Part shown: positions 1 to 44,960 of the stretch, piece after piece | Position numbering within the stretch: the stretch's first letter is position 1 | Layout: every line of letters begins with the position of its first letter | Assembly (NCBI RefSeq): GCF_009765865.1 | Contig: NZ_LMUQ01000061.1 | Coordinates: 328,752-373,711 of the forward strand | Reading direction: 5' to 3' | Origin: Acidisoma sp. L85 | GTDB taxonomy: Bacteria; Pseudomonadota; Alphaproteobacteria; Acetobacterales; Acetobacteraceae | Length of the DNA: 44,960 nucleotides | Translations under genes and position numbers: made by a program | Notes under the pieces: model-generated | Databases searched by the model: none | What the model was told of the DNA's origin: nothing | Seen by the model: the letters and a program-made list of their open reading frames with translations, nothing else

Positions 1-56
1 GTCCTGCAGTGTCCATTTGGCCACTCGCGCACCAGAGCCTCTTAAGACATAAGTGA

Positions 57-78
57 CCACCTTCGGCCGAAAAGGTGG
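57..78. terminator. hairpin near left edge, possible terminator
   Basis: A perfect 7-bp inverted repeat (CCACCTT at 57-63, AAGGTGG at 72-78) encloses an 8-base loop. No T-run follows on either strand. It could end a gene lying left of the window or form a leader structure. Nothing else is visible in 1-161. Confidence 0.3.
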
Positions 79-161
79 CCGACGAGTTGAGTCGTGTCGC
101 CGGTCATCGCCATTTCGCAGCGATGAAGGGCTAGCTCCGTCAGAACGAAGGCGGGGGCTTC

Positions 162-812
162 ATGAGCGAGCACTACGGGATCCTCCACAAGTCCCGTCTC
201 GCTGACCGGGAGTTTCGCATCCTCAATGCGAGAAAATGCCTCCAGGCGATCAAGCGGCACGTTCCATTCGACTCCGTTGTGGATTTCGGATGCGGCATCG
301 GCGGCTGGCTACACGCCGCCAAGATGCTCGGAGCGAGCAGGGTTCTGGGGATCGAGGGAGACTGGATCAAGCAGAGCGAAATGCTGATCGAAGAGTCCGA
401 ATTGCGGATCGCGGATCTCGGCAACGAACGTTTCGAGTTTTACCGGTCGTTCGATCTCGCGCTCTCGGTCGAGGTAGGGGAGCATCTTCCCGCAACTTCC
501 TCCGACAGCTTGTGCGACAGCATGGTGAATGCGGCCAACGTGTTGGTGTTCTCGGCGGCTATTCCGGGTCAGGGTGGAGTCGATCACGTCAATGAGCAGA
601 AACCGAGGTATTGGGTCGATAAATTCTGGCAGCGAAATTTTGTCCCGCTGGAGATCATTCGGCCAGCCATCGCCAACGAGCCGAAAATGTACCCGTGGCT
701 ACAACAGAATCTAATGATGTTTCTGAACTACGACTTGCTTTCGGCGCAACCCCAACTAGCGCGGTTCGCATTGCCACGTCGACACTTCTACGCGAAGTAT
801 TGGCCGATGTGA
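162..812 (+). CDS. class I SAM-dependent methyltransferase
   Basis: A 216-residue cytosolic protein. A clear SAM-binding motif I, VVDFGCGIGG, lies at residues 39-48, and the acidic end of strand 2 (GIEGD) follows at about 63-67, as in Rossmann-fold methyltransferases. The C-terminal half has no feature that names a substrate. The start is ATG behind a purine-rich stretch (AAGGCGGGGG). Small methyltransferases of this kind often sit in polysaccharide or mobile-island contexts, and here the gene faces tail-to-tail a decayed helicase whose stop is 14 bp away. It appears intact, unlike its minus-strand neighbours. Substrate unknown. Confidence 0.8.
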   Translation: MSEHYGILHKSRLADREFRILNARKCLQAIKRHVPFDSVVDFGCGIGGWLHAAKMLGASRVLGIEGDWIKQSEMLIEESELRIADLGNERFEFYRSFDLALSVEVGEHLPATSSDSLCDSMVNAANVLVFSAAIPGQGGVDHVNEQKPRYWVDKFWQRNFVPLEIIRPAIANEPKMYPWLQQNLMMFLNYDLLSAQPQLARFALPRRHFYAKYWPM

Positions 813-825
813 CATTGCGGAACCG

Positions 826-2899
826 TCAGTTTGCCGCGAGATCGCCGAAGAATTCAGATACCGGGCCGACGCCACAGGTGAAGAGGCGATCCCGCGCCCA
901 CGTGCAGGCAACATAGAACAAATGCCGCTCTGTCTCGTAAACTTCATCCAATTCGACCTCGTCGGTCACCCCCTCCAGACGTGCGCGTAGCCGCAGCACA
1001 TCATCGTCGCAGGCCATCACCACGACCGCCTTGAACTCCAGCCCTTTGGCGAAATGCATCGTCGCCGCCGTTATGCGCGGTGATGTCGTCTCCTCGAGAT
1101 CCGCGAGTTCTCCCGGTGTCGCGCCCGCGTTCAGGATCGCGGCTCGCGCGCGGTCCAACTCACCACGGCTGCGGACGAAAACGCCGATTTCGAATGAGGC
1201 GATGCCCGATGCCATGGCATCGCGTAACCAAGCACCGACGCCCCCGATCTCCGCCTCGCGCGACAAAAACACGCACACTTCCGGTGCCGGGCCGTCGAAG
1301 AGAGACACCGTGCGGTCCCGCTGGTCGATGACGCCGTCAACGTCCTGCACCGTCGAGGGCAATAGCCGATCCGCCATGCGCCGGATCTGGTGCGAGGTGC
1401 GGTAATTCACGGTCAGCGTGGAGGAGCGTCCGTGGACATCCACGCCCAGCGCCGATCAGGAGAAGGGCTGCTGGGAGATCCGCTGGCCGCCGTCGCCGGC
1501 GAAGAACAGCGCGTCCGGCCCGGTGGGCGCGATGGCCGCCAGCAATCGCAACTCTGGAACACCCAGATCCTGCGCCTCGTCCACCACCACATGATCGAAG
1601 GGCTTGTCGGCCCGGGCAGCATAATAGGCGGTCGCCCGGCTGAAGATCTCCGCCCAGGTCAGCAGCCCGCGCTTTGCCAGGGAGGCGCGCGTCGCCGCGA
1701 AGACCGGCCACAGCCGCTCTCCCTCTGTCCGGCGCTCATCCGGCTCTTGCGGCCAAGACGGGGCACGGTGGCATAGGCCGTGACATCCTCGATCTGCCAG
1801 GCATCCACCACATACCGCCATTCCGAGAGGATGAAGCGCAGCGGATAACCGCTGTCGCCCACGGACGACGCCGCCTTCGTCACCGCATCGCGCATCTGCT
1901 CGTCCGATGCGGGAACCGCACGGCGGCCGAAGGCGAGCTGGAACAGCTCATCCGCCACCGCGCGGATCGGCGAGACCGTGATGCGCGCGGCAATGCCGGG
2001 CGAGGCCACGGCCAGAGCCGTCAGGCGTCGCTCCAAGGCGGCGGCGAACTGCGCCGAGAAGGTGGTCAGCAGCACGCGACTGCTCGGCGAGGTTCGTGCC
2101 AGCCGTGCGGCGCGGTGGAGGGCGACGACCGTCTTCCCCGTGCCCGCGGAGCCAGTGACGCGTGCCGGGCCGTTGAAGCCGCGCTCGTCGACGCCTTGCT
2201 AGCTGGGGTGGAGAAAGACGATCCATCGCTCCCAGGGCGCGTCCAGCGCCGCCGCGAGTTCCGCCTCATTGCCGATCGTGCGGAAGCGGCGCTGTGCATC
2301 AGGATGAGCGAAGGGATCGGCGGCGACAGCGGTTTCGTGATGGGTCGCTGCCACTGGCCCGACGCGACATATTCCAGCAAGGCCTCGGTCGCCTCGGCAG
2401 GGAGATGCTCGGCGAGGGTGAAGAAGCCCTCTTCCGTCGCGGCTTGCACGTCGGCGATCCAGTCTGGCGGCACGCCGATGCCGAGTAGCTGTTCCGCCGA
2501 AAGCAGGGCGAATAGAGGTGGCACGGCCGCCGGCGGCGGTACCACCGGCACGGCCGCGAGTTCCTCCACCCTTTCCCGCACCTCGACGATCTGGATGGCG
2601 CCGGTGTTGGTATGCGCCTCGATCCGGCGGCGTTCGGCCCAGGCATAGGCGGCGTCGTGGTGATCGACATAAGCGAGCAGGAAGCTCGCCTGTGTCTTGT
2701 GGATGATGCTGCGGATATCGGCATTGGCGCGGACCGACCAGAAATCCGGGTCGCGCGAGGCCTCGATCCGGTGGAAGCGCGGCCCCGGAGCGGCGGGATT
2801 TACCTGCAGGTCGAAGGCCGTGGTTTTGGCGGCCTTCTGCGCTTGCCCATCCAGCCGCGCGAGCGCGGCAGTGAAGGTCTCGGCGATGCGGAATTCCAT
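826..2899 (-). pseudogene. UvrD/Rep-like helicase with RelE-like N-terminal domain, disrupted
   Basis: The conceptual protein of about 690 residues starts with a RelE/ParE-like module (AETFTAALARLDGQAQKAAK, later DIRSIIHKT and YVDHHD), then a superfamily 1 helicase: Walker A GSAGTGKT near 2137-2160, Walker B DEAQD near 1572, VNYRTSHQIR near 1400, and a C-terminal motif AKGLEFKAVVVM. Reading is broken four times. There is a frameshift near 2325, an in-frame TAG at 2199-2201 inside what should read LHPSQ, a frameshift near 1740, and an in-frame TGA at 1456-1458 where Trp is expected (PFS-W-SALGVD). Between the lesions the protein is well conserved, so decay is recent or the assembly has errors. 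Intact members are thought to be DNA helicases of defence or repair islands. The start chosen is the ATG giving MEFRIAETF. Confidence 0.85.
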
Positions 2900-3025
2900 G
2901 CGCGACTCTGCTTTCAGATTCAACGGTGGGGACTGAATTCATCCGTCATTCGCCGCGAAGGCGGGGGATGACGGTGATGTTGCGTCGCCCTCGCCCACTC
3001 GGCGTTGTTCTGTCGGACACGAAAT

Positions 3026-3330
3026 TTACACCGCGAACACCTTCATCACCTCGTCGCCGAAGTGATTGATCACCTTCACCGCGATCCGTCCCGTTTCCGG
3101 CCTTGGGAAGGGGCGCGAGGTATCGCGATAGAGCGTGGCCCAGGCTTCCTCGTCGATCTCCGCCCTGAGCGCGGTCTTGAGCGATTTGTAGGGGTCGTTG
3201 GCGCCGAGGAAATAGGCGTGGCGGACGCGAAAACTTTCCTCGTCATACAGCGTGTCGATAAACCACGCGGCGATGCTCTCCGTGCCGCCTGACCGGATCT
3301 CGCCGGTCCGCCAGCGCGCGAACGCCGCGA
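3026..3330 (-). pseudogene. C-terminal remnant of a site-specific DNA methyltransferase
   Basis: About 95 residues read WFIDTLYDEESFRVRHAYFL, then NDPYKSLKTALRAEIDEEAW, and end GRIAVKVINHFGDEVMKVF. This matches my recollection of the tail of large adenine-specific DNA methylases associated with restriction or defence helicases. All catalytic parts (the SAM-binding FxGxG and NPPY-type motifs) are absent. The fragment runs directly out of the end of the upstream helicase remnant in another frame, so a deletion has joined two neighbouring genes. No start codon or ribosome binding site belongs to it. Confidence 0.65.
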
Positions 3331-5100
3331 TCAGCGAATTCGAGGAAATGCTTGAAGTCGCGCACCGCGCGCGACCCGGTGCGGCCAAGATCAATCTGCT
3401 CCGGTCGCAACGATGCAAAGACAACTAGCTCCAACCGAGCGCGCGTGATCGCGACGTTGAGACGACGATGTCCACCCTCTTTGTTCAGCGAGGAGACGGT
3501 GGTCGAGACGCGCTCCGCGGCATCCGGCCCGACCGCAACCGAGAAAATGATAACATCCCGCTCATCGCCTTGGACATTTTCCAGGTTCTTGACGAAGACG
3601 GGTTCGTGCCACCGCTCTTTGTCGAAGAAGGTTTCGAGATCCGGATAGGCGCGCCGCTGTTCCTCGAGCAGGTTTTCGATGAGGCGCTGCTGATCAGCAT
3701 TGAACGTTATTACGGCGGCCGGCTCGTCACTTTCCCATCGCCGGTCACAACGGATCGGGCGGTTCGTCTCGTTCGGGTTGCTGACGGCCTCTATGAGCGT
3801 GGCTCCTCCAACCGCATCAACCGGCCTGAGGCGCGGGTGGTCGTGGCCGAAGTTGTGCGGCGATTGTAATGCGCGTTAGAGAACGCGATGAGGCTCTCGT
3901 GACGCGAGCGGTAATGCCAATCGAGCGCGCGGTGCGGGATATTCGCCGCCAAACAGCCCGATTAGTGCGGCAAGGTGCCGCGCCTGCCTCGCCCATTCTG
4001 TCGCCGCCAGCAAGCAGGCCACTGCATCATCGGGATCCGTCCGGGGCCTGCCGAAGCGCGCGAGGATCGCATCAGCGGAACAACCCGCGCGGAGGTGCCG
4101 ACCGACTGAGTGAGGGCCGTCAGATCAGGCCCCAAATATTCGGGAAGCTCACCCTCGGCGTGGAGGCCGAGTTGCAGACGCACACGCCGCGTCTTAGCAC
4201 CCCGGGTAAGAAAGTTAGCGCTCTGCGCCTCCAACCAACTGGCCAGAACCGCCTGTAGATCAAGGTCGTGGACAGCATGTCGGTAGCGTCCCGTCAGGCC
4301 GGCTTCACGACGTTGCTGCTCCTGCCGAAATGCCTCGCGCTCCGCCAATGCGGCTTTCAATGTTTCCGCTTCGGATCCGAGGAGAGGCAGGCCTTGCGCC
4401 GCCTCGTCGCGGATCAGATGGCGCCCAAGGGCGAGGAGAGCCTCTGCGCCAGCATAGCCTCCGGCAAGGGCTTCCAAGCCCAGGACAGCGGCAAAGCGCC
4501 GGCTCGCTTCCCCCAGAGCTTGCAGCACCGAGATATCGCGATCCAGCACGCCAACCATCTCGGCCTGCCAGCGCGGCGACCATTCGACGGTCTCGATCCC
4601 CGCGAGAGGATGCTCAGGGATGTCACCCACGGCTTCGAGCACCGGGCGGAGATCGCGGAACAGACCGCGCAGGCGGGCGAGCGCCTGGGGCGACGCCGCC
4701 CTATCGTCTTCCAATCGAGTGCGAAGACGATCCCTGTTGCCTCGCCCGCCACTACCCGCCCGAAGGCTTCATAGGTAGAGAGGCCGTTCGCGCGCGGGCG
4801 ATGTAGCGCCGCGACTAGGGCGTTCAGCTCGTCCTTGAGCACGCTGAGATCCGATGTCGCCCCCGCCCAGCCGGCGGACGATGCGACTTGCCGTTCGTAC
4901 CAGGCAGACTTGAGCCGAGCCAGCACATTGGACTTCTGCGCCTTGGTGGAATGGATTTCGAGGCAGTAGCCTCCAAGCCCGATCTCCTCGAGGCGACGTT
5001 GCACGACCTCAAGCGCCGCGGTCTTCTGCGAGACGAAGAGGACGCTGCGTCCGATGGCCAGGCATTGGGCGATCATATTGCCGATCGTCTAGCTTAAGCC
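3312..5100 (-). pseudogene. truncated, rearranged superfamily 1 helicase (DUF4011/DUF3320 type)
   Basis: Pieces of one large helicase are readable on the minus strand. From 5100: TIGNMIAQCLAIGRSVLFVS plus a helical linker, a shift near 4708, [19 protein letters not shown] near 3880-3930, then after a rearranged block VITFNADQQRLIENLLEE, NLENVQGDERDVIIFSVAVG, RRLNVAITRARLELVVFASL and RAVRDFKHFLEFADRG. The N-terminal part before the end of Walker A is missing. The codon expected to be Gln after that Ser is TAG, and a further stop (TAA, 3962-3964) interrupts the middle. The DEAD-box block is not found. The last recognisable residues are at about 3312, where a methylase remnant begins. Such helicases are typical of defence islands. 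Non-functional. Confidence 0.75.
3709..3870. repeat. in-place inverted segment bounded by ATTAC/GTAAT
   Basis: Within the minus-strand helicase remnant, 3714-3865 encodes the expected helicase continuation on the plus strand (GGRLVTFPSPVTTDRAVRLV and onward to VVAEVVRRL). The left edge is ATTAC at 3709-3713 and the right edge GTAAT at 3866-3870, a 5-bp inverted repeat. Flipping the block restores codons AAC GCG CAT TAC GGC GGC CGG, giving SNAHYGGRLVTFPSP in the frame of the upstream part. At the other joint the frame does not resume and a few residues seem lost. Confidence 0.7.
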
Positions 5101-5295
5101 CCTTCCGATTGAGAAAGCATGTCTTTAATGGGAATGTTTCGGGTACGAAGTTGATGTCGGGGCTATTCACGGCACACCTCGAGCGACATCAGGCATGAGA
5201 CGCCACACCGCTCTTGGCTCGGGGCGAGGGAACGGCACAGTTCGCGAAGTCGGCGCCCGTTCTTTCCCTTGCGACCGTCCCTGTCCGGTCGTCGA

Positions 5296-5629
5296 TCAGA
5301 TAATTGGTATTGAGCGGCCACTAAAGGCCCGCGGATCTCGGTAAAAAGCCGGCGTGGGTTCGCGCTTCACCGTGGTCGCTGCGTTTCGGGCTGGATCGCA
5401 GGCTTTTCGGCCAACCGACCAAAGCCCGCATACGTTCCCGCCAGAAGCCACCTCGGCCCGCGGCCACAGCGAACCAGCCATCCTGCCACTGCCAATAGGG
5501 CTCGCTGTATGCGGGATAGGGATTGCTGTCGATGTGTCGCCCTTCGGTCTTTGCCGCCTCGCCCTCAGCGAAAAACGGATTGTCCGAACGCTTTTGCTCG
5601 GGATTGGCAAGCTGAATGACAGGCTTCAT
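5296..5629 (-). CDS. small protein, possibly Rmf/CrpP-like
   Basis: Up to 102 residues if started at the ATG at 5629 (a GTG at 5644 is an alternative). The central part, FFAEGEAAKTEGRHIDSNPY followed by YWQWQDGWF, has the spacing of ribosome-modulation-factor/CrpP-like small proteins: a helix with a small/Gly repeat, an N-P-Y turn, then a W-x-x-GW helix. The last 40 residues are not recognisable. It lies 42 bp downstream of tRNA-Gly on the same strand and might share its transcript. There is no strong ribosome binding site. The family assignment is tentative, and if correct the role would be ribosome or nucleic-acid binding in slow growth. Confidence 0.45.
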
Positions 5630-5671
5630 GGATTGTCTAGCCACGCTCGCTGCAACTCGTCTTCAAGGTAT

Positions 5672-5745
5672 TGGAGCGGGCCACCGGAATCGAACCGATA
5701 CCTTTGGCCTGGAAGACCACCGCAATGCCACTTTGCTAAGCCCGC
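5672..5745 (-). tRNA. tRNA-Gly (anticodon TCC)
   Basis: The minus strand folds into a full cloverleaf of 74 nt including an encoded CCA. The acceptor GCGGGCT pairs with GGCCCGC, the D-stem GCAA pairs with TTGC, the anticodon loop is CTTCCAG with TCC at 5713-5711, and the T-stem ATCGG/CCGGT encloses TTCGATT. The discriminator base is U, as expected for bacterial tRNA-Gly. The anticodon stem has a G-A mismatch at its outer pair. Its 3' end points left, toward the decayed helicase and methylase region. Confidence 0.93.
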
Positions 5746-5972
5746 TCAGTGACGGGACATTACCCGATCCGATGGCATCGAAAAGCTGTGCTTCGGGATA
5801 TTGTCCCTAATGACAGGCCCCCAAGCGAAGTAGCATTCCATCGCGAGCAAGCCGCCGGGCACCGCGCCCCGGGGCCTACGTCTGCATTGACGGGACTCAG
5901 TGTCGTTCATACTCTGCCGTCTAGATGCTGTAGCCTTCGCGTCCGGCCGATACGCATATCGATAGGTGGAAA

Positions 5973-6512
5973 ATGCGCTTTTCCTTGGGCGACGCTCGAA
6001 TCGAAACGGAGAATGCGGATCATTGGATCGCGCCAACCGCCGTCGTGCTCGGACGGGTGCGGTTGCTCGCGGATGCGTCGGTGTGGTGGGGTGCCGTGTT
6101 GCGCGGTGATAACGAACTCATCACGGTGGGGCGCGGCAGCAATGTCCAAGATAACGCTGTGCTGCACACGGATATGGGCTTTCCGCTCGAAATTGGCGCG
6201 GAGGTGACGATCGGCCACCTCGCCATGCTGCACGGCTGCACGATCGGTGAGGGATCGCTCATTGGCATCGGGGCCGTCATTCTCAACGGAGCGCAGATCG
6301 GCCGAAATTGTTTGATCGGGGCCAAGGCTTTTGTCGGGGAAGGCAAGATCATCCCCGACAATTCCATCGTAAAGGGTGTGCCCGGCAAAGTGGTCGGCGA
6401 AATCTCCGCCGAGCAATCGGACAAGATAAAGGCCGGCACCGCGAGTTACGTGCGTAACTGGAGGCGTTATCAGCGGGATCTCAGACTGGACGAAGCAAGC
6501 GCCGGTCCCTGA
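5973..6512 (+). CDS. gamma-class carbonic anhydrase family protein
   Basis: A 179-residue left-handed beta-helix protein of the YrdA/PaaY/gamma-carbonic anhydrase family. Hexapeptide repeats run from about residue 18 to 150 ([52 protein letters not shown]). The metal-ligand histidines are visible in [14 protein letters not shown], and the Arg/Asp pair in LRGDN. Known members hydrate CO2 or serve as trimeric accessory subunits, and many have unproven activity. It has no signal peptide. It stands alone, followed by a convergent aldo/keto reductase, with a possible GAGCCG/CGGCTC hairpin (6514-6543) between them. The length matches the family. Confidence 0.9.
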
Positions 6513-6541
6513 CGAGCCGCAGGGCCGGACGCTCCGCCGGC

Positions 6542-7525
6542 TCAGACGAAACCGGCAACAGGATGTGGCACGTAGGGCTCTTCCAACGCGGCGATCTCGT
6601 CGGGCGTCAACACGAGGCTGAACGCTGCAATGGCGTCGTCAAGATGATGCGGTTTGGAAGCCCCCACGATCGGCGCTGTCACGCCAGGACGCGATAGCAA
6701 CCACGCCAGCGCCACCTGTGCCTGCGGGACGCCGCGAGCGGCGGCAAGCTTGGCGACAGCCGCCACCACATTTTTGTCGGAATCGTTGACCGGGTAAAAT
6801 CGCTTTGTAGCCTGGTCTGTTTCAGCACGCTTCGTGCTCGGCTTGTCTTCCCAGGGCCGGGTCAATTTTCCTCGTGCCAGCGGGCTCCAGGGGATGACGC
6901 CGATGCCTTCTTCCAGACAAAGCCCGATCATCTCCCGCTCCTCTTCCCGATAGAGCAGATTGTAGTGGTTCTGCATCGAGACGAAGCGAGACCAGCCGTT
7001 CTGATCGGCGAGATAGAGCGCCTTGCAGAATTGCCAGGCATGCATCGATGACGCGCCGATATACAGAGCCTTGCCGGCCTTCACGACATCATGCAGGGCT
7101 TCCAGTGTCTCCTCGATCGGCGTGTGATCGTCGAAACGATGTATCTGGTAGAGATCGATGAAGTCGGTCCCGAGGCGTCGCAGGCTGGCGTCGATCTCGG
7201 CCATGATCGCCTTGCGCGAGAGGCCGCGCCCGTTGCTGTCCTTGCGCATTGGGCCATGGACTTTCGTCGCCAGCACGACCTCGTTCCGTGGCACATAGTC
7301 CAGCAAGGCACGGCCCACAATTTCCTCGCTGGAGCCATCGGAATAGACATTCGCCGTATCGAAGAAATTGATGCCGCCATCAAGCGCGCGCTTGATGAAC
7401 GGACGGCTCTCGGTTTCGTTCAAAGTCCAGAGATGATTTCCCCGCTCCGGCTCGCCGTAAGTCATGCATCCCAGACAGATGCGAGAAACGCTCAACCCCG
7501 TCTTGCCAAGCTTGACGTAATCCAT
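6542..7525 (-). CDS. aldo/keto reductase
   Basis: A 327-residue NADPH-dependent TIM-barrel reductase. The catalytic tetrad is visible: Asp56 and Tyr61 (FFDTANVYSDG), Lys88 (LATKVHG) and His129 (YQIHRFD). The C-terminal coenzyme loop PIVGASKPHHLDDA is present. The length and the N-terminal motif YVKLGKTGLSVSRICLG are typical of the YajO/Tas-like branch, which reduces aldehydes or ketones of sugars and xenobiotics. It is the last gene of the carbohydrate operon, 103 bp after nagA, so membership is likely but not certain. An inferred role is reduction of a keto-sugar or aldehyde intermediate. Confidence 0.9.
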   Translation of the reverse strand: MDYVKLGKTGLSVSRICLGCMTYGEPERGNHLWTLNETESRPFIKRALDGGINFFDTANVYSDGSSEEIVGRALLDYVPRNEVVLATKVHGPMRKDSNGRGLSRKAIMAEIDASLRRLGTDFIDLYQIHRFDDHTPIEETLEALHDVVKAGKALYIGASSMHAWQFCKALYLADQNGWSRFVSMQNHYNLLYREEEREMIGLCLEEGIGVIPWSPLARGKLTRPWEDKPSTKRAETDQATKRFYPVNDSDKNVVAAVAKLAAARGVPQAQVALAWLLSRPGVTAPIVGASKPHHLDDAIAAFSLVLTPDEIAALEEPYVPHPVAGFV

Positions 7526-7628
7526 CTTCGGCCACCTTTCCTGTGTCCTACCCCAGCCAGTTTGGACAAGAGAGCCTCAACCGCAACTCTCAGGTGCTCG
7601 CGGCGCGCCTATATCAGCTATTGCCGCG

Positions 7629-8777
7629 CTACCTTGTCACTGATTCATAGCTCGGTAGCCCATCCGACCCAGCAAGAATCGATTTGCCGTCGATCCATGT
7701 TTCAATCAGATGAAGATCATCGTCCAACACTACCATGCAGGCGCGCGCCTGGGGCTCGATCGCGCCAAGATCCGTGAGCCCAAGATATTTCGCCGGTCTC
7801 GCGGATACCATATCGGAAGCCTGTTCAAGCGTCAGGCCGACCTCGACCAGGTTCCTCAGCGCATCTAGCTGCGTGATCGCGCTGCCGGCAAGGGTTTTCC
7901 CGTCCTCCAGCGTCACGCGGATCCCGCTCTTGTCAATCGCGTGTCCTCCCCACTGGTGCCGTCCATCCGCAAGCCCGGCGAGGGTGGAATCCGAGACCGA
8001 ATAGAGATACGGAATAGCTCGGTAAGCGGCGAGCAACACGGTTCGGTCGACATGCAGCAGGTCGCAAATGATCTCCGCGTACTGGCCATGCGCCAGCGCA
8101 TAGGCCGCGACGCCGGGGCGGCGATGGTCGACGCCACTCATGGCGTTGAATAAATGGCTGAAACCAGAGCAGCCGGAACGGAAACCTTCTGCAGTCTCCT
8201 CCGCCGTTGCAAGGCTATGAGCGATCTGCACACGCACGCCGGAGTCACACAAAATCCGAATGACATCCAAACCTCGTGGAATTTCCGGCGCAACCGTCGC
8301 AACCCGAATCGAAAAGCGCTCGGCCCAGTCGCGTGCAAGAAGCGGATCCCCCGGTAGCGTGGCTGCTTCCTGCGCGCCGAGCTTCTTCGGGCTTATAAAA
8401 GGTCCTTCGAGATGAGAACCCAACACGATAGCTTCGGTCGGTCTTCGATTTTCCATGACCGCGTCAATCGTGGCCAATGCATCTTCGATAACCGGAATAC
8501 TTGCGGTCGCGGTCGTCGGAGCCATCGCCACCGTGCCGCGCGAAGCATGAAACCGGGCGAGGCCACGCACAGCGTCTTCACCGCCCCGCCAGTCATAGCC
8601 ACCGCCGCCATGAACATGAAGATCGATGAAGCCTGGAAGAATGTGCGGTGCTGGCGGCCGCTCCCCCTTCGCAAGTGCACAGCCGACGATATGGAAGATT
8701 CGGAGGTCACTCATCTCGACGACACCGGCCACCCAACCGGATGGAGTCAGGATCGATCCACTGAGCCGCGACGACAC
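7629..8777 (-). CDS. nagA: N-acetylglucosamine-6-phosphate deacetylase
   Basis: A 382-residue metal-dependent amidohydrolase. The pattern is that of NagA: HVHGGGG at 54-60, HLEGPF with metal ligand Glu124, His187 (AHSLAT), HLFNAM at 208-213, and catalytic Asp263 in VSDST. Family members remove acetate from GlcNAc-6-P to give GlcN-6-P in the cytosol. The start is GTG, 23 bp after the preceding dehydrogenase stop, with only a weak ribosome binding site, so translation may be coupled. No NagB deaminase, GlcNAc kinase or PTS gene is in the window, so the true substrate may be another N-acetylated sugar phosphate delivered by this operon. Confidence 0.9.
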   Translation of the reverse strand: MSSRLSGSILTPSGWVAGVVEMSDLRIFHIVGCALAKGERPPAPHILPGFIDLHVHGGGGYDWRGGEDAVRGLARFHASRGTVAMAPTTATASIPVIEDALATIDAVMENRRPTEAIVLGSHLEGPFISPKKLGAQEAATLPGDPLLARDWAERFSIRVATVAPEIPRGLDVIRILCDSGVRVQIAHSLATAEETAEGFRSGCSGFSHLFNAMSGVDHRRPGVAAYALAHGQYAEIICDLLHVDRTVLLAAYRAIPYLYSVSDSTLAGLADGRHQWGGHAIDKSGIRVTLEDGKTLAGSAITQLDALRNLVEVGLTLEQASDMVSARPAKYLGLTDLGAIEPQARACMVVLDDDLHLIETWIDGKSILAGSDGLPSYESVTR

Positions 8778-8800
8778 AATCTGTCTTTCGATCGGTGGCT

Positions 8801-9895
8801 CTACAACTCCACCACGCGCCGCTCCCGAATGCTCTGATCCGCCGCCAGCACGATCCGCAAGCTTTCGACCGCCGACTGCATATGTTCCGTCAAATCCTCA
8901 TCATTCCGGATGGCTTGAAGCAGATAGATTTGCTCCCGCTCGCAGATTTCGTCGTGGCTCGGTTCGTCGGTGGTCGAGATTATCTCGTCGCCTTTCGACA
9001 GTGACTGGTCCGCGTTAAGCGCGGAGTGATGCCAGCGAATGGCGTTCGTCTTGCCATGGGTATCCATGTCTGAGGACGAGGTCGTCGAGGCGCCGGCGGC
9101 TGCCCCGCCCCCATGCTCGGGCATGACGATGGAGACAGCGCCTTTAGGTCCGATAACATCTTTGACGAAAAAGGCTGTTTCGCTGACCATGGGACCCCAG
9201 GCCGCTTCGTACCAGCCGATGGAGCCGTCGTCGAAGAAGACCTGCAGCTGACCATAGTTGTACATGTCCTGAGCGATCTCGTTCGACAGACGCGCGCCCA
9301 TCCCGTGTACGCGGACGGGCTTGGCGCCCGTCATCTGACACATCACGTCGACATAATGGACACCGCAATCCACGATGGGCGAGCAGGATTTGAGGAGGTT
9401 CTTGTGCCAAGTCCAAGCGTCGCCAATCGACTGCTGGTTGAGATTCATCCGCATAACGAGTGGTTTCCCTAGACCACGGGCGATTTCAACAAGCTTTATC
9501 CAACTCGGATGATGACGCAGCGAATAGCCGATGACGAGCTTGCGGTGCAGGCGCCGGGCCGCATCCACCACCCACCGCGCATCGTCGACCGTTTCCGCGA
9601 GAGGCTTTTCGATAAAAACATGCGCGCCGCTTTCAAATGCGCGAACCGCGAAGTCGGCATGGGTATCCGGCCAGGTATTGATTGAGACCACATCGGGCTT
9701 GAGGATCGCCAGCGCCTCGCCGTAATCTGAAAAGCGCGGCAATTCCGCCCAACTCTCGGGGAGGTCATGTCGCTTGGCGATGCCGCGAGCGCAGAGCCCC
9801 ACGATTTGGAAGCCGTCGAGCTTCTCATAGGCTCGACCGTGGCTCATCCCCATATGACCGAGCCCAACGAGAAGAACGCGCAAAACCTGGCTCAT
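8801..9895 (-). CDS. Gfo/Idh/MocA family oxidoreductase (first)
   Basis: A 364-residue NAD(P)-dependent dehydrogenase. The N-terminal Rossmann motif GLGHMG lies at 11-16, and the family signature EKP at 96-98 (FIEKPLAE) holds the catalytic Lys. The C-terminal alpha/beta domain includes the catalytic-region DCGVHYVDVM. Members oxidise or reduce hydroxyls of sugars and inositols, often at C3. The start is the ATG at 9895, because GGAGGGG lies five to six bases upstream and the Rossmann fold begins at once. It sits 61 bp downstream of the second permease and 23 bp before nagA. It differs from the operon's other Gfo/Idh/MocA enzyme, so the two probably catalyse successive or opposite steps. Confidence 0.9.
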   Translation of the reverse strand: MSQVLRVLLVGLGHMGMSHGRAYEKLDGFQIVGLCARGIAKRHDLPESWAELPRFSDYGEALAILKPDVVSINTWPDTHADFAVRAFESGAHVFIEKPLAETVDDARWVVDAARRLHRKLVIGYSLRHHPSWIKLVEIARGLGKPLVMRMNLNQQSIGDAWTWHKNLLKSCSPIVDCGVHYVDVMCQMTGAKPVRVHGMGARLSNEIAQDMYNYGQLQVFFDDGSIGWYEAAWGPMVSETAFFVKDVIGPKGAVSIVMPEHGGGAAAGASTTSSSDMDTHGKTNAIRWHHSALNADQSLSKGDEIISTTDEPSHDEICEREQIYLLQAIRNDEDLTEHMQSAVESLRIVLAADQSIRERRVVEL

Positions 9896-9956
9896 AACCC
9901 CTCCGAATTCCACTACTCTCGCCGATTTTCGCCGAACGGGTCCGGCTGTCCCTAAA

Positions 9957-10955
9957 TCACCCGGTAAGGCGCGCATAGGCCGCAGCCAAAACAAGAATAA
10001 TCGCGCCATAGAGAATCTGCTTTATCGGCTCGGGCACGTCCAAGAGCGTGAGGAGGCTCGTGAGCACCGTCAGGATAACAGCACCGACGATACTGCCTCC
10101 ATAGCCACCACGCCCGCCGAAGATCGACGTTCCACCAATAATTACAGCGGCAACGGACGGCAGGAGATAAACATCCGCGAGCCCAAGGTCGGCCGCGTTC
10201 GTGCTGCCCACCAAAACCAAACCGCCCACTGCGGCCACAACGGAGCAGAGAATATAATTGACCAGCAGGATCCGCCACACACGAATGCCGGTCAGATGGC
10301 AAGCCAGTCGATTGTCTCCGATCGCGTAAAGCAACCGACCGAAGCCCGTTCGGCTTAGCCCGAAGATCAACAGGGCGGCTAGAGGCACCCAAAGAAATAG
10401 GTCGAGCGGCGCCACTCCCCAAAGCTTGCCCGATCCCAATGCCTGGATAAAGCCTGGCACACGCGCTTGGCTCGCCAGCATCTTCTGGCTATAGACGATC
10501 ATTACTCCGCCAGACATCAAACCGGTGCCAAGCGTCATCACCAAAGGCTGCACCTGCAAAAGTGCTACACCAATTCCGTTCAGCGCCCCGACGATGACGC
10601 CGAAAGCCAGCGCGATCAGCACCGCCGCGAACCCGCCCAACGAGACATTCGTGGTAAGCAGGTAAGCCGCGCCGGTAGCGACGCTCGCTACTGAAAGATC
10701 AATGCCCCCGGTGAGCATCACCAATGTCTGTCCCGCCGCCAGAATCCCCAGAGGGGCTGCGAATTGCAGCGAGTTGGAAAGCCAGGTCGGTGTGACCGTA
10801 CCGGGCCGTATAAGCTCGATCCCAAACACGAAGATACAAAGAAGCAACACGAGGGCGACAATGGTATGATCGCGGAGGAAGACCAACAGATCGCGCGATC
10901 TTTTTCCGAGTACGGAGGGCGGGCGCCGACCCGTGGAAGGAATCCGCGCGCTCAT
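9957..10955 (-). CDS. ABC sugar transporter permease (RbsC type, second)
   Basis: A 332-residue inner-membrane protein with eight to ten hydrophobic helices. The family motif QTLVMLTGGIDLSVASV appears after the second helix, and GGTSIFGGRGG occurs near residue 260 as in RbsC/AraH/XylH permeases. It starts at an ATG overlapping the stop of the first permease (ATGA), so the two are translationally coupled and probably form a heterodimeric channel. The partner ATPase and binding protein are directly upstream in the operon. Substrate specificity cannot be read from the permease; the operon enzymes indicate a sugar or sugar derivative. Confidence 0.93.
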   Translation of the reverse strand: MSARIPSTGRRPPSVLGKRSRDLLVFLRDHTIVALVLLLCIFVFGIELIRPGTVTPTWLSNSLQFAAPLGILAAGQTLVMLTGGIDLSVASVATGAAYLLTTNVSLGGFAAVLIALAFGVIVGALNGIGVALLQVQPLVMTLGTGLMSGGVMIVYSQKMLASQARVPGFIQALGSGKLWGVAPLDLFLWVPLAALLIFGLSRTGFGRLLYAIGDNRLACHLTGIRVWRILLVNYILCSVVAAVGGLVLVGSTNAADLGLADVYLLPSVAAVIIGGTSIFGGRGGYGGSIVGAVILTVLTSLLTLLDVPEPIKQILYGAIILVLAAAYARLTG

Positions 10956-11977
10956 TTGCGGTTTCGCAGAACGGTGACAAATCCGCCCAGCATGACCACC
11001 AAAACAATGAGCGTGCCCTGGATCACCTGCCCGTAATTGGGATCGATGTTCAGGAAGATGAGGTCGGTCGGAATGAGCGTCAAGACAAAAGCGGCCAATA
11101 CCGGTCCCGAAATTCCACCTCTGCCTCCCGTCAAACTTACCCCGCCGATCACCAGCGCTGCGAGACCGCTGAGCGTGTAATAAACACCTGCAAGTGGAGC
11201 ACCGATCGCGGTCGTCATTGTCAAAGCAAGGCCACCCATGGCGCTGAAAAGTCCAGAAAGCGTATAGGCCAGGATGCGGGTAGTTTCGACACCGACGCCG
11301 CTTCGGAAGGCCGCGACCCTATCGCTGCCGACGGCGTAAACGAGCAGTCCAGCACGGCCGAGCTTCAGCGGGATCCAAACAACCGCGACCGCCGCGATCA
11401 GCAGGATCACGGCATTGGGCAGCCACGGCGCGAGCGTCGTTCCAGCGGCGAGATCGAGAAACTGCTGCGGCGCGCCACCGCCGGGTTTCTCCATGATCAG
11501 CAAAGCCACACCGCCCCAGATGAATCCGGTCGTCAAGGTGACGACCACATCGGGTATCCGGGACAAAACCACGATCGCGCCATTGATCGCTCCGCTGATC
11601 GCTCCTGCGATCAGTATGCCGGCAGCGAGCAGGAGCGCCTGCCGAAAGTCTGCATGTTGCATCGTGCTGGCCGCGAGCACATTGGCGACCGCGATGAGCG
11701 AACCCACCGAGAGGTCTATGCCGCCCGATATGACGACACAGGTTTGAGCAGCGGCGGCGAAGGCCAGAGGCAAAGCGCCTAGAGCCAGAGACTGAATGTC
11801 GAAGGCGCCGAAACTTGGATGAATCCAGGTCGTAAACAATAAAGCCACAGCAAGCAGAAGCGGCATGCCTATGACGGGCAGATAACGTCCCGCCCAGCGC
11901 ATCGACGCCACACGCGCGCCGCCGCTCGGCAAGAAACCGGTGGCGCCCTTTTCCGAGGGATCGTTCCGCACCATCAC
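10952..11977 (-). CDS. ABC sugar transporter permease (RbsC type, first)
   Basis: A 341-residue polytopic inner-membrane protein of the branched/ribose-type permease family. It has the conserved motif TCVVISGGIDLSVGSLIAV after the second hydrophobic helix and GGVSLTGGRGG in the cytosolic loop before the last helices. The start is either GTG at 11977 or the overlapping ATG at 11974; the ATG shares its A with the ATPase stop TGA, giving tight coupling. The first 25 residues are hydrophilic and extend beyond usual RbsC. It acts with the second permease and the double ATPase to import a carbohydrate. Confidence 0.93.
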   Translation of the reverse strand: MMVRNDPSEKGATGFLPSGGARVASMRWAGRYLPVIGMPLLLAVALLFTTWIHPSFGAFDIQSLALGALPLAFAAAAQTCVVISGGIDLSVGSLIAVANVLAASTMQHADFRQALLLAAGILIAGAISGAINGAIVVLSRIPDVVVTLTTGFIWGGVALLIMEKPGGGAPQQFLDLAAGTTLAPWLPNAVILLIAAVAVVWIPLKLGRAGLLVYAVGSDRVAAFRSGVGVETTRILAYTLSGLFSAMGGLALTMTTAIGAPLAGVYYTLSGLAALVIGGVSLTGGRGGISGPVLAAFVLTLIPTDLIFLNIDPNYGQVIQGTLIVLVVMLGGFVTVLRNRK

Positions 11978-13476
11978 GCTTCGGCCGCGACGCGGGGAAC
12001 CAACCCATGAGCGGAGAGTAGCAATGTGGCCTCATCCGCTTCCCTGGCTGGCATTTCATTGACGATACGGCCCGCGAACATGACGATCGCCCGGTCGCAA
12101 GCCAACCGGATCTCTGGCAATTCGGAAGTAAAGAGCAAAATCGAGGAGCCCGCCGCGGCAAGCTCGCGGATCAAGGAATATATCTGGCGTTTCGTGCCGA
12201 CATCGATTCCGCGTGTGGGATCAAAGCACAGCAAAGTCTTGAAGCCATGCGAGATCCAGCGTGCCAGCACGACTTTCTGCTGATTGCCGCCGCTCAACCG
12301 TCGCAATTCCGCTTCGGCGCGTGTATCGATCTGCAGCCGGGTCACCGCAGACTGCACGCGTTCGCGTTCTCTTGCCATGGAAAGTGGTCCCCAGGACCGC
12401 GGGCTGCGGAACATCGGCAACGCGACATTTTCGCGAATGGCTCGCTGCTGCAGCAAGGCCTGAAGCCGATTGGCTGGCACGAAAACCAGCCCAGCCTTAA
12501 TCGCGTCGCCGGGGTGGCGAAAGTGAACTTCCTTTCCCTCGACCAGGATCGTCCCGCTGTCGAAGCGTCGCACGCCCGCGAGACAATCGAACAATTCGTC
12601 CTGACCCTGCCCTTCCAGCGCCGCGACACCCAGCACTTCGCCAGGGCGAAGGCTGAAGGACAGATCATGGAGCAGATTCCGGAGCCCCATGCCACGAACC
12701 TCCAACGTCGGCGGCTCGTCTTTCGGAATGCTCTGCCCAACGCCAGGCTGCGCGACGCTTTGCGCAGCTTTCGCGATGTCCGTTCCGAGCATGAGCGAAA
12801 CGATCTGCTCCTGGCTGCCGCTTGCCGTCTCGGTTACGCCGACCGTCGCACCGTCTCGTAGAACCGTCGTCCGATCACATATTGCCGAAACCTCCGCCAT
12901 GCGATGCGAGATAAAGATGACGGCGTGGCCTCGCTCTCGCCAACGCCGCATCATCTCGAACACTTTCCCCGCCATATCGGAGGGCAGCGCGGCCGTGATT
13001 TCGTCGAGCAGAAGGACCTTCGGCTCTGAGGCAAGGGCTCGCGCAAGATCGATGAGACGTAGGATTGGTTGTGGAAGATCTCGGACATAGGCGCTGAGAT
13101 CGACTTTCCCGATGCCCATCTCCGCCAGGTAGCCTGTGACGCTTTCGAGCGGGACTCGCGCGAGACGCATATTCTGCGACAACGTCAAATCCGGCACGAG
13201 CGCGGGGTCCTGATACACCGACACGATTCCGGCGCGCCGGGCTTCGGCGGGCGAGCGAAAGTTCCTAGCGACGCCGGCGAGAACAATCGAACCCGCATCG
13301 CATGGGAAAACCCCGGTTATAATCTTAACCAGGGTACTCTTGCCTGCGCCATTGGCTCCCATCAATGCGTGGATCTCGCCGGCTCGCACCCTCAGCTCGG
13401 CCGAGCGAAGCGCTTTGACGGAGCCAAAGCGCTTCGCAACGTTCTTTATTTCGAGGAGAGTGGCAGCCTCAGTCAT
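11974..13476 (-). CDS. sugar ABC transporter ATPase, two fused nucleotide-binding domains (RbsA type)
   Basis: 500 residues with two tandem ABC domains. Domain 1 has Walker A GANGAGKS (40-47) and Walker B VLLLDEIT, but where the signature LSxxQ is expected the sequence reads LPQPILRLIDLARAL. Domain 2 has a degenerate Walker A (ALEGQGQDE), which is usual for this family, an intact signature LSGGNQQKV and a Walker B ending CFDPTRGIDVG. So one composite site (Walker A of domain 1 with signature of domain 2) looks active and the other dead. It powers import through the two permeases that follow without a gap. The ATG lies 27 bp after the binding protein stop. Confidence 0.93.
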   Translation of the reverse strand: MTEAATLLEIKNVAKRFGSVKALRSAELRVRAGEIHALMGANGAGKSTLVKIITGVFPCDAGSIVLAGVARNFRSPAEARRAGIVSVYQDPALVPDLTLSQNMRLARVPLESVTGYLAEMGIGKVDLSAYVRDLPQPILRLIDLARALASEPKVLLLDEITAALPSDMAGKVFEMMRRWRERGHAVIFISHRMAEVSAICDRTTVLRDGATVGVTETASGSQEQIVSLMLGTDIAKAAQSVAQPGVGQSIPKDEPPTLEVRGMGLRNLLHDLSFSLRPGEVLGVAALEGQGQDELFDCLAGVRRFDSGTILVEGKEVHFRHPGDAIKAGLVFVPANRLQALLQQRAIRENVALPMFRSPRSWGPLSMARERERVQSAVTRLQIDTRAEAELRRLSGGNQQKVVLARWISHGFKTLLCFDPTRGIDVGTKRQIYSLIRELAAAGSSILLFTSELPEIRLACDRAIVMFAGRIVNEMPAREADEATLLLSAHGLVPRVAAEA

Positions 13477-13503
13477 CCAAGCTCCAGCGTTTGTCTCCGG
13501 GAC

Positions 13504-14544
13504 CTATGGACCCTTACAGGCGAGCAACTGATCCTTTGTATAGGTCGTGTAAGGCGCTACCGTGTAGTCCATGCTGTAATACGGATCGAGTTTTGGATCG
13601 TAATTGCGCTTGAGGGTAGCGAGCCCGACATCGCTCGTATTGTCCCAAACCTCAGGTGTTATCTTGATGACCTTCGGATGATCGCCCTTCTTCTGTAGAA
13701 CGTCGAGCGCCACCGCAAGGCCCGCGCCCCCGACGGATGGCGGATTGGTCACTGCGGCGCCGGCAAAGCCTTTGTCCTTGAGAGTTATGAGCTGACCTAC
13801 GAAACCGTTATTGTCGGCACCGATCACCGGCATCAGGGGCTTGCCGGAAGTCTGAATGGCATCGACCACGACAGCATCGAGGCCGGATGTCCAAATTCCG
13901 TCGATCTGTTTGCCTGAGGCCAATAGATCCTTCGCCTGCTGCGCCGATTTGTTCAACGCCCATCCTGTAAAGGGCATAGCCACGACTTTGATGTTCGGGT
14001 AATTGGCCAAGGCCTCTGTAAATCCCTTGTGACGATCGGCATCCGCCGGAACGCCGTCTATGCCTCGCATCTCGACCACGTTGCCCTTGCCGTTCAGATG
14101 CTTGAACAGCCACTCCGCACCGGCTTTTCCGTAATCCACCTGATCGTTCGACAAGACATAGGCTTCGGGAGCGGATACCGCCTGATCCACCGCGACCACG
14201 ACTATCCCGCGTGCTGCGGCTTGCTTGATCACCGGATTAAGTGCTTCACGATCGGACGGGTTGAGAACAATCACATTGACGCCGGCGGAGATCAGATTGC
14301 GCAGATCCGAGATCTGCTCGGCCGGCCCGGCATTCCGATTTGCCACGATCACCTTTGAAACCACGCCGGAAGCCAAGGCTTGCGCTTTGATCGAACAAAT
14401 CATCTCCTCGCGCCAGCCATTGCCGATCAGCGTGTTGGACACACCGACCACATACTTGTCCGCCGCCCGCGCCGAGTATGCTCCTGCCACACTAAGCAGG
14501 ATGGTGAATAGTGACGCATAGAGCAGTTTGCTAGAAGTCCGCAA
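13504..14544 (-). CDS. periplasmic sugar-binding protein of the RbsB/type I family
   Basis: 346 residues. A Sec signal peptide (about 27 residues, ending AYSARA) precedes a type I periplasmic binding fold with [16 protein letters not shown] and [16 protein letters not shown], the usual hinge region. I place the start at a TTG (14544) because an excellent ribosome binding site, GGGGAGGA, lies five bases upstream and the signal peptide follows immediately; an ATG 33 bases further up would add charged residues. It captures the substrate for the ATPase and permeases encoded next. The high expression implied by the strong ribosome binding site fits a binding protein. Confidence 0.92.
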
Positions 14545-14557
14545 TTTGTCCTCCCCT
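14545..14557 (-). promoter_or_regulatory. strong ribosome binding site deciding a TTG start
   Basis: On the minus strand GGGGAGGA is followed by five bases and TTG. No comparable site precedes the in-frame ATG at 14577, so the TTG is favoured as the start of the sugar-binding protein. Confidence 0.7.
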
Positions 14558-14595
14558 TGATCGCTTCTACGACTCACCGACGTCTTCGCCTCGGA

Positions 14596-15789
14596 TTATC
14601 CCCCACCCGAAGCCACCGTTGCCCAGTTCCCGTTGGCTCGGCTGGATGCAACGGCGGCCTCGATGAAACGGATTCCTCTAGCGCCCTCATGCACAGTCGG
14701 AACCGAAGCCAATGCTGAGGGGTCAGGCGGCAATCCCGCGCGGCGTGACCTTATCAACGAAACCGCATCCCGATAGAGATTGGCGAAGCCTTCGATATAC
14801 CCCTCAGGGTGCCCCGCCGGCATGCGAGTGACACGCATCGCGGCGGAGGTATTTCCCGGACCGCCGCGAACGAGCGTGCGTGACGGCTCACCATATGGCG
14901 TGAAGCGCAGCAGTTCGGGAGTTTCGCCAAACCACTCGAGACCGCCCTTTTCCCCATAGATTTTCAGCGACAGCGCATTCGCGTTTCCGGGAGCGACCTG
15001 ACTCGCCAAAAGCACACCTTTGGCGCCCCCGTGATAGCGAAGCAGAACATGGGCATTGTCGTCCAGTCTGCGGCCGGGCACGAAGGTCGTGAGATCAGCC
15101 GCGACTTCCGCGAGATCCAGACTCGTCACGAATCCCGCGAGACTGTGCGCGTGAACCCCGATATCGGCGAGACATGCAGATGACCCGGCACGCGCCGGGT
15201 CGGTACGCCATTCGGCTTGCTTCTGCCCGTCCCTTTCGATCGGCAGCGTGAGCCAGTCCTGAATGTAAGTCGCATGCACGACGCGAAGCTTACCGAGTTC
15301 GCCGGCGGCAACCATCTCTTTGGCCTGACGCACCATGGCGTAGCCCGTATTGTTGAGCGTCACGGCAAAAACGAGGCCGGTCTTTCGCGTAAGACCGACA
15401 AGCTCCTCAGCGTCCGCACCGGTGGCCGACAAGGGCTTGTCGCAGATGATGTCGATGCCGGCCTGCAGGAAAGCTTTGGCGACCGGGGCGTGAAGATGGT
15501 TTGGCGTTACGATCACGACAGCCTCGATTCCATCCGGCCTAGCGGCTTCGCGCTTTGCCATCTCCTCGAAACTCGCATAGCTCCGATCGGGTGCAAGCCC
15601 CAGCTCGGCACCAGACGCTTGCGCATTCTCCTCGCTCGCCGAAAGTGCGCCAGCCACGAGTTCCATGTGATCATCGAGGCGCGTCGCAAATCGGTGAACA
15701 GCCCCGATGAAGGCCCCTCGTCCACCTCCGACCATTCCAAAGCGCAGACGCCGTGGTCGCTCAGCAGCACTGTCTGTCGCGTAGACCAT
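14596..15789 (-). CDS. Gfo/Idh/MocA family oxidoreductase (second)
   Basis: A 397-residue NAD(P)-dependent sugar dehydrogenase. The nucleotide motif GMVGGGRGAFIGAVHR lies at 18-33, and the family signature is DKP (ICDKPLSATG) instead of the EKP of the other copy. The variant GGGRGAFIG is common in branches that act on sugars at C3 and occur beside TIM-barrel isomerases. Six bases separate it from the upstream isomerase gene, so they are co-translated. Inferred role: redox step on the imported sugar, giving or using a 3-keto intermediate. The substrate is not determined by the sequence. Confidence 0.9.
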   Translation of the reverse strand: MVYATDSAAERPRRLRFGMVGGGRGAFIGAVHRFATRLDDHMELVAGALSASEENAQASGAELGLAPDRSYASFEEMAKREAARPDGIEAVVIVTPNHLHAPVAKAFLQAGIDIICDKPLSATGADAEELVGLTRKTGLVFAVTLNNTGYAMVRQAKEMVAAGELGKLRVVHATYIQDWLTLPIERDGQKQAEWRTDPARAGSSACLADIGVHAHSLAGFVTSLDLAEVAADLTTFVPGRRLDDNAHVLLRYHGGAKGVLLASQVAPGNANALSLKIYGEKGGLEWFGETPELLRFTPYGEPSRTLVRGGPGNTSAAMRVTRMPAGHPEGYIEGFANLYRDAVSLIRSRRAGLPPDPSALASVPTVHEGARGIRFIEAAVASSRANGNWATVASGGG

Positions 15790-15795
15790 CGGCCG

Positions 15796-16854
15796 CTACC
15801 CTTTTACCCCGAGCAGCGCTCGGTTGCTCGCCGCGTCAGCGTGAGTGGCGGCGAAATCGTCGAAAACGCGATCGGTTACCTCTATGATGTGGTCGGCGAT
15901 GAATTTCGCGCCGTTTCTGGCCGCGACTTCGGGATGTTCCAGGCAGCATTCCCATTCATAGACCGCCCAGCCCGCGAAATCATATGCCGCGAGCTTGGAG
16001 AATACACCGCCGAAATCAACCTGGCCGTGGCCGAGTGAGCGGTCGCGTGCGGCGCGCTCCAGCCAATTCTTGTACCCGCCGAAGACGCCCTGCTTTGCCG
16101 TCGGATTGAACTCCGCATCCTTGACATGAAACATCTTGATCCGCTCGTGATAGGCGTCGATGAAACCAAGATAGTCCATGCCCTGCTTGATGTAGTGGCT
16201 GGCGTCGTAATTGATGTTGCACCGCGGATGGTTACCCACCGCTTCGAGGAACATCTCGAAAGTATCACCGTCGAACATGTCCTCCGTGGGATGGATTTCG
16301 TAGCAGAGATCGACGCCAGCGGAATCGAAAGCGTCAAGGATTGGCCTCCAGCGGCGGCCCTGTTCGGCAAAGCACTCCTCGATCAAGCCAGCGGGACGCT
16401 GCGGATAGGGGTAAAAGTAAGGCCAGGCCAGGGAACCACAAAACGTCACGTGTTCCGTCAATCCAAAACGCTGCGACACGATGGCGGCCTTGGTCACCTG
16501 ATCGGCGGCCCACAACCGACGTTTCTCGGGATTCCCACGCACATGACTGGGAGCCTGGCCATCGAACATCATGTCGTAAGCCGGGTGAACCGACACCATC
16601 TGGCCCTGGAAATGCGTAGAGAATTCGGAGATTGTGATGCCGATATCGGCCATCTTTCCCTTGATCTCGTCGCAGTAGGTCTCGCTATCGGCTGCCTTGT
16701 CGAGATCGAAAAGTCTTCTGTCCCAGCTTGGGATTTGGATGCTTTTATAGCCATAGCCCTTGGCCCAGCGCGCTATGCTCTCAAGCGAATTGTGAGGCGC
16801 CGTGTCTCGCACAAACTGTGCCAGAAAGAGACCCGGCCCTTTGATTGTTCGCAT
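15796..16854 (-). CDS. sugar phosphate isomerase/epimerase-like TIM-barrel protein
   Basis: 352 residues, xylose-isomerase-like TIM barrel (AP endonuclease family 2 fold). Putative metal ligands are Glu in CYEIHPTED, Asp in NINYDASHY, His in FHVKDAEF and Glu in VYEWECC. The start is the ATG at 16854 (GGGGAATTCGGTC before it). It is the first gene of the operon, directly under the divergent regulator. Proteins of this family paired with a Gfo/Idh/MocA dehydrogenase catalyse isomerisation, epimerisation or elimination of (keto-)sugars, which fits here, but the exact reaction is unknown. Confidence 0.88.
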   Translation of the reverse strand: MRTIKGPGLFLAQFVRDTAPHNSLESIARWAKGYGYKSIQIPSWDRRLFDLDKAADSETYCDEIKGKMADIGITISEFSTHFQGQMVSVHPAYDMMFDGQAPSHVRGNPEKRRLWAADQVTKAAIVSQRFGLTEHVTFCGSLAWPYFYPYPQRPAGLIEECFAEQGRRWRPILDAFDSAGVDLCYEIHPTEDMFDGDTFEMFLEAVGNHPRCNINYDASHYIKQGMDYLGFIDAYHERIKMFHVKDAEFNPTAKQGVFGGYKNWLERAARDRSLGHGQVDFGGVFSKLAAYDFAGWAVYEWECCLEHPEVAARNGAKFIADHIIEVTDRVFDDFAATHADAASNRALLGVKG

Positions 16855-16974
16855 GACCGAATTCCCCGATCGCGCCTTTTGGCTTGATTTTCTGGCGTCT
16901 TTGCAAGAAAAACATAGACCCGTTCCAAATGTCAATATTTGAAAAGATTTTTCCATGCGAACGAGTCGGATCAG
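16855..16974. promoter_or_regulatory. divergent control region with candidate RpiR operator
   Basis: This 120-bp AT-rich gap separates the sugar operon from its RpiR-type regulator. It contains GAAAA-GAT-TTTTC at 16941-16953, a 5-bp inverted repeat with 3-base spacer, a plausible operator for an HTH-RpiR dimer. Its position close to the regulator start suggests autoregulation as well as control of the operon. No strong sigma-70 boxes could be assigned with confidence. Confidence 0.45.
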
Positions 16975-17877
16975 ATGCCAAAGCTAGCTCTGGCCACCTT
17001 CACCGATGCGACTATGCCCAACGGGCTTGCCGGCGATGTTGAGGGCACGCTCGGCTACAGCCGGCCGCGGACCTATGAAGAGTTGCGGGCACTACTGTCG
17101 TCCGTGACGGTTCGGTTGCCACGGCAGCTTCGCCAGGTCGCGATCTTTATAGTGCGCAGTCCGAGCGAATTCGCGGTCGGCAACTCCGTCGACATTTCGA
17201 AGAAGGCCGGTGTGCAACCCTCGACGCTCGTGCGGTTCGCACAGAGTCTCGGCTTTCCAGGATTTACGGAGCTGCAAGAAGTTTTCAAGGACTACGTTAA
17301 AATCAATTGGAGCGAATATCACGGACGCGCCAATCCCGTAGCCGAGGCCGCGGCGGCCGATGATCCTGATCTTCGGATTATTGCCGGGCTGATCCAGGCC
17401 TCGGCCGCTTCATTGTCGCGCCTGCCGAGCAGCATAGACCTCCGCATGTATGCCAAAATGGCGAATCTGCTGGCGGAGGCCGAGACCATTTACCTTGTCG
17501 GCAGCAAGCGCGCGTTTCCAGTGACGCTTTATATGGCCCTGGCCTTGTCACAGTTGGGAATAAGAAACTGCCTGATCGACAACGTGGGCTCGCTCGGCTT
17601 TGAGCAGCTTGGCTTTGTGACTTCGCGGGATGTCGTCGTGGCGGTCAATTTCAGCCCTTACAACTCTATCACGCCAGCCCTCGCCGAACGAGCCTCGCAA
17701 GCCGGGGCAGCCGTGGTTGCCATAACGGACAGCGCGTTCAGCCCGCTCATTCCGCTCGCAAAAGCCTGGACCGAAGTCGACGAGCCCGACTTCGGCGGAT
17801 TCCGCTCCCTTGCGGCAACGATCGCGATTGGCATGTCACTCGTGTTGAGCGTCGCGCGGCGGCGGGAGGCGCTTTGA
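16975..17877 (+). CDS. MurR/RpiR family transcriptional regulator
   Basis: A 300-residue cytosolic regulator. An N-terminal RpiR-type helix-turn-helix spans about residues 35-110 (SVDISKKAGVQPSTLVRFAQ is the recognition part, followed by SLGFPGFTELQ). A SIS sugar-phosphate-binding domain occupies 140-280 (IYLVGSKRAFPVTLYMALAL). Family members bind phosphosugars and repress or activate adjacent sugar genes. I prefer the ATG at 16975; an upstream TTG (16939) would place the candidate operator inside the gene. It is divergent from the isomerase-led operon, which is its likely target. Confidence 0.9.
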   Translation: MPKLALATFTDATMPNGLAGDVEGTLGYSRPRTYEELRALLSSVTVRLPRQLRQVAIFIVRSPSEFAVGNSVDISKKAGVQPSTLVRFAQSLGFPGFTELQEVFKDYVKINWSEYHGRANPVAEAAAADDPDLRIIAGLIQASAASLSRLPSSIDLRMYAKMANLLAEAETIYLVGSKRAFPVTLYMALALSQLGIRNCLIDNVGSLGFEQLGFVTSRDVVVAVNFSPYNSITPALAERASQAGAAVVAITDSAFSPLIPLAKAWTEVDEPDFGGFRSLAATIAIGMSLVLSVARRREAL

Positions 17878-17888
17878 TTCTGACCTGA

Positions 17889-19139
17889 TCACCAAGATTC
17901 AAATCCCATTTGCTTACGGCCGAGCGGCGACAGATCGGCTTCCGCCGCGCGGCCCTCGAATTCCACCTCGTAATCCTCGGCCGCGAAGTCGGGCGCCGAT
18001 CGGCCATTTAGAAACGCCTCGCGTTGGTTCGGAAGGTATTTTCGGTTCTTCGCGCAATCGGGCGCCGAGCCAATGTAAATCACGCTGCTATAGCCGGACC
18101 CACGATGCTCGTTTTCCACAGCATGAATAACGTCCGGATGCCACCAAACGGTATCGCCTGGCTGAACGACCGGAATCGGGATAAGCGCCTTAAGCAACGG
18201 GCCATGCCACTTCTCGCTGGCGAGCAGCGCGCGACCAGCCTCGGCTCCGCAAAGATCATCATCCGGCGTGTCATCCTGGATAGCCCGCAGCAGCATATAG
18301 GTCATCGCGTTGATCATCGGCACAAGCCGCAAGGTTCCGTCACCCGGCCCCTGCTGGGTCAGCGCGGTCCAACCCTGGTAGGTGCGGAACATCTGGCAGA
18401 CGGCGGGCGACGGAATTTCGTGGGTTTCCGTGCGCCCCTCACCAGCCCAGGGATTGTGCTTGCGCCATTCGCCGGAGAAGACGTGGCGATAGACATGCCG
18501 ATAGCCTTCATCAATCCAACGTTCGATTGTGCCGCCATCGACATGCGGCGAAAGACCGAGCGTGTTGTCACCGGGCTCGCGCTGACGGATGCGATCGGCA
18601 TAAGTGCAATCGCGGTTTGGCACGAAGTAGGGTCCGTCCGCACCGTCCCACTCCCAAAGGGTGTTGAGCCAAGTCCGAGTGGTCGCGATGCTCGCGGCTT
18701 GGCGCGCCTCGATCTGAGGCTGCGACCAGTAGATGCCGTAGATTTGGGGGCGCCCGCTTTTCAGCTTGGAGAAGTAATTGTCGAGGCCGCTCTTGGCTTT
18801 GGCCTTCTCGACATAGTTGTTGCGCGTAACATAGTCGAGGAGTTCGCGATCCCATGCGGTCACCTGCTCGCGCGGGAAAACACTCCGGACGATAGCGCAA
18901 CCGTGCCGCCGTATGGCCGCTGCGATCCCAGGCGAGACCCGGCCGTCAACGATATCCTGGTAGACGACGGAGGGCACGATCGGGTCTCCCGCACCGAAAC
19001 GTGCGGCAATTTCCTCCGCCTCCTGCTCGATTTCGCGAGAGACCTCCGCGAAGACCTCTCTGTAATTTGGCAGCTGCCTGCGCAAGAGAGCCTTCGTTTC
19101 CGCAATCTTGCTCGGCATGTCGGCTAAATCTTGCAGCAT
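17889..19139 (-). CDS. DUF1479 (YbiU-like) putative Fe(II)/2-oxoglutarate dioxygenase
   Basis: A 416-residue cytosolic protein. It matches the DUF1479 family, which has a cupin-type 2OG-dioxygenase fold. The first metal pair is in SPHVDGG and the distal His in PDVIHAVEN, with QPGDTVWWHPD just before. The start is the ATG at 19139 behind GGGGGAG; an upstream in-frame ATG would add 22 residues without need. The gene converges on the rpiR-like regulator with 11 bp between stops, so it is not in the sugar operon but could serve the same pathway. The substrate of the family is not established to my knowledge. Confidence 0.85.
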   Translation of the reverse strand: MLQDLADMPSKIAETKALLRRQLPNYREVFAEVSREIEQEAEEIAARFGAGDPIVPSVVYQDIVDGRVSPGIAAAIRRHGCAIVRSVFPREQVTAWDRELLDYVTRNNYVEKAKAKSGLDNYFSKLKSGRPQIYGIYWSQPQIEARQAASIATTRTWLNTLWEWDGADGPYFVPNRDCTYADRIRQREPGDNTLGLSPHVDGGTIERWIDEGYRHVYRHVFSGEWRKHNPWAGEGRTETHEIPSPAVCQMFRTYQGWTALTQQGPGDGTLRLVPMINAMTYMLLRAIQDDTPDDDLCGAEAGRALLASEKWHGPLLKALIPIPVVQPGDTVWWHPDVIHAVENEHRGSGYSSVIYIGSAPDCAKNRKYLPNQREAFLNGRSAPDFAAEDYEVEFEGRAAEADLSPLGRKQMGFESW

Positions 19140-19268
19140 GCAACTCCCCCTCGCCTGGCCCCGCGTTGGGAGCAGCTTACAGCCCGCCGCTGCCGGGGCC
19201 AACATGCCATGCGAGCGGTCGAGCGGGTGCCCTAGCGCTCGACTTCCTCGGCAAGAGTCAACTGACCG

Positions 19269-20198
19269 TCAATTGTGACCCGTCGGAAGAGTCACAAAAG
19301 GCAAAGTGGAGCCCGGCACCATCGTGGTGGGCAAATGCCCGTCCCAGCGTTCGGCCGCTGTCAGTTCGACGAGGTTTGGATTGTCCCGCAAAGCATCGCC
19401 ACGGGCGCGGATCGCCGCCGCTGTCGCGTTGCCTGCAAGAGTCGTGGCTTTTGCTTGCGCGGTGGCCTGCGCGACATTGGCATCGGCCTGAGCCTGCGCC
19501 TGAATGACAGTGATCTGCGCTTGAACCTGCTGCTGATCCCGATCCTGTTCCATCTTCTGAACCTGCACCTGGGCGAGCATGCGCTGCTCGACACCGTTCT
19601 CATAGGCATCCGAGAATTTGATGTCTTCGAGCTGCACGCCTTCGATAACCACCGGGCCCTGAATGGCCGTTACCACAGAGGATGCGACAGCGGCGTTCAT
19701 CTTGCCACGGTCGGCGATCGCCGTCACCGCCGTATATTGACCGAAGGCTGTCTTGACCTGCTGCGGCACAATGCGGTCGAGCAGCTTAGCGACCATCGAG
19801 TCCTCGGTGCCGTACTGCGTGTAGACATCTTCGACGTCGCCAGGCGAGACATGGTAGCGCAGCGAAACCTTGAAGTATGCGGGCTGCTGATCGAGGCTAT
19901 AGGATTGCATCTGGTCGTAGACGACGGCTTGCGACTGGACCGAGAACTTATGCACGGAGGATATGAAGGGCACCATCCAACCGAGTCCGGATCCCGCACT
20001 AGTGACGGTCGCGATGCGGCCGTTGCGCGTGATCACCGCGACGTAACCGACATTCACGGTGTAATAGGAATTGGTGACAATGATGAACAGAACGAGCAAT
20101 GAGGCGAGGAAGACGGCTACCCATCTGATCAGCTTTGTCGGCAATGGATATCCTTGAGGAGGCGAGGCGGGCGTTTGGTAGTCGATCAGACGGGGCAT
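19269..20198 (-). CDS. SPFH/prohibitin family membrane protein
   Basis: 309 residues. One transmembrane helix at about 24-43 (WVAVFLASLLVLFIIV) is followed by a band-7/SPFH domain (VNVGYVAVITRNGRIATV, then DIKFSDAYENGVEQRMLAQV). A long Gln/Ala-rich coiled coil (QAQITVIQAQAQADANVAQA) spans about 215-265. Prohibitin-like proteins form ring oligomers on the membrane and influence proteases or membrane domains. The gene is monocistronic, with 152 bp to the next gene upstream, and no protease partner such as HflC/NfeD is adjacent. The function here is not predictable beyond family level. Confidence 0.88.
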   Translation of the reverse strand: MPRLIDYQTPASPPQGYPLPTKLIRWVAVFLASLLVLFIIVTNSYYTVNVGYVAVITRNGRIATVTSAGSGLGWMVPFISSVHKFSVQSQAVVYDQMQSYSLDQQPAYFKVSLRYHVSPGDVEDVYTQYGTEDSMVAKLLDRIVPQQVKTAFGQYTAVTAIADRGKMNAAVASSVVTAIQGPVVIEGVQLEDIKFSDAYENGVEQRMLAQVQVQKMEQDRDQQQVQAQITVIQAQAQADANVAQATAQAKATTLAGNATAAAIRARGDALRDNPNLVELTAAERWDGHLPTTMVPGSTLPFVTLPTGHN

Positions 20199-20350
20199 TG
20201 TTTGGTCCGTTAGGTTGGCGTTGATCGCGGCGAGAAAGCGAGCTGCCTAGCAGGCCAATACTCCGCGCGAGACAGAAATAATGCGCCGCCTCAAGGCAAT
20301 CCGCAAAGGACAGGACGCGCGCCCGGGAGCGAGCCCGTAAGCTCAGCGCC

Positions 20351-21739
20351 TTACGCGCGCTTTCCCGCCTTGCGATCGGTCAGGATCGCACTGGCGCTCG
20401 CGGCCAAACTCGCGCAGGCGATCGCGATGACGGCCGCATGAAACGCGCCGATCAGCGAAGCGCCTCGGGCCGCTAACACGCCTCCCAAAAGGGCTGTGGC
20501 GATGAGGCCGCCGGTGCGGGCAATCGCGCTGTTGAACCCGGAAGCGGAGCCCGTATGCCTCGGGTCCGCCGAGGCGAGCACCGCGGTTGTCAGCGGTGCG
20601 ACGGCGCAGGCCAAGCCGAGCGAAATGACGATGAGTGAGGGCAGCAACACGGTCCAATAGTGCGTCTTGGCTTCCATGCGCAGCATAAGCAGGAAGCCGA
20701 TGGTGACCACGAAAGGGCCAAGAATGAGGAGCGGGCGGGAGCCGATGCGGCCCGCCAAGCCGCCCAGGAACGGCGAGGTTACCGCAAGCACCAGCGGCAG
20801 CGGCAGAAGGGCGGCGCCGGCCATGGCGCTCGAATATCCGCCGGCCTCGATCAGGACATAGGGCAACAAAACCATCAGCCCTCCCAGCGCGCCGTAGAGC
20901 AGCAACGTCAGAAGTGTCAGGCCAATGAAACTTTTGGATCCAAAAAGAGCGAGCGGCATCATCGCACGCTCCGCTTTCTTGCCTTCCCATAGAACGAAGC
21001 CGGCCAGAAACACGATACCTGCGGCCAATCCGGCGGCCGACACGAGCGACCATCCCGCGGCGCCAGTGCCAGCGATAAGGCCCCATGTCAGCCCGCCGAG
21101 ACCGACGGTCGCCAGGAACGCGCCAAGAAGATCAAGCGGTGACTTGTCACCTTCCGCGTCTTTCGGGAGGTAGCGAATCGCCATGCCGATCGCGCCGGCG
21201 GCAATCGGGAGGTTGATGAAGAAAATCATGCGCCAGTTGAAGAGGTCGATCAGCCACCCCGCCAGCACCGGCCCCGCCGCCCCTGTCGCGGCGCCCGCTG
21301 CCGCCCAGATACCGATGGCCCGGCCGCGTGCCTCGCCCTCAAAGGTCACGCCCAGGATCGCCAGACTGCTTGGCATCAACAGTGCCGCCCCCACGCCTTG
21401 GATGAAGCGCGCCGTAATCAGCAGCCGCAGATCCGGCGCGAAGCCACAGGCGGCCGAGGCCAACCCGAATAGCAGCACGCCCCCGATGAGCAGCCGGCGG
21501 CGGCCAATCCTATCGCCCAGAGCCCCGCCGAGAAGGAGAAGCGCGCTCAGCGGTATAAGGTATCCGCTGATCAACCATTGCAGCCCGGCAGCTCCCCCAC
21601 CAAGCCCCCGCCCGATCGCGGGCAGACCGACATTCACGGCCGATCCATCGACAAAGGCCAGGCTGGAGGCAAGAACACAGGTCACGAGGATGAGGGCGGA
21701 GCGAGCGTGGTGGGCCGCCTCCTTACCCGGTCCAGACAT
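20351..21739 (-). CDS. MFS drug/solute exporter, EmrB/QacA (DHA2) type
   Basis: A 462-residue polytopic inner-membrane transporter with 12-14 helices. Motif A is GALGDRIGRRRLLIGG after TM2, motif C GAATGAAGPVLAGWLID in TM5, and motif D1 is near SSLAFVDGSAVNVGLPAIGR. Members exchange protons for hydrophobic compounds. The start is the ATG at 21739 behind GGAGGAATTC; an in-frame ATG 60 bases upstream lacks a good site. No regulator is adjacent. The substrate is unknown. Confidence 0.9.
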   Translation of the reverse strand: MSGPGKEAAHHARSALILVTCVLASSLAFVDGSAVNVGLPAIGRGLGGGAAGLQWLISGYLIPLSALLLLGGALGDRIGRRRLLIGGVLLFGLASAACGFAPDLRLLITARFIQGVGAALLMPSSLAILGVTFEGEARGRAIGIWAAAGAATGAAGPVLAGWLIDLFNWRMIFFINLPIAAGAIGMAIRYLPKDAEGDKSPLDLLGAFLATVGLGGLTWGLIAGTGAAGWSLVSAAGLAAGIVFLAGFVLWEGKKAERAMMPLALFGSKSFIGLTLLTLLLYGALGGLMVLLPYVLIEAGGYSSAMAGAALLPLPLVLAVTSPFLGGLAGRIGSRPLLILGPFVVTIGFLLMLRMEAKTHYWTVLLPSLIVISLGLACAVAPLTTAVLASADPRHTGSASGFNSAIARTGGLIATALLGGVLAARGASLIGAFHAAVIAIACASLAASASAILTDRKAGKRA

Positions 21740-22063
21740 GATGAGAATTCCTCCAGGGTGATCTGTATCCCAGGCAGGCTGAGCAGAGATCCTCCGCATG
21801 AGATAGTCTGCCGGCGCGGACCGGACCTCGCGCCGCAGTCGAACCTCGTCTAGCTAGCGACTGAGATGCCTCCTTAAATGCTCTGAGTCGCCTGCCCGCT
21901 TGCTTCCTGCTCGGAGTTTGCAACGGAGCCCAAGGCAAGGCTATGTTCGCAAAGCTGATGCCTTCAATGAAGCACCTTGCGGGGTCATTACCATGACCCG
22001 TCGAACCGCTGAATCGATGATGTGCCAGGTCGATGAATTTTGAAACGTGACGAGGATCGAGCA
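21740..22063. promoter_or_regulatory. intergenic region between divergent genes, with a 7-bp inverted repeat
   Basis: This gap holds the divergent starts of the MFS exporter and the secreted protein. A perfect inverted repeat, GGGTCAT (21982-21988), TACC, ATGACCC (21993-21999), lies 64 bp before the downstream ATG and may be an operator or leader hairpin. I see no further gene here. Confidence 0.4.
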
Positions 22064-22441
22064 ATGGAAAGACGACGTTCGGTGGCCTTTTCGCTGCTGG
22101 GAGCCGGGTTACTTCTGGCGTCGGTCCAGGTTGGACATGCCCAAATGAGCCCCTTTTGGAATAAGGCCCATGTAACCTTGAGTTCGGAAGACTACGACAT
22201 GCTCTTCCGGAGCGCGACGAAGGTTAACGAGGACCCCAACGCGAAAGTTGGCACGGCCGCGACCTGGGAAAATCCCAAGTCAACCAATTCCGGAATAACG
22301 ACAATCATGCGGATTTATACATCCGACAAAAGAACCTGCCATACGGTGCAGTATAAGGTCACCGTGACCAGGAGAAACATAACCCCGGACTACAACGTGA
22401 ACTGGTGCCTCACCAAGTCCGGATGGCGAATTGCAAGCTAG
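22064..22441 (+). CDS. small secreted protein, surface-antigen-like C-terminal domain
   Basis: 125 residues. A Sec signal peptide of about 26 residues ends VGHAQ. The mature part has GTAATWENPKSTNSG followed by RIYTSDKRTCHTVQYKV, resembling the outer-membrane domain of 17-kDa surface antigens (W-x-N-P, then a strand with one Cys). Two Cys (KRTCHT and VNWCLT) may form a disulfide. The start is the ATG at 22064 with GAGGA seven bases upstream. It is followed by the DUF4239 gene after 23 bp, so probably co-transcribed. Envelope role inferred only from the signal peptide. Confidence 0.7.
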   Translation: MERRRSVAFSLLGAGLLLASVQVGHAQMSPFWNKAHVTLSSEDYDMLFRSATKVNEDPNAKVGTAATWENPKSTNSGITTIMRIYTSDKRTCHTVQYKVTVTRRNITPDYNVNWCLTKSGWRIAS

Positions 22442-22464
22442 CTAGAGCGCGAAAGGAAGATTTC

Positions 22465-23250
22465 GTGATTCTTTGGCTAGCCAGTCTACCACCTTGGCAA
22501 TGTGCGTTCCTGGTGGTGGGCCTCACTACGGCTGGGTCAATGATCCTCACCGTCCTGGTTCGTCGCATCGTCGGGTTCGAACGTCTCGTCAGCAACAACG
22601 AGGTGGCGGGCTTCAAATTTGCCGTGCTTGGCGTGGTCTACGCCGTGCTGCTTGGATTCGCCGTAATCACCGTCTGGGAAAAGTTCAAGGCCGCCCAGGA
22701 GGCCGTTACCACGGAGTCCGCCGCCGCCGGTGCCATCTATCGCCTTACGGGCGGGATGGAAGTGGCCGATAGACCCGCGATTCAGGCTGGCATTCGGCGT
22801 TACCTGAATGCGGTGGTAACGCGCGAAGCGGATACCATGGCGGTCGGCCAGACCGATGTCTCAACCACTCTGGCACTTAACAACCTGTACAAAGCAACCT
22901 TGGCGGCGAAACCTGTCGACCTCGAGGATTCCGACGTATTTCAAGCCATGCTCGGTGAATTACGCGCGCTGGCCGAAGCGCGGCGAGAGAGGCTCGAACT
23001 CAGCCGTGGCGCTGTTCCTGACATCATGTGGTCTATCTTGTTCGGCGGAGCAGTTCTGAACATCGCCTTCGCTCTTTTCTTTGGCACAAAGAACGTCACG
23101 GCACAGGTCATCATGGCCGGAATGCTTGCGGCCGTGATCTTCATGGCGCTTTTCGTCATCATCAATATCAATTTTCCCTTCACTGGCGATGTGAAGGTCG
23201 CCTTGGAACCGCTGCAATACACGCTCGATAACTTTTCGTCGCAGGATTAG
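22465..23250 (+). CDS. DUF4239 (bestrophin-like) membrane protein
   Basis: 261 residues. Two hydrophobic helices near the N-terminus (FLVVGLTTAGSMILTVLV; FAVLGVVYAVLLGFAVITVW) and two near the C-terminus (IMWSILFGGAVLNIAFALFF; IMAGMLAAVIFMALFVI) flank a helical soluble region. EVAGFKFAVLGVVYAVLLGF is characteristic of DUF4239, related to bestrophin channels. The start is GTG after AAGGAAGA. It ends 71 bp inside the 3' end of the convergent DUF763 gene. Ion-channel activity is a guess from the fold relationship. Confidence 0.82.
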   Translation: MILWLASLPPWQCAFLVVGLTTAGSMILTVLVRRIVGFERLVSNNEVAGFKFAVLGVVYAVLLGFAVITVWEKFKAAQEAVTTESAAAGAIYRLTGGMEVADRPAIQAGIRRYLNAVVTREADTMAVGQTDVSTTLALNNLYKATLAAKPVDLEDSDVFQAMLGELRALAEARRERLELSRGAVPDIMWSILFGGAVLNIAFALFFGTKNVTAQVIMAGMLAAVIFMALFVIININFPFTGDVKVALEPLQYTLDNFSSQD

Positions 23251-24520
23251 CACGCGGCGGAAGAGAGAAAGGACGCACTATCGCTTCGGGCACAGGTTCC
23301 CAGCCAAAGACGCTACGCCCACCATATTCGTGCGAATGCTGTCGTTCGGTCGCAATGAAATCGGGCAGCGATGGTCCGGTCACGTGATGCTCAAGTCTGC
23401 GGGCTTGCGCGTCGAGACGGCCGATTGCGTCGAGCCGCTCGCTGTCTCCGAGTTTCGCTTTGGTCAACGCCGATTTCAACACCGCGATCGTCCGGTCATA
23501 GACCAGGGTGGGCACCGGATACGGCTGCCGGTCCTTGCCCCCGTGAGCGAGCGAGAACCGGGCCGGATCGGCGAAACGGCACGGAGCGCCGTGTACAACC
23601 TCGGCGACCATAGCGAGCGAGCGCACGGTTCGCGCGCCGACGCCCGGCACAAGCAACAGCGACGAAAACTCGGCAGGTTCGCAATCGGCCGCCGCAGCCA
23701 GAGCGCCGTGCAGTCGCCGCATCATCACGTCTTTCGGGCGGACGTCGTGATGGGCAGGCATAACGAGGTGCGGGAGAAACGGCTCGCCCTGCGCTGCCGG
23801 TGATGAGTTCTTCCCTTCCATCGCCACGATCTCACGGATGATCCGATCCGGCCCAAGATCGCGAAGCAAGGCGAGCTGGCCACGCCGTGAGTCGTCCGCT
23901 CGACGGTCGGTGAGGTTGACGATCTGCCCCTGATTCTCGCCGTCGATCGCCGCATGCGGCGCCTCGATGAAACTTTTGAGATCCTCGGAGAGCCAGTGGT
24001 AGCGGCGGGCGAGCCGGCTCTCCCCGTTCATGCCTTGCTGAACGACGACCCATTTGGCGTCATCCGCCACGATGAAGCCGTGCAGATAGAGGTCGAACCC
24101 ATCCTGCACGGCGGCGCTATCGACCTTGGCAACGAGCCGGCTCGCCTTGGCTAGAGCCGTCCCGTCGAAGCCGACACGATCTCCGATAGCGACAAGTTCC
24201 TGCGGTGTCTGGCGCGAATGCCGCCCTCGCCCACCGCAAACATGGATGCCGAGTTCCCCGGAAAGTGGCCCGAGGCCGTGCTTCAGCGCACCAATGACCG
24301 AGGTAGTGATCCCGGAGGAATGCCAATCCATTCCCATCACGGCCCCGAAGGACTGGAACCAGAAGGGGTGGGCGAGCCGGCGCAGGAACTCATCCCGCCC
24401 ATAATGATGAATGATGGCCTCGGCGATCACCGCGCCAAGCCGAGCCATGCGTTGGCCGAGCCAAGCCGGCACCCGCCCGTGATGAAGTGGCAGATCCGCG
24501 CTCCCTGCCCGTCGACCCAT
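23180..24520 (-). CDS. DUF763 family protein
   Basis: 446 residues, matching DUF763 along its length: GSADLPLHHGRVPAWLGQRM at the start, GMDWHSSGITTSVIGALKHG, CGGRGRHSRQTPQEL, and YLHGFIVADDAKWVVVQQGM. Near residue 300 LLLVPGVGARTVRSLAMVAE is a clear helix-hairpin-helix DNA-binding motif. The family has no established function; the HhH and conserved His/Asp positions suggest a nucleic-acid enzyme. The start is the ATG behind AGGAGG (24520). The last 23 codons overlap the end of the convergent DUF4239 gene. Confidence 0.85.
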   Translation of the reverse strand: MGRRAGSADLPLHHGRVPAWLGQRMARLGAVIAEAIIHHYGRDEFLRRLAHPFWFQSFGAVMGMDWHSSGITTSVIGALKHGLGPLSGELGIHVCGGRGRHSRQTPQELVAIGDRVGFDGTALAKASRLVAKVDSAAVQDGFDLYLHGFIVADDAKWVVVQQGMNGESRLARRYHWLSEDLKSFIEAPHAAIDGENQGQIVNLTDRRADDSRRGQLALLRDLGPDRIIREIVAMEGKNSSPAAQGEPFLPHLVMPAHHDVRPKDVMMRRLHGALAAAADCEPAEFSSLLLVPGVGARTVRSLAMVAEVVHGAPCRFADPARFSLAHGGKDRQPYPVPTLVYDRTIAVLKSALTKAKLGDSERLDAIGRLDAQARRLEHHVTGPSLPDFIATERQHSHEYGGRSVFGWEPVPEAIVRPFSLPPRANPATKSYRACIAAVPRRPSHRQ

Positions 24521-24727
24521 AAAGCCTCCTGGAACGAATAGGGAACATCCTCTATCAGACCGGCTAGACTTTGGCGACGGCGGCTCGACTCGCTCCGCGG
24601 AACAAAGCCACGATTGTGCCAAGGGATGACTTGCCGTCGTCCGGCTTCTGGTTTGTATACTGATCCGCATCAACGTACCGGCGGGCGACCCTGGCGGATT
24701 GGCTTCGCTGGCTGACCGAGAACGATC

Positions 24728-25021
24728 ATGTCACCATTTTCAGCCTATATGGCCGTCACCTCCGACTATCTCTACAGCGCGACCGATCTTCACATCGTGG
24801 TCGGAGGCTCTAGGGGCAGTTGGCACCCCAAGGTGAGGGGCAGCGACCCGAAAGACGGCGGTATCGTCGGTGTCGCCTATTACGACAACGATTACGACAC
24901 AAAGGCCGAGGCAGGGCGCCGGGCCGATCAACTCATGAGCTACGTCATGAAGTTGCGCCAGGCATCTGATCGGGTTGCCGAGATGGGCCCTGCAGGCATC
25001 CGTGTCGGCGCCGCGGAATGA
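24728..25021 (+). CDS. hypothetical protein
   Basis: 97 residues, no family recognised. It is soluble with no signal peptide. The middle is rich in Gly/Asp (VVGGSRGSWHPKVRGSDPKD, YYDNDYDTKAEAGRRADQL) and the end is helical. The start ATG has GAGAA six bases upstream. It is divergent from DUF763 with 207 bp between and is followed 100 bp later by another orphan in the same direction. Probably real, given codon use and the ribosome binding site. Confidence 0.5.
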   Translation: MSPFSAYMAVTSDYLYSATDLHIVVGGSRGSWHPKVRGSDPKDGGIVGVAYYDNDYDTKAEAGRRADQLMSYVMKLRQASDRVAEMGPAGIRVGAAE

Positions 25022-25123
25022 TCGCGCCGGTATTGCAGGCGTAGCCTGACTATTCGGGGCTGAAACAGCTCCGTAAGGACGGCGGGACATCTTCCCTGGG
25101 CCATCAAGCTCAAGGAGATAGCG

Positions 25124-25408
25124 ATGACCCCGCCCGCAGAGCCCATCGATGATTCAATCGTCAAACAACCGTCCTCCCGCATTGTTCGAGCGCTTACACG
25201 CATGGATGAAGCGGTTGTCGCGACAGCCCGTGCGGTTTGGCGTGTGATCAGCGAAGGAAGTGCCGCCTACGGAATGGCGGAATACGCGTATTTCATGGAT
25301 CCTCATTTTCGTGAAGACGCCGCGCATGATACTGAAGCCGATCAGATAGCCGACTACCCACACAATCTCCGGGTTCGCGGCGACACAGGGTTCAGTGGTG
25401 AATTTTAG
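25124..25408 (+). CDS. hypothetical protein
   Basis: 94 residues, unknown family. The N-terminal half is predicted helical and the C-terminal half acidic (DPHFREDAAHDTEADQIADY). There is no signal peptide or membrane segment. An excellent ribosome binding site, AAGGAG, precedes the ATG by six bases, which makes translation likely. It converges with the kinase gene, 26 bp between stops. Confidence 0.6.
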   Translation: MTPPAEPIDDSIVKQPSSRIVRALTRMDEAVVATARAVWRVISEGSAAYGMAEYAYFMDPHFREDAAHDTEADQIADYPHNLRVRGDTGFSGEF

Positions 25409-25434
25409 CCTGATTTCTCGAGGCGACTAAGGAC

Positions 25435-27873
25435 TCAACTCGGCAGCCACCGGGACAACGCTGCCGCCAGTTCGGCGGAAACAAGGGGTTTGCTGACGAC
25501 TTCGCAAACCCCGGCGCCCGCCAGCTCATCGGCACCAAGCTCGCCTGCTGAGCAAGCCAATAGAATCGGCAGGTCCGGTGCCATACCATGCAGCTTTTTC
25601 GTGACCGCAAGAGCCTGAGCAATCGGCATGAGATGGCTGATCAGGGCTGCATCGAACCGCCGCGGCGTTAAACGGCATGCGCTGAGAGCCTGATCCGGAT
25701 CAGCGAATCCGATGGGCTCATAGCCGAGGGCGGCGACGATCTCCTCGTCATGCAGTAGCCGTGCATGATCATCGTCAATGACCAGGATGGCCTCGCCGCT
25801 GCCCTGCATCGTCCCAGCCTCATGCAAAATCCGGCTCGTTCCAGCAATCTGCGGCAGCCAAACCTCGAAAAGACTGCCCTCGCCCAACTGGCTCCGAACG
25901 TCGATCGCTCCGCCATGGTCCCGCACGATCTCCCGGACTGTCGCGAGACCAAGCCCATTTCCGCCCAGGCGGGTCGTGAAGAATGGCTCGAACAATCGAT
26001 CGAGCGTCTCGGCATCCATGCCGCGACCGGTATCTCGCACACTGATGCGAACATAACTCCCAGGGACAAGACAGCCATGGCTCAACTGTCGAGTGACCAA
26101 CACCCGATGGATCTCCGTCGTTACTTCCGCCGTGCAAGGGCAATCCATGGCCTGGGCCGCGTTGTTGCACAGATTCATGATGACCTGCTGCAGTTGCACG
26201 GGATCGCCGGACACGATCGCGGCCTCCGGTGTCGCGCCGATTACCAACCGAACATCCGGCTGAAGGGATGCCTGCAACAGCGATTGCGTTTCAGCCATGA
26301 GCGATCGCAGAGCGATCGTCCGGTGCGGCATGTTCTTGCGGCGGCCGAAGTTCAGGATCTGGTCGATCAGATCGCGCGCGCGCTCGGCCGCGTGGCGGAT
26401 GCCCTCAAGATTGCGCGCCAAACGGCTTTTCGGAAAGGCATGCGATTCCTCCATTTCGGTATAGCCGAGGATGGCGCCGATGATGTTGTTGAAGTTGTGG
26501 GCAACACCGCTCGCCAGCGCACCAATCGTCTCCATTCGCCGAGCCTGTTGCAGACTCGACTCAAGCCGCGTCCGATCACGTTCGAGCACCGCGTGTTCCA
26601 CCGCATTCGCGATCGGCTCGACCGCCATCCGCAGCAGGCCAGAGTCACTGGCGGGCCAGGTCATGGGCTTTCCAATGGCATCAAAACCGAGGGCGCCGCG
26701 GCTGCCATCGAGCCCGTTAGCCGGAATGCAAATCCAGCCGCGCAGCCCAGCGCCCTTGAGCGCAGATTTCTCCGCCCCCTCCGGCATTCGCTCGACGGAG
26801 GGAATGTAGATCACGCCTTCGGCCCGCGCGTCCCATTTGGCCACAGCCAAGCCTTGCATCGGCCACTCGGGCGGCCGCGCACGGCCGTCCCGGCACCACC
26901 AATAGGGTCGCAATTGTTCCGACGATCCAATGAAATAGGCCCGGTCCGCTCCAACCCATTCCGCAAGCGTCGCAAGCGCGGAGGTAACACGCCTGTCGAT
27001 CTCATCGGCCCTGCTATCGACGAAACCGATCGAGATAGCCGCAATCGCATGCTCGAACGTCGCCCTGCGCTGCAGCGCCCGGAAATGACGCCGGAGCTGT
27101 GAGCCGAGATAGACCAGCCAGGCAAGCAAAAGCATCGACGTCACATAGAGAAGTAGCTCGTAACGCCGGGCATTCGCTCGGGACGCCTGCTGGTGAGCAA
27201 GAACGCTGCTACGAACGGCCTCCAATCTTGCCGATCGCGGCAAGTCGTAGAGCGATCTCAACACTTGGTCTGTCGCCGGCAACAGGTCGTGAAGCAGCCG
27301 GCCATGCGCCAGAATACCGTCGACGAGGTCGTTGTCGGGGTCCACGGGTGCTTGCTGGGCAAGCCGGTTCAAAGCGGCCTCAACTTCTCCGGCCGATGCT
27401 ACCGACGTATCGAGCGTCAGATGAAGCATGGAAGTCGCCAAAACGGTCATCGCGGAAGCGAGCGGCCCTTCCTGCACGGCACTTCCGAATTTGCCACTCA
27501 GCAAACCAAAATAGGCGAGCGAATTCTGTAGCAGGGCATTGTCGCTTTTGAACTGTTCGGTCAGTTCATCTTGCTCCCCGACCATTTCCTCGAGTGGCCC
27601 AAGAACCTTCGGATCCACGCCCTGCTGGCGGAGTTGGCCGAGGAAGCCGTGTAGTGCTGTCATCCTCCGATTCACCGGATCATAGTCGCGCAGCAGGCCG
27701 GCGCGCGCATTAAGGATGTCCTGGCGCAGCGCGCTCTCCGTCACCGAGAATTTGGAGACCACCGAGAGCATTCCGTCGTATCGCGATGCTTGAGGATCCA
27801 TGCCGAGCAGCGACAGCCCTGACAGAACCAGCAGAAGCAGGGTGACAAAGGCGATGCTCGGAATCGTCTTCAT
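25435..27873 (-). CDS. VirA-like hybrid sensor histidine kinase with degenerate receiver
   Basis: 812 residues. TM1 (8-24), an all-helical periplasmic domain (about 30-238), TM2 (240-258), a GAF-like linker (about 270-430), then HisKA with His459 (GVAHNFNN), the ATPase N-box NLCNNAAQAM (567-576), DTGRGM (614-619) and GGNGLGLA. The C-terminal receiver (695-812) keeps the acidic pocket (DDD 700-702) and Lys795, but the acceptor position is Ser746 (ALISHLMP). This layout is that of Agrobacterium VirA. The ATG overlaps the stop of the peroxidase gene (ATGA), and a VirG-like regulator begins the operon. It probably phosphorylates that regulator in response to a periplasmic signal; the receiver can at most act as a non-phosphorylated modulator. 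Confidence 0.88.
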   Translation of the reverse strand: MKTIPSIAFVTLLLLVLSGLSLLGMDPQASRYDGMLSVVSKFSVTESALRQDILNARAGLLRDYDPVNRRMTALHGFLGQLRQQGVDPKVLGPLEEMVGEQDELTEQFKSDNALLQNSLAYFGLLSGKFGSAVQEGPLASAMTVLATSMLHLTLDTSVASAGEVEAALNRLAQQAPVDPDNDLVDGILAHGRLLHDLLPATDQVLRSLYDLPRSARLEAVRSSVLAHQQASRANARRYELLLYVTSMLLLAWLVYLGSQLRRHFRALQRRATFEHAIAAISIGFVDSRADEIDRRVTSALATLAEWVGADRAYFIGSSEQLRPYWWCRDGRARPPEWPMQGLAVAKWDARAEGVIYIPSVERMPEGAEKSALKGAGLRGWICIPANGLDGSRGALGFDAIGKPMTWPASDSGLLRMAVEPIANAVEHAVLERDRTRLESSLQQARRMETIGALASGVAHNFNNIIGAILGYTEMEESHAFPKSRLARNLEGIRHAAERARDLIDQILNFGRRKNMPHRTIALRSLMAETQSLLQASLQPDVRLVIGATPEAAIVSGDPVQLQQVIMNLCNNAAQAMDCPCTAEVTTEIHRVLVTRQLSHGCLVPGSYVRISVRDTGRGMDAETLDRLFEPFFTTRLGGNGLGLATVREIVRDHGGAIDVRSQLGEGSLFEVWLPQIAGTSRILHEAGTMQGSGEAILVIDDDHARLLHDEEIVAALGYEPIGFADPDQALSACRLTPRRFDAALISHLMPIAQALAVTKKLHGMAPDLPILLACSAGELGADELAGAGVCEVVSKPLVSAELAAALSRWLPS

Positions 27874-28883
27874 CGAGGTGCCGTCAATGGTCTGCCGTGA
27901 TAGACTCCGGTCAGACTGTCGAGAAATGCGGTGATCGCCTTGACTTGCTCATCAGAGAGGACACGATCGAGCTGGGCGTACCCCATCTTGCGCACGGCAA
28001 CCGCCAGTGTTGGAGCGCCTCCGTCGTGGAAATACGGCGCCGTTGTCGCGACATTGCGCAGGCTTGGTACCCGCAGGATTACCGGCCGACCCGCAAGGGG
28101 ATTGTTGAAAATGCCGCTCTGCTCGATCAGGTTGCCTCCGACATTGACGCCTTGATGGCAGGCGACGCAGCCGAACGACTTGAAGAGATGATAACCCTCG
28201 ACAGCCTCCTTCGAGAGCGCACCGCTATCGCCGCGAAGCCAATGGTCGAACGGGCTGTCCGGCGTGAGCAGTGACCGCTCGTAGGCGGCGATGGCATCGA
28301 TCAGACTCTGCCTATCCGGGCCGTGCCCATACACTGCTTCGAATTGCTGGTCGACGCCCTTTTCTTGCGTCAGCACCCGAACATCGGCGTCGACGCTCAT
28401 CGCCATGCCGCGCCGATCAGTGAGCGCCCCCCCAGCCTGATCCTCCAGGGTGCGAATATTGCCCTCCCAGTTCAGCCGGTAGTTGAGCGCGGCATTGAAG
28501 ACTGTCGGCGTATTGAACGTTACCGCAGCGCCGCCCGGCACTGTCTCGACCTTTTGGTCACTGGCCCCGTTGCTGTGGATGTCATGGCAGGACGAGCATG
28601 AAACCTTGCCGTCGCGGGAAAGTCGCGGATCACTGAACAGATCTTCGCCAAGCGCGATTTTGAGCGGATCAGCAACGGGAGGTTGCGGGACTGGGGAAAT
28701 GGGCTCGTTGCCCACGAAGAAGCCGGGGGTTGGGGCGCTGGGTGGAACCTGGGCTAGCGCATCGCCGGAGACCAACAACAACACGAGGGCAAGACCAGCC
28801 CCGCGCCACCTACTGCCTGTCGCGTCTCCGCCGATAGACTGATGTTCTGGTTTCATGGTCAGCACGCCGCGAGCGCGGCGCAT
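27870..28883 (-). CDS. diheme cytochrome c peroxidase (MauG/CcpA family), first copy
   Basis: A 337-residue periplasmic protein. An N-terminal signal peptide (hydrophobic LALVLLLVSG, cut near DALAQ) precedes two c-type heme sites, CSSCH at 96-100 and CVACH at 239-243. Family blocks include DLFSDPRLSRDG, LNWEGNIRTLEDQA and RVPSLRNVATTAPYFHDGG; Met300 in RKMGYAQ is a possible axial ligand. The start is the ATG at 28883 because GGAGA lies six bases before it; ATGs at 28907 and 28856 are alternatives. Members reduce H2O2 or oxidise protein or small substrates. Lying between the response regulator (38 bp gap) and the kinase (overlap), it may shape the signal that the kinase senses. Confidence 0.9.
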   Translation of the reverse strand: MRRARGVLTMKPEHQSIGGDATGSRWRGAGLALVLLLVSGDALAQVPPSAPTPGFFVGNEPISPVPQPPVADPLKIALGEDLFSDPRLSRDGKVSCSSCHDIHSNGASDQKVETVPGGAAVTFNTPTVFNAALNYRLNWEGNIRTLEDQAGGALTDRRGMAMSVDADVRVLTQEKGVDQQFEAVYGHGPDRQSLIDAIAAYERSLLTPDSPFDHWLRGDSGALSKEAVEGYHLFKSFGCVACHQGVNVGGNLIEQSGIFNNPLAGRPVILRVPSLRNVATTAPYFHDGGAPTLAVAVRKMGYAQLDRVLSDEQVKAITAFLDSLTGVYHGRPLTAPR

Positions 28884-28921
28884 GACGTCTCCATCCAGCG
28901 ACGGCATCGTTGCGGCGGTGC

Positions 28922-29674
28922 CTAATATTGCTGAACCGGCAAGCTGAAGCGATAGCCGACGCCGCGCTCAGTTTGAATCGCGCGCGGCGCACTCGGATCA
29001 GCCTCCAGCTTTCGCCGCAGCCGCAAAACCTGCACGTCGATGCTGCGATCGAAGACATCCTCATGCACACGCGTCGCCTGCAGCAGATGCTCGCGCGTCA
29101 GAGGCCGCCCCGGCGCATTCAGGAAGGCGACCAGCAGGGCATATTCGCCCTTGGTCAGAGGCACCGTCGCACCTTCGGGATTGAGAAGGCGGTGCGCCCG
29201 CAGGTCCAGTTCCCAGCCTTCGAACCTGAAACCACCTGAGGCAGGCTCATGCTCCGATGCCGCTCGACCGAAATCGTGGCGCCGGAGCACCGCGCGAACC
29301 CGCGCCAGCAACTCGCGCAGCCCAAACGGCTTCGTGACGTAATCGTCCGCGCCGAGCTCCAATCCGACAACCCGGTCGATCTCGTCGCGGCGATGGCCCG
29401 TCATGATGATCACCGGCACATCCGAGCGCGACCGGATGTCACGCAGCACATCGAGCCCGTCATCCTTGTCGAGCCTGAGATCAAGAAGCACCAGGTTCGG
29501 CTCCCGCGCCGCAAATTGCCGCGACATTTCCTCGCGGTTGCTGGCCGACAGAACCCGCATGCTCTGCCCCTCTAAATAATTCACCAGCATCCGGCGAAGC
29601 TCCGCATCATCGTCCACCACGAGGATACGGGGCTGTGACAAGTCAGCGGCGCCGGAATTGCCAAGTTTCAGCAT
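28922..29674 (-). CDS. VirG-like OmpR-family response regulator
   Basis: 250 residues. The receiver domain has DDD at 21-23, phospho-acceptor Asp65 (LVLLDLRL), Thr92 and Lys115. A winged helix of the OmpR type fills about 145-248. The end, RLRRKLEADPSAPRAIQT followed by RGVGYRF, and the stretch FEGWELDLRAHRL closely resemble Agrobacterium VirG, the partner of VirA. It is the first gene of the three-gene operon with the peroxidase and VirA-like kinase, and transcribed away from a 604-bp intergenic region that probably holds its promoter and targets. Confidence 0.92.
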   Translation of the reverse strand: MLKLGNSGAADLSQPRILVVDDDAELRRMLVNYLEGQSMRVLSASNREEMSRQFAAREPNLVLLDLRLDKDDGLDVLRDIRSRSDVPVIIMTGHRRDEIDRVVGLELGADDYVTKPFGLRELLARVRAVLRRHDFGRAASEHEPASGGFRFEGWELDLRAHRLLNPEGATVPLTKGEYALLVAFLNAPGRPLTREHLLQATRVHEDVFDRSIDVQVLRLRRKLEADPSAPRAIQTERGVGYRFSLPVQQY

Positions 29675-30278
29675 TTGATAAGCACTCCCGCGCCTGCAAC
29701 GCGCAAATCCCGATGGGATCTTAAATAGAACCGAGCCGCCTCAACGCCACCGATCGCCCCTTTCGAGCAGAGTAGCCATATGGCCACTCGTCTCGCAGAT
29801 CCATCGTCCGCCACACACGACTCCCGATTTCCCGAGCCTGAGCATGCACATATTAAGGAGATAGCACCATAGTCATGATCGCAACTGCGCTCTTCTCTGG
29901 GCGCACGGTCCTAGGGAAATTCATGACCCCGCGACGCTTTCCTTGTATTAACTTGAGTTAACTTCGCGGAGATGGCTGCCTGGACTCAACCGCTCGTTGT
30001 CGGCGCCTGAAATTTTCTGCCTGCATCTTCTCAACAACGCGTTTTCTTCTCAGTATCAGAGCTCCAGGCACATATCTGTCTATCATGGAAAAATGGAATG
30101 ATTATTTAGAAGCGACAAGCCTTGCGCAACCCACTCGCAGACGAAGAAAATGATTGGGGAGCAGAAGGCATTCGCGACATTTCAACCGTAACTTGTCTGG
30201 GCCTATCGGACGCCGAGCCGTAACCGGGCGCATCTAGGTCTCCACTCGGACCACCAACCGAGATGGAGCTACTTCTTC
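29675..30278. promoter_or_regulatory. 604-bp divergent intergenic region with a TTAACT-TG-AGTTAA inverted repeat
   Basis: This AT-richer region separates the response-regulator operon from the glycosyltransferase. A 6-bp inverted repeat with 2-base spacer lies at 29948-29961 and is a candidate operator. A 22-codon ORF (30085-30153) ending in several Arg has no ribosome binding site and I do not call it. No vir-box-like sequence was recognised. Confidence 0.45.
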
Positions 30279-31670
30279 GTGAAGATAATTCTCGCTTCGA
30301 ACCCATTCATGGGACACCTCAACCCGCTTCTGGCAATCGGACGTATCTTGATTGCCGAGGGTCATCAGGTTGCGGGCCTCACAGCTACCATTATGCGGAA
30401 GCGCATAGAGGCAATCGGCGCGACTTTCTATCCGTTCCCCGGCCGCGCCGATCAGGATCTGAGCGATTTGACGGCTATATATCCGGAATTCGGCCTCATG
30501 CCCCCCGGACTGGAGAAGGCCCGCTTCAGTGTGGAGCGCCTGTTTATCGATATGATTCCCGGGCAGTACGAGGGCCTCATGCAGGTTCTGAGCGAATTTC
30601 CGGCGGATCTTATCATCGCCGAAAATCTCTTCATGGGTGCCCTTCCCATGTTGCTCGGTCCACGCGCGAAGCGTCCTCCCATCATTCTGTGTGGCACGAC
30701 CTACCTTTTCTGGCATCGCAACGATGGCGTGCCCATTCTCGGTGGCTTTCCTATGGCGGCCGAGAATGCCCGGCGCGAGCAATTCGAAGCGGCATCCGAG
30801 GAGTTCGAAGCGGTCTTCATGGAGCCTGCCAACCGCTCAGCGAATGAATGCCTGAGGGGAATAGGTTGCGGACCACTTCCCACGAATATCTTCGATTCGC
30901 TCGTTACCCTGCCCGATGCGTATCTACAGCTTACGACGCCAAACTTCGAATTTCCCCGTGCAGACCTACCGGACTCCGTGCGGTTCATCGGGCCGCTGCC
31001 GATCATGGCAAAGCAAGCGCCCCTCCCCCCATGGGCCGATGAGCTGGATGGCTCTCGCAAAGTCGTTCTCGTCACACAGGGAACAGTCGCGAACTATGAT
31101 TTCAGCCATCTGGTGGCGCCGGCGCTGGCGGCACTCGCCGATGACCCGGAGTTGCTTGTGGTTGTCACGACCGGCGGCCGGCCGACCGACGCGGTTCCCG
31201 GTCGGATCCCCGCCAATGCGCGGCTGGCGTCATATCTGCCGTTTGAGTGGTTGCTCCCGAAAATAGATGTGTTTGTCACAAACGGTGGCTACGGAAGCGT
31301 CAATCAGGCGCTGAGTTTTGGCGTCCCCCTCGTCACCGCCGGGATGACCGAGGACAAGGCAGATGTGAATGCGCGTGTCGCCTGGTCGGGCGTCGGCATC
31401 AATCTCGAGACCAACGAACCGACGGCAGAGGCGCTACGTCGGGCCGTGCGAATCGTTCTGGGCGACCCCGAATACCAGAGGCGGGCTTCGCATATTGCCA
31501 ACGAGATGCGACAGATCGATACGAAGTCGAAGTTTTTGCAGATTGTCGACGAGGTTTCGCGACCAACGGCTGAAACTCGCTTCCCCTTGGGCATGACGGG
31601 GCGCGGTGCATTCGCGGACCGGCACAGAGCCACGTTCAGCCGGGACAAGAGCATCGTCCAACTTCGCTGA
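30279..31670 (+). CDS. UGT/MGT-like glycosyltransferase (GT-B fold, GT1 family)
   Basis: 463 residues. The N-terminal Rossmann half starts MKIILASNPFMGHLNPLLAI, with the catalytic His of GT1 enzymes in GHLNP. The C-terminal donor-binding half has VVLVTQGTVANYDFSHLV, SYLPFEWLLPKIDVFVTNGG and GGYGSVNQALSFGVPLV, the NDP-sugar signature. Members attach a sugar to lipids, carotenoids or small aglycones in the cytosol. The start is GTG behind GGAG. The 40-residue C-terminal extension is hydrophilic and not typical. It stands alone, divergent from the VirG-like operon, so it could be one of its targets; acceptor unknown. Confidence 0.88.
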   Translation: MKIILASNPFMGHLNPLLAIGRILIAEGHQVAGLTATIMRKRIEAIGATFYPFPGRADQDLSDLTAIYPEFGLMPPGLEKARFSVERLFIDMIPGQYEGLMQVLSEFPADLIIAENLFMGALPMLLGPRAKRPPIILCGTTYLFWHRNDGVPILGGFPMAAENARREQFEAASEEFEAVFMEPANRSANECLRGIGCGPLPTNIFDSLVTLPDAYLQLTTPNFEFPRADLPDSVRFIGPLPIMAKQAPLPPWADELDGSRKVVLVTQGTVANYDFSHLVAPALAALADDPELLVVVTTGGRPTDAVPGRIPANARLASYLPFEWLLPKIDVFVTNGGYGSVNQALSFGVPLVTAGMTEDKADVNARVAWSGVGINLETNEPTAEALRRAVRIVLGDPEYQRRASHIANEMRQIDTKSKFLQIVDEVSRPTAETRFPLGMTGRGAFADRHRATFSRDKSIVQLR

Positions 31671-31696
31671 CTTTTGCAGAGCGCGCCTACGAAGGA

Positions 31697-31716
31697 AGCC
31701 GGTGAAGTCGCCGGCT
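31697..31716. terminator. possible bidirectional terminator hairpin
   Basis: AGCCGG and CCGGCT form a 6-bp stem with an 8-base loop between the convergent ends of the glycosyltransferase and the chorismate mutase. There is no clear T-run, so this is tentative. Confidence 0.3.
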
Positions 31717-31774
31717 CCGAGAGCGGAGATGCGACGACCTCGGCGAGATCGGATTCGAGCTCGGTGCGAACTGC

Positions 31775-32071
31775 TCAGCGCGGCAAAGCCTCGTGATGCC
31801 GGATGACCTCGCGCACGATAAAGCCAAAAAACTTCTCGGCGAATTCGGGGTCGAGTTTTGCGTCGAGGGCGAGCTGCCTTAAGCGGGCGACCTGATGCGC
31901 TTCACGCTCGGGGTCTGCCGGCGGCAGATTGTGCTCCGCCTTCAGGAGGCCAATCTTCTGGGTGCAGCGAAATCGTTCGGCCAACATATGGATGAGAGCT
32001 GCATCGATATTATCGATGCTTTCGCGGATCTCCAGAAGTTTTGAGATGGCCGGCGAATCGGTGTGCGTCAT
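31775..32071 (-). CDS. chorismate mutase (AroQ class)
   Basis: 98 residues, all-helical, the length of monofunctional AroQ enzymes. Characteristic features are LLEIRESIDNIDAALIHMLA (Arg and the D-x-x-L-x-x-L-x-x-R pattern), RFRCTQKIGLLKAEHNLP (the Lys/Arg binding the substrate carboxylates) and REAHQVARLRQLA. It converts chorismate to prephenate in phenylalanine and tyrosine synthesis, or in secondary metabolism. No signal peptide. It lies 133 bp downstream of the second peroxidase in the same direction; a shared transcript is possible but not shown. Confidence 0.9.
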   Translation of the reverse strand: MTHTDSPAISKLLEIRESIDNIDAALIHMLAERFRCTQKIGLLKAEHNLPPADPEREAHQVARLRQLALDAKLDPEFAEKFFGFIVREVIRHHEALPR

Positions 32072-32204
32072 GAGCTGATCATGCCCTCGAAGGTGTGTGG
32101 ACAGGGGTTCGACGCTGGTCGCGCGTCGGGGTCTTTGTGAGCAATCGGATAGAGCAGATGTCGGCTGTACCGGAATGTCAACAATTCGGCCAAAACACCC
32201 GATC

Positions 32205-33194
32205 TCACGAGGGAGCCTTCAAAGATTTGCCTTGATACGAGCCGGTAAGGCTGCCGAGAAATGCGACGATTGCCTTGATTTGCCCGGCCGATAGCGTCCG
32301 GCCTAGCTGGGCGTATCCCATCCGGCTCACCGCTCTATCCAGGGTAGCGGCGCTCCCGTTGTGGAAATAGGGAGCGGTGACCGCAACGTTCCGCAAACTC
32401 GGCACCCGCAGGTCTATCGCCTGCTTATGAAGCAGTCCTTCAAAAATGCCCGTCCGCTCGAACAGATTGCCGCCAACGTTGACCCCCTGATGACAAGACG
32501 CGCAGCCCAGCGACTTGAAGAGCCCATAGCCGACCTGTTCCTCGTCGGAAAGGGCCTCCTTGTCGCCCAGCAGCCAGCGATCGAAGCGGCTGCCCGGTGT
32601 CAGCAAAGACCGCTCATAGGTGGCAATCGCATCCAAAAGATTTGCGCGGTTAGGCCCCTCTCCATACACCAGCTCGAATTGAATTCTCAGTGCCTTGTCA
32701 TCCGCTATGCGTTCAAGGGCATTATCCGGACTCGATGCCATGATGCGCGGATCGCTCAGGGATTGGGCAGCCTGATCCTCTAGCGAAGCGGCATTGCCCT
32801 CCCAGTTCTGCCGAAAGCTCAGCGCTGCATTGAAAACGGTATTTGTATTGAGCGGAATGAACGACCCGTCCGGCGCTCGATCGAACCGAGTTGCGCCAGC
32901 ACCGTTCGTCGTCACGTCATGGCAGGATGAACAGGCACGAGTTCCATCGCCGGAGAGGCGCGGATCACTGAAGAGTTCCGCCCCGAGCTTGACCGTGCGC
33001 GAATCAACGGAGAGCGTTTGCGGAATCGGGGTAATGGGCTCGTGATCCGCGGGAATATCGACGTTTGGGTGCGTTGACCGGGCATGCGCATGGGCTTCGC
33101 TCGCAACCAGCGACAGTCCCAGCAGCAGCCAGGTACGCCAGCGGCACGAGCCCTCTCTGCGTCGGCCGACACCGGCCGTCTCACCTATTTCCAC
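32205..33194 (-). CDS. diheme cytochrome c peroxidase (MauG/CcpA family), second copy
   Basis: A 329-residue periplasmic protein with a signal peptide (TWLLLGLSLVASEAHA) and heme sites CSSCH (88-92) and CASCH (231-235). It is clearly a paralogue of the copy at 27870-28883: RVPSLRNVAVTAPYFHNG and RMGYAQLGRTLSAGQIKAI align almost residue by residue. The start is GTG behind GGGGGAAC. It is not in the two-component operon but about 3.3 kb from that copy, with its own 304-bp upstream region. Likely role: H2O2 reduction or protein/small-molecule oxidation in the periplasm. Confidence 0.9.
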   Translation of the reverse strand: MEIGETAGVGRRREGSCRWRTWLLLGLSLVASEAHAHARSTHPNVDIPADHEPITPIPQTLSVDSRTVKLGAELFSDPRLSGDGTRACSSCHDVTTNGAGATRFDRAPDGSFIPLNTNTVFNAALSFRQNWEGNAASLEDQAAQSLSDPRIMASSPDNALERIADDKALRIQFELVYGEGPNRANLLDAIATYERSLLTPGSRFDRWLLGDKEALSDEEQVGYGLFKSLGCASCHQGVNVGGNLFERTGIFEGLLHKQAIDLRVPSLRNVAVTAPYFHNGSAATLDRAVSRMGYAQLGRTLSAGQIKAIVAFLGSLTGSYQGKSLKAPS

Positions 33195-33498
33195 GTTCCC
33201 CCAATCTGTTCAACGCGTGTCTTCCCCTGGTTCGAGATCCTCACAAGCACGTCGCCCGAGCCATGCGAATTACCGCTGAAAAAGCCATGCACTCATTGTG
33301 CTTCGATGTCAGTATCGGGCAATCCGGTTACAGATGTAATGTTCCTCGCAAAATGGGTCGGTCGTTCGGACGCCCGGCATCTATCCGCCGGCCCGTCTAC
33401 GCTACGGGTGTAGCAATATTGGCGGGGCCTGACATCCTCCGGCAACGGACAGGCGGCAATCTCTCCTGCAGCAACGGCCAAACCAACAGGAGAATCCG
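33195..33498. promoter_or_regulatory. divergent intergenic region
   Basis: 304 bp between the second peroxidase and the DUF1127 gene; both promoters should lie here. A small hairpin (CCCGT/ACGGG around 33392-33408) is visible. I find no supported gene or clear operator. Confidence 0.35.
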
Positions 33499-33792
33499 AT
33501 GCCAACTCAACCTCTCAATCTAACCTCTTTCGCGCGGTCCGAGGTCTCTCGGGGCGAGCCGCCTCGTGGATCATATAGCAAGACAAGCTCGACAGGCACG
33601 CCTCACGATCGCAGGGCTTTGGCGACGGCCTGGGCTTTTGTTTGCATGTGCGCGAGGAAATATCATTGTTTCATGCGGATGAGGCGAGCGGCTGCGGAGC
33701 TCAACGGTCTCAGCGATCACGCGTTGAAGGACATCGGGGTTGCGCGCAACGAGATCGAGTTTCGTGTGAGACAGGCTGCACGCCGCGAATAG
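33499..33792 (+). CDS. DUF1127 domain small protein
   Basis: 97 residues. The C-terminal 40 residues carry the DUF1127 pattern: RRAAAELNGLSDHALKDIGV followed by ARNEIEFRVRQAARR. The N-terminal half is Ser/Thr/Pro-rich and longer than usual for the family. Some alphaproteobacterial DUF1127 proteins bind RNA and affect sRNA turnover and phosphate or carbon metabolism. The ribosome binding site AGGAGA lies five bases upstream of the ATG. A single gene with its own promoter region. Confidence 0.82.
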   Translation: MPTQPLNLTSFARSEVSRGEPPRGSYSKTSSTGTPHDRRALATAWAFVCMCARKYHCFMRMRRAAAELNGLSDHALKDIGVARNEIEFRVRQAARRE

Positions 33793-33911
33793 CAGCGGCG
33801 AGATTCGCGGTTGACTGGCGGCTCGGAGGCGGTCTGAGGAAGTCTGCTGGCCAACCGGCCGTTCGACGACCGCCATTCATCAAATACAACACAGACACGA
33901 GGACGTAGGCT

Positions 33912-34244
33912 GTGATGATCTTTGGCCGCCGCAGGTGCTCGAGCGAGGCGCCTCAAACTGTGCCGCAATTCGAGAACGACTGGGCGATTTCGCTGGCTGC
34001 CGCCGATGCGGCTTACGAATACGTTTATGGCCGCCGCGAGTTGAAAGCTGCGCCGGGCGCGTCTTGGCTGGGCTCGACGGATCAGGGGAATCTTTCGCCG
34101 TCGGATCCGCGGCTAGACTCCGGGATGAGATCTTCGCCCCCGCGCCTGAGCGGAAGCCTGGTTGCGTCAGGCTCTTGCGGCGGCGATACGCTCTTCGATC
34201 TCAGGCCAGGACAGACCATACCGCTGGGCCAGAGCCATGCGTAG
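33912..34244 (+). CDS. hypothetical protein (doubtful)
   Basis: 110 residues from GTG. The first 55 residues (WAISLAAADAAYEYVYGRRE) look protein-like, but the rest is low-complexity and overlaps, on the opposite strand, the end of a better-supported small gene (34167-34379). No family recognised and only a weak ribosome binding site. It could be a shorter, broken gene. Confidence 0.3.
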   Translation: MMIFGRRRCSSEAPQTVPQFENDWAISLAAADAAYEYVYGRRELKAAPGASWLGSTDQGNLSPSDPRLDSGMRSSPPRLSGSLVASGSCGGDTLFDLRPGQTIPLGQSHA

Positions 34245-34379
34245 CACGTCCTCGGTGTAGCCCTTCCCGCTGCTGCCGGCGTCCGGCTCGCGCTTTGGCT
34301 CACCAAAGGGTGGCTCGACCAGCAGGATCATGAAGCGGCGATCCGCGACAGGGAGAACAGCCACAGTCAATTCAGGCAT
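34167..34379 (-). CDS. hypothetical small protein
   Basis: 70 residues from the ATG at 34379, with GGAG a few bases upstream. It begins with two beta-like stretches (LTVAVLPVADRRFMILLVEP) and ends with a helical tail (DVLRMALAQRYGLSWPEIEE). No family recognised. An upstream in-frame start would add Arg-rich residues and lacks a ribosome binding site. It overlaps the tail of a doubtful plus-strand ORF. Confidence 0.5.
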   Translation of the reverse strand: MPELTVAVLPVADRRFMILLVEPPFGEPKREPDAGSSGKGYTEDVLRMALAQRYGLSWPEIEERIAAARA

Positions 34380-34549
34380 ACTCGCTCCATCAGGATGATT
34401 CTTGGGAGATCCTGCGCCGCGAATGTGACTGGCTGATTGCGGTCCTCTGCCGCGACGCCGCGACGCCGCGACCTGCGAAAAATTCATAGCCGCCGGCCTG
34501 TCGAGGCGCGGTATGCGTGCTCGCCGGCTAATTTCCGAGCGAGACCCCC

Positions 34550-35035
34550 ATGATTGACAGCACGCCCCCTGCCGTCCTGGTCCGCCCGGCGCAGTCAGCC
34601 GATGATGACCTGATCGCCAGCCATTTCCTGCGGATGTGGATCGACCTCGGGACTTCTGCCGAGGCTCTCGAACCCGATGGTCATGGGCGCGTGCTCGCCT
34701 TCATGGCGCAAGCTCGCGAGCAATTGGCCTTTGCCGCCTTTGTGGCGGAAGCCGAGGGCGCGATAGTGGCCTCGGCCTCATGCCAAATCCATCGGCCATC
34801 CTACCCCAACGTCTTCACGCCGGAGTTTCGGCGCGACGGCTACATCTGGGGTGTGTTTGTGGAGCCGGCTTGGCGCACGCGCGGGCTGGCCCGCCGCTTG
34901 ACGGAGGCCACATTGTTCCACCTTCGCGGGCTGGGCTGCGGCCGCGCAATCCTGAACGCCTCGCCAAAGGGCCGATCTCTATACGATCGGATGGGCTTCC
35001 AGCAGTCCAACGAGATGCGGCTTGAACTGAGATAG
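34550..35035 (+). CDS. GNAT family N-acetyltransferase
   Basis: 161 residues with the single-domain GNAT fold. Motif A, IWGVFVEPAWRTRGLARRLT, contains the acetyl-CoA pyrophosphate loop R-x-R-G-L-A; the later LNASPKGRSLYDRMGFQQS is motif B with the conserved Tyr. It transfers acetyl from acetyl-CoA to an amine of unknown nature in the cytosol. ATG start. It is monocistronic as far as can be seen. Confidence 0.88.
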   Translation: MIDSTPPAVLVRPAQSADDDLIASHFLRMWIDLGTSAEALEPDGHGRVLAFMAQAREQLAFAAFVAEAEGAIVASASCQIHRPSYPNVFTPEFRRDGYIWGVFVEPAWRTRGLARRLTEATLFHLRGLGCGRAILNASPKGRSLYDRMGFQQSNEMRLELR

Positions 35036-35289
35036 CCCGGCCTCTCAGGATGCCCCAGGCACCGGAAGAACGGCTTCTTCGTCCCTTCCGCCATAGCCGG
35101 ATCGCTGACCCAGGGATCGGCACTGCGGCTTGTGGCGATAACCGGGCGTTTTGTAGCAAGTTGTAACTTGGACAGTATCTCACCTTGACCTTACCGCCAA
35201 AGTGGTCAGGTTCGCCCGCGCCTCGAAAGTGCTTACGTGCCGCAAGGCTTTCAAAGGTGCCGCAACATAAATAGACAAGAGTGATCATA

Positions 35290-35466
35290 GTGAAATCGAA
35301 GTCTAAATTTCTGGTAGCCGCCGTTCTCTCAGTTGCGTTTGCTGGTGGTCTGTTCGGCTCGATCGAAACGGCGAGCGCGCAGTATTACTATCACGGTCAT
35401 CATTACCACCATCGGCACTGGGTAAAGGATCACTCCCACCCCCATGGCTACTGGGGCTACTACTAA
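35290..35466 (+). CDS. exported His-rich small peptide
   Basis: 58 residues from GTG at 35290 (a GTG at 35281 would add three). A signal peptide (KFLVAAVLSVAFAGGLFG, cut near SAQ) leaves a mature peptide of about 28 residues with nine His and several Tyr/Trp, arranged as HGHHYHHRH and HSHPHG. It could bind Ni, Cu or Zn in the periplasm; that is inferred from composition only. AAGAG precedes the start, and a strong hairpin follows at 35510-35538, so it looks like a short monocistronic transcript. Confidence 0.65.
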   Translation: MKSKSKFLVAAVLSVAFAGGLFGSIETASAQYYYHGHHYHHRHWVKDHSHPHGYWGYY

Positions 35467-35509
35467 GCCCGGCATTCCACCGGCCGCACTAGGCGTTACG
35501 CCTGGCGAT

Positions 35510-35538
35510 GAAGCCCCGTCCTCACCAGGCGGGGCTTC
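35510..35538 (+). terminator. terminator-like hairpin
   Basis: GAAGCCCCG and CGGGGCTTC form a perfect 9-bp stem with an 11-base loop, 44 bp after the His-rich peptide stop. There is no T-run, so it may act with Rho or as a stabiliser. Confidence 0.55.
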
Positions 35539-35716
35539 CGCGCTCAAACACGATGCGCCTTGTCAGGGCGAAGTGAGAGATGCCGACCTCCGTTTCGCCG
35601 CCGTTGAACTACCGGCTCGCGGGTTTGTGATTTCGGCTCAGTTTAAGGCTTAAGTCCAAGCTGCGCCGCACAGTGAGACTTCGTATGGCTTCCGCTTATT
35701 AGTTGGAGTTCTCCCG

Positions 35717-36064
35717 ATGAGCCGCCGTCTCGTCCCTGGCGTCTTACGTTTCTTCGCCGGTCTTGCGCTCGGAATCTTCCTGGTGGCACGCCCTCCTTAC
35801 CAAATTGCCGCCTATGCCCAGTCGGATGCACAATCGACATCGGATCCCCAAGCACCGGATGCGCAGTCGCCAGATACCGATGACGGGCCGGGGCTCAGCG
35901 GGGCGCTGGACCAACGGGTCGATGAGGACGGCAACCACCTTTCCGCCTCGGCGCCGAGCATTCCCACCTACGACCCGAATGCAGCCTCGGACGTTCCGGG
36001 AACCAGCGAGTCACCGACCACCTCCGATCCTGGCAGCAATGGCAGTGCGGATAGCTCAGACTAA
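35717..36064 (+). CDS. secreted, acidic low-complexity protein
   Basis: 115 residues. The N-terminal hydrophobic stretch (VLRFFAGLALGIFLVA) is a signal peptide or anchor, and the rest is Ser/Asp/Pro-rich (SDAQSTSDPQAPDAQ, PTTSDPGSNGSADSSD) and probably disordered. No family recognised. The ATG follows GGAGTTCTCCCG. A 7-bp hairpin sits directly after the stop. Confidence 0.6.
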   Translation: MSRRLVPGVLRFFAGLALGIFLVARPPYQIAAYAQSDAQSTSDPQAPDAQSPDTDDGPGLSGALDQRVDEDGNHLSASAPSIPTYDPNAASDVPGTSESPTTSDPGSNGSADSSD

Positions 36065-36069
36065 GGGTT

Positions 36070-36090
36070 CCGCGCTGGTATCGAGCGCGG
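36070..36090 (+). terminator. terminator-like hairpin
   Basis: CCGCGCT and AGCGCGG make a perfect 7-bp stem with a 7-base loop, six bases after the stop of the secreted acidic protein. No T-run follows. Confidence 0.5.
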
Positions 36091-36225
36091 TACTGCGCGG
36101 CCGCCAGATTCGTTACGAGACCCGCGTGATGACCGGCGGAGTTCTGCGGTGCGACCAAAATACTTCCACGTCAGCATGAATAGCCGCTAATTGATCCACA
36201 TGATGCGCCGCACTAAATCCCCGCC

Positions 36226-37032
36226 ATGACCCGTCTCCGCGGCGCCACATCGCAGGCTCCCCTTGACCTGATTCTCTCGGCCTATCTTGAGAATCATCCC
36301 AACACACCGGATCCGGCGCGCCTCAGGCAAGCCGTCGCCCAGACACTCGCGGAGCTTGCGCCCGGCTCCCGTGCACTGGCTGAAGCTTTGGCGCAGGCTG
36401 CCCACAGGCTCCGCGACACGACGCCGGCAATCGGGCAGCGAAACTCCGTAGCCAAGACACTGCAAGGTGCTGTGGCGAGCGTTGAGAGCGTCGAAGAAAT
36501 CGAATCGAGTGAGACCGTCGCACCCCCGCAGACGAGGCGGCGGGTGCGACGGACTGCTAGCCCGCAAGACCGCACGGTGGCCCAATCCGAGCTCGCATTC
36601 GAGTTCGAGCCCGAAGAGCGGCCAGCCGCTGGGTCGGACGAACCAGCCTCGCCCGTTGTGGCGCAACAAGCGGGCGCCAAGGCTGATGACCCACCCGATG
36701 CCGTCGCCTCGACCATCCTCGAGCCTGTTCCGGCAACCGAAGCCGAGACGGCCGAAAGCGCGCCTCGCAAGCGCAAGCGCCCATCGCGCCCGGCGTCTCG
36801 GCGGCGCAAGGGCAGCGTGGATGCCACAAGCGCCGAGGAGCCTGACATCGACCGGGCCGCCGCGACTGGTGGCGACAGTCACGAGCCCGAGTCGCAGGCC
36901 GAACCCGATAGTGACAGCGAGACTCAGCCTCTACGGCACACCGCCGAGAGTGTGTTTCAAAACTTCCCTCAGAGCGAAAACGCTCAACCCGCACCCATCG
37001 ACCGCACAGGTGGCGGGTCGGGCCGTCGGTAA
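36226..37032 (+). CDS. hypothetical protein with disordered basic/acidic tail
   Basis: 268 residues. Only the first 85 look folded (helical: PARLRQAVAQTLAELAPGS and RALAEALAQAAHRLRD). The remainder is Glu/Pro/Ala-rich with one Lys/Arg patch (PRKRKRPSRPASRRRKG) that could bind nucleic acid. No family recognised and no signal peptide. The ORF is long and intact, but its opposite frame is also open, so the call is moderate. Confidence 0.5.
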   Translation: MTRLRGATSQAPLDLILSAYLENHPNTPDPARLRQAVAQTLAELAPGSRALAEALAQAAHRLRDTTPAIGQRNSVAKTLQGAVASVESVEEIESSETVAPPQTRRRVRRTASPQDRTVAQSELAFEFEPEERPAAGSDEPASPVVAQQAGAKADDPPDAVASTILEPVPATEAETAESAPRKRKRPSRPASRRRKGSVDATSAEEPDIDRAAATGGDSHEPESQAEPDSDSETQPLRHTAESVFQNFPQSENAQPAPIDRTGGGSGRR

Positions 37033-37155
37033 GGAGACGAGTGACTTACCAGAAGCTGCTGGCCGCGCGATCCGCGAATGCCTTCATTCCACTGTCACGG
37101 CCACATGTGCCCGCGATGGGCTGACGTGCCGGGTCTGACAGCGTAGCCTCGCCGA

Positions 37156-38700
37156 ATGGATGCACGCAGCCAGCCTGGAGAACCCTCTCACCCGACGTAC
37201 AGCCATCCCCAGATACTGCGAGTCGTCGTCGGCATCATGCTGTGCATGCTGCTCGCGGCGCTTGATCAGACCGTTATCATCCCAGCCGTCCCGGCCATCG
37301 CGCGCGATTTGCACAGCTACGGGCATCTGGCCTGGATTGTTACCGCCTATCTGCTGACCTCGACCGCGGCGACGCCGATCTTCGGCAAGCTCTCCGACAC
37401 CTATGGCCGGCGCGCGCTGATTATCCCGGCCATCGCCATCTTCATTGTCGCGTCCGGGCTGTGCGCCATCTCCACGTCGCTGCCGGAGCTGATCCTGTTT
37501 CGCGGCCTGCAGGGTATCGGCGGCGGCGGCCTGTTCGCCATGGCGCAGGCGGCGATCGCGGATGTCGTCTCGCCAAGGGAGCGAGGCCGCTATCAGGGCT
37601 ATCTCGCTGGCACCTGGGCCTTCGCCTCGATCGCGGGGCCGGTGATCGGGGGATATGTCACGGATAATCTGAGCTGGCGCTGGGTCTTCTGGGTCAACCT
37701 GCCGCTCGGCCTGCTCGCAATCTTTCTTTGTGACCGCGCGCTCCGCCTGCTCGTTGTGGTTCCACGTCGCAACCGGATCGACGTGGTCGGCGCCGTGCTG
37801 TTGACCTGCGGCATCAGTGCGCTGCTGCTGATGTTGAGCTGGGGTGGCACCGCCTATAGCTGGACGTCGGCGCCGGTCCTGGTGCTGGGTCTGCTCGGGC
37901 TCTGTTTGCTTGGCGCACTTGCGGTCCAGGAAAATCGCGCCGCCGATCCACTTATGCCGCCGAGGCTATTTGCCAATGACATCTTCCTGGGCGGCGTGGC
38001 GGTCGCCTTCTTCGCCTCGCTCGGCCTCTTCGTCGGAACCTTCCTGCTGCCGCTCGATTTCCAGCTTCTGCACGGCTACGACGCGGAGACCTCGGGCCTG
38101 CTGGTGATGCCTTTCCTCGTGTCGAGCACCGCTGGCGCTTACCTGGCGGGTTCGCTCACGCGCCGCCTCGGCAAGTCCAAGATGATCATCGTTGCCGGTC
38201 TCTTCGGCGCGGCGCTGGGCTTCTTCCTGCTGGCGACGGGGGGCGCCAAGACCGGCGCGATCCTGATCATGGCCGAGAGCATTGTACTCGGCACTGGCAT
38301 CGGCGCTTGCATGCCGACAACCATCGTGGTCGTGCAAAACGCTGTGGAACGGCGCGATGTCGGCTCGGCGACCGGCGCGCTGCTCCTGCTGCGCTCGATG
38401 GGGGGCGCCTTCGGCAGCACCATCGCCGGTTCTCTGCTCACTCTTAGTTTCGGCAACGCGCTACGGGAATCTGGTATTCACCGCGCGATCGATCTCGGCT
38501 CGCTTAGCCAGGGCGCAGCCGCCTTTGCCGGCCTGCCTGGAGATGCGCGCAAGGTGGCGGTACGCGGCCTCGTATCAGGCTTCGGCCTCGCCTATCTGGT
38601 GAGCGGAGCGCTGCTGCTGGTCGCGCTCGTGATCGGCTTACGTCTCCGCGACCTGGCACTGCGCAGCGCTCCTCGCGCCGCTGATACCATTGGGCACTGA
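37156..38700 (+). CDS. MFS multidrug exporter, DHA2 (14-helix) type
   Basis: A 514-residue polytopic inner-membrane antiporter. TM1 carries ALDQTVIIPAVPAIARDLHS, motif A GKLSDTYGRRALIIP follows TM2, motif B is in LFRGLQGIGGGGLFAMAQAA, and motif C is GPVIGGYVTDNLSW. This is the EmrB/QacA-like branch that exports lipophilic drugs or organic acids with protons. It is not closely similar to the other MFS exporter at 20351-21739. ATG start. It converges on the VOC gene with 5 bp between stops. Confidence 0.92.
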   Translation: MDARSQPGEPSHPTYSHPQILRVVVGIMLCMLLAALDQTVIIPAVPAIARDLHSYGHLAWIVTAYLLTSTAATPIFGKLSDTYGRRALIIPAIAIFIVASGLCAISTSLPELILFRGLQGIGGGGLFAMAQAAIADVVSPRERGRYQGYLAGTWAFASIAGPVIGGYVTDNLSWRWVFWVNLPLGLLAIFLCDRALRLLVVVPRRNRIDVVGAVLLTCGISALLLMLSWGGTAYSWTSAPVLVLGLLGLCLLGALAVQENRAADPLMPPRLFANDIFLGGVAVAFFASLGLFVGTFLLPLDFQLLHGYDAETSGLLVMPFLVSSTAGAYLAGSLTRRLGKSKMIIVAGLFGAALGFFLLATGGAKTGAILIMAESIVLGTGIGACMPTTIVVVQNAVERRDVGSATGALLLLRSMGGAFGSTIAGSLLTLSFGNALRESGIHRAIDLGSLSQGAAAFAGLPGDARKVAVRGLVSGFGLAYLVSGALLLVALVIGLRLRDLALRSAPRAADTIGH

Positions 38701-38705
38701 CGGCC

Positions 38706-39074
38706 TCAGGCCCGTCCAGCCACTTCGCTGTGCTGGAGGATATTGACGAGACGGTTGAAGGGATCGCGGACGTAGAAGCGGCGTACGCCCCATGGCTCAT
38801 TCACGGGCCCATATTCCACCGCAAGACCCGCCGCGAGGACGCGCTGGTGAATCTCGTCCAGATTGTCGACCTCGATCGAGAGGTCCGGCACGGCTGTCCC
38901 GGACCCGCCTTCCGACGCGATGGAGATTTGCGGCGCGCTACGGCCTTCGCCGGCGAAGGTCATGATCCAACCGAAATCCATGACGATCTCTAACCCCAGA
39001 ATCGCGCCGTAGAAGCCCCGCGCGCCTTCAAGGCGGTCGCTGGCGATATTCGTAACAATACGTTTGACCGTCAT
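38706..39074 (-). CDS. VOC family protein (glyoxalase/bleomycin-resistance fold)
   Basis: 122 residues containing two beta-alpha-beta-beta-beta modules. Features are RIVTNIASDRLEGARGFYGA, SIEVDNLDEIHQRVLAAGL, GVRRFYVRDPFNRLVNILQH, the last with the typical D-P-x-x-R/N strand. The His metal ligand at strand 1 is replaced (IVTNIA), so catalytic metal binding is uncertain. Members include isomerases, dioxygenases and antibiotic-binding proteins. It lies divergent from the dienelactone hydrolase. Confidence 0.85.
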   Translation of the reverse strand: MTVKRIVTNIASDRLEGARGFYGAILGLEIVMDFGWIMTFAGEGRSAPQISIASEGGSGTAVPDLSIEVDNLDEIHQRVLAAGLAVEYGPVNEPWGVRRFYVRDPFNRLVNILQHSEVAGRA

Positions 39075-39176
39075 TTGCCCTCCAACCAGACCTCTGTCCT
39101 ATTCGCGCGTAGCTCGCCCCGTTGCGGAGAGCCGTGACCAAAGGCCAGATTGCCTCCGAACCGCACGAGGCCGACG

Positions 39177-39923
39177 ATGATCATCCGCAGCGACGAGACC
39201 GCCGATATCCCTGTGGGCACCACCGGGCCGATGCGCCTGCATCTGTTTCGGCCAGCGGTACCGGGCCGCTTTCCCGGCGTGGTGTTCTTCTCCGAGATCT
39301 ACCAGGTGACCGATCCGATCCGGCGCCTTGCCGCGCTGGTCGCGGGTCAAGGCTATGTCGTGGCGGTGCCCGAGGTCTATCATGAATACGAGCCGCTCGG
39401 CACGGTGCTGCGCTACGACGCGCCCGGAACCGATCGCGGCAACGCACTCAAAACCACCAAGCCGATCGCTGCCTTTGACGCCGACGCCGCGGCCGCCCTC
39501 GCGTACTTGCGCCAACACGAGGCCTCCACGGGCCGGCTTGCGACGCTTGGCGTATGTCTCGGCGGCCATCTCGCCTATCGCGCCGCCTTGAATCCGGCTG
39601 TCTCCGCCGCTGCCTGTTTCTATGCCACCGACATCCATAGCGGAACGCTGGGCTCGGGCGCGGGCGACGACAGCCTCGCCCGCATGGACGAACTCAAGGC
39701 GGAGGCGATGTTCGTCTGGGGCCGTCAAGATCCACACGTGCCCTTCGCCGGCCGTCAGGCGATCCGGGAGCGGCTGGAGGCAGTGGGCGCACGTTACGAG
39801 TGGCACGAGGTCAACGCCGCTCATGCGTTCCTGCGCGACGAGGGGCCGCGCTATGACCCGGCCTTATTCCTCCAGGCAATGAGCTGGATGCTTGCCTTGT
39901 TCCAGAGGACCCTGCAGGGCTGA
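39177..39923 (+). CDS. dienelactone hydrolase family protein
   Basis: A 248-residue alpha/beta hydrolase. The catalytic triad is visible: Cys nucleophile in GVCLGGH, Asp in GRQDPHVP and His in NAAHAFLRDE. Members open dienelactones in chlorocatechol degradation or act on other esters and lactones. The start is the ATG at 39177 with GAGG six bases upstream. No other aromatic-degradation gene is nearby, so the substrate stays open. It ends 7 bp before the convergent methyltransferase. Confidence 0.9.
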   Translation: MIIRSDETADIPVGTTGPMRLHLFRPAVPGRFPGVVFFSEIYQVTDPIRRLAALVAGQGYVVAVPEVYHEYEPLGTVLRYDAPGTDRGNALKTTKPIAAFDADAAAALAYLRQHEASTGRLATLGVCLGGHLAYRAALNPAVSAAACFYATDIHSGTLGSGAGDDSLARMDELKAEAMFVWGRQDPHVPFAGRQAIRERLEAVGARYEWHEVNAAHAFLRDEGPRYDPALFLQAMSWMLALFQRTLQG

Positions 39924-39930
39924 GCGACCC

Positions 39931-40773
39931 TCAGTCGGGCTTGCGCAGCACCAAGAGGCAGTATCGCATAGACCCGGTGCGGTAGGCTGCCAGCAAGCGC
40001 ACCAGAGTCAGAGCAAAGACCCTGTTTGAGGCGGAGCGTTCGGTGAGAAAGCGGCGATAGCTGGGATCGCGCGCCAGCTTCCCAGCCACGCGCTTGAGGC
40101 AAATCCACCAGGTCCGGCGAACTTGCCGGCTGATATCGCTCACAAGCTCGACGCGGAAACCCGCGCCCTCCGCAAGCGCACGATAATCGCTTTCGTCGCC
40201 CATGCTCGGCAGGCGGCCTTCGCGGCAAATGGGCTCCAACAGATGCCGTACCTCCCAAGTCTTGGGGTTGGGGCAGGCGAGCCAGGCGTAGATCGCGAAA
40301 ACGCCGCCGGGCTTCAGGGTGCGGAACGCCTCTTCGAAAAAGCGCTGCTTGTCCGGCATGTGCTCGGAACTCTCGATCGCGTAGGCGCGGTCGAAGGCTG
40401 CGTCGGGCAGATCATTCGCGAGCCAGTCCATCACCCGGATTGTGACGCCGGTAGCCGGCTCAGTTGCCCCGTAGTCTGCCTGAGCGGCGGAGACTGTCAC
40501 GCCCGTCACAGTGACGCCGCGCATTGCGGCCAGCCGCCGCGCTGTCGCGCCATAGCCGCAGCCGATGTCGATGAGAGACAGGCCCGGCGTCAATTCCAGC
40601 CGGTCGGCGAGACGATCGACCAGCGCCTCTGCCGCCTCGCGCGGCGTCTCGCGCCCGGTTTCCCAATAGCCATGATGCACATGGTCGCCCCAGATCTCCC
40701 GATAGAAGCGGTCGAGATCGTTGTAGTGAGCGGCGACGGCGGCCGTGGTCTGCAGCGTCTTCGGGAAGATCAC
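39931..40773 (-). CDS. SAM-dependent methyltransferase (tocopherol/CFA-like)
   Basis: 280 residues. The N-terminal YNDLDRFYREIWGDHVHHGY with the later LIDIGCGYGATARRLAA (motif I), ESSEHMPDKQRFFEEAFRTL and LKPGGVF match the gamma-tocopherol methyltransferase/UbiE-like group, which methylates hydrophobic ring or lipid substrates. The ATG overlaps the stop of the preceding methyltransferase (ATGA), so they are coupled. It is the last gene of the fetA-fetB operon. Substrate unknown; a lipid or polyketide is plausible. Confidence 0.88.
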   Translation of the reverse strand: MIFPKTLQTTAAVAAHYNDLDRFYREIWGDHVHHGYWETGRETPREAAEALVDRLADRLELTPGLSLIDIGCGYGATARRLAAMRGVTVTGVTVSAAQADYGATEPATGVTIRVMDWLANDLPDAAFDRAYAIESSEHMPDKQRFFEEAFRTLKPGGVFAIYAWLACPNPKTWEVRHLLEPICREGRLPSMGDESDYRALAEGAGFRVELVSDISRQVRRTWWICLKRVAGKLARDPSYRRFLTERSASNRVFALTLVRLLAAYRTGSMRYCLLVLRKPD

Positions 40774-41492
40774 GGGCGTGCCTGTGCGGGAGGCTTAATC
40801 CGGCCGACACAAAGCCGGAACGCCATATGCCAATGCACCTCGGCCGGAACGCCAGCGGCGGCAATCAAGCGCTGCCAATCCGCGCGCCGGAAGCTGCGCG
40901 CGATCGAGACGGTTCCGTCATAGCGCACAATGCGGTGCCATCCGGCGAGCCGTGCGAGCAAGCGAAAGCCGTAATAGGGAATGGCATGACGGTGCAGATC
41001 CGCCACGTACCACCCGCGCATGGCATGGCCTTCCAGCCAGCGCAGGAAAGCGACGACCTGATCGTCGTCGAGATGATGGGTGAACTGTGAACTCACGATG
41101 AAATCGGGCCTGGGCTGCGGCTCATAGTCGAAGACATTCCCTTGCACCCAGGCGATCTCGACATCAGCCGGCGTCGCCGCGGCCGCCGCGACCCCGCTGC
41201 GGCGGTTCAGATCGATCCCCGTCAGTCGCGGCCGCAACCCCCGCCGCTTAGCCCAGCGATCGATTGCCCGAAGCAGATCCCCGTGGCCAGAGGCGATGTC
41301 GAGCACGGAAACAACGGCGCCAGCCGGAATACCCCGCGTCGCCGCGTCCAACCAGCGCAAGGTAGGCCGATGCGTCAAGGTGAGGCGATTGAGGGTTTCG
41401 AGATCAGCCAGGCAGCGCGCGTAGTCCTCCGGGTTGGTCGTCTCGTCATCCATGACCTCGGCTTGGGTGCTTCGACGTGAGAGGTCCTGCAT
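40770..41492 (-). CDS. class I SAM-dependent methyltransferase
   Basis: 240 residues from the ATG at 41492; an ATG at 41453 with GAGG just upstream is equally plausible. Motif I is VLDIASGHGDLLRAIDRWA, and FIVSSQFTHHLDDDQVVAFL is the motif IV region. This type is often found next to type III polyketide synthase and FAD-oxidoreductase genes, neither of which is here. It lies 86 bp after fetB and is coupled to the second methyltransferase by a 4-bp overlap. Confidence 0.83.
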   Translation of the reverse strand: MQDLSRRSTQAEVMDDETTNPEDYARCLADLETLNRLTLTHRPTLRWLDAATRGIPAGAVVSVLDIASGHGDLLRAIDRWAKRRGLRPRLTGIDLNRRSGVAAAAATPADVEIAWVQGNVFDYEPQPRPDFIVSSQFTHHLDDDQVVAFLRWLEGHAMRGWYVADLHRHAIPYYGFRLLARLAGWHRIVRYDGTVSIARSFRRADWQRLIAAAGVPAEVHWHMAFRLCVGRIKPPAQARP

Positions 41493-41578
41493 GGCCGCGC
41501 TCGTTCCTGGCCGGCTGACCGCCGACGACTGCCTCAGTTGCACAAGCTCTGCGACCGCTGGCAAGACACGAGCCCGGA

Positions 41579-42373
41579 TCAGCCGGAAAGCCTGTCGAGC
41601 CTGAGGCGCTGACGGCTGTCGGTCAGCCGCCACGCGGCCAGGAAGGCGACGCCGACCGAGGTCAGACCGCTACTACCAGCGAGCAGGAACATCAGGAGGA
41701 TTTGGTATTTGACCGCCTCCACCGGGTCCATCCCCGCCAGGATCTGGCCTGTCATGATCCCTGGCAAAGTGATGATCCCCGCCGCCGACATCTGGTTGAT
41801 TATCGGCACCAAGCCCCGCCGGGCTGAGCTGCGAATGAGCGGACGCAGCGCCTCGCGATAGGTGGCCCCAAGAGCAAGCTGCGCCTCGATCGAAACCCGC
41901 TCATGCGCGGCACCCTCCAGCATGCTGTCGAGCGAAAGGCTTCCGGCGTTCAGCACGCTGCCCAGGATGATCCCGACAAGCGGGATAGCGTAACGCGGGT
42001 TCCACCAGGGATGCGGTTGGATCGCCGTGGTCAGCGCCAGCGCCGCCGTCACGCCCGTCGCCACGGTCACGACGGCCGCCGCGATCGCGTAGTTGCCGAA
42101 ACGCGCGAGGCGCCGCTCGGTCCGGGCACCCACCTCGCGGGAGGCGACCAGCGTCATGAGCAATACGATCAGCAACGTGACTACGGGCGAACCAAGCGAG
42201 AAGACCGCGCGCAGAACGTAGCCCACGAGCAGGAGTTGCACGACCAGCCGCACCGAGGCCACGGTGATCTGGCGATGCAGCCGCAACCCAAGAATGACCG
42301 ACAGCGCGCCGTCCAACAGGATCAGCAAGGCCGCCACGGCAAGGTCGCCCGGCGTGAGGAGGATGGGGGTCAT
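41579..42373 (-). CDS. fetB: iron-export-type ABC permease FetB (UPF0014)
   Basis: 264 residues with about seven transmembrane helices. Family blocks are VRLVVQLLLVGYVLRAVF, VGIILGSVLNAGSLSLDSM, EAQLALGATYREALRPLIR, INQMSAAGIITLPGIMTGQI. FetAB exports iron in E. coli and improves oxidative stress resistance; other members may move other substrates. The ATG overlaps the fetA stop (ATGA). The gene is followed by two methyltransferases in the same direction. Confidence 0.9.
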   Translation of the reverse strand: MTPILLTPGDLAVAALLILLDGALSVILGLRLHRQITVASVRLVVQLLLVGYVLRAVFSLGSPVVTLLIVLLMTLVASREVGARTERRLARFGNYAIAAAVVTVATGVTAALALTTAIQPHPWWNPRYAIPLVGIILGSVLNAGSLSLDSMLEGAAHERVSIEAQLALGATYREALRPLIRSSARRGLVPIINQMSAAGIITLPGIMTGQILAGMDPVEAVKYQILLMFLLAGSSGLTSVGVAFLAAWRLTDSRQRLRLDRLSG

Positions 42374-42975
42374 GCCGGGATCAACCGCCCGTCACGCATG
42401 ACCAACCGCTGATCCGCCAGGCGCTCGGCCTGGGCCGCGTCATGCGTCACGATGATGATCGACGTGCCGCCATTCAGCCGCTCGCGCAGAACCTCCTCTA
42501 CCATGCCAGTGCTTTCCGGATCGAGCGGGCCGGTCGGCTCGTCCAACAGCAGCACCGGCGGCTCCAACACGAGAGCGCGCAGCAGCGACAGCCGTTGTCG
42601 CTCGCCTGTCGAACACAGCCGCACCGCCTGTGCGAAAATGCCGGATCCCAGACCAAGCCGCGCCGCCAAGGCCAAAGGCGGTGCTGGCGAGAAATGCGCA
42701 CCAACGCTGTCGTGCCACCAACCCGAATCAGCCGCGCAATACATCACCTGCCGCCGCCACTGAGGTCCCGTCGAGCGCGAGCGCGCGACGCAATCGAGCC
42801 ACGCTTCCCCCTCATGAGGATCGAGATCTGCAATCATTCGCAGCAGCAGACTTTTCCCCACCCCGGACCGGCCGCTGATCGCAAGGCATTTGCCGGTTCC
42901 CACGGCAATATCCAAGGGACCAAGCCCCTCTCGGCGGAGTCCGGAAACCCGAAGCCGATCTTGAGGAACGTCCAC
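42370..42975 (-). CDS. fetA: ABC transporter ATPase FetA-like
   Basis: A 201-residue single nucleotide-binding domain. Walker A is GRSGVGKS, the signature is CSTGERQRLSLLRAL (the usual LSGGE is altered at the first residues but the ERQR part is kept), Walker B is VLLLDEPTGPLD and the switch His lies in IIVTHD. The length is short, as in FetA. It starts at GTG with only a distant GGG-rich site. It pairs with FetB, which it overlaps by four bases. Confidence 0.87.
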   Translation of the reverse strand: MDVPQDRLRVSGLRREGLGPLDIAVGTGKCLAISGRSGVGKSLLLRMIADLDPHEGEAWLDCVARSRSTGPQWRRQVMYCAADSGWWHDSVGAHFSPAPPLALAARLGLGSGIFAQAVRLCSTGERQRLSLLRALVLEPPVLLLDEPTGPLDPESTGMVEEVLRERLNGGTSIIIVTHDAAQAERLADQRLVMRDGRLIPA

Positions 42976-43448
42976 GTTAGTTCGACACCCTGCTGATAAC
43001 CGGCACCTTCTCCACGCACTTGGCCACCCTTAGGTCGCCGAGAGATACGTATCCGCCTGTGCCCCAAAATTTAAGTTTTCGTTAATCGCTAACATTCGAG
43101 GGTCTAATGCTGGACCGATACTTCCCAGAACTACCAAAACAACTGCCATGTGAGCATCCTAAACCACTCCTGCCACGCTGGAAATGCACCCGGAACATCG
43201 TGATCTCGTCGCTCTAACAGACAGCCCTCTGCACAGACTTCTAGCCAATTGATTAACGCTAGGCATCCGCGCTACGAATTTTTCTTCCGACACAGCAATG
43301 ATTTGATCATTCCCGCCGACACTCACCACAAAGAGGCTCAGTCACCGATGATCGCTCCGACGACATGTACCTTCTCAAAGCTGCGAGCTCCCAGGATGAC
43401 TCAAAGCAAACATGATCGCAAAGCACATTTTGGAAAAAGAGATATTCC
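42976..43448. promoter_or_regulatory. divergent intergenic region with two inverted repeats
   Basis: This 473-bp AT-richer region separates fetA from the beta-roll protein. Two inverted repeats are visible: CTAGC/GCTAG (43241-43262, 12-base spacer) and AATGAT-TTG-ATCATT (43297-43311). They lie 140-210 bp before the beta-roll ATG and may be regulator sites. No gene was recognised. Confidence 0.4.
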
Positions 43449-44612
43449 ATGGACGGGTCCTCCGGATCGTTTCCAGAATTCCAATTCACAAATAACAGTA
43501 CGGTTCCCGGCGCCGATGCTCAACCAATCTTTGGCAGCGTCTTCGGCAGCGGTGCCTCCGTCGGCGCATCGAGCGCCGTAAGCTCAGGGAGCGATGCTGT
43601 CCCGGCCGACTCTACATCCACCAACAATTCGCTCATCGTGACTGGTGGCAGTTCGGAAACTCCGTCGGAAACCGAAGTTCCCACCTTCAGCATCTCGGCT
43701 TTTTCGGATCCCTATAGCGCGCTCGCTAGCGCGGTGGCGAACCTGCCGGTGCCCGGAGAGGTGACGCCGCCCTTCGAGACTCAGACCGAGTCCGCAACAT
43801 CCTCCGATGGCTATAGCGCCATCTACGATCTCTCGAACAACGATACCCTGACCGGTGGTTCGGGCGACGTCTCCGCTTTCCTGCAAAACAATACGCAGTT
43901 CATTGCGGGCAGCGGAAACGACACGATCTACGCGGGAGGCGCCGATACGATCAACGCGGCAACAGGTGCCAGCACCATCTTCAGCGGCACTGATGGGAGC
44001 ACAGTTCAAGGCGGCTCAGGCTCGCTTCTGTTCGTCGGCGGGGATGGCGCGGTGTCGGCGCAAGGCGGTTCGGGCAATACCGTGCTCATTGGTGGCACCG
44101 GCTCGAACGTCAGTAACCTCGTGGCTGGCACCGGTAACAGCACGCTGATCGGTGGCAGCGGCGACGGATCAACGACATTGAGCGGCGGCGTGGGTGATCC
44201 CGCCGGCGCCACCAGTATGCTCGCGTTCGCGAACGGAAGCGGCGCCACAACGATGGTCGGGCCACAATCCGGCGACGCGATCATGAACGGAACCACGGGT
44301 TCCGGCCAGGAAGTGATGGTCGCGCCAGTCTCCGGCCTCGCCGTTCTCGCTCTCAACAACGCGGCCGACACCGTCGTAGCCGGGGGCGGCGATACGACGG
44401 TGATCGGCGGCGGCGCCCCGGATTTGTACGCTTTTCTGTACGGGCTTTCGGGGTCGGAGATAATCCTGGGATTCAAGGCCGAGGATCAAATCGGCTTCAC
44501 TGGCTCATCTTCAATCTTGAGCGAGCAAGTCATCGATGGCAGTGACATCATTCAGACGAGCGACGGCGCTCAGATCACACTGATCGGCTACGATCACAAA
44601 CTATTCTCATGA
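43449..44612 (+). CDS. Gly-rich beta-roll repeat protein, RTX/type I secretion style
   Basis: 387 residues, acidic, with no Cys and no Sec signal. The N-terminal 130 residues are Ser/Thr-rich; residues 130-330 hold Gly-rich repeats (LTGGSGD, IAGSGNDTIYAGGADTINA, VQGGSGSLLFVGGDGA, LIGGTGSN), some close to but most diverging from the GGxGxDxxx calcium nonapeptide. The last 60 residues (EIILGFKAEDQIGFTG to TLIGYDHKLFS) resemble C-terminal type I secretion signals of alphaproteobacterial RTX proteins. It is probably secreted by an ABC exporter not in this window. The role could be adhesion, biofilm or surface layer. Confidence 0.75.
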   Translation: MDGSSGSFPEFQFTNNSTVPGADAQPIFGSVFGSGASVGASSAVSSGSDAVPADSTSTNNSLIVTGGSSETPSETEVPTFSISAFSDPYSALASAVANLPVPGEVTPPFETQTESATSSDGYSAIYDLSNNDTLTGGSGDVSAFLQNNTQFIAGSGNDTIYAGGADTINAATGASTIFSGTDGSTVQGGSGSLLFVGGDGAVSAQGGSGNTVLIGGTGSNVSNLVAGTGNSTLIGGSGDGSTTLSGGVGDPAGATSMLAFANGSGATTMVGPQSGDAIMNGTTGSGQEVMVAPVSGLAVLALNNAADTVVAGGGDTTVIGGGAPDLYAFLYGLSGSEIILGFKAEDQIGFTGSSSILSEQVIDGSDIIQTSDGAQITLIGYDHKLFS

Positions 44613-44656
44613 TCGCGATTTGCCTGGTATGGCCTCCCTCGGCCGAATGGTGGCCG

Positions 44657-44960
44657 CTACTTGATGAACGCGTATTTCGAACGGTCGATCGTCAGGGACA
44701 CAGCCAGGATGATCACCACACCCTTCACGATATCCTGCGTGAAGGAATTCACCTGCGTCACATCCATGCCGTTGGTCAGGATTGCGATCACCAGCACGCC
44801 GAGGAAGGTACGATGAGGGCCACCGACACCGCCCGACAAAGCCGTGCCGCCCATCACCACAGCAGCAATCGCATTGAGCAGCAGCCCGCTTCCCGCCGTT
44901 GGCGTTCCAGCGCCGACCTGCCCCGTCAGCATGACTCCCGCCAAACCGCAAACCCCGCCG
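44657..44960 (-). CDS. ABC sugar transporter permease (RbsC type), partial at window edge
   Basis: Only the C-terminal ~100 residues are present; the gene continues beyond 44960. GGTALSGGVGGPHRTFLGV followed by ILTNGMDVTQVNSFTQDIV and the final DRSKYAF are typical of RbsC/XylH-like permeases. It belongs to a second sugar ABC operon distinct from that at 9.9-14.5 kb. It converges on the beta-roll gene with 44 bp between stops. Confidence 0.88.
   Translation of the reverse strand, partial: GGVCGLAGVMLTGQVGAGTPTAGSGLLLNAIAAVVMGGTALSGGVGGPHRTFLGVLVIAILTNGMDVTQVNSFTQDIVKGVVIILAVSLTIDRSKYAFIK

Follow-up and report, generated by a model that had tools for sequence, protein, structure and literature searches.

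A diheme peroxidase homologue encoded before VirA-like kinases of Acidisoma and other bacteria, a candidate sensor partner of the periplasmic DAHL domain

The window analysed here, a stretch of 44,960 nucleotides from Acidisoma sp. L85 (contig NZ_LMUQ01000061.1), carries on its minus strand, between positions 25435 and 29674, one operon in the order response regulator, diheme CCP_MauG protein (PER) and hybrid histidine kinase (Table 1). An earlier note on this DNA had described the three genes in this order and place, the two CxxCH sites and the ATGA shared by PER and the kinase, all of which was confirmed from the open reading frames, Pfam matches and sequence. The gap between regulator and PER is 14 nt. 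The overlap of the PER stop with the kinase start is not a chance event, since RTGA recurs in 29/29 loci (23 ATGA, 6 GTGA) of a sample of 31 related loci (L004-L034), these 29 being the ones in which the contig extends to PER. The two reading frames differ in all 29 loci, and a single-chain model of PER plus kinase was therefore set aside. In the whole genome, a profile search found two CCP_MauG genes (PER and PER2) and one gene with a DAHL domain, all inside the window. The naming of kinase and regulator after VirA and VirG holds for the kinase, which exceeds the cut-off of the NCBIfam model for a 'VirA-like sensor kinase' (NF010411, 775 vs 647 bits), and not for the regulator: its domains are Response_reg and Trans_reg_C (Pfam), and the VirG model NF010430 is its best NCBIfam model, yet the score of 243.7 bits lies below the curated cut-off of 344.

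Table 1. Features of the operon and its surroundings (positions in the window)
Feature	Position	Strand	Evidence
OmpR-family, VirG-like response regulator, 250 aa	28922..29674	-	ORF list, Pfam/NCBIfam scan
PER, diheme CCP_MauG protein, 345 aa counted from first ATG	27870..28907	-	ORF list, Pfam
PER first CxxCH, residues 104-108, P-heme	28584..28598	-	alignment
PER Gly167, at distal Glu position of catalytic peroxidases	28407..28409	-	alignment to 1iqc, PER alignment
PER second CxxCH, residues 247-251, E-heme; opens CHQGxxxGGN motif	28155..28169	-	alignment
PER Met308, aligned with E-heme Met ligand	27984..27986	-	alignment
ATGA common to PER stop and kinase start	27870..27873	-	sequence reading
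VirA-like hybrid histidine kinase, 812 aa	25435..27873	-	ORF list, Pfam/NCBIfam
Periplasmic DAHL domain, residues 30-238; conserved D65, K109, N117, S118, H190	27160..27786	-	Pfam, alignment
HisKA, residues 452-512	26338..26520	-	Pfam
HATPase_c, residues 556-675	25849..26208	-	Pfam
Degenerate receiver, residues 696-806; Ser at usual Asp position, FDAALISHLMP	25456..25788	-	Pfam, alignment
Divergent glycosyltransferase, EryCIII/UDPGT-like	30279..31670	+	Pfam
PER2, second diheme protein; Ile at distal Glu position; no adjacent DAHL gene	32205..33194	-	Pfam, tree

The DAHL domain of the kinase (PF19443) scores 149.4 bits, above the curated cut-off of 38, and its predicted fold, taken from single-chain prediction only, appears to resemble those of McpS, LytS and TorS. 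The receiver is weak (23.2 bits against a Pfam cut-off of 30.2); many Bradyrhizobium relatives have FDAALVCHLP at the position where the window kinase has its Ser.

PER matches CCP_MauG (149.9 bits) and Cytochrom_C, and its N-terminus has, by eye, a signal-like stretch ending ALA-Q, the true start being possibly further in. Like cytochrome c peroxidases, it has two CxxCH and, by alignment, the E-heme Met; of the distal Gln and Glu of these enzymes, Gln157 is present and Glu is replaced by Gly167. The distal positions in the PER alignment (Gln157 kept, Ala161, Gly167) fall in the same register in a pairwise alignment to the solved structure 1iqc, and the protein has neither distal Glu nor Pro and no P-heme switch His. 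The assignment to the 'MauG type' made in the earlier note was not upheld: the MauG model TIGR03791 gives 121.8 bits, far below its curated cut-off of 443.85, and Met308 is aligned where MauG has a Tyr as E-heme axial ligand (Tyr294, according to the title of a reference). The model of the MbnH family di-heme enzymes, TIGR04039, gives 120.2 bits, also below its curated cut-off (362.85).

These residue patterns extend to 104 DAHL-linked PER sequences, selected for two CxxCH, so that the invariance of the CxxCH sites is partly due to selection (L106 and L006 were left out by the two-CxxCH, length or motif filters). The E-heme-aligned Met and an inter-heme Trp are invariant in all of them, and in the CHQGxxxGGN motif Q is found in 103, the three G in 104, 104 and 101, and N in 104, the same positions having Q in 3/14 and N in 6/14 unlinked PERs. 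A loop His caps the P-heme in classical peroxidases; it is present in 1/104 linked PERs. The aligned distal Glu is absent from the VirA-like clade of the window (0/47), where it is replaced by Ile (22), Thr (11), Leu (9), Gly (3), Asn (1) or Val (1), and is found in 47/57 other linked PERs and 11/14 unlinked ones. The full Gln/Pro/Glu triad occurs in 0/47, 37/57 and 11/14, respectively; the 47 clade rows count two contigs twice (L012 = L101, L023 = L108).

For one bacterial cytochrome c peroxidase (BCCP), Glu118 and Gln108 have been proposed to take part in O-O cleavage, and single variants lacked activity (PMC10094543); conservation of Gln, Pro and Glu across BCCP, MauG and BthA is described in another report (PMC6405878). 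Because the distal Glu is absent in 47/47 while heme sites and Met persist, the PER of the window's clade looks, from its sequence, catalytically dead, and it appears more likely to be a sensing pseudo-peroxidase than to produce or remove the signal as an enzyme. Of the earlier proposal that the peroxidase makes, removes or relays the signal, relaying or sensing thus fits the window's clade best, and making or removing it is weakened. We consider it unlikely that PER is a working enzyme which removes or makes the molecule read by the kinase (peroxide or an oxidised phenol, for example). The CCP_MauG fold and its two heme sites are consistent with such an enzyme, and the distal Glu kept in most remote DAHL-linked PERs makes catalysis plausible there on the basis of sequence, but the loss of Glu and triad throughout the window's clade, together with the published inactive variants, argues against it, and Glu-independent chemistry would escape this argument. 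It is far less probable still that PER acts like MauG on the kinase itself, oxidising DAHL residues as a covalent redox switch. CCP_MauG homology and the invariant inter-heme Trp would agree with such a switch, but MauG and BCCP chemistry, as described in the two reports above, uses the distal Glu that is missing here, and none of the conserved DAHL columns is an invariant Cys, Trp or Tyr (Tyr64 in 90/106).

DAHL genes were drawn from whole-genome searches of the family, class, order and phylum, and their surroundings were then inspected. Immediately upstream and on the same strand, PER was found in 70/81 DAHL genes at or above the Pfam cut-off (the window not counted), the DAHL domain beginning 63-210 nt after the PER stop; L106, one of the 70, has its PER split over two frames. 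Gene order in relatives, on whose conservation the earlier note had made its proposal depend, is therefore conserved. Four of the 11 PER-less cases have less than 2 kb of upstream DNA, and the remainder give PER in 70/77 (58 genomes), or in 62/63 when DAHL genes of at least 65 bits with upstream DNA to judge are taken. The 70 pairs span 17 families by automatic labels, many of them coming from one family (f184) and not being independent. Five DAHL places below the Pfam cut-off (L183-L187) were excluded from the counts, one of which (L184) has a piece of PER upstream. Seven DAHL genes lack PER in spite of upstream room (L113, L139, L168, L169, L170, L176, L182). Conserved DAHL residues of the D65/K109/N117/S118/H190 type are mostly lost where PER is missing; for PER-less DAHL genes with all conserved residues, a PER elsewhere in the genome was expected and was absent in the MAGs G959 and G988.

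The DAHL-PER system is patchy, as 1/5 genomes of the source genus and 6/200 sampled genomes of the family carry a DAHL gene. A DAHL gene scoring above the cut-off occurs in 1/198 genomes of another phylum, that of Desulfocicer (reached via G1084); by its sequence it encodes a GGDEF protein, and it has PER upstream with a 4 nt overlap. On plasmids of Skermanella, Bradyrhizobium, Indioceanicola, Rhizobium and Sinorhizobium, the records likewise show the kinase gene directly preceded by one for a cytochrome c peroxidase or a c-type cytochrome. One genome (G844) holds five DAHL-PER pairs (L124, L127, L131, L172, L179). In a reverse search with a model built from 31 linked PERs, and hence biased toward linked ones, the best 55/55 matches adjoin a DAHL gene and matches away from DAHL begin at rank 56. 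Fourteen such loci keep the Gln/Pro/Glu spacing (14/14), and neither the full CHQGxxxGGN nor a DAHL match was found in them (0/14 each). L282:3970-7432 may hold another type of PER-sensor pair, in which the PER reads CHQGTNIGGG and its gene overlaps that of a hybrid kinase lacking any Pfam match to DAHL.

PER stays linked to the sensor domain when the output changes. A domain scan of 44 DAHL proteins (that of the window plus 43 from the 77) found HATPase in 42, a receiver in 28, Hpt in 11, GGDEF in 2 and EAL in 1. Of the 44 VirA-like loci that show the regulator, 38 have it upstream, 4 have it divergent and 2 have it downstream, PER being directly before the kinase throughout. Over 81 pairs, the partial correlation of PER distances with DAHL distances, given those of the kinase core, is 0.45 (half-samples 0.33-0.55), and that with kinase-core distances, given those of DAHL, is lower (0.18, 0.10-0.26). 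In a thinned tree of 105 PERs, a quick tree built without bootstrap, all 91 DAHL-linked PERs and PER2 stand on one side of a branch with SH-aLRT 99, and 13 unlinked PERs from the same genomes stand on the other. Our results indicate that the actual unit is PER with the periplasmic DAHL domain of the kinase, the outputs being kinases or, rarely, GGDEF/EAL proteins; the claims that the peroxidase homologue belongs with the kinase, and that the coupling lies at its periplasmic sensor domain, are both supported by the conserved order and by a link to DAHL that persists when the output, the placing of the regulator or the phylum changes.

PER2 belongs to the same clade as PER, has PER itself as its nearest tree path and lies 3.3 kb from the operon. 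This unlinked neighbour, and the existence of DAHL kinases that have no PER, might suggest that PER is a mere regulated output or passenger of the operon and that the kinase reads another input by DAHL or its linker; two-component operons often contain a target gene. Such a role is improbable, given that PER stays beside DAHL through the changes just described, that the gene overlap couples it to the kinase and that the conserved DAHL residues are mostly gone where PER is absent.

The divergent glycosyltransferase gene is a candidate target of the regulator; 18/33 related loci, 17 of them from Bradyrhizobium and one from an Acetobacteraceae MAG, have a homologue (514-581 bits) close to the operon. 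A scan of the window with a vir-box consensus (at most 2 mismatches) gave 6 matches against 11.0 expected and no support for vir boxes. No words of at least 10 nt are common to the regulator/glycosyltransferase gap and the region upstream of PER2, and repeats inside these two regions are chance-like. A DUF1127 protein is encoded near PER2 (33499-33792), and Bradyrhizobium loci have a further DUF1127 gene, placed between those of the regulator and PER (L008:6205-6816). Upstream of the regulator in Bradyrhizobium loci is a gene with two cytochrome c domains (L034:3797-4909), whose product is a possible electron donor. A bestrophin-like membrane protein (PF14023) is encoded on the plus strand at 22405-23250.

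The rhizobial VirA of L192, beside virD4, has a DAHL domain (100.7 bits) and no PER, and the VirG of this locus passes its model (441.4 bits, cut-off 344); the vir-region VirA of L192, L195 and L196 have no diheme-protein neighbour. In the kinase tree, the L192 VirA and two Sinorhizobium VirA, the only three included, nest among PER-bearing kinases, and their neighbours are PER-keeping plasmid kinases of Rhizobium and Sinorhizobium (100/98). The ancestor of VirA therefore probably had PER, and this tree, with its three VirA, is most simply read as a loss of PER in the lineage of VirA. At L191, which carries one of these PER-keeping neighbours, the regulator passes the VirG model (394.7 bits) and PER sits between regulator and kinase. 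According to PMC9149312, Agrobacterium VirA works with ChvE, a periplasmic protein acting through the periplasmic region of the kinase, and how VirA senses phenols is an outstanding question. The window kinase is of the same family by its NCBIfam model and may be acted on in an analogous way, but its partner is a diheme protein encoded with it and its regulator fails the VirG model.

Taken together, we find it rather probable that PER and DAHL form a single periplasmic sensing unit, in which PER, a pseudo-peroxidase, senses the signal and neither makes nor destroys it. The analysis shows the gene coupling, the dedicated PER clade, the residue patterns in the alignments and an apparent resemblance of fold; export, heme loading, docking, and the signal and its sign are steps that we infer. 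PER would be exported and loaded with two c-type hemes, and would dock on the kinase's helical DAHL domain. PER would change shape with the redox or ligand state of its hemes, as is the case in classical peroxidases upon E-heme reduction, most likely when periplasmic electron carriers reduce the His/Met E-heme or when a small molecule binds the open P-heme. Through the membrane helix, DAHL would then relay the change to the kinase, which would pass it to the regulator. A broader reading, to which we give an even chance, is that of a widespread signalling module in which DAHL has a periplasmic diheme c-type protein as its dedicated sensor subunit, with kinase or cyclic-di-GMP outputs; the peroxidase of one branch would have become a catalytically dead sensor, and VirA would have arisen there, lost the heme protein and come to use ChvE.

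Known systems offer partial parallels. The partners of TorS and LytS are binding proteins of other folds and not heme proteins. Both TorS-TorT and LytS-XylFII have a helical periplasmic sensor domain of a fold apparently similar to that predicted for the single DAHL chain, but TorS and LytS were solved with the periplasmic partner bound, according to the titles of the structure entries, whereas PER-DAHL is known here from genes and single-chain prediction. Bacterial cytochrome c peroxidases such as 1iqc share with PER the fold, the two CxxCH and the E-heme Met, and differ in having the distal Glu, the Pro and the P-heme switch His and in the overlap of the PER gene with a kinase gene. The heme co-sensors H-NOX and NosP have other folds and are cytoplasmic. 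In H-NOX/HnoK and NosP/NahK, as listed in PMC8846402, a separate sensor protein controls the kinase, but PER is a c-type diheme protein predicted to be exported. Among the literature matches listed, from a search whose scope excluded preprints and most subscription papers, there was no account of a PER-DAHL pair; DAHL appears in a table of PMC8998981, beyond which the literature searched contained no study of the domain. The DAHL domain thus gains a likely partner and a likely job. If this is true, PER-DAHL would be the periplasmic counterpart of the known heme co-sensors of kinases, and VirA would gain a testable ancestor with a heme partner.
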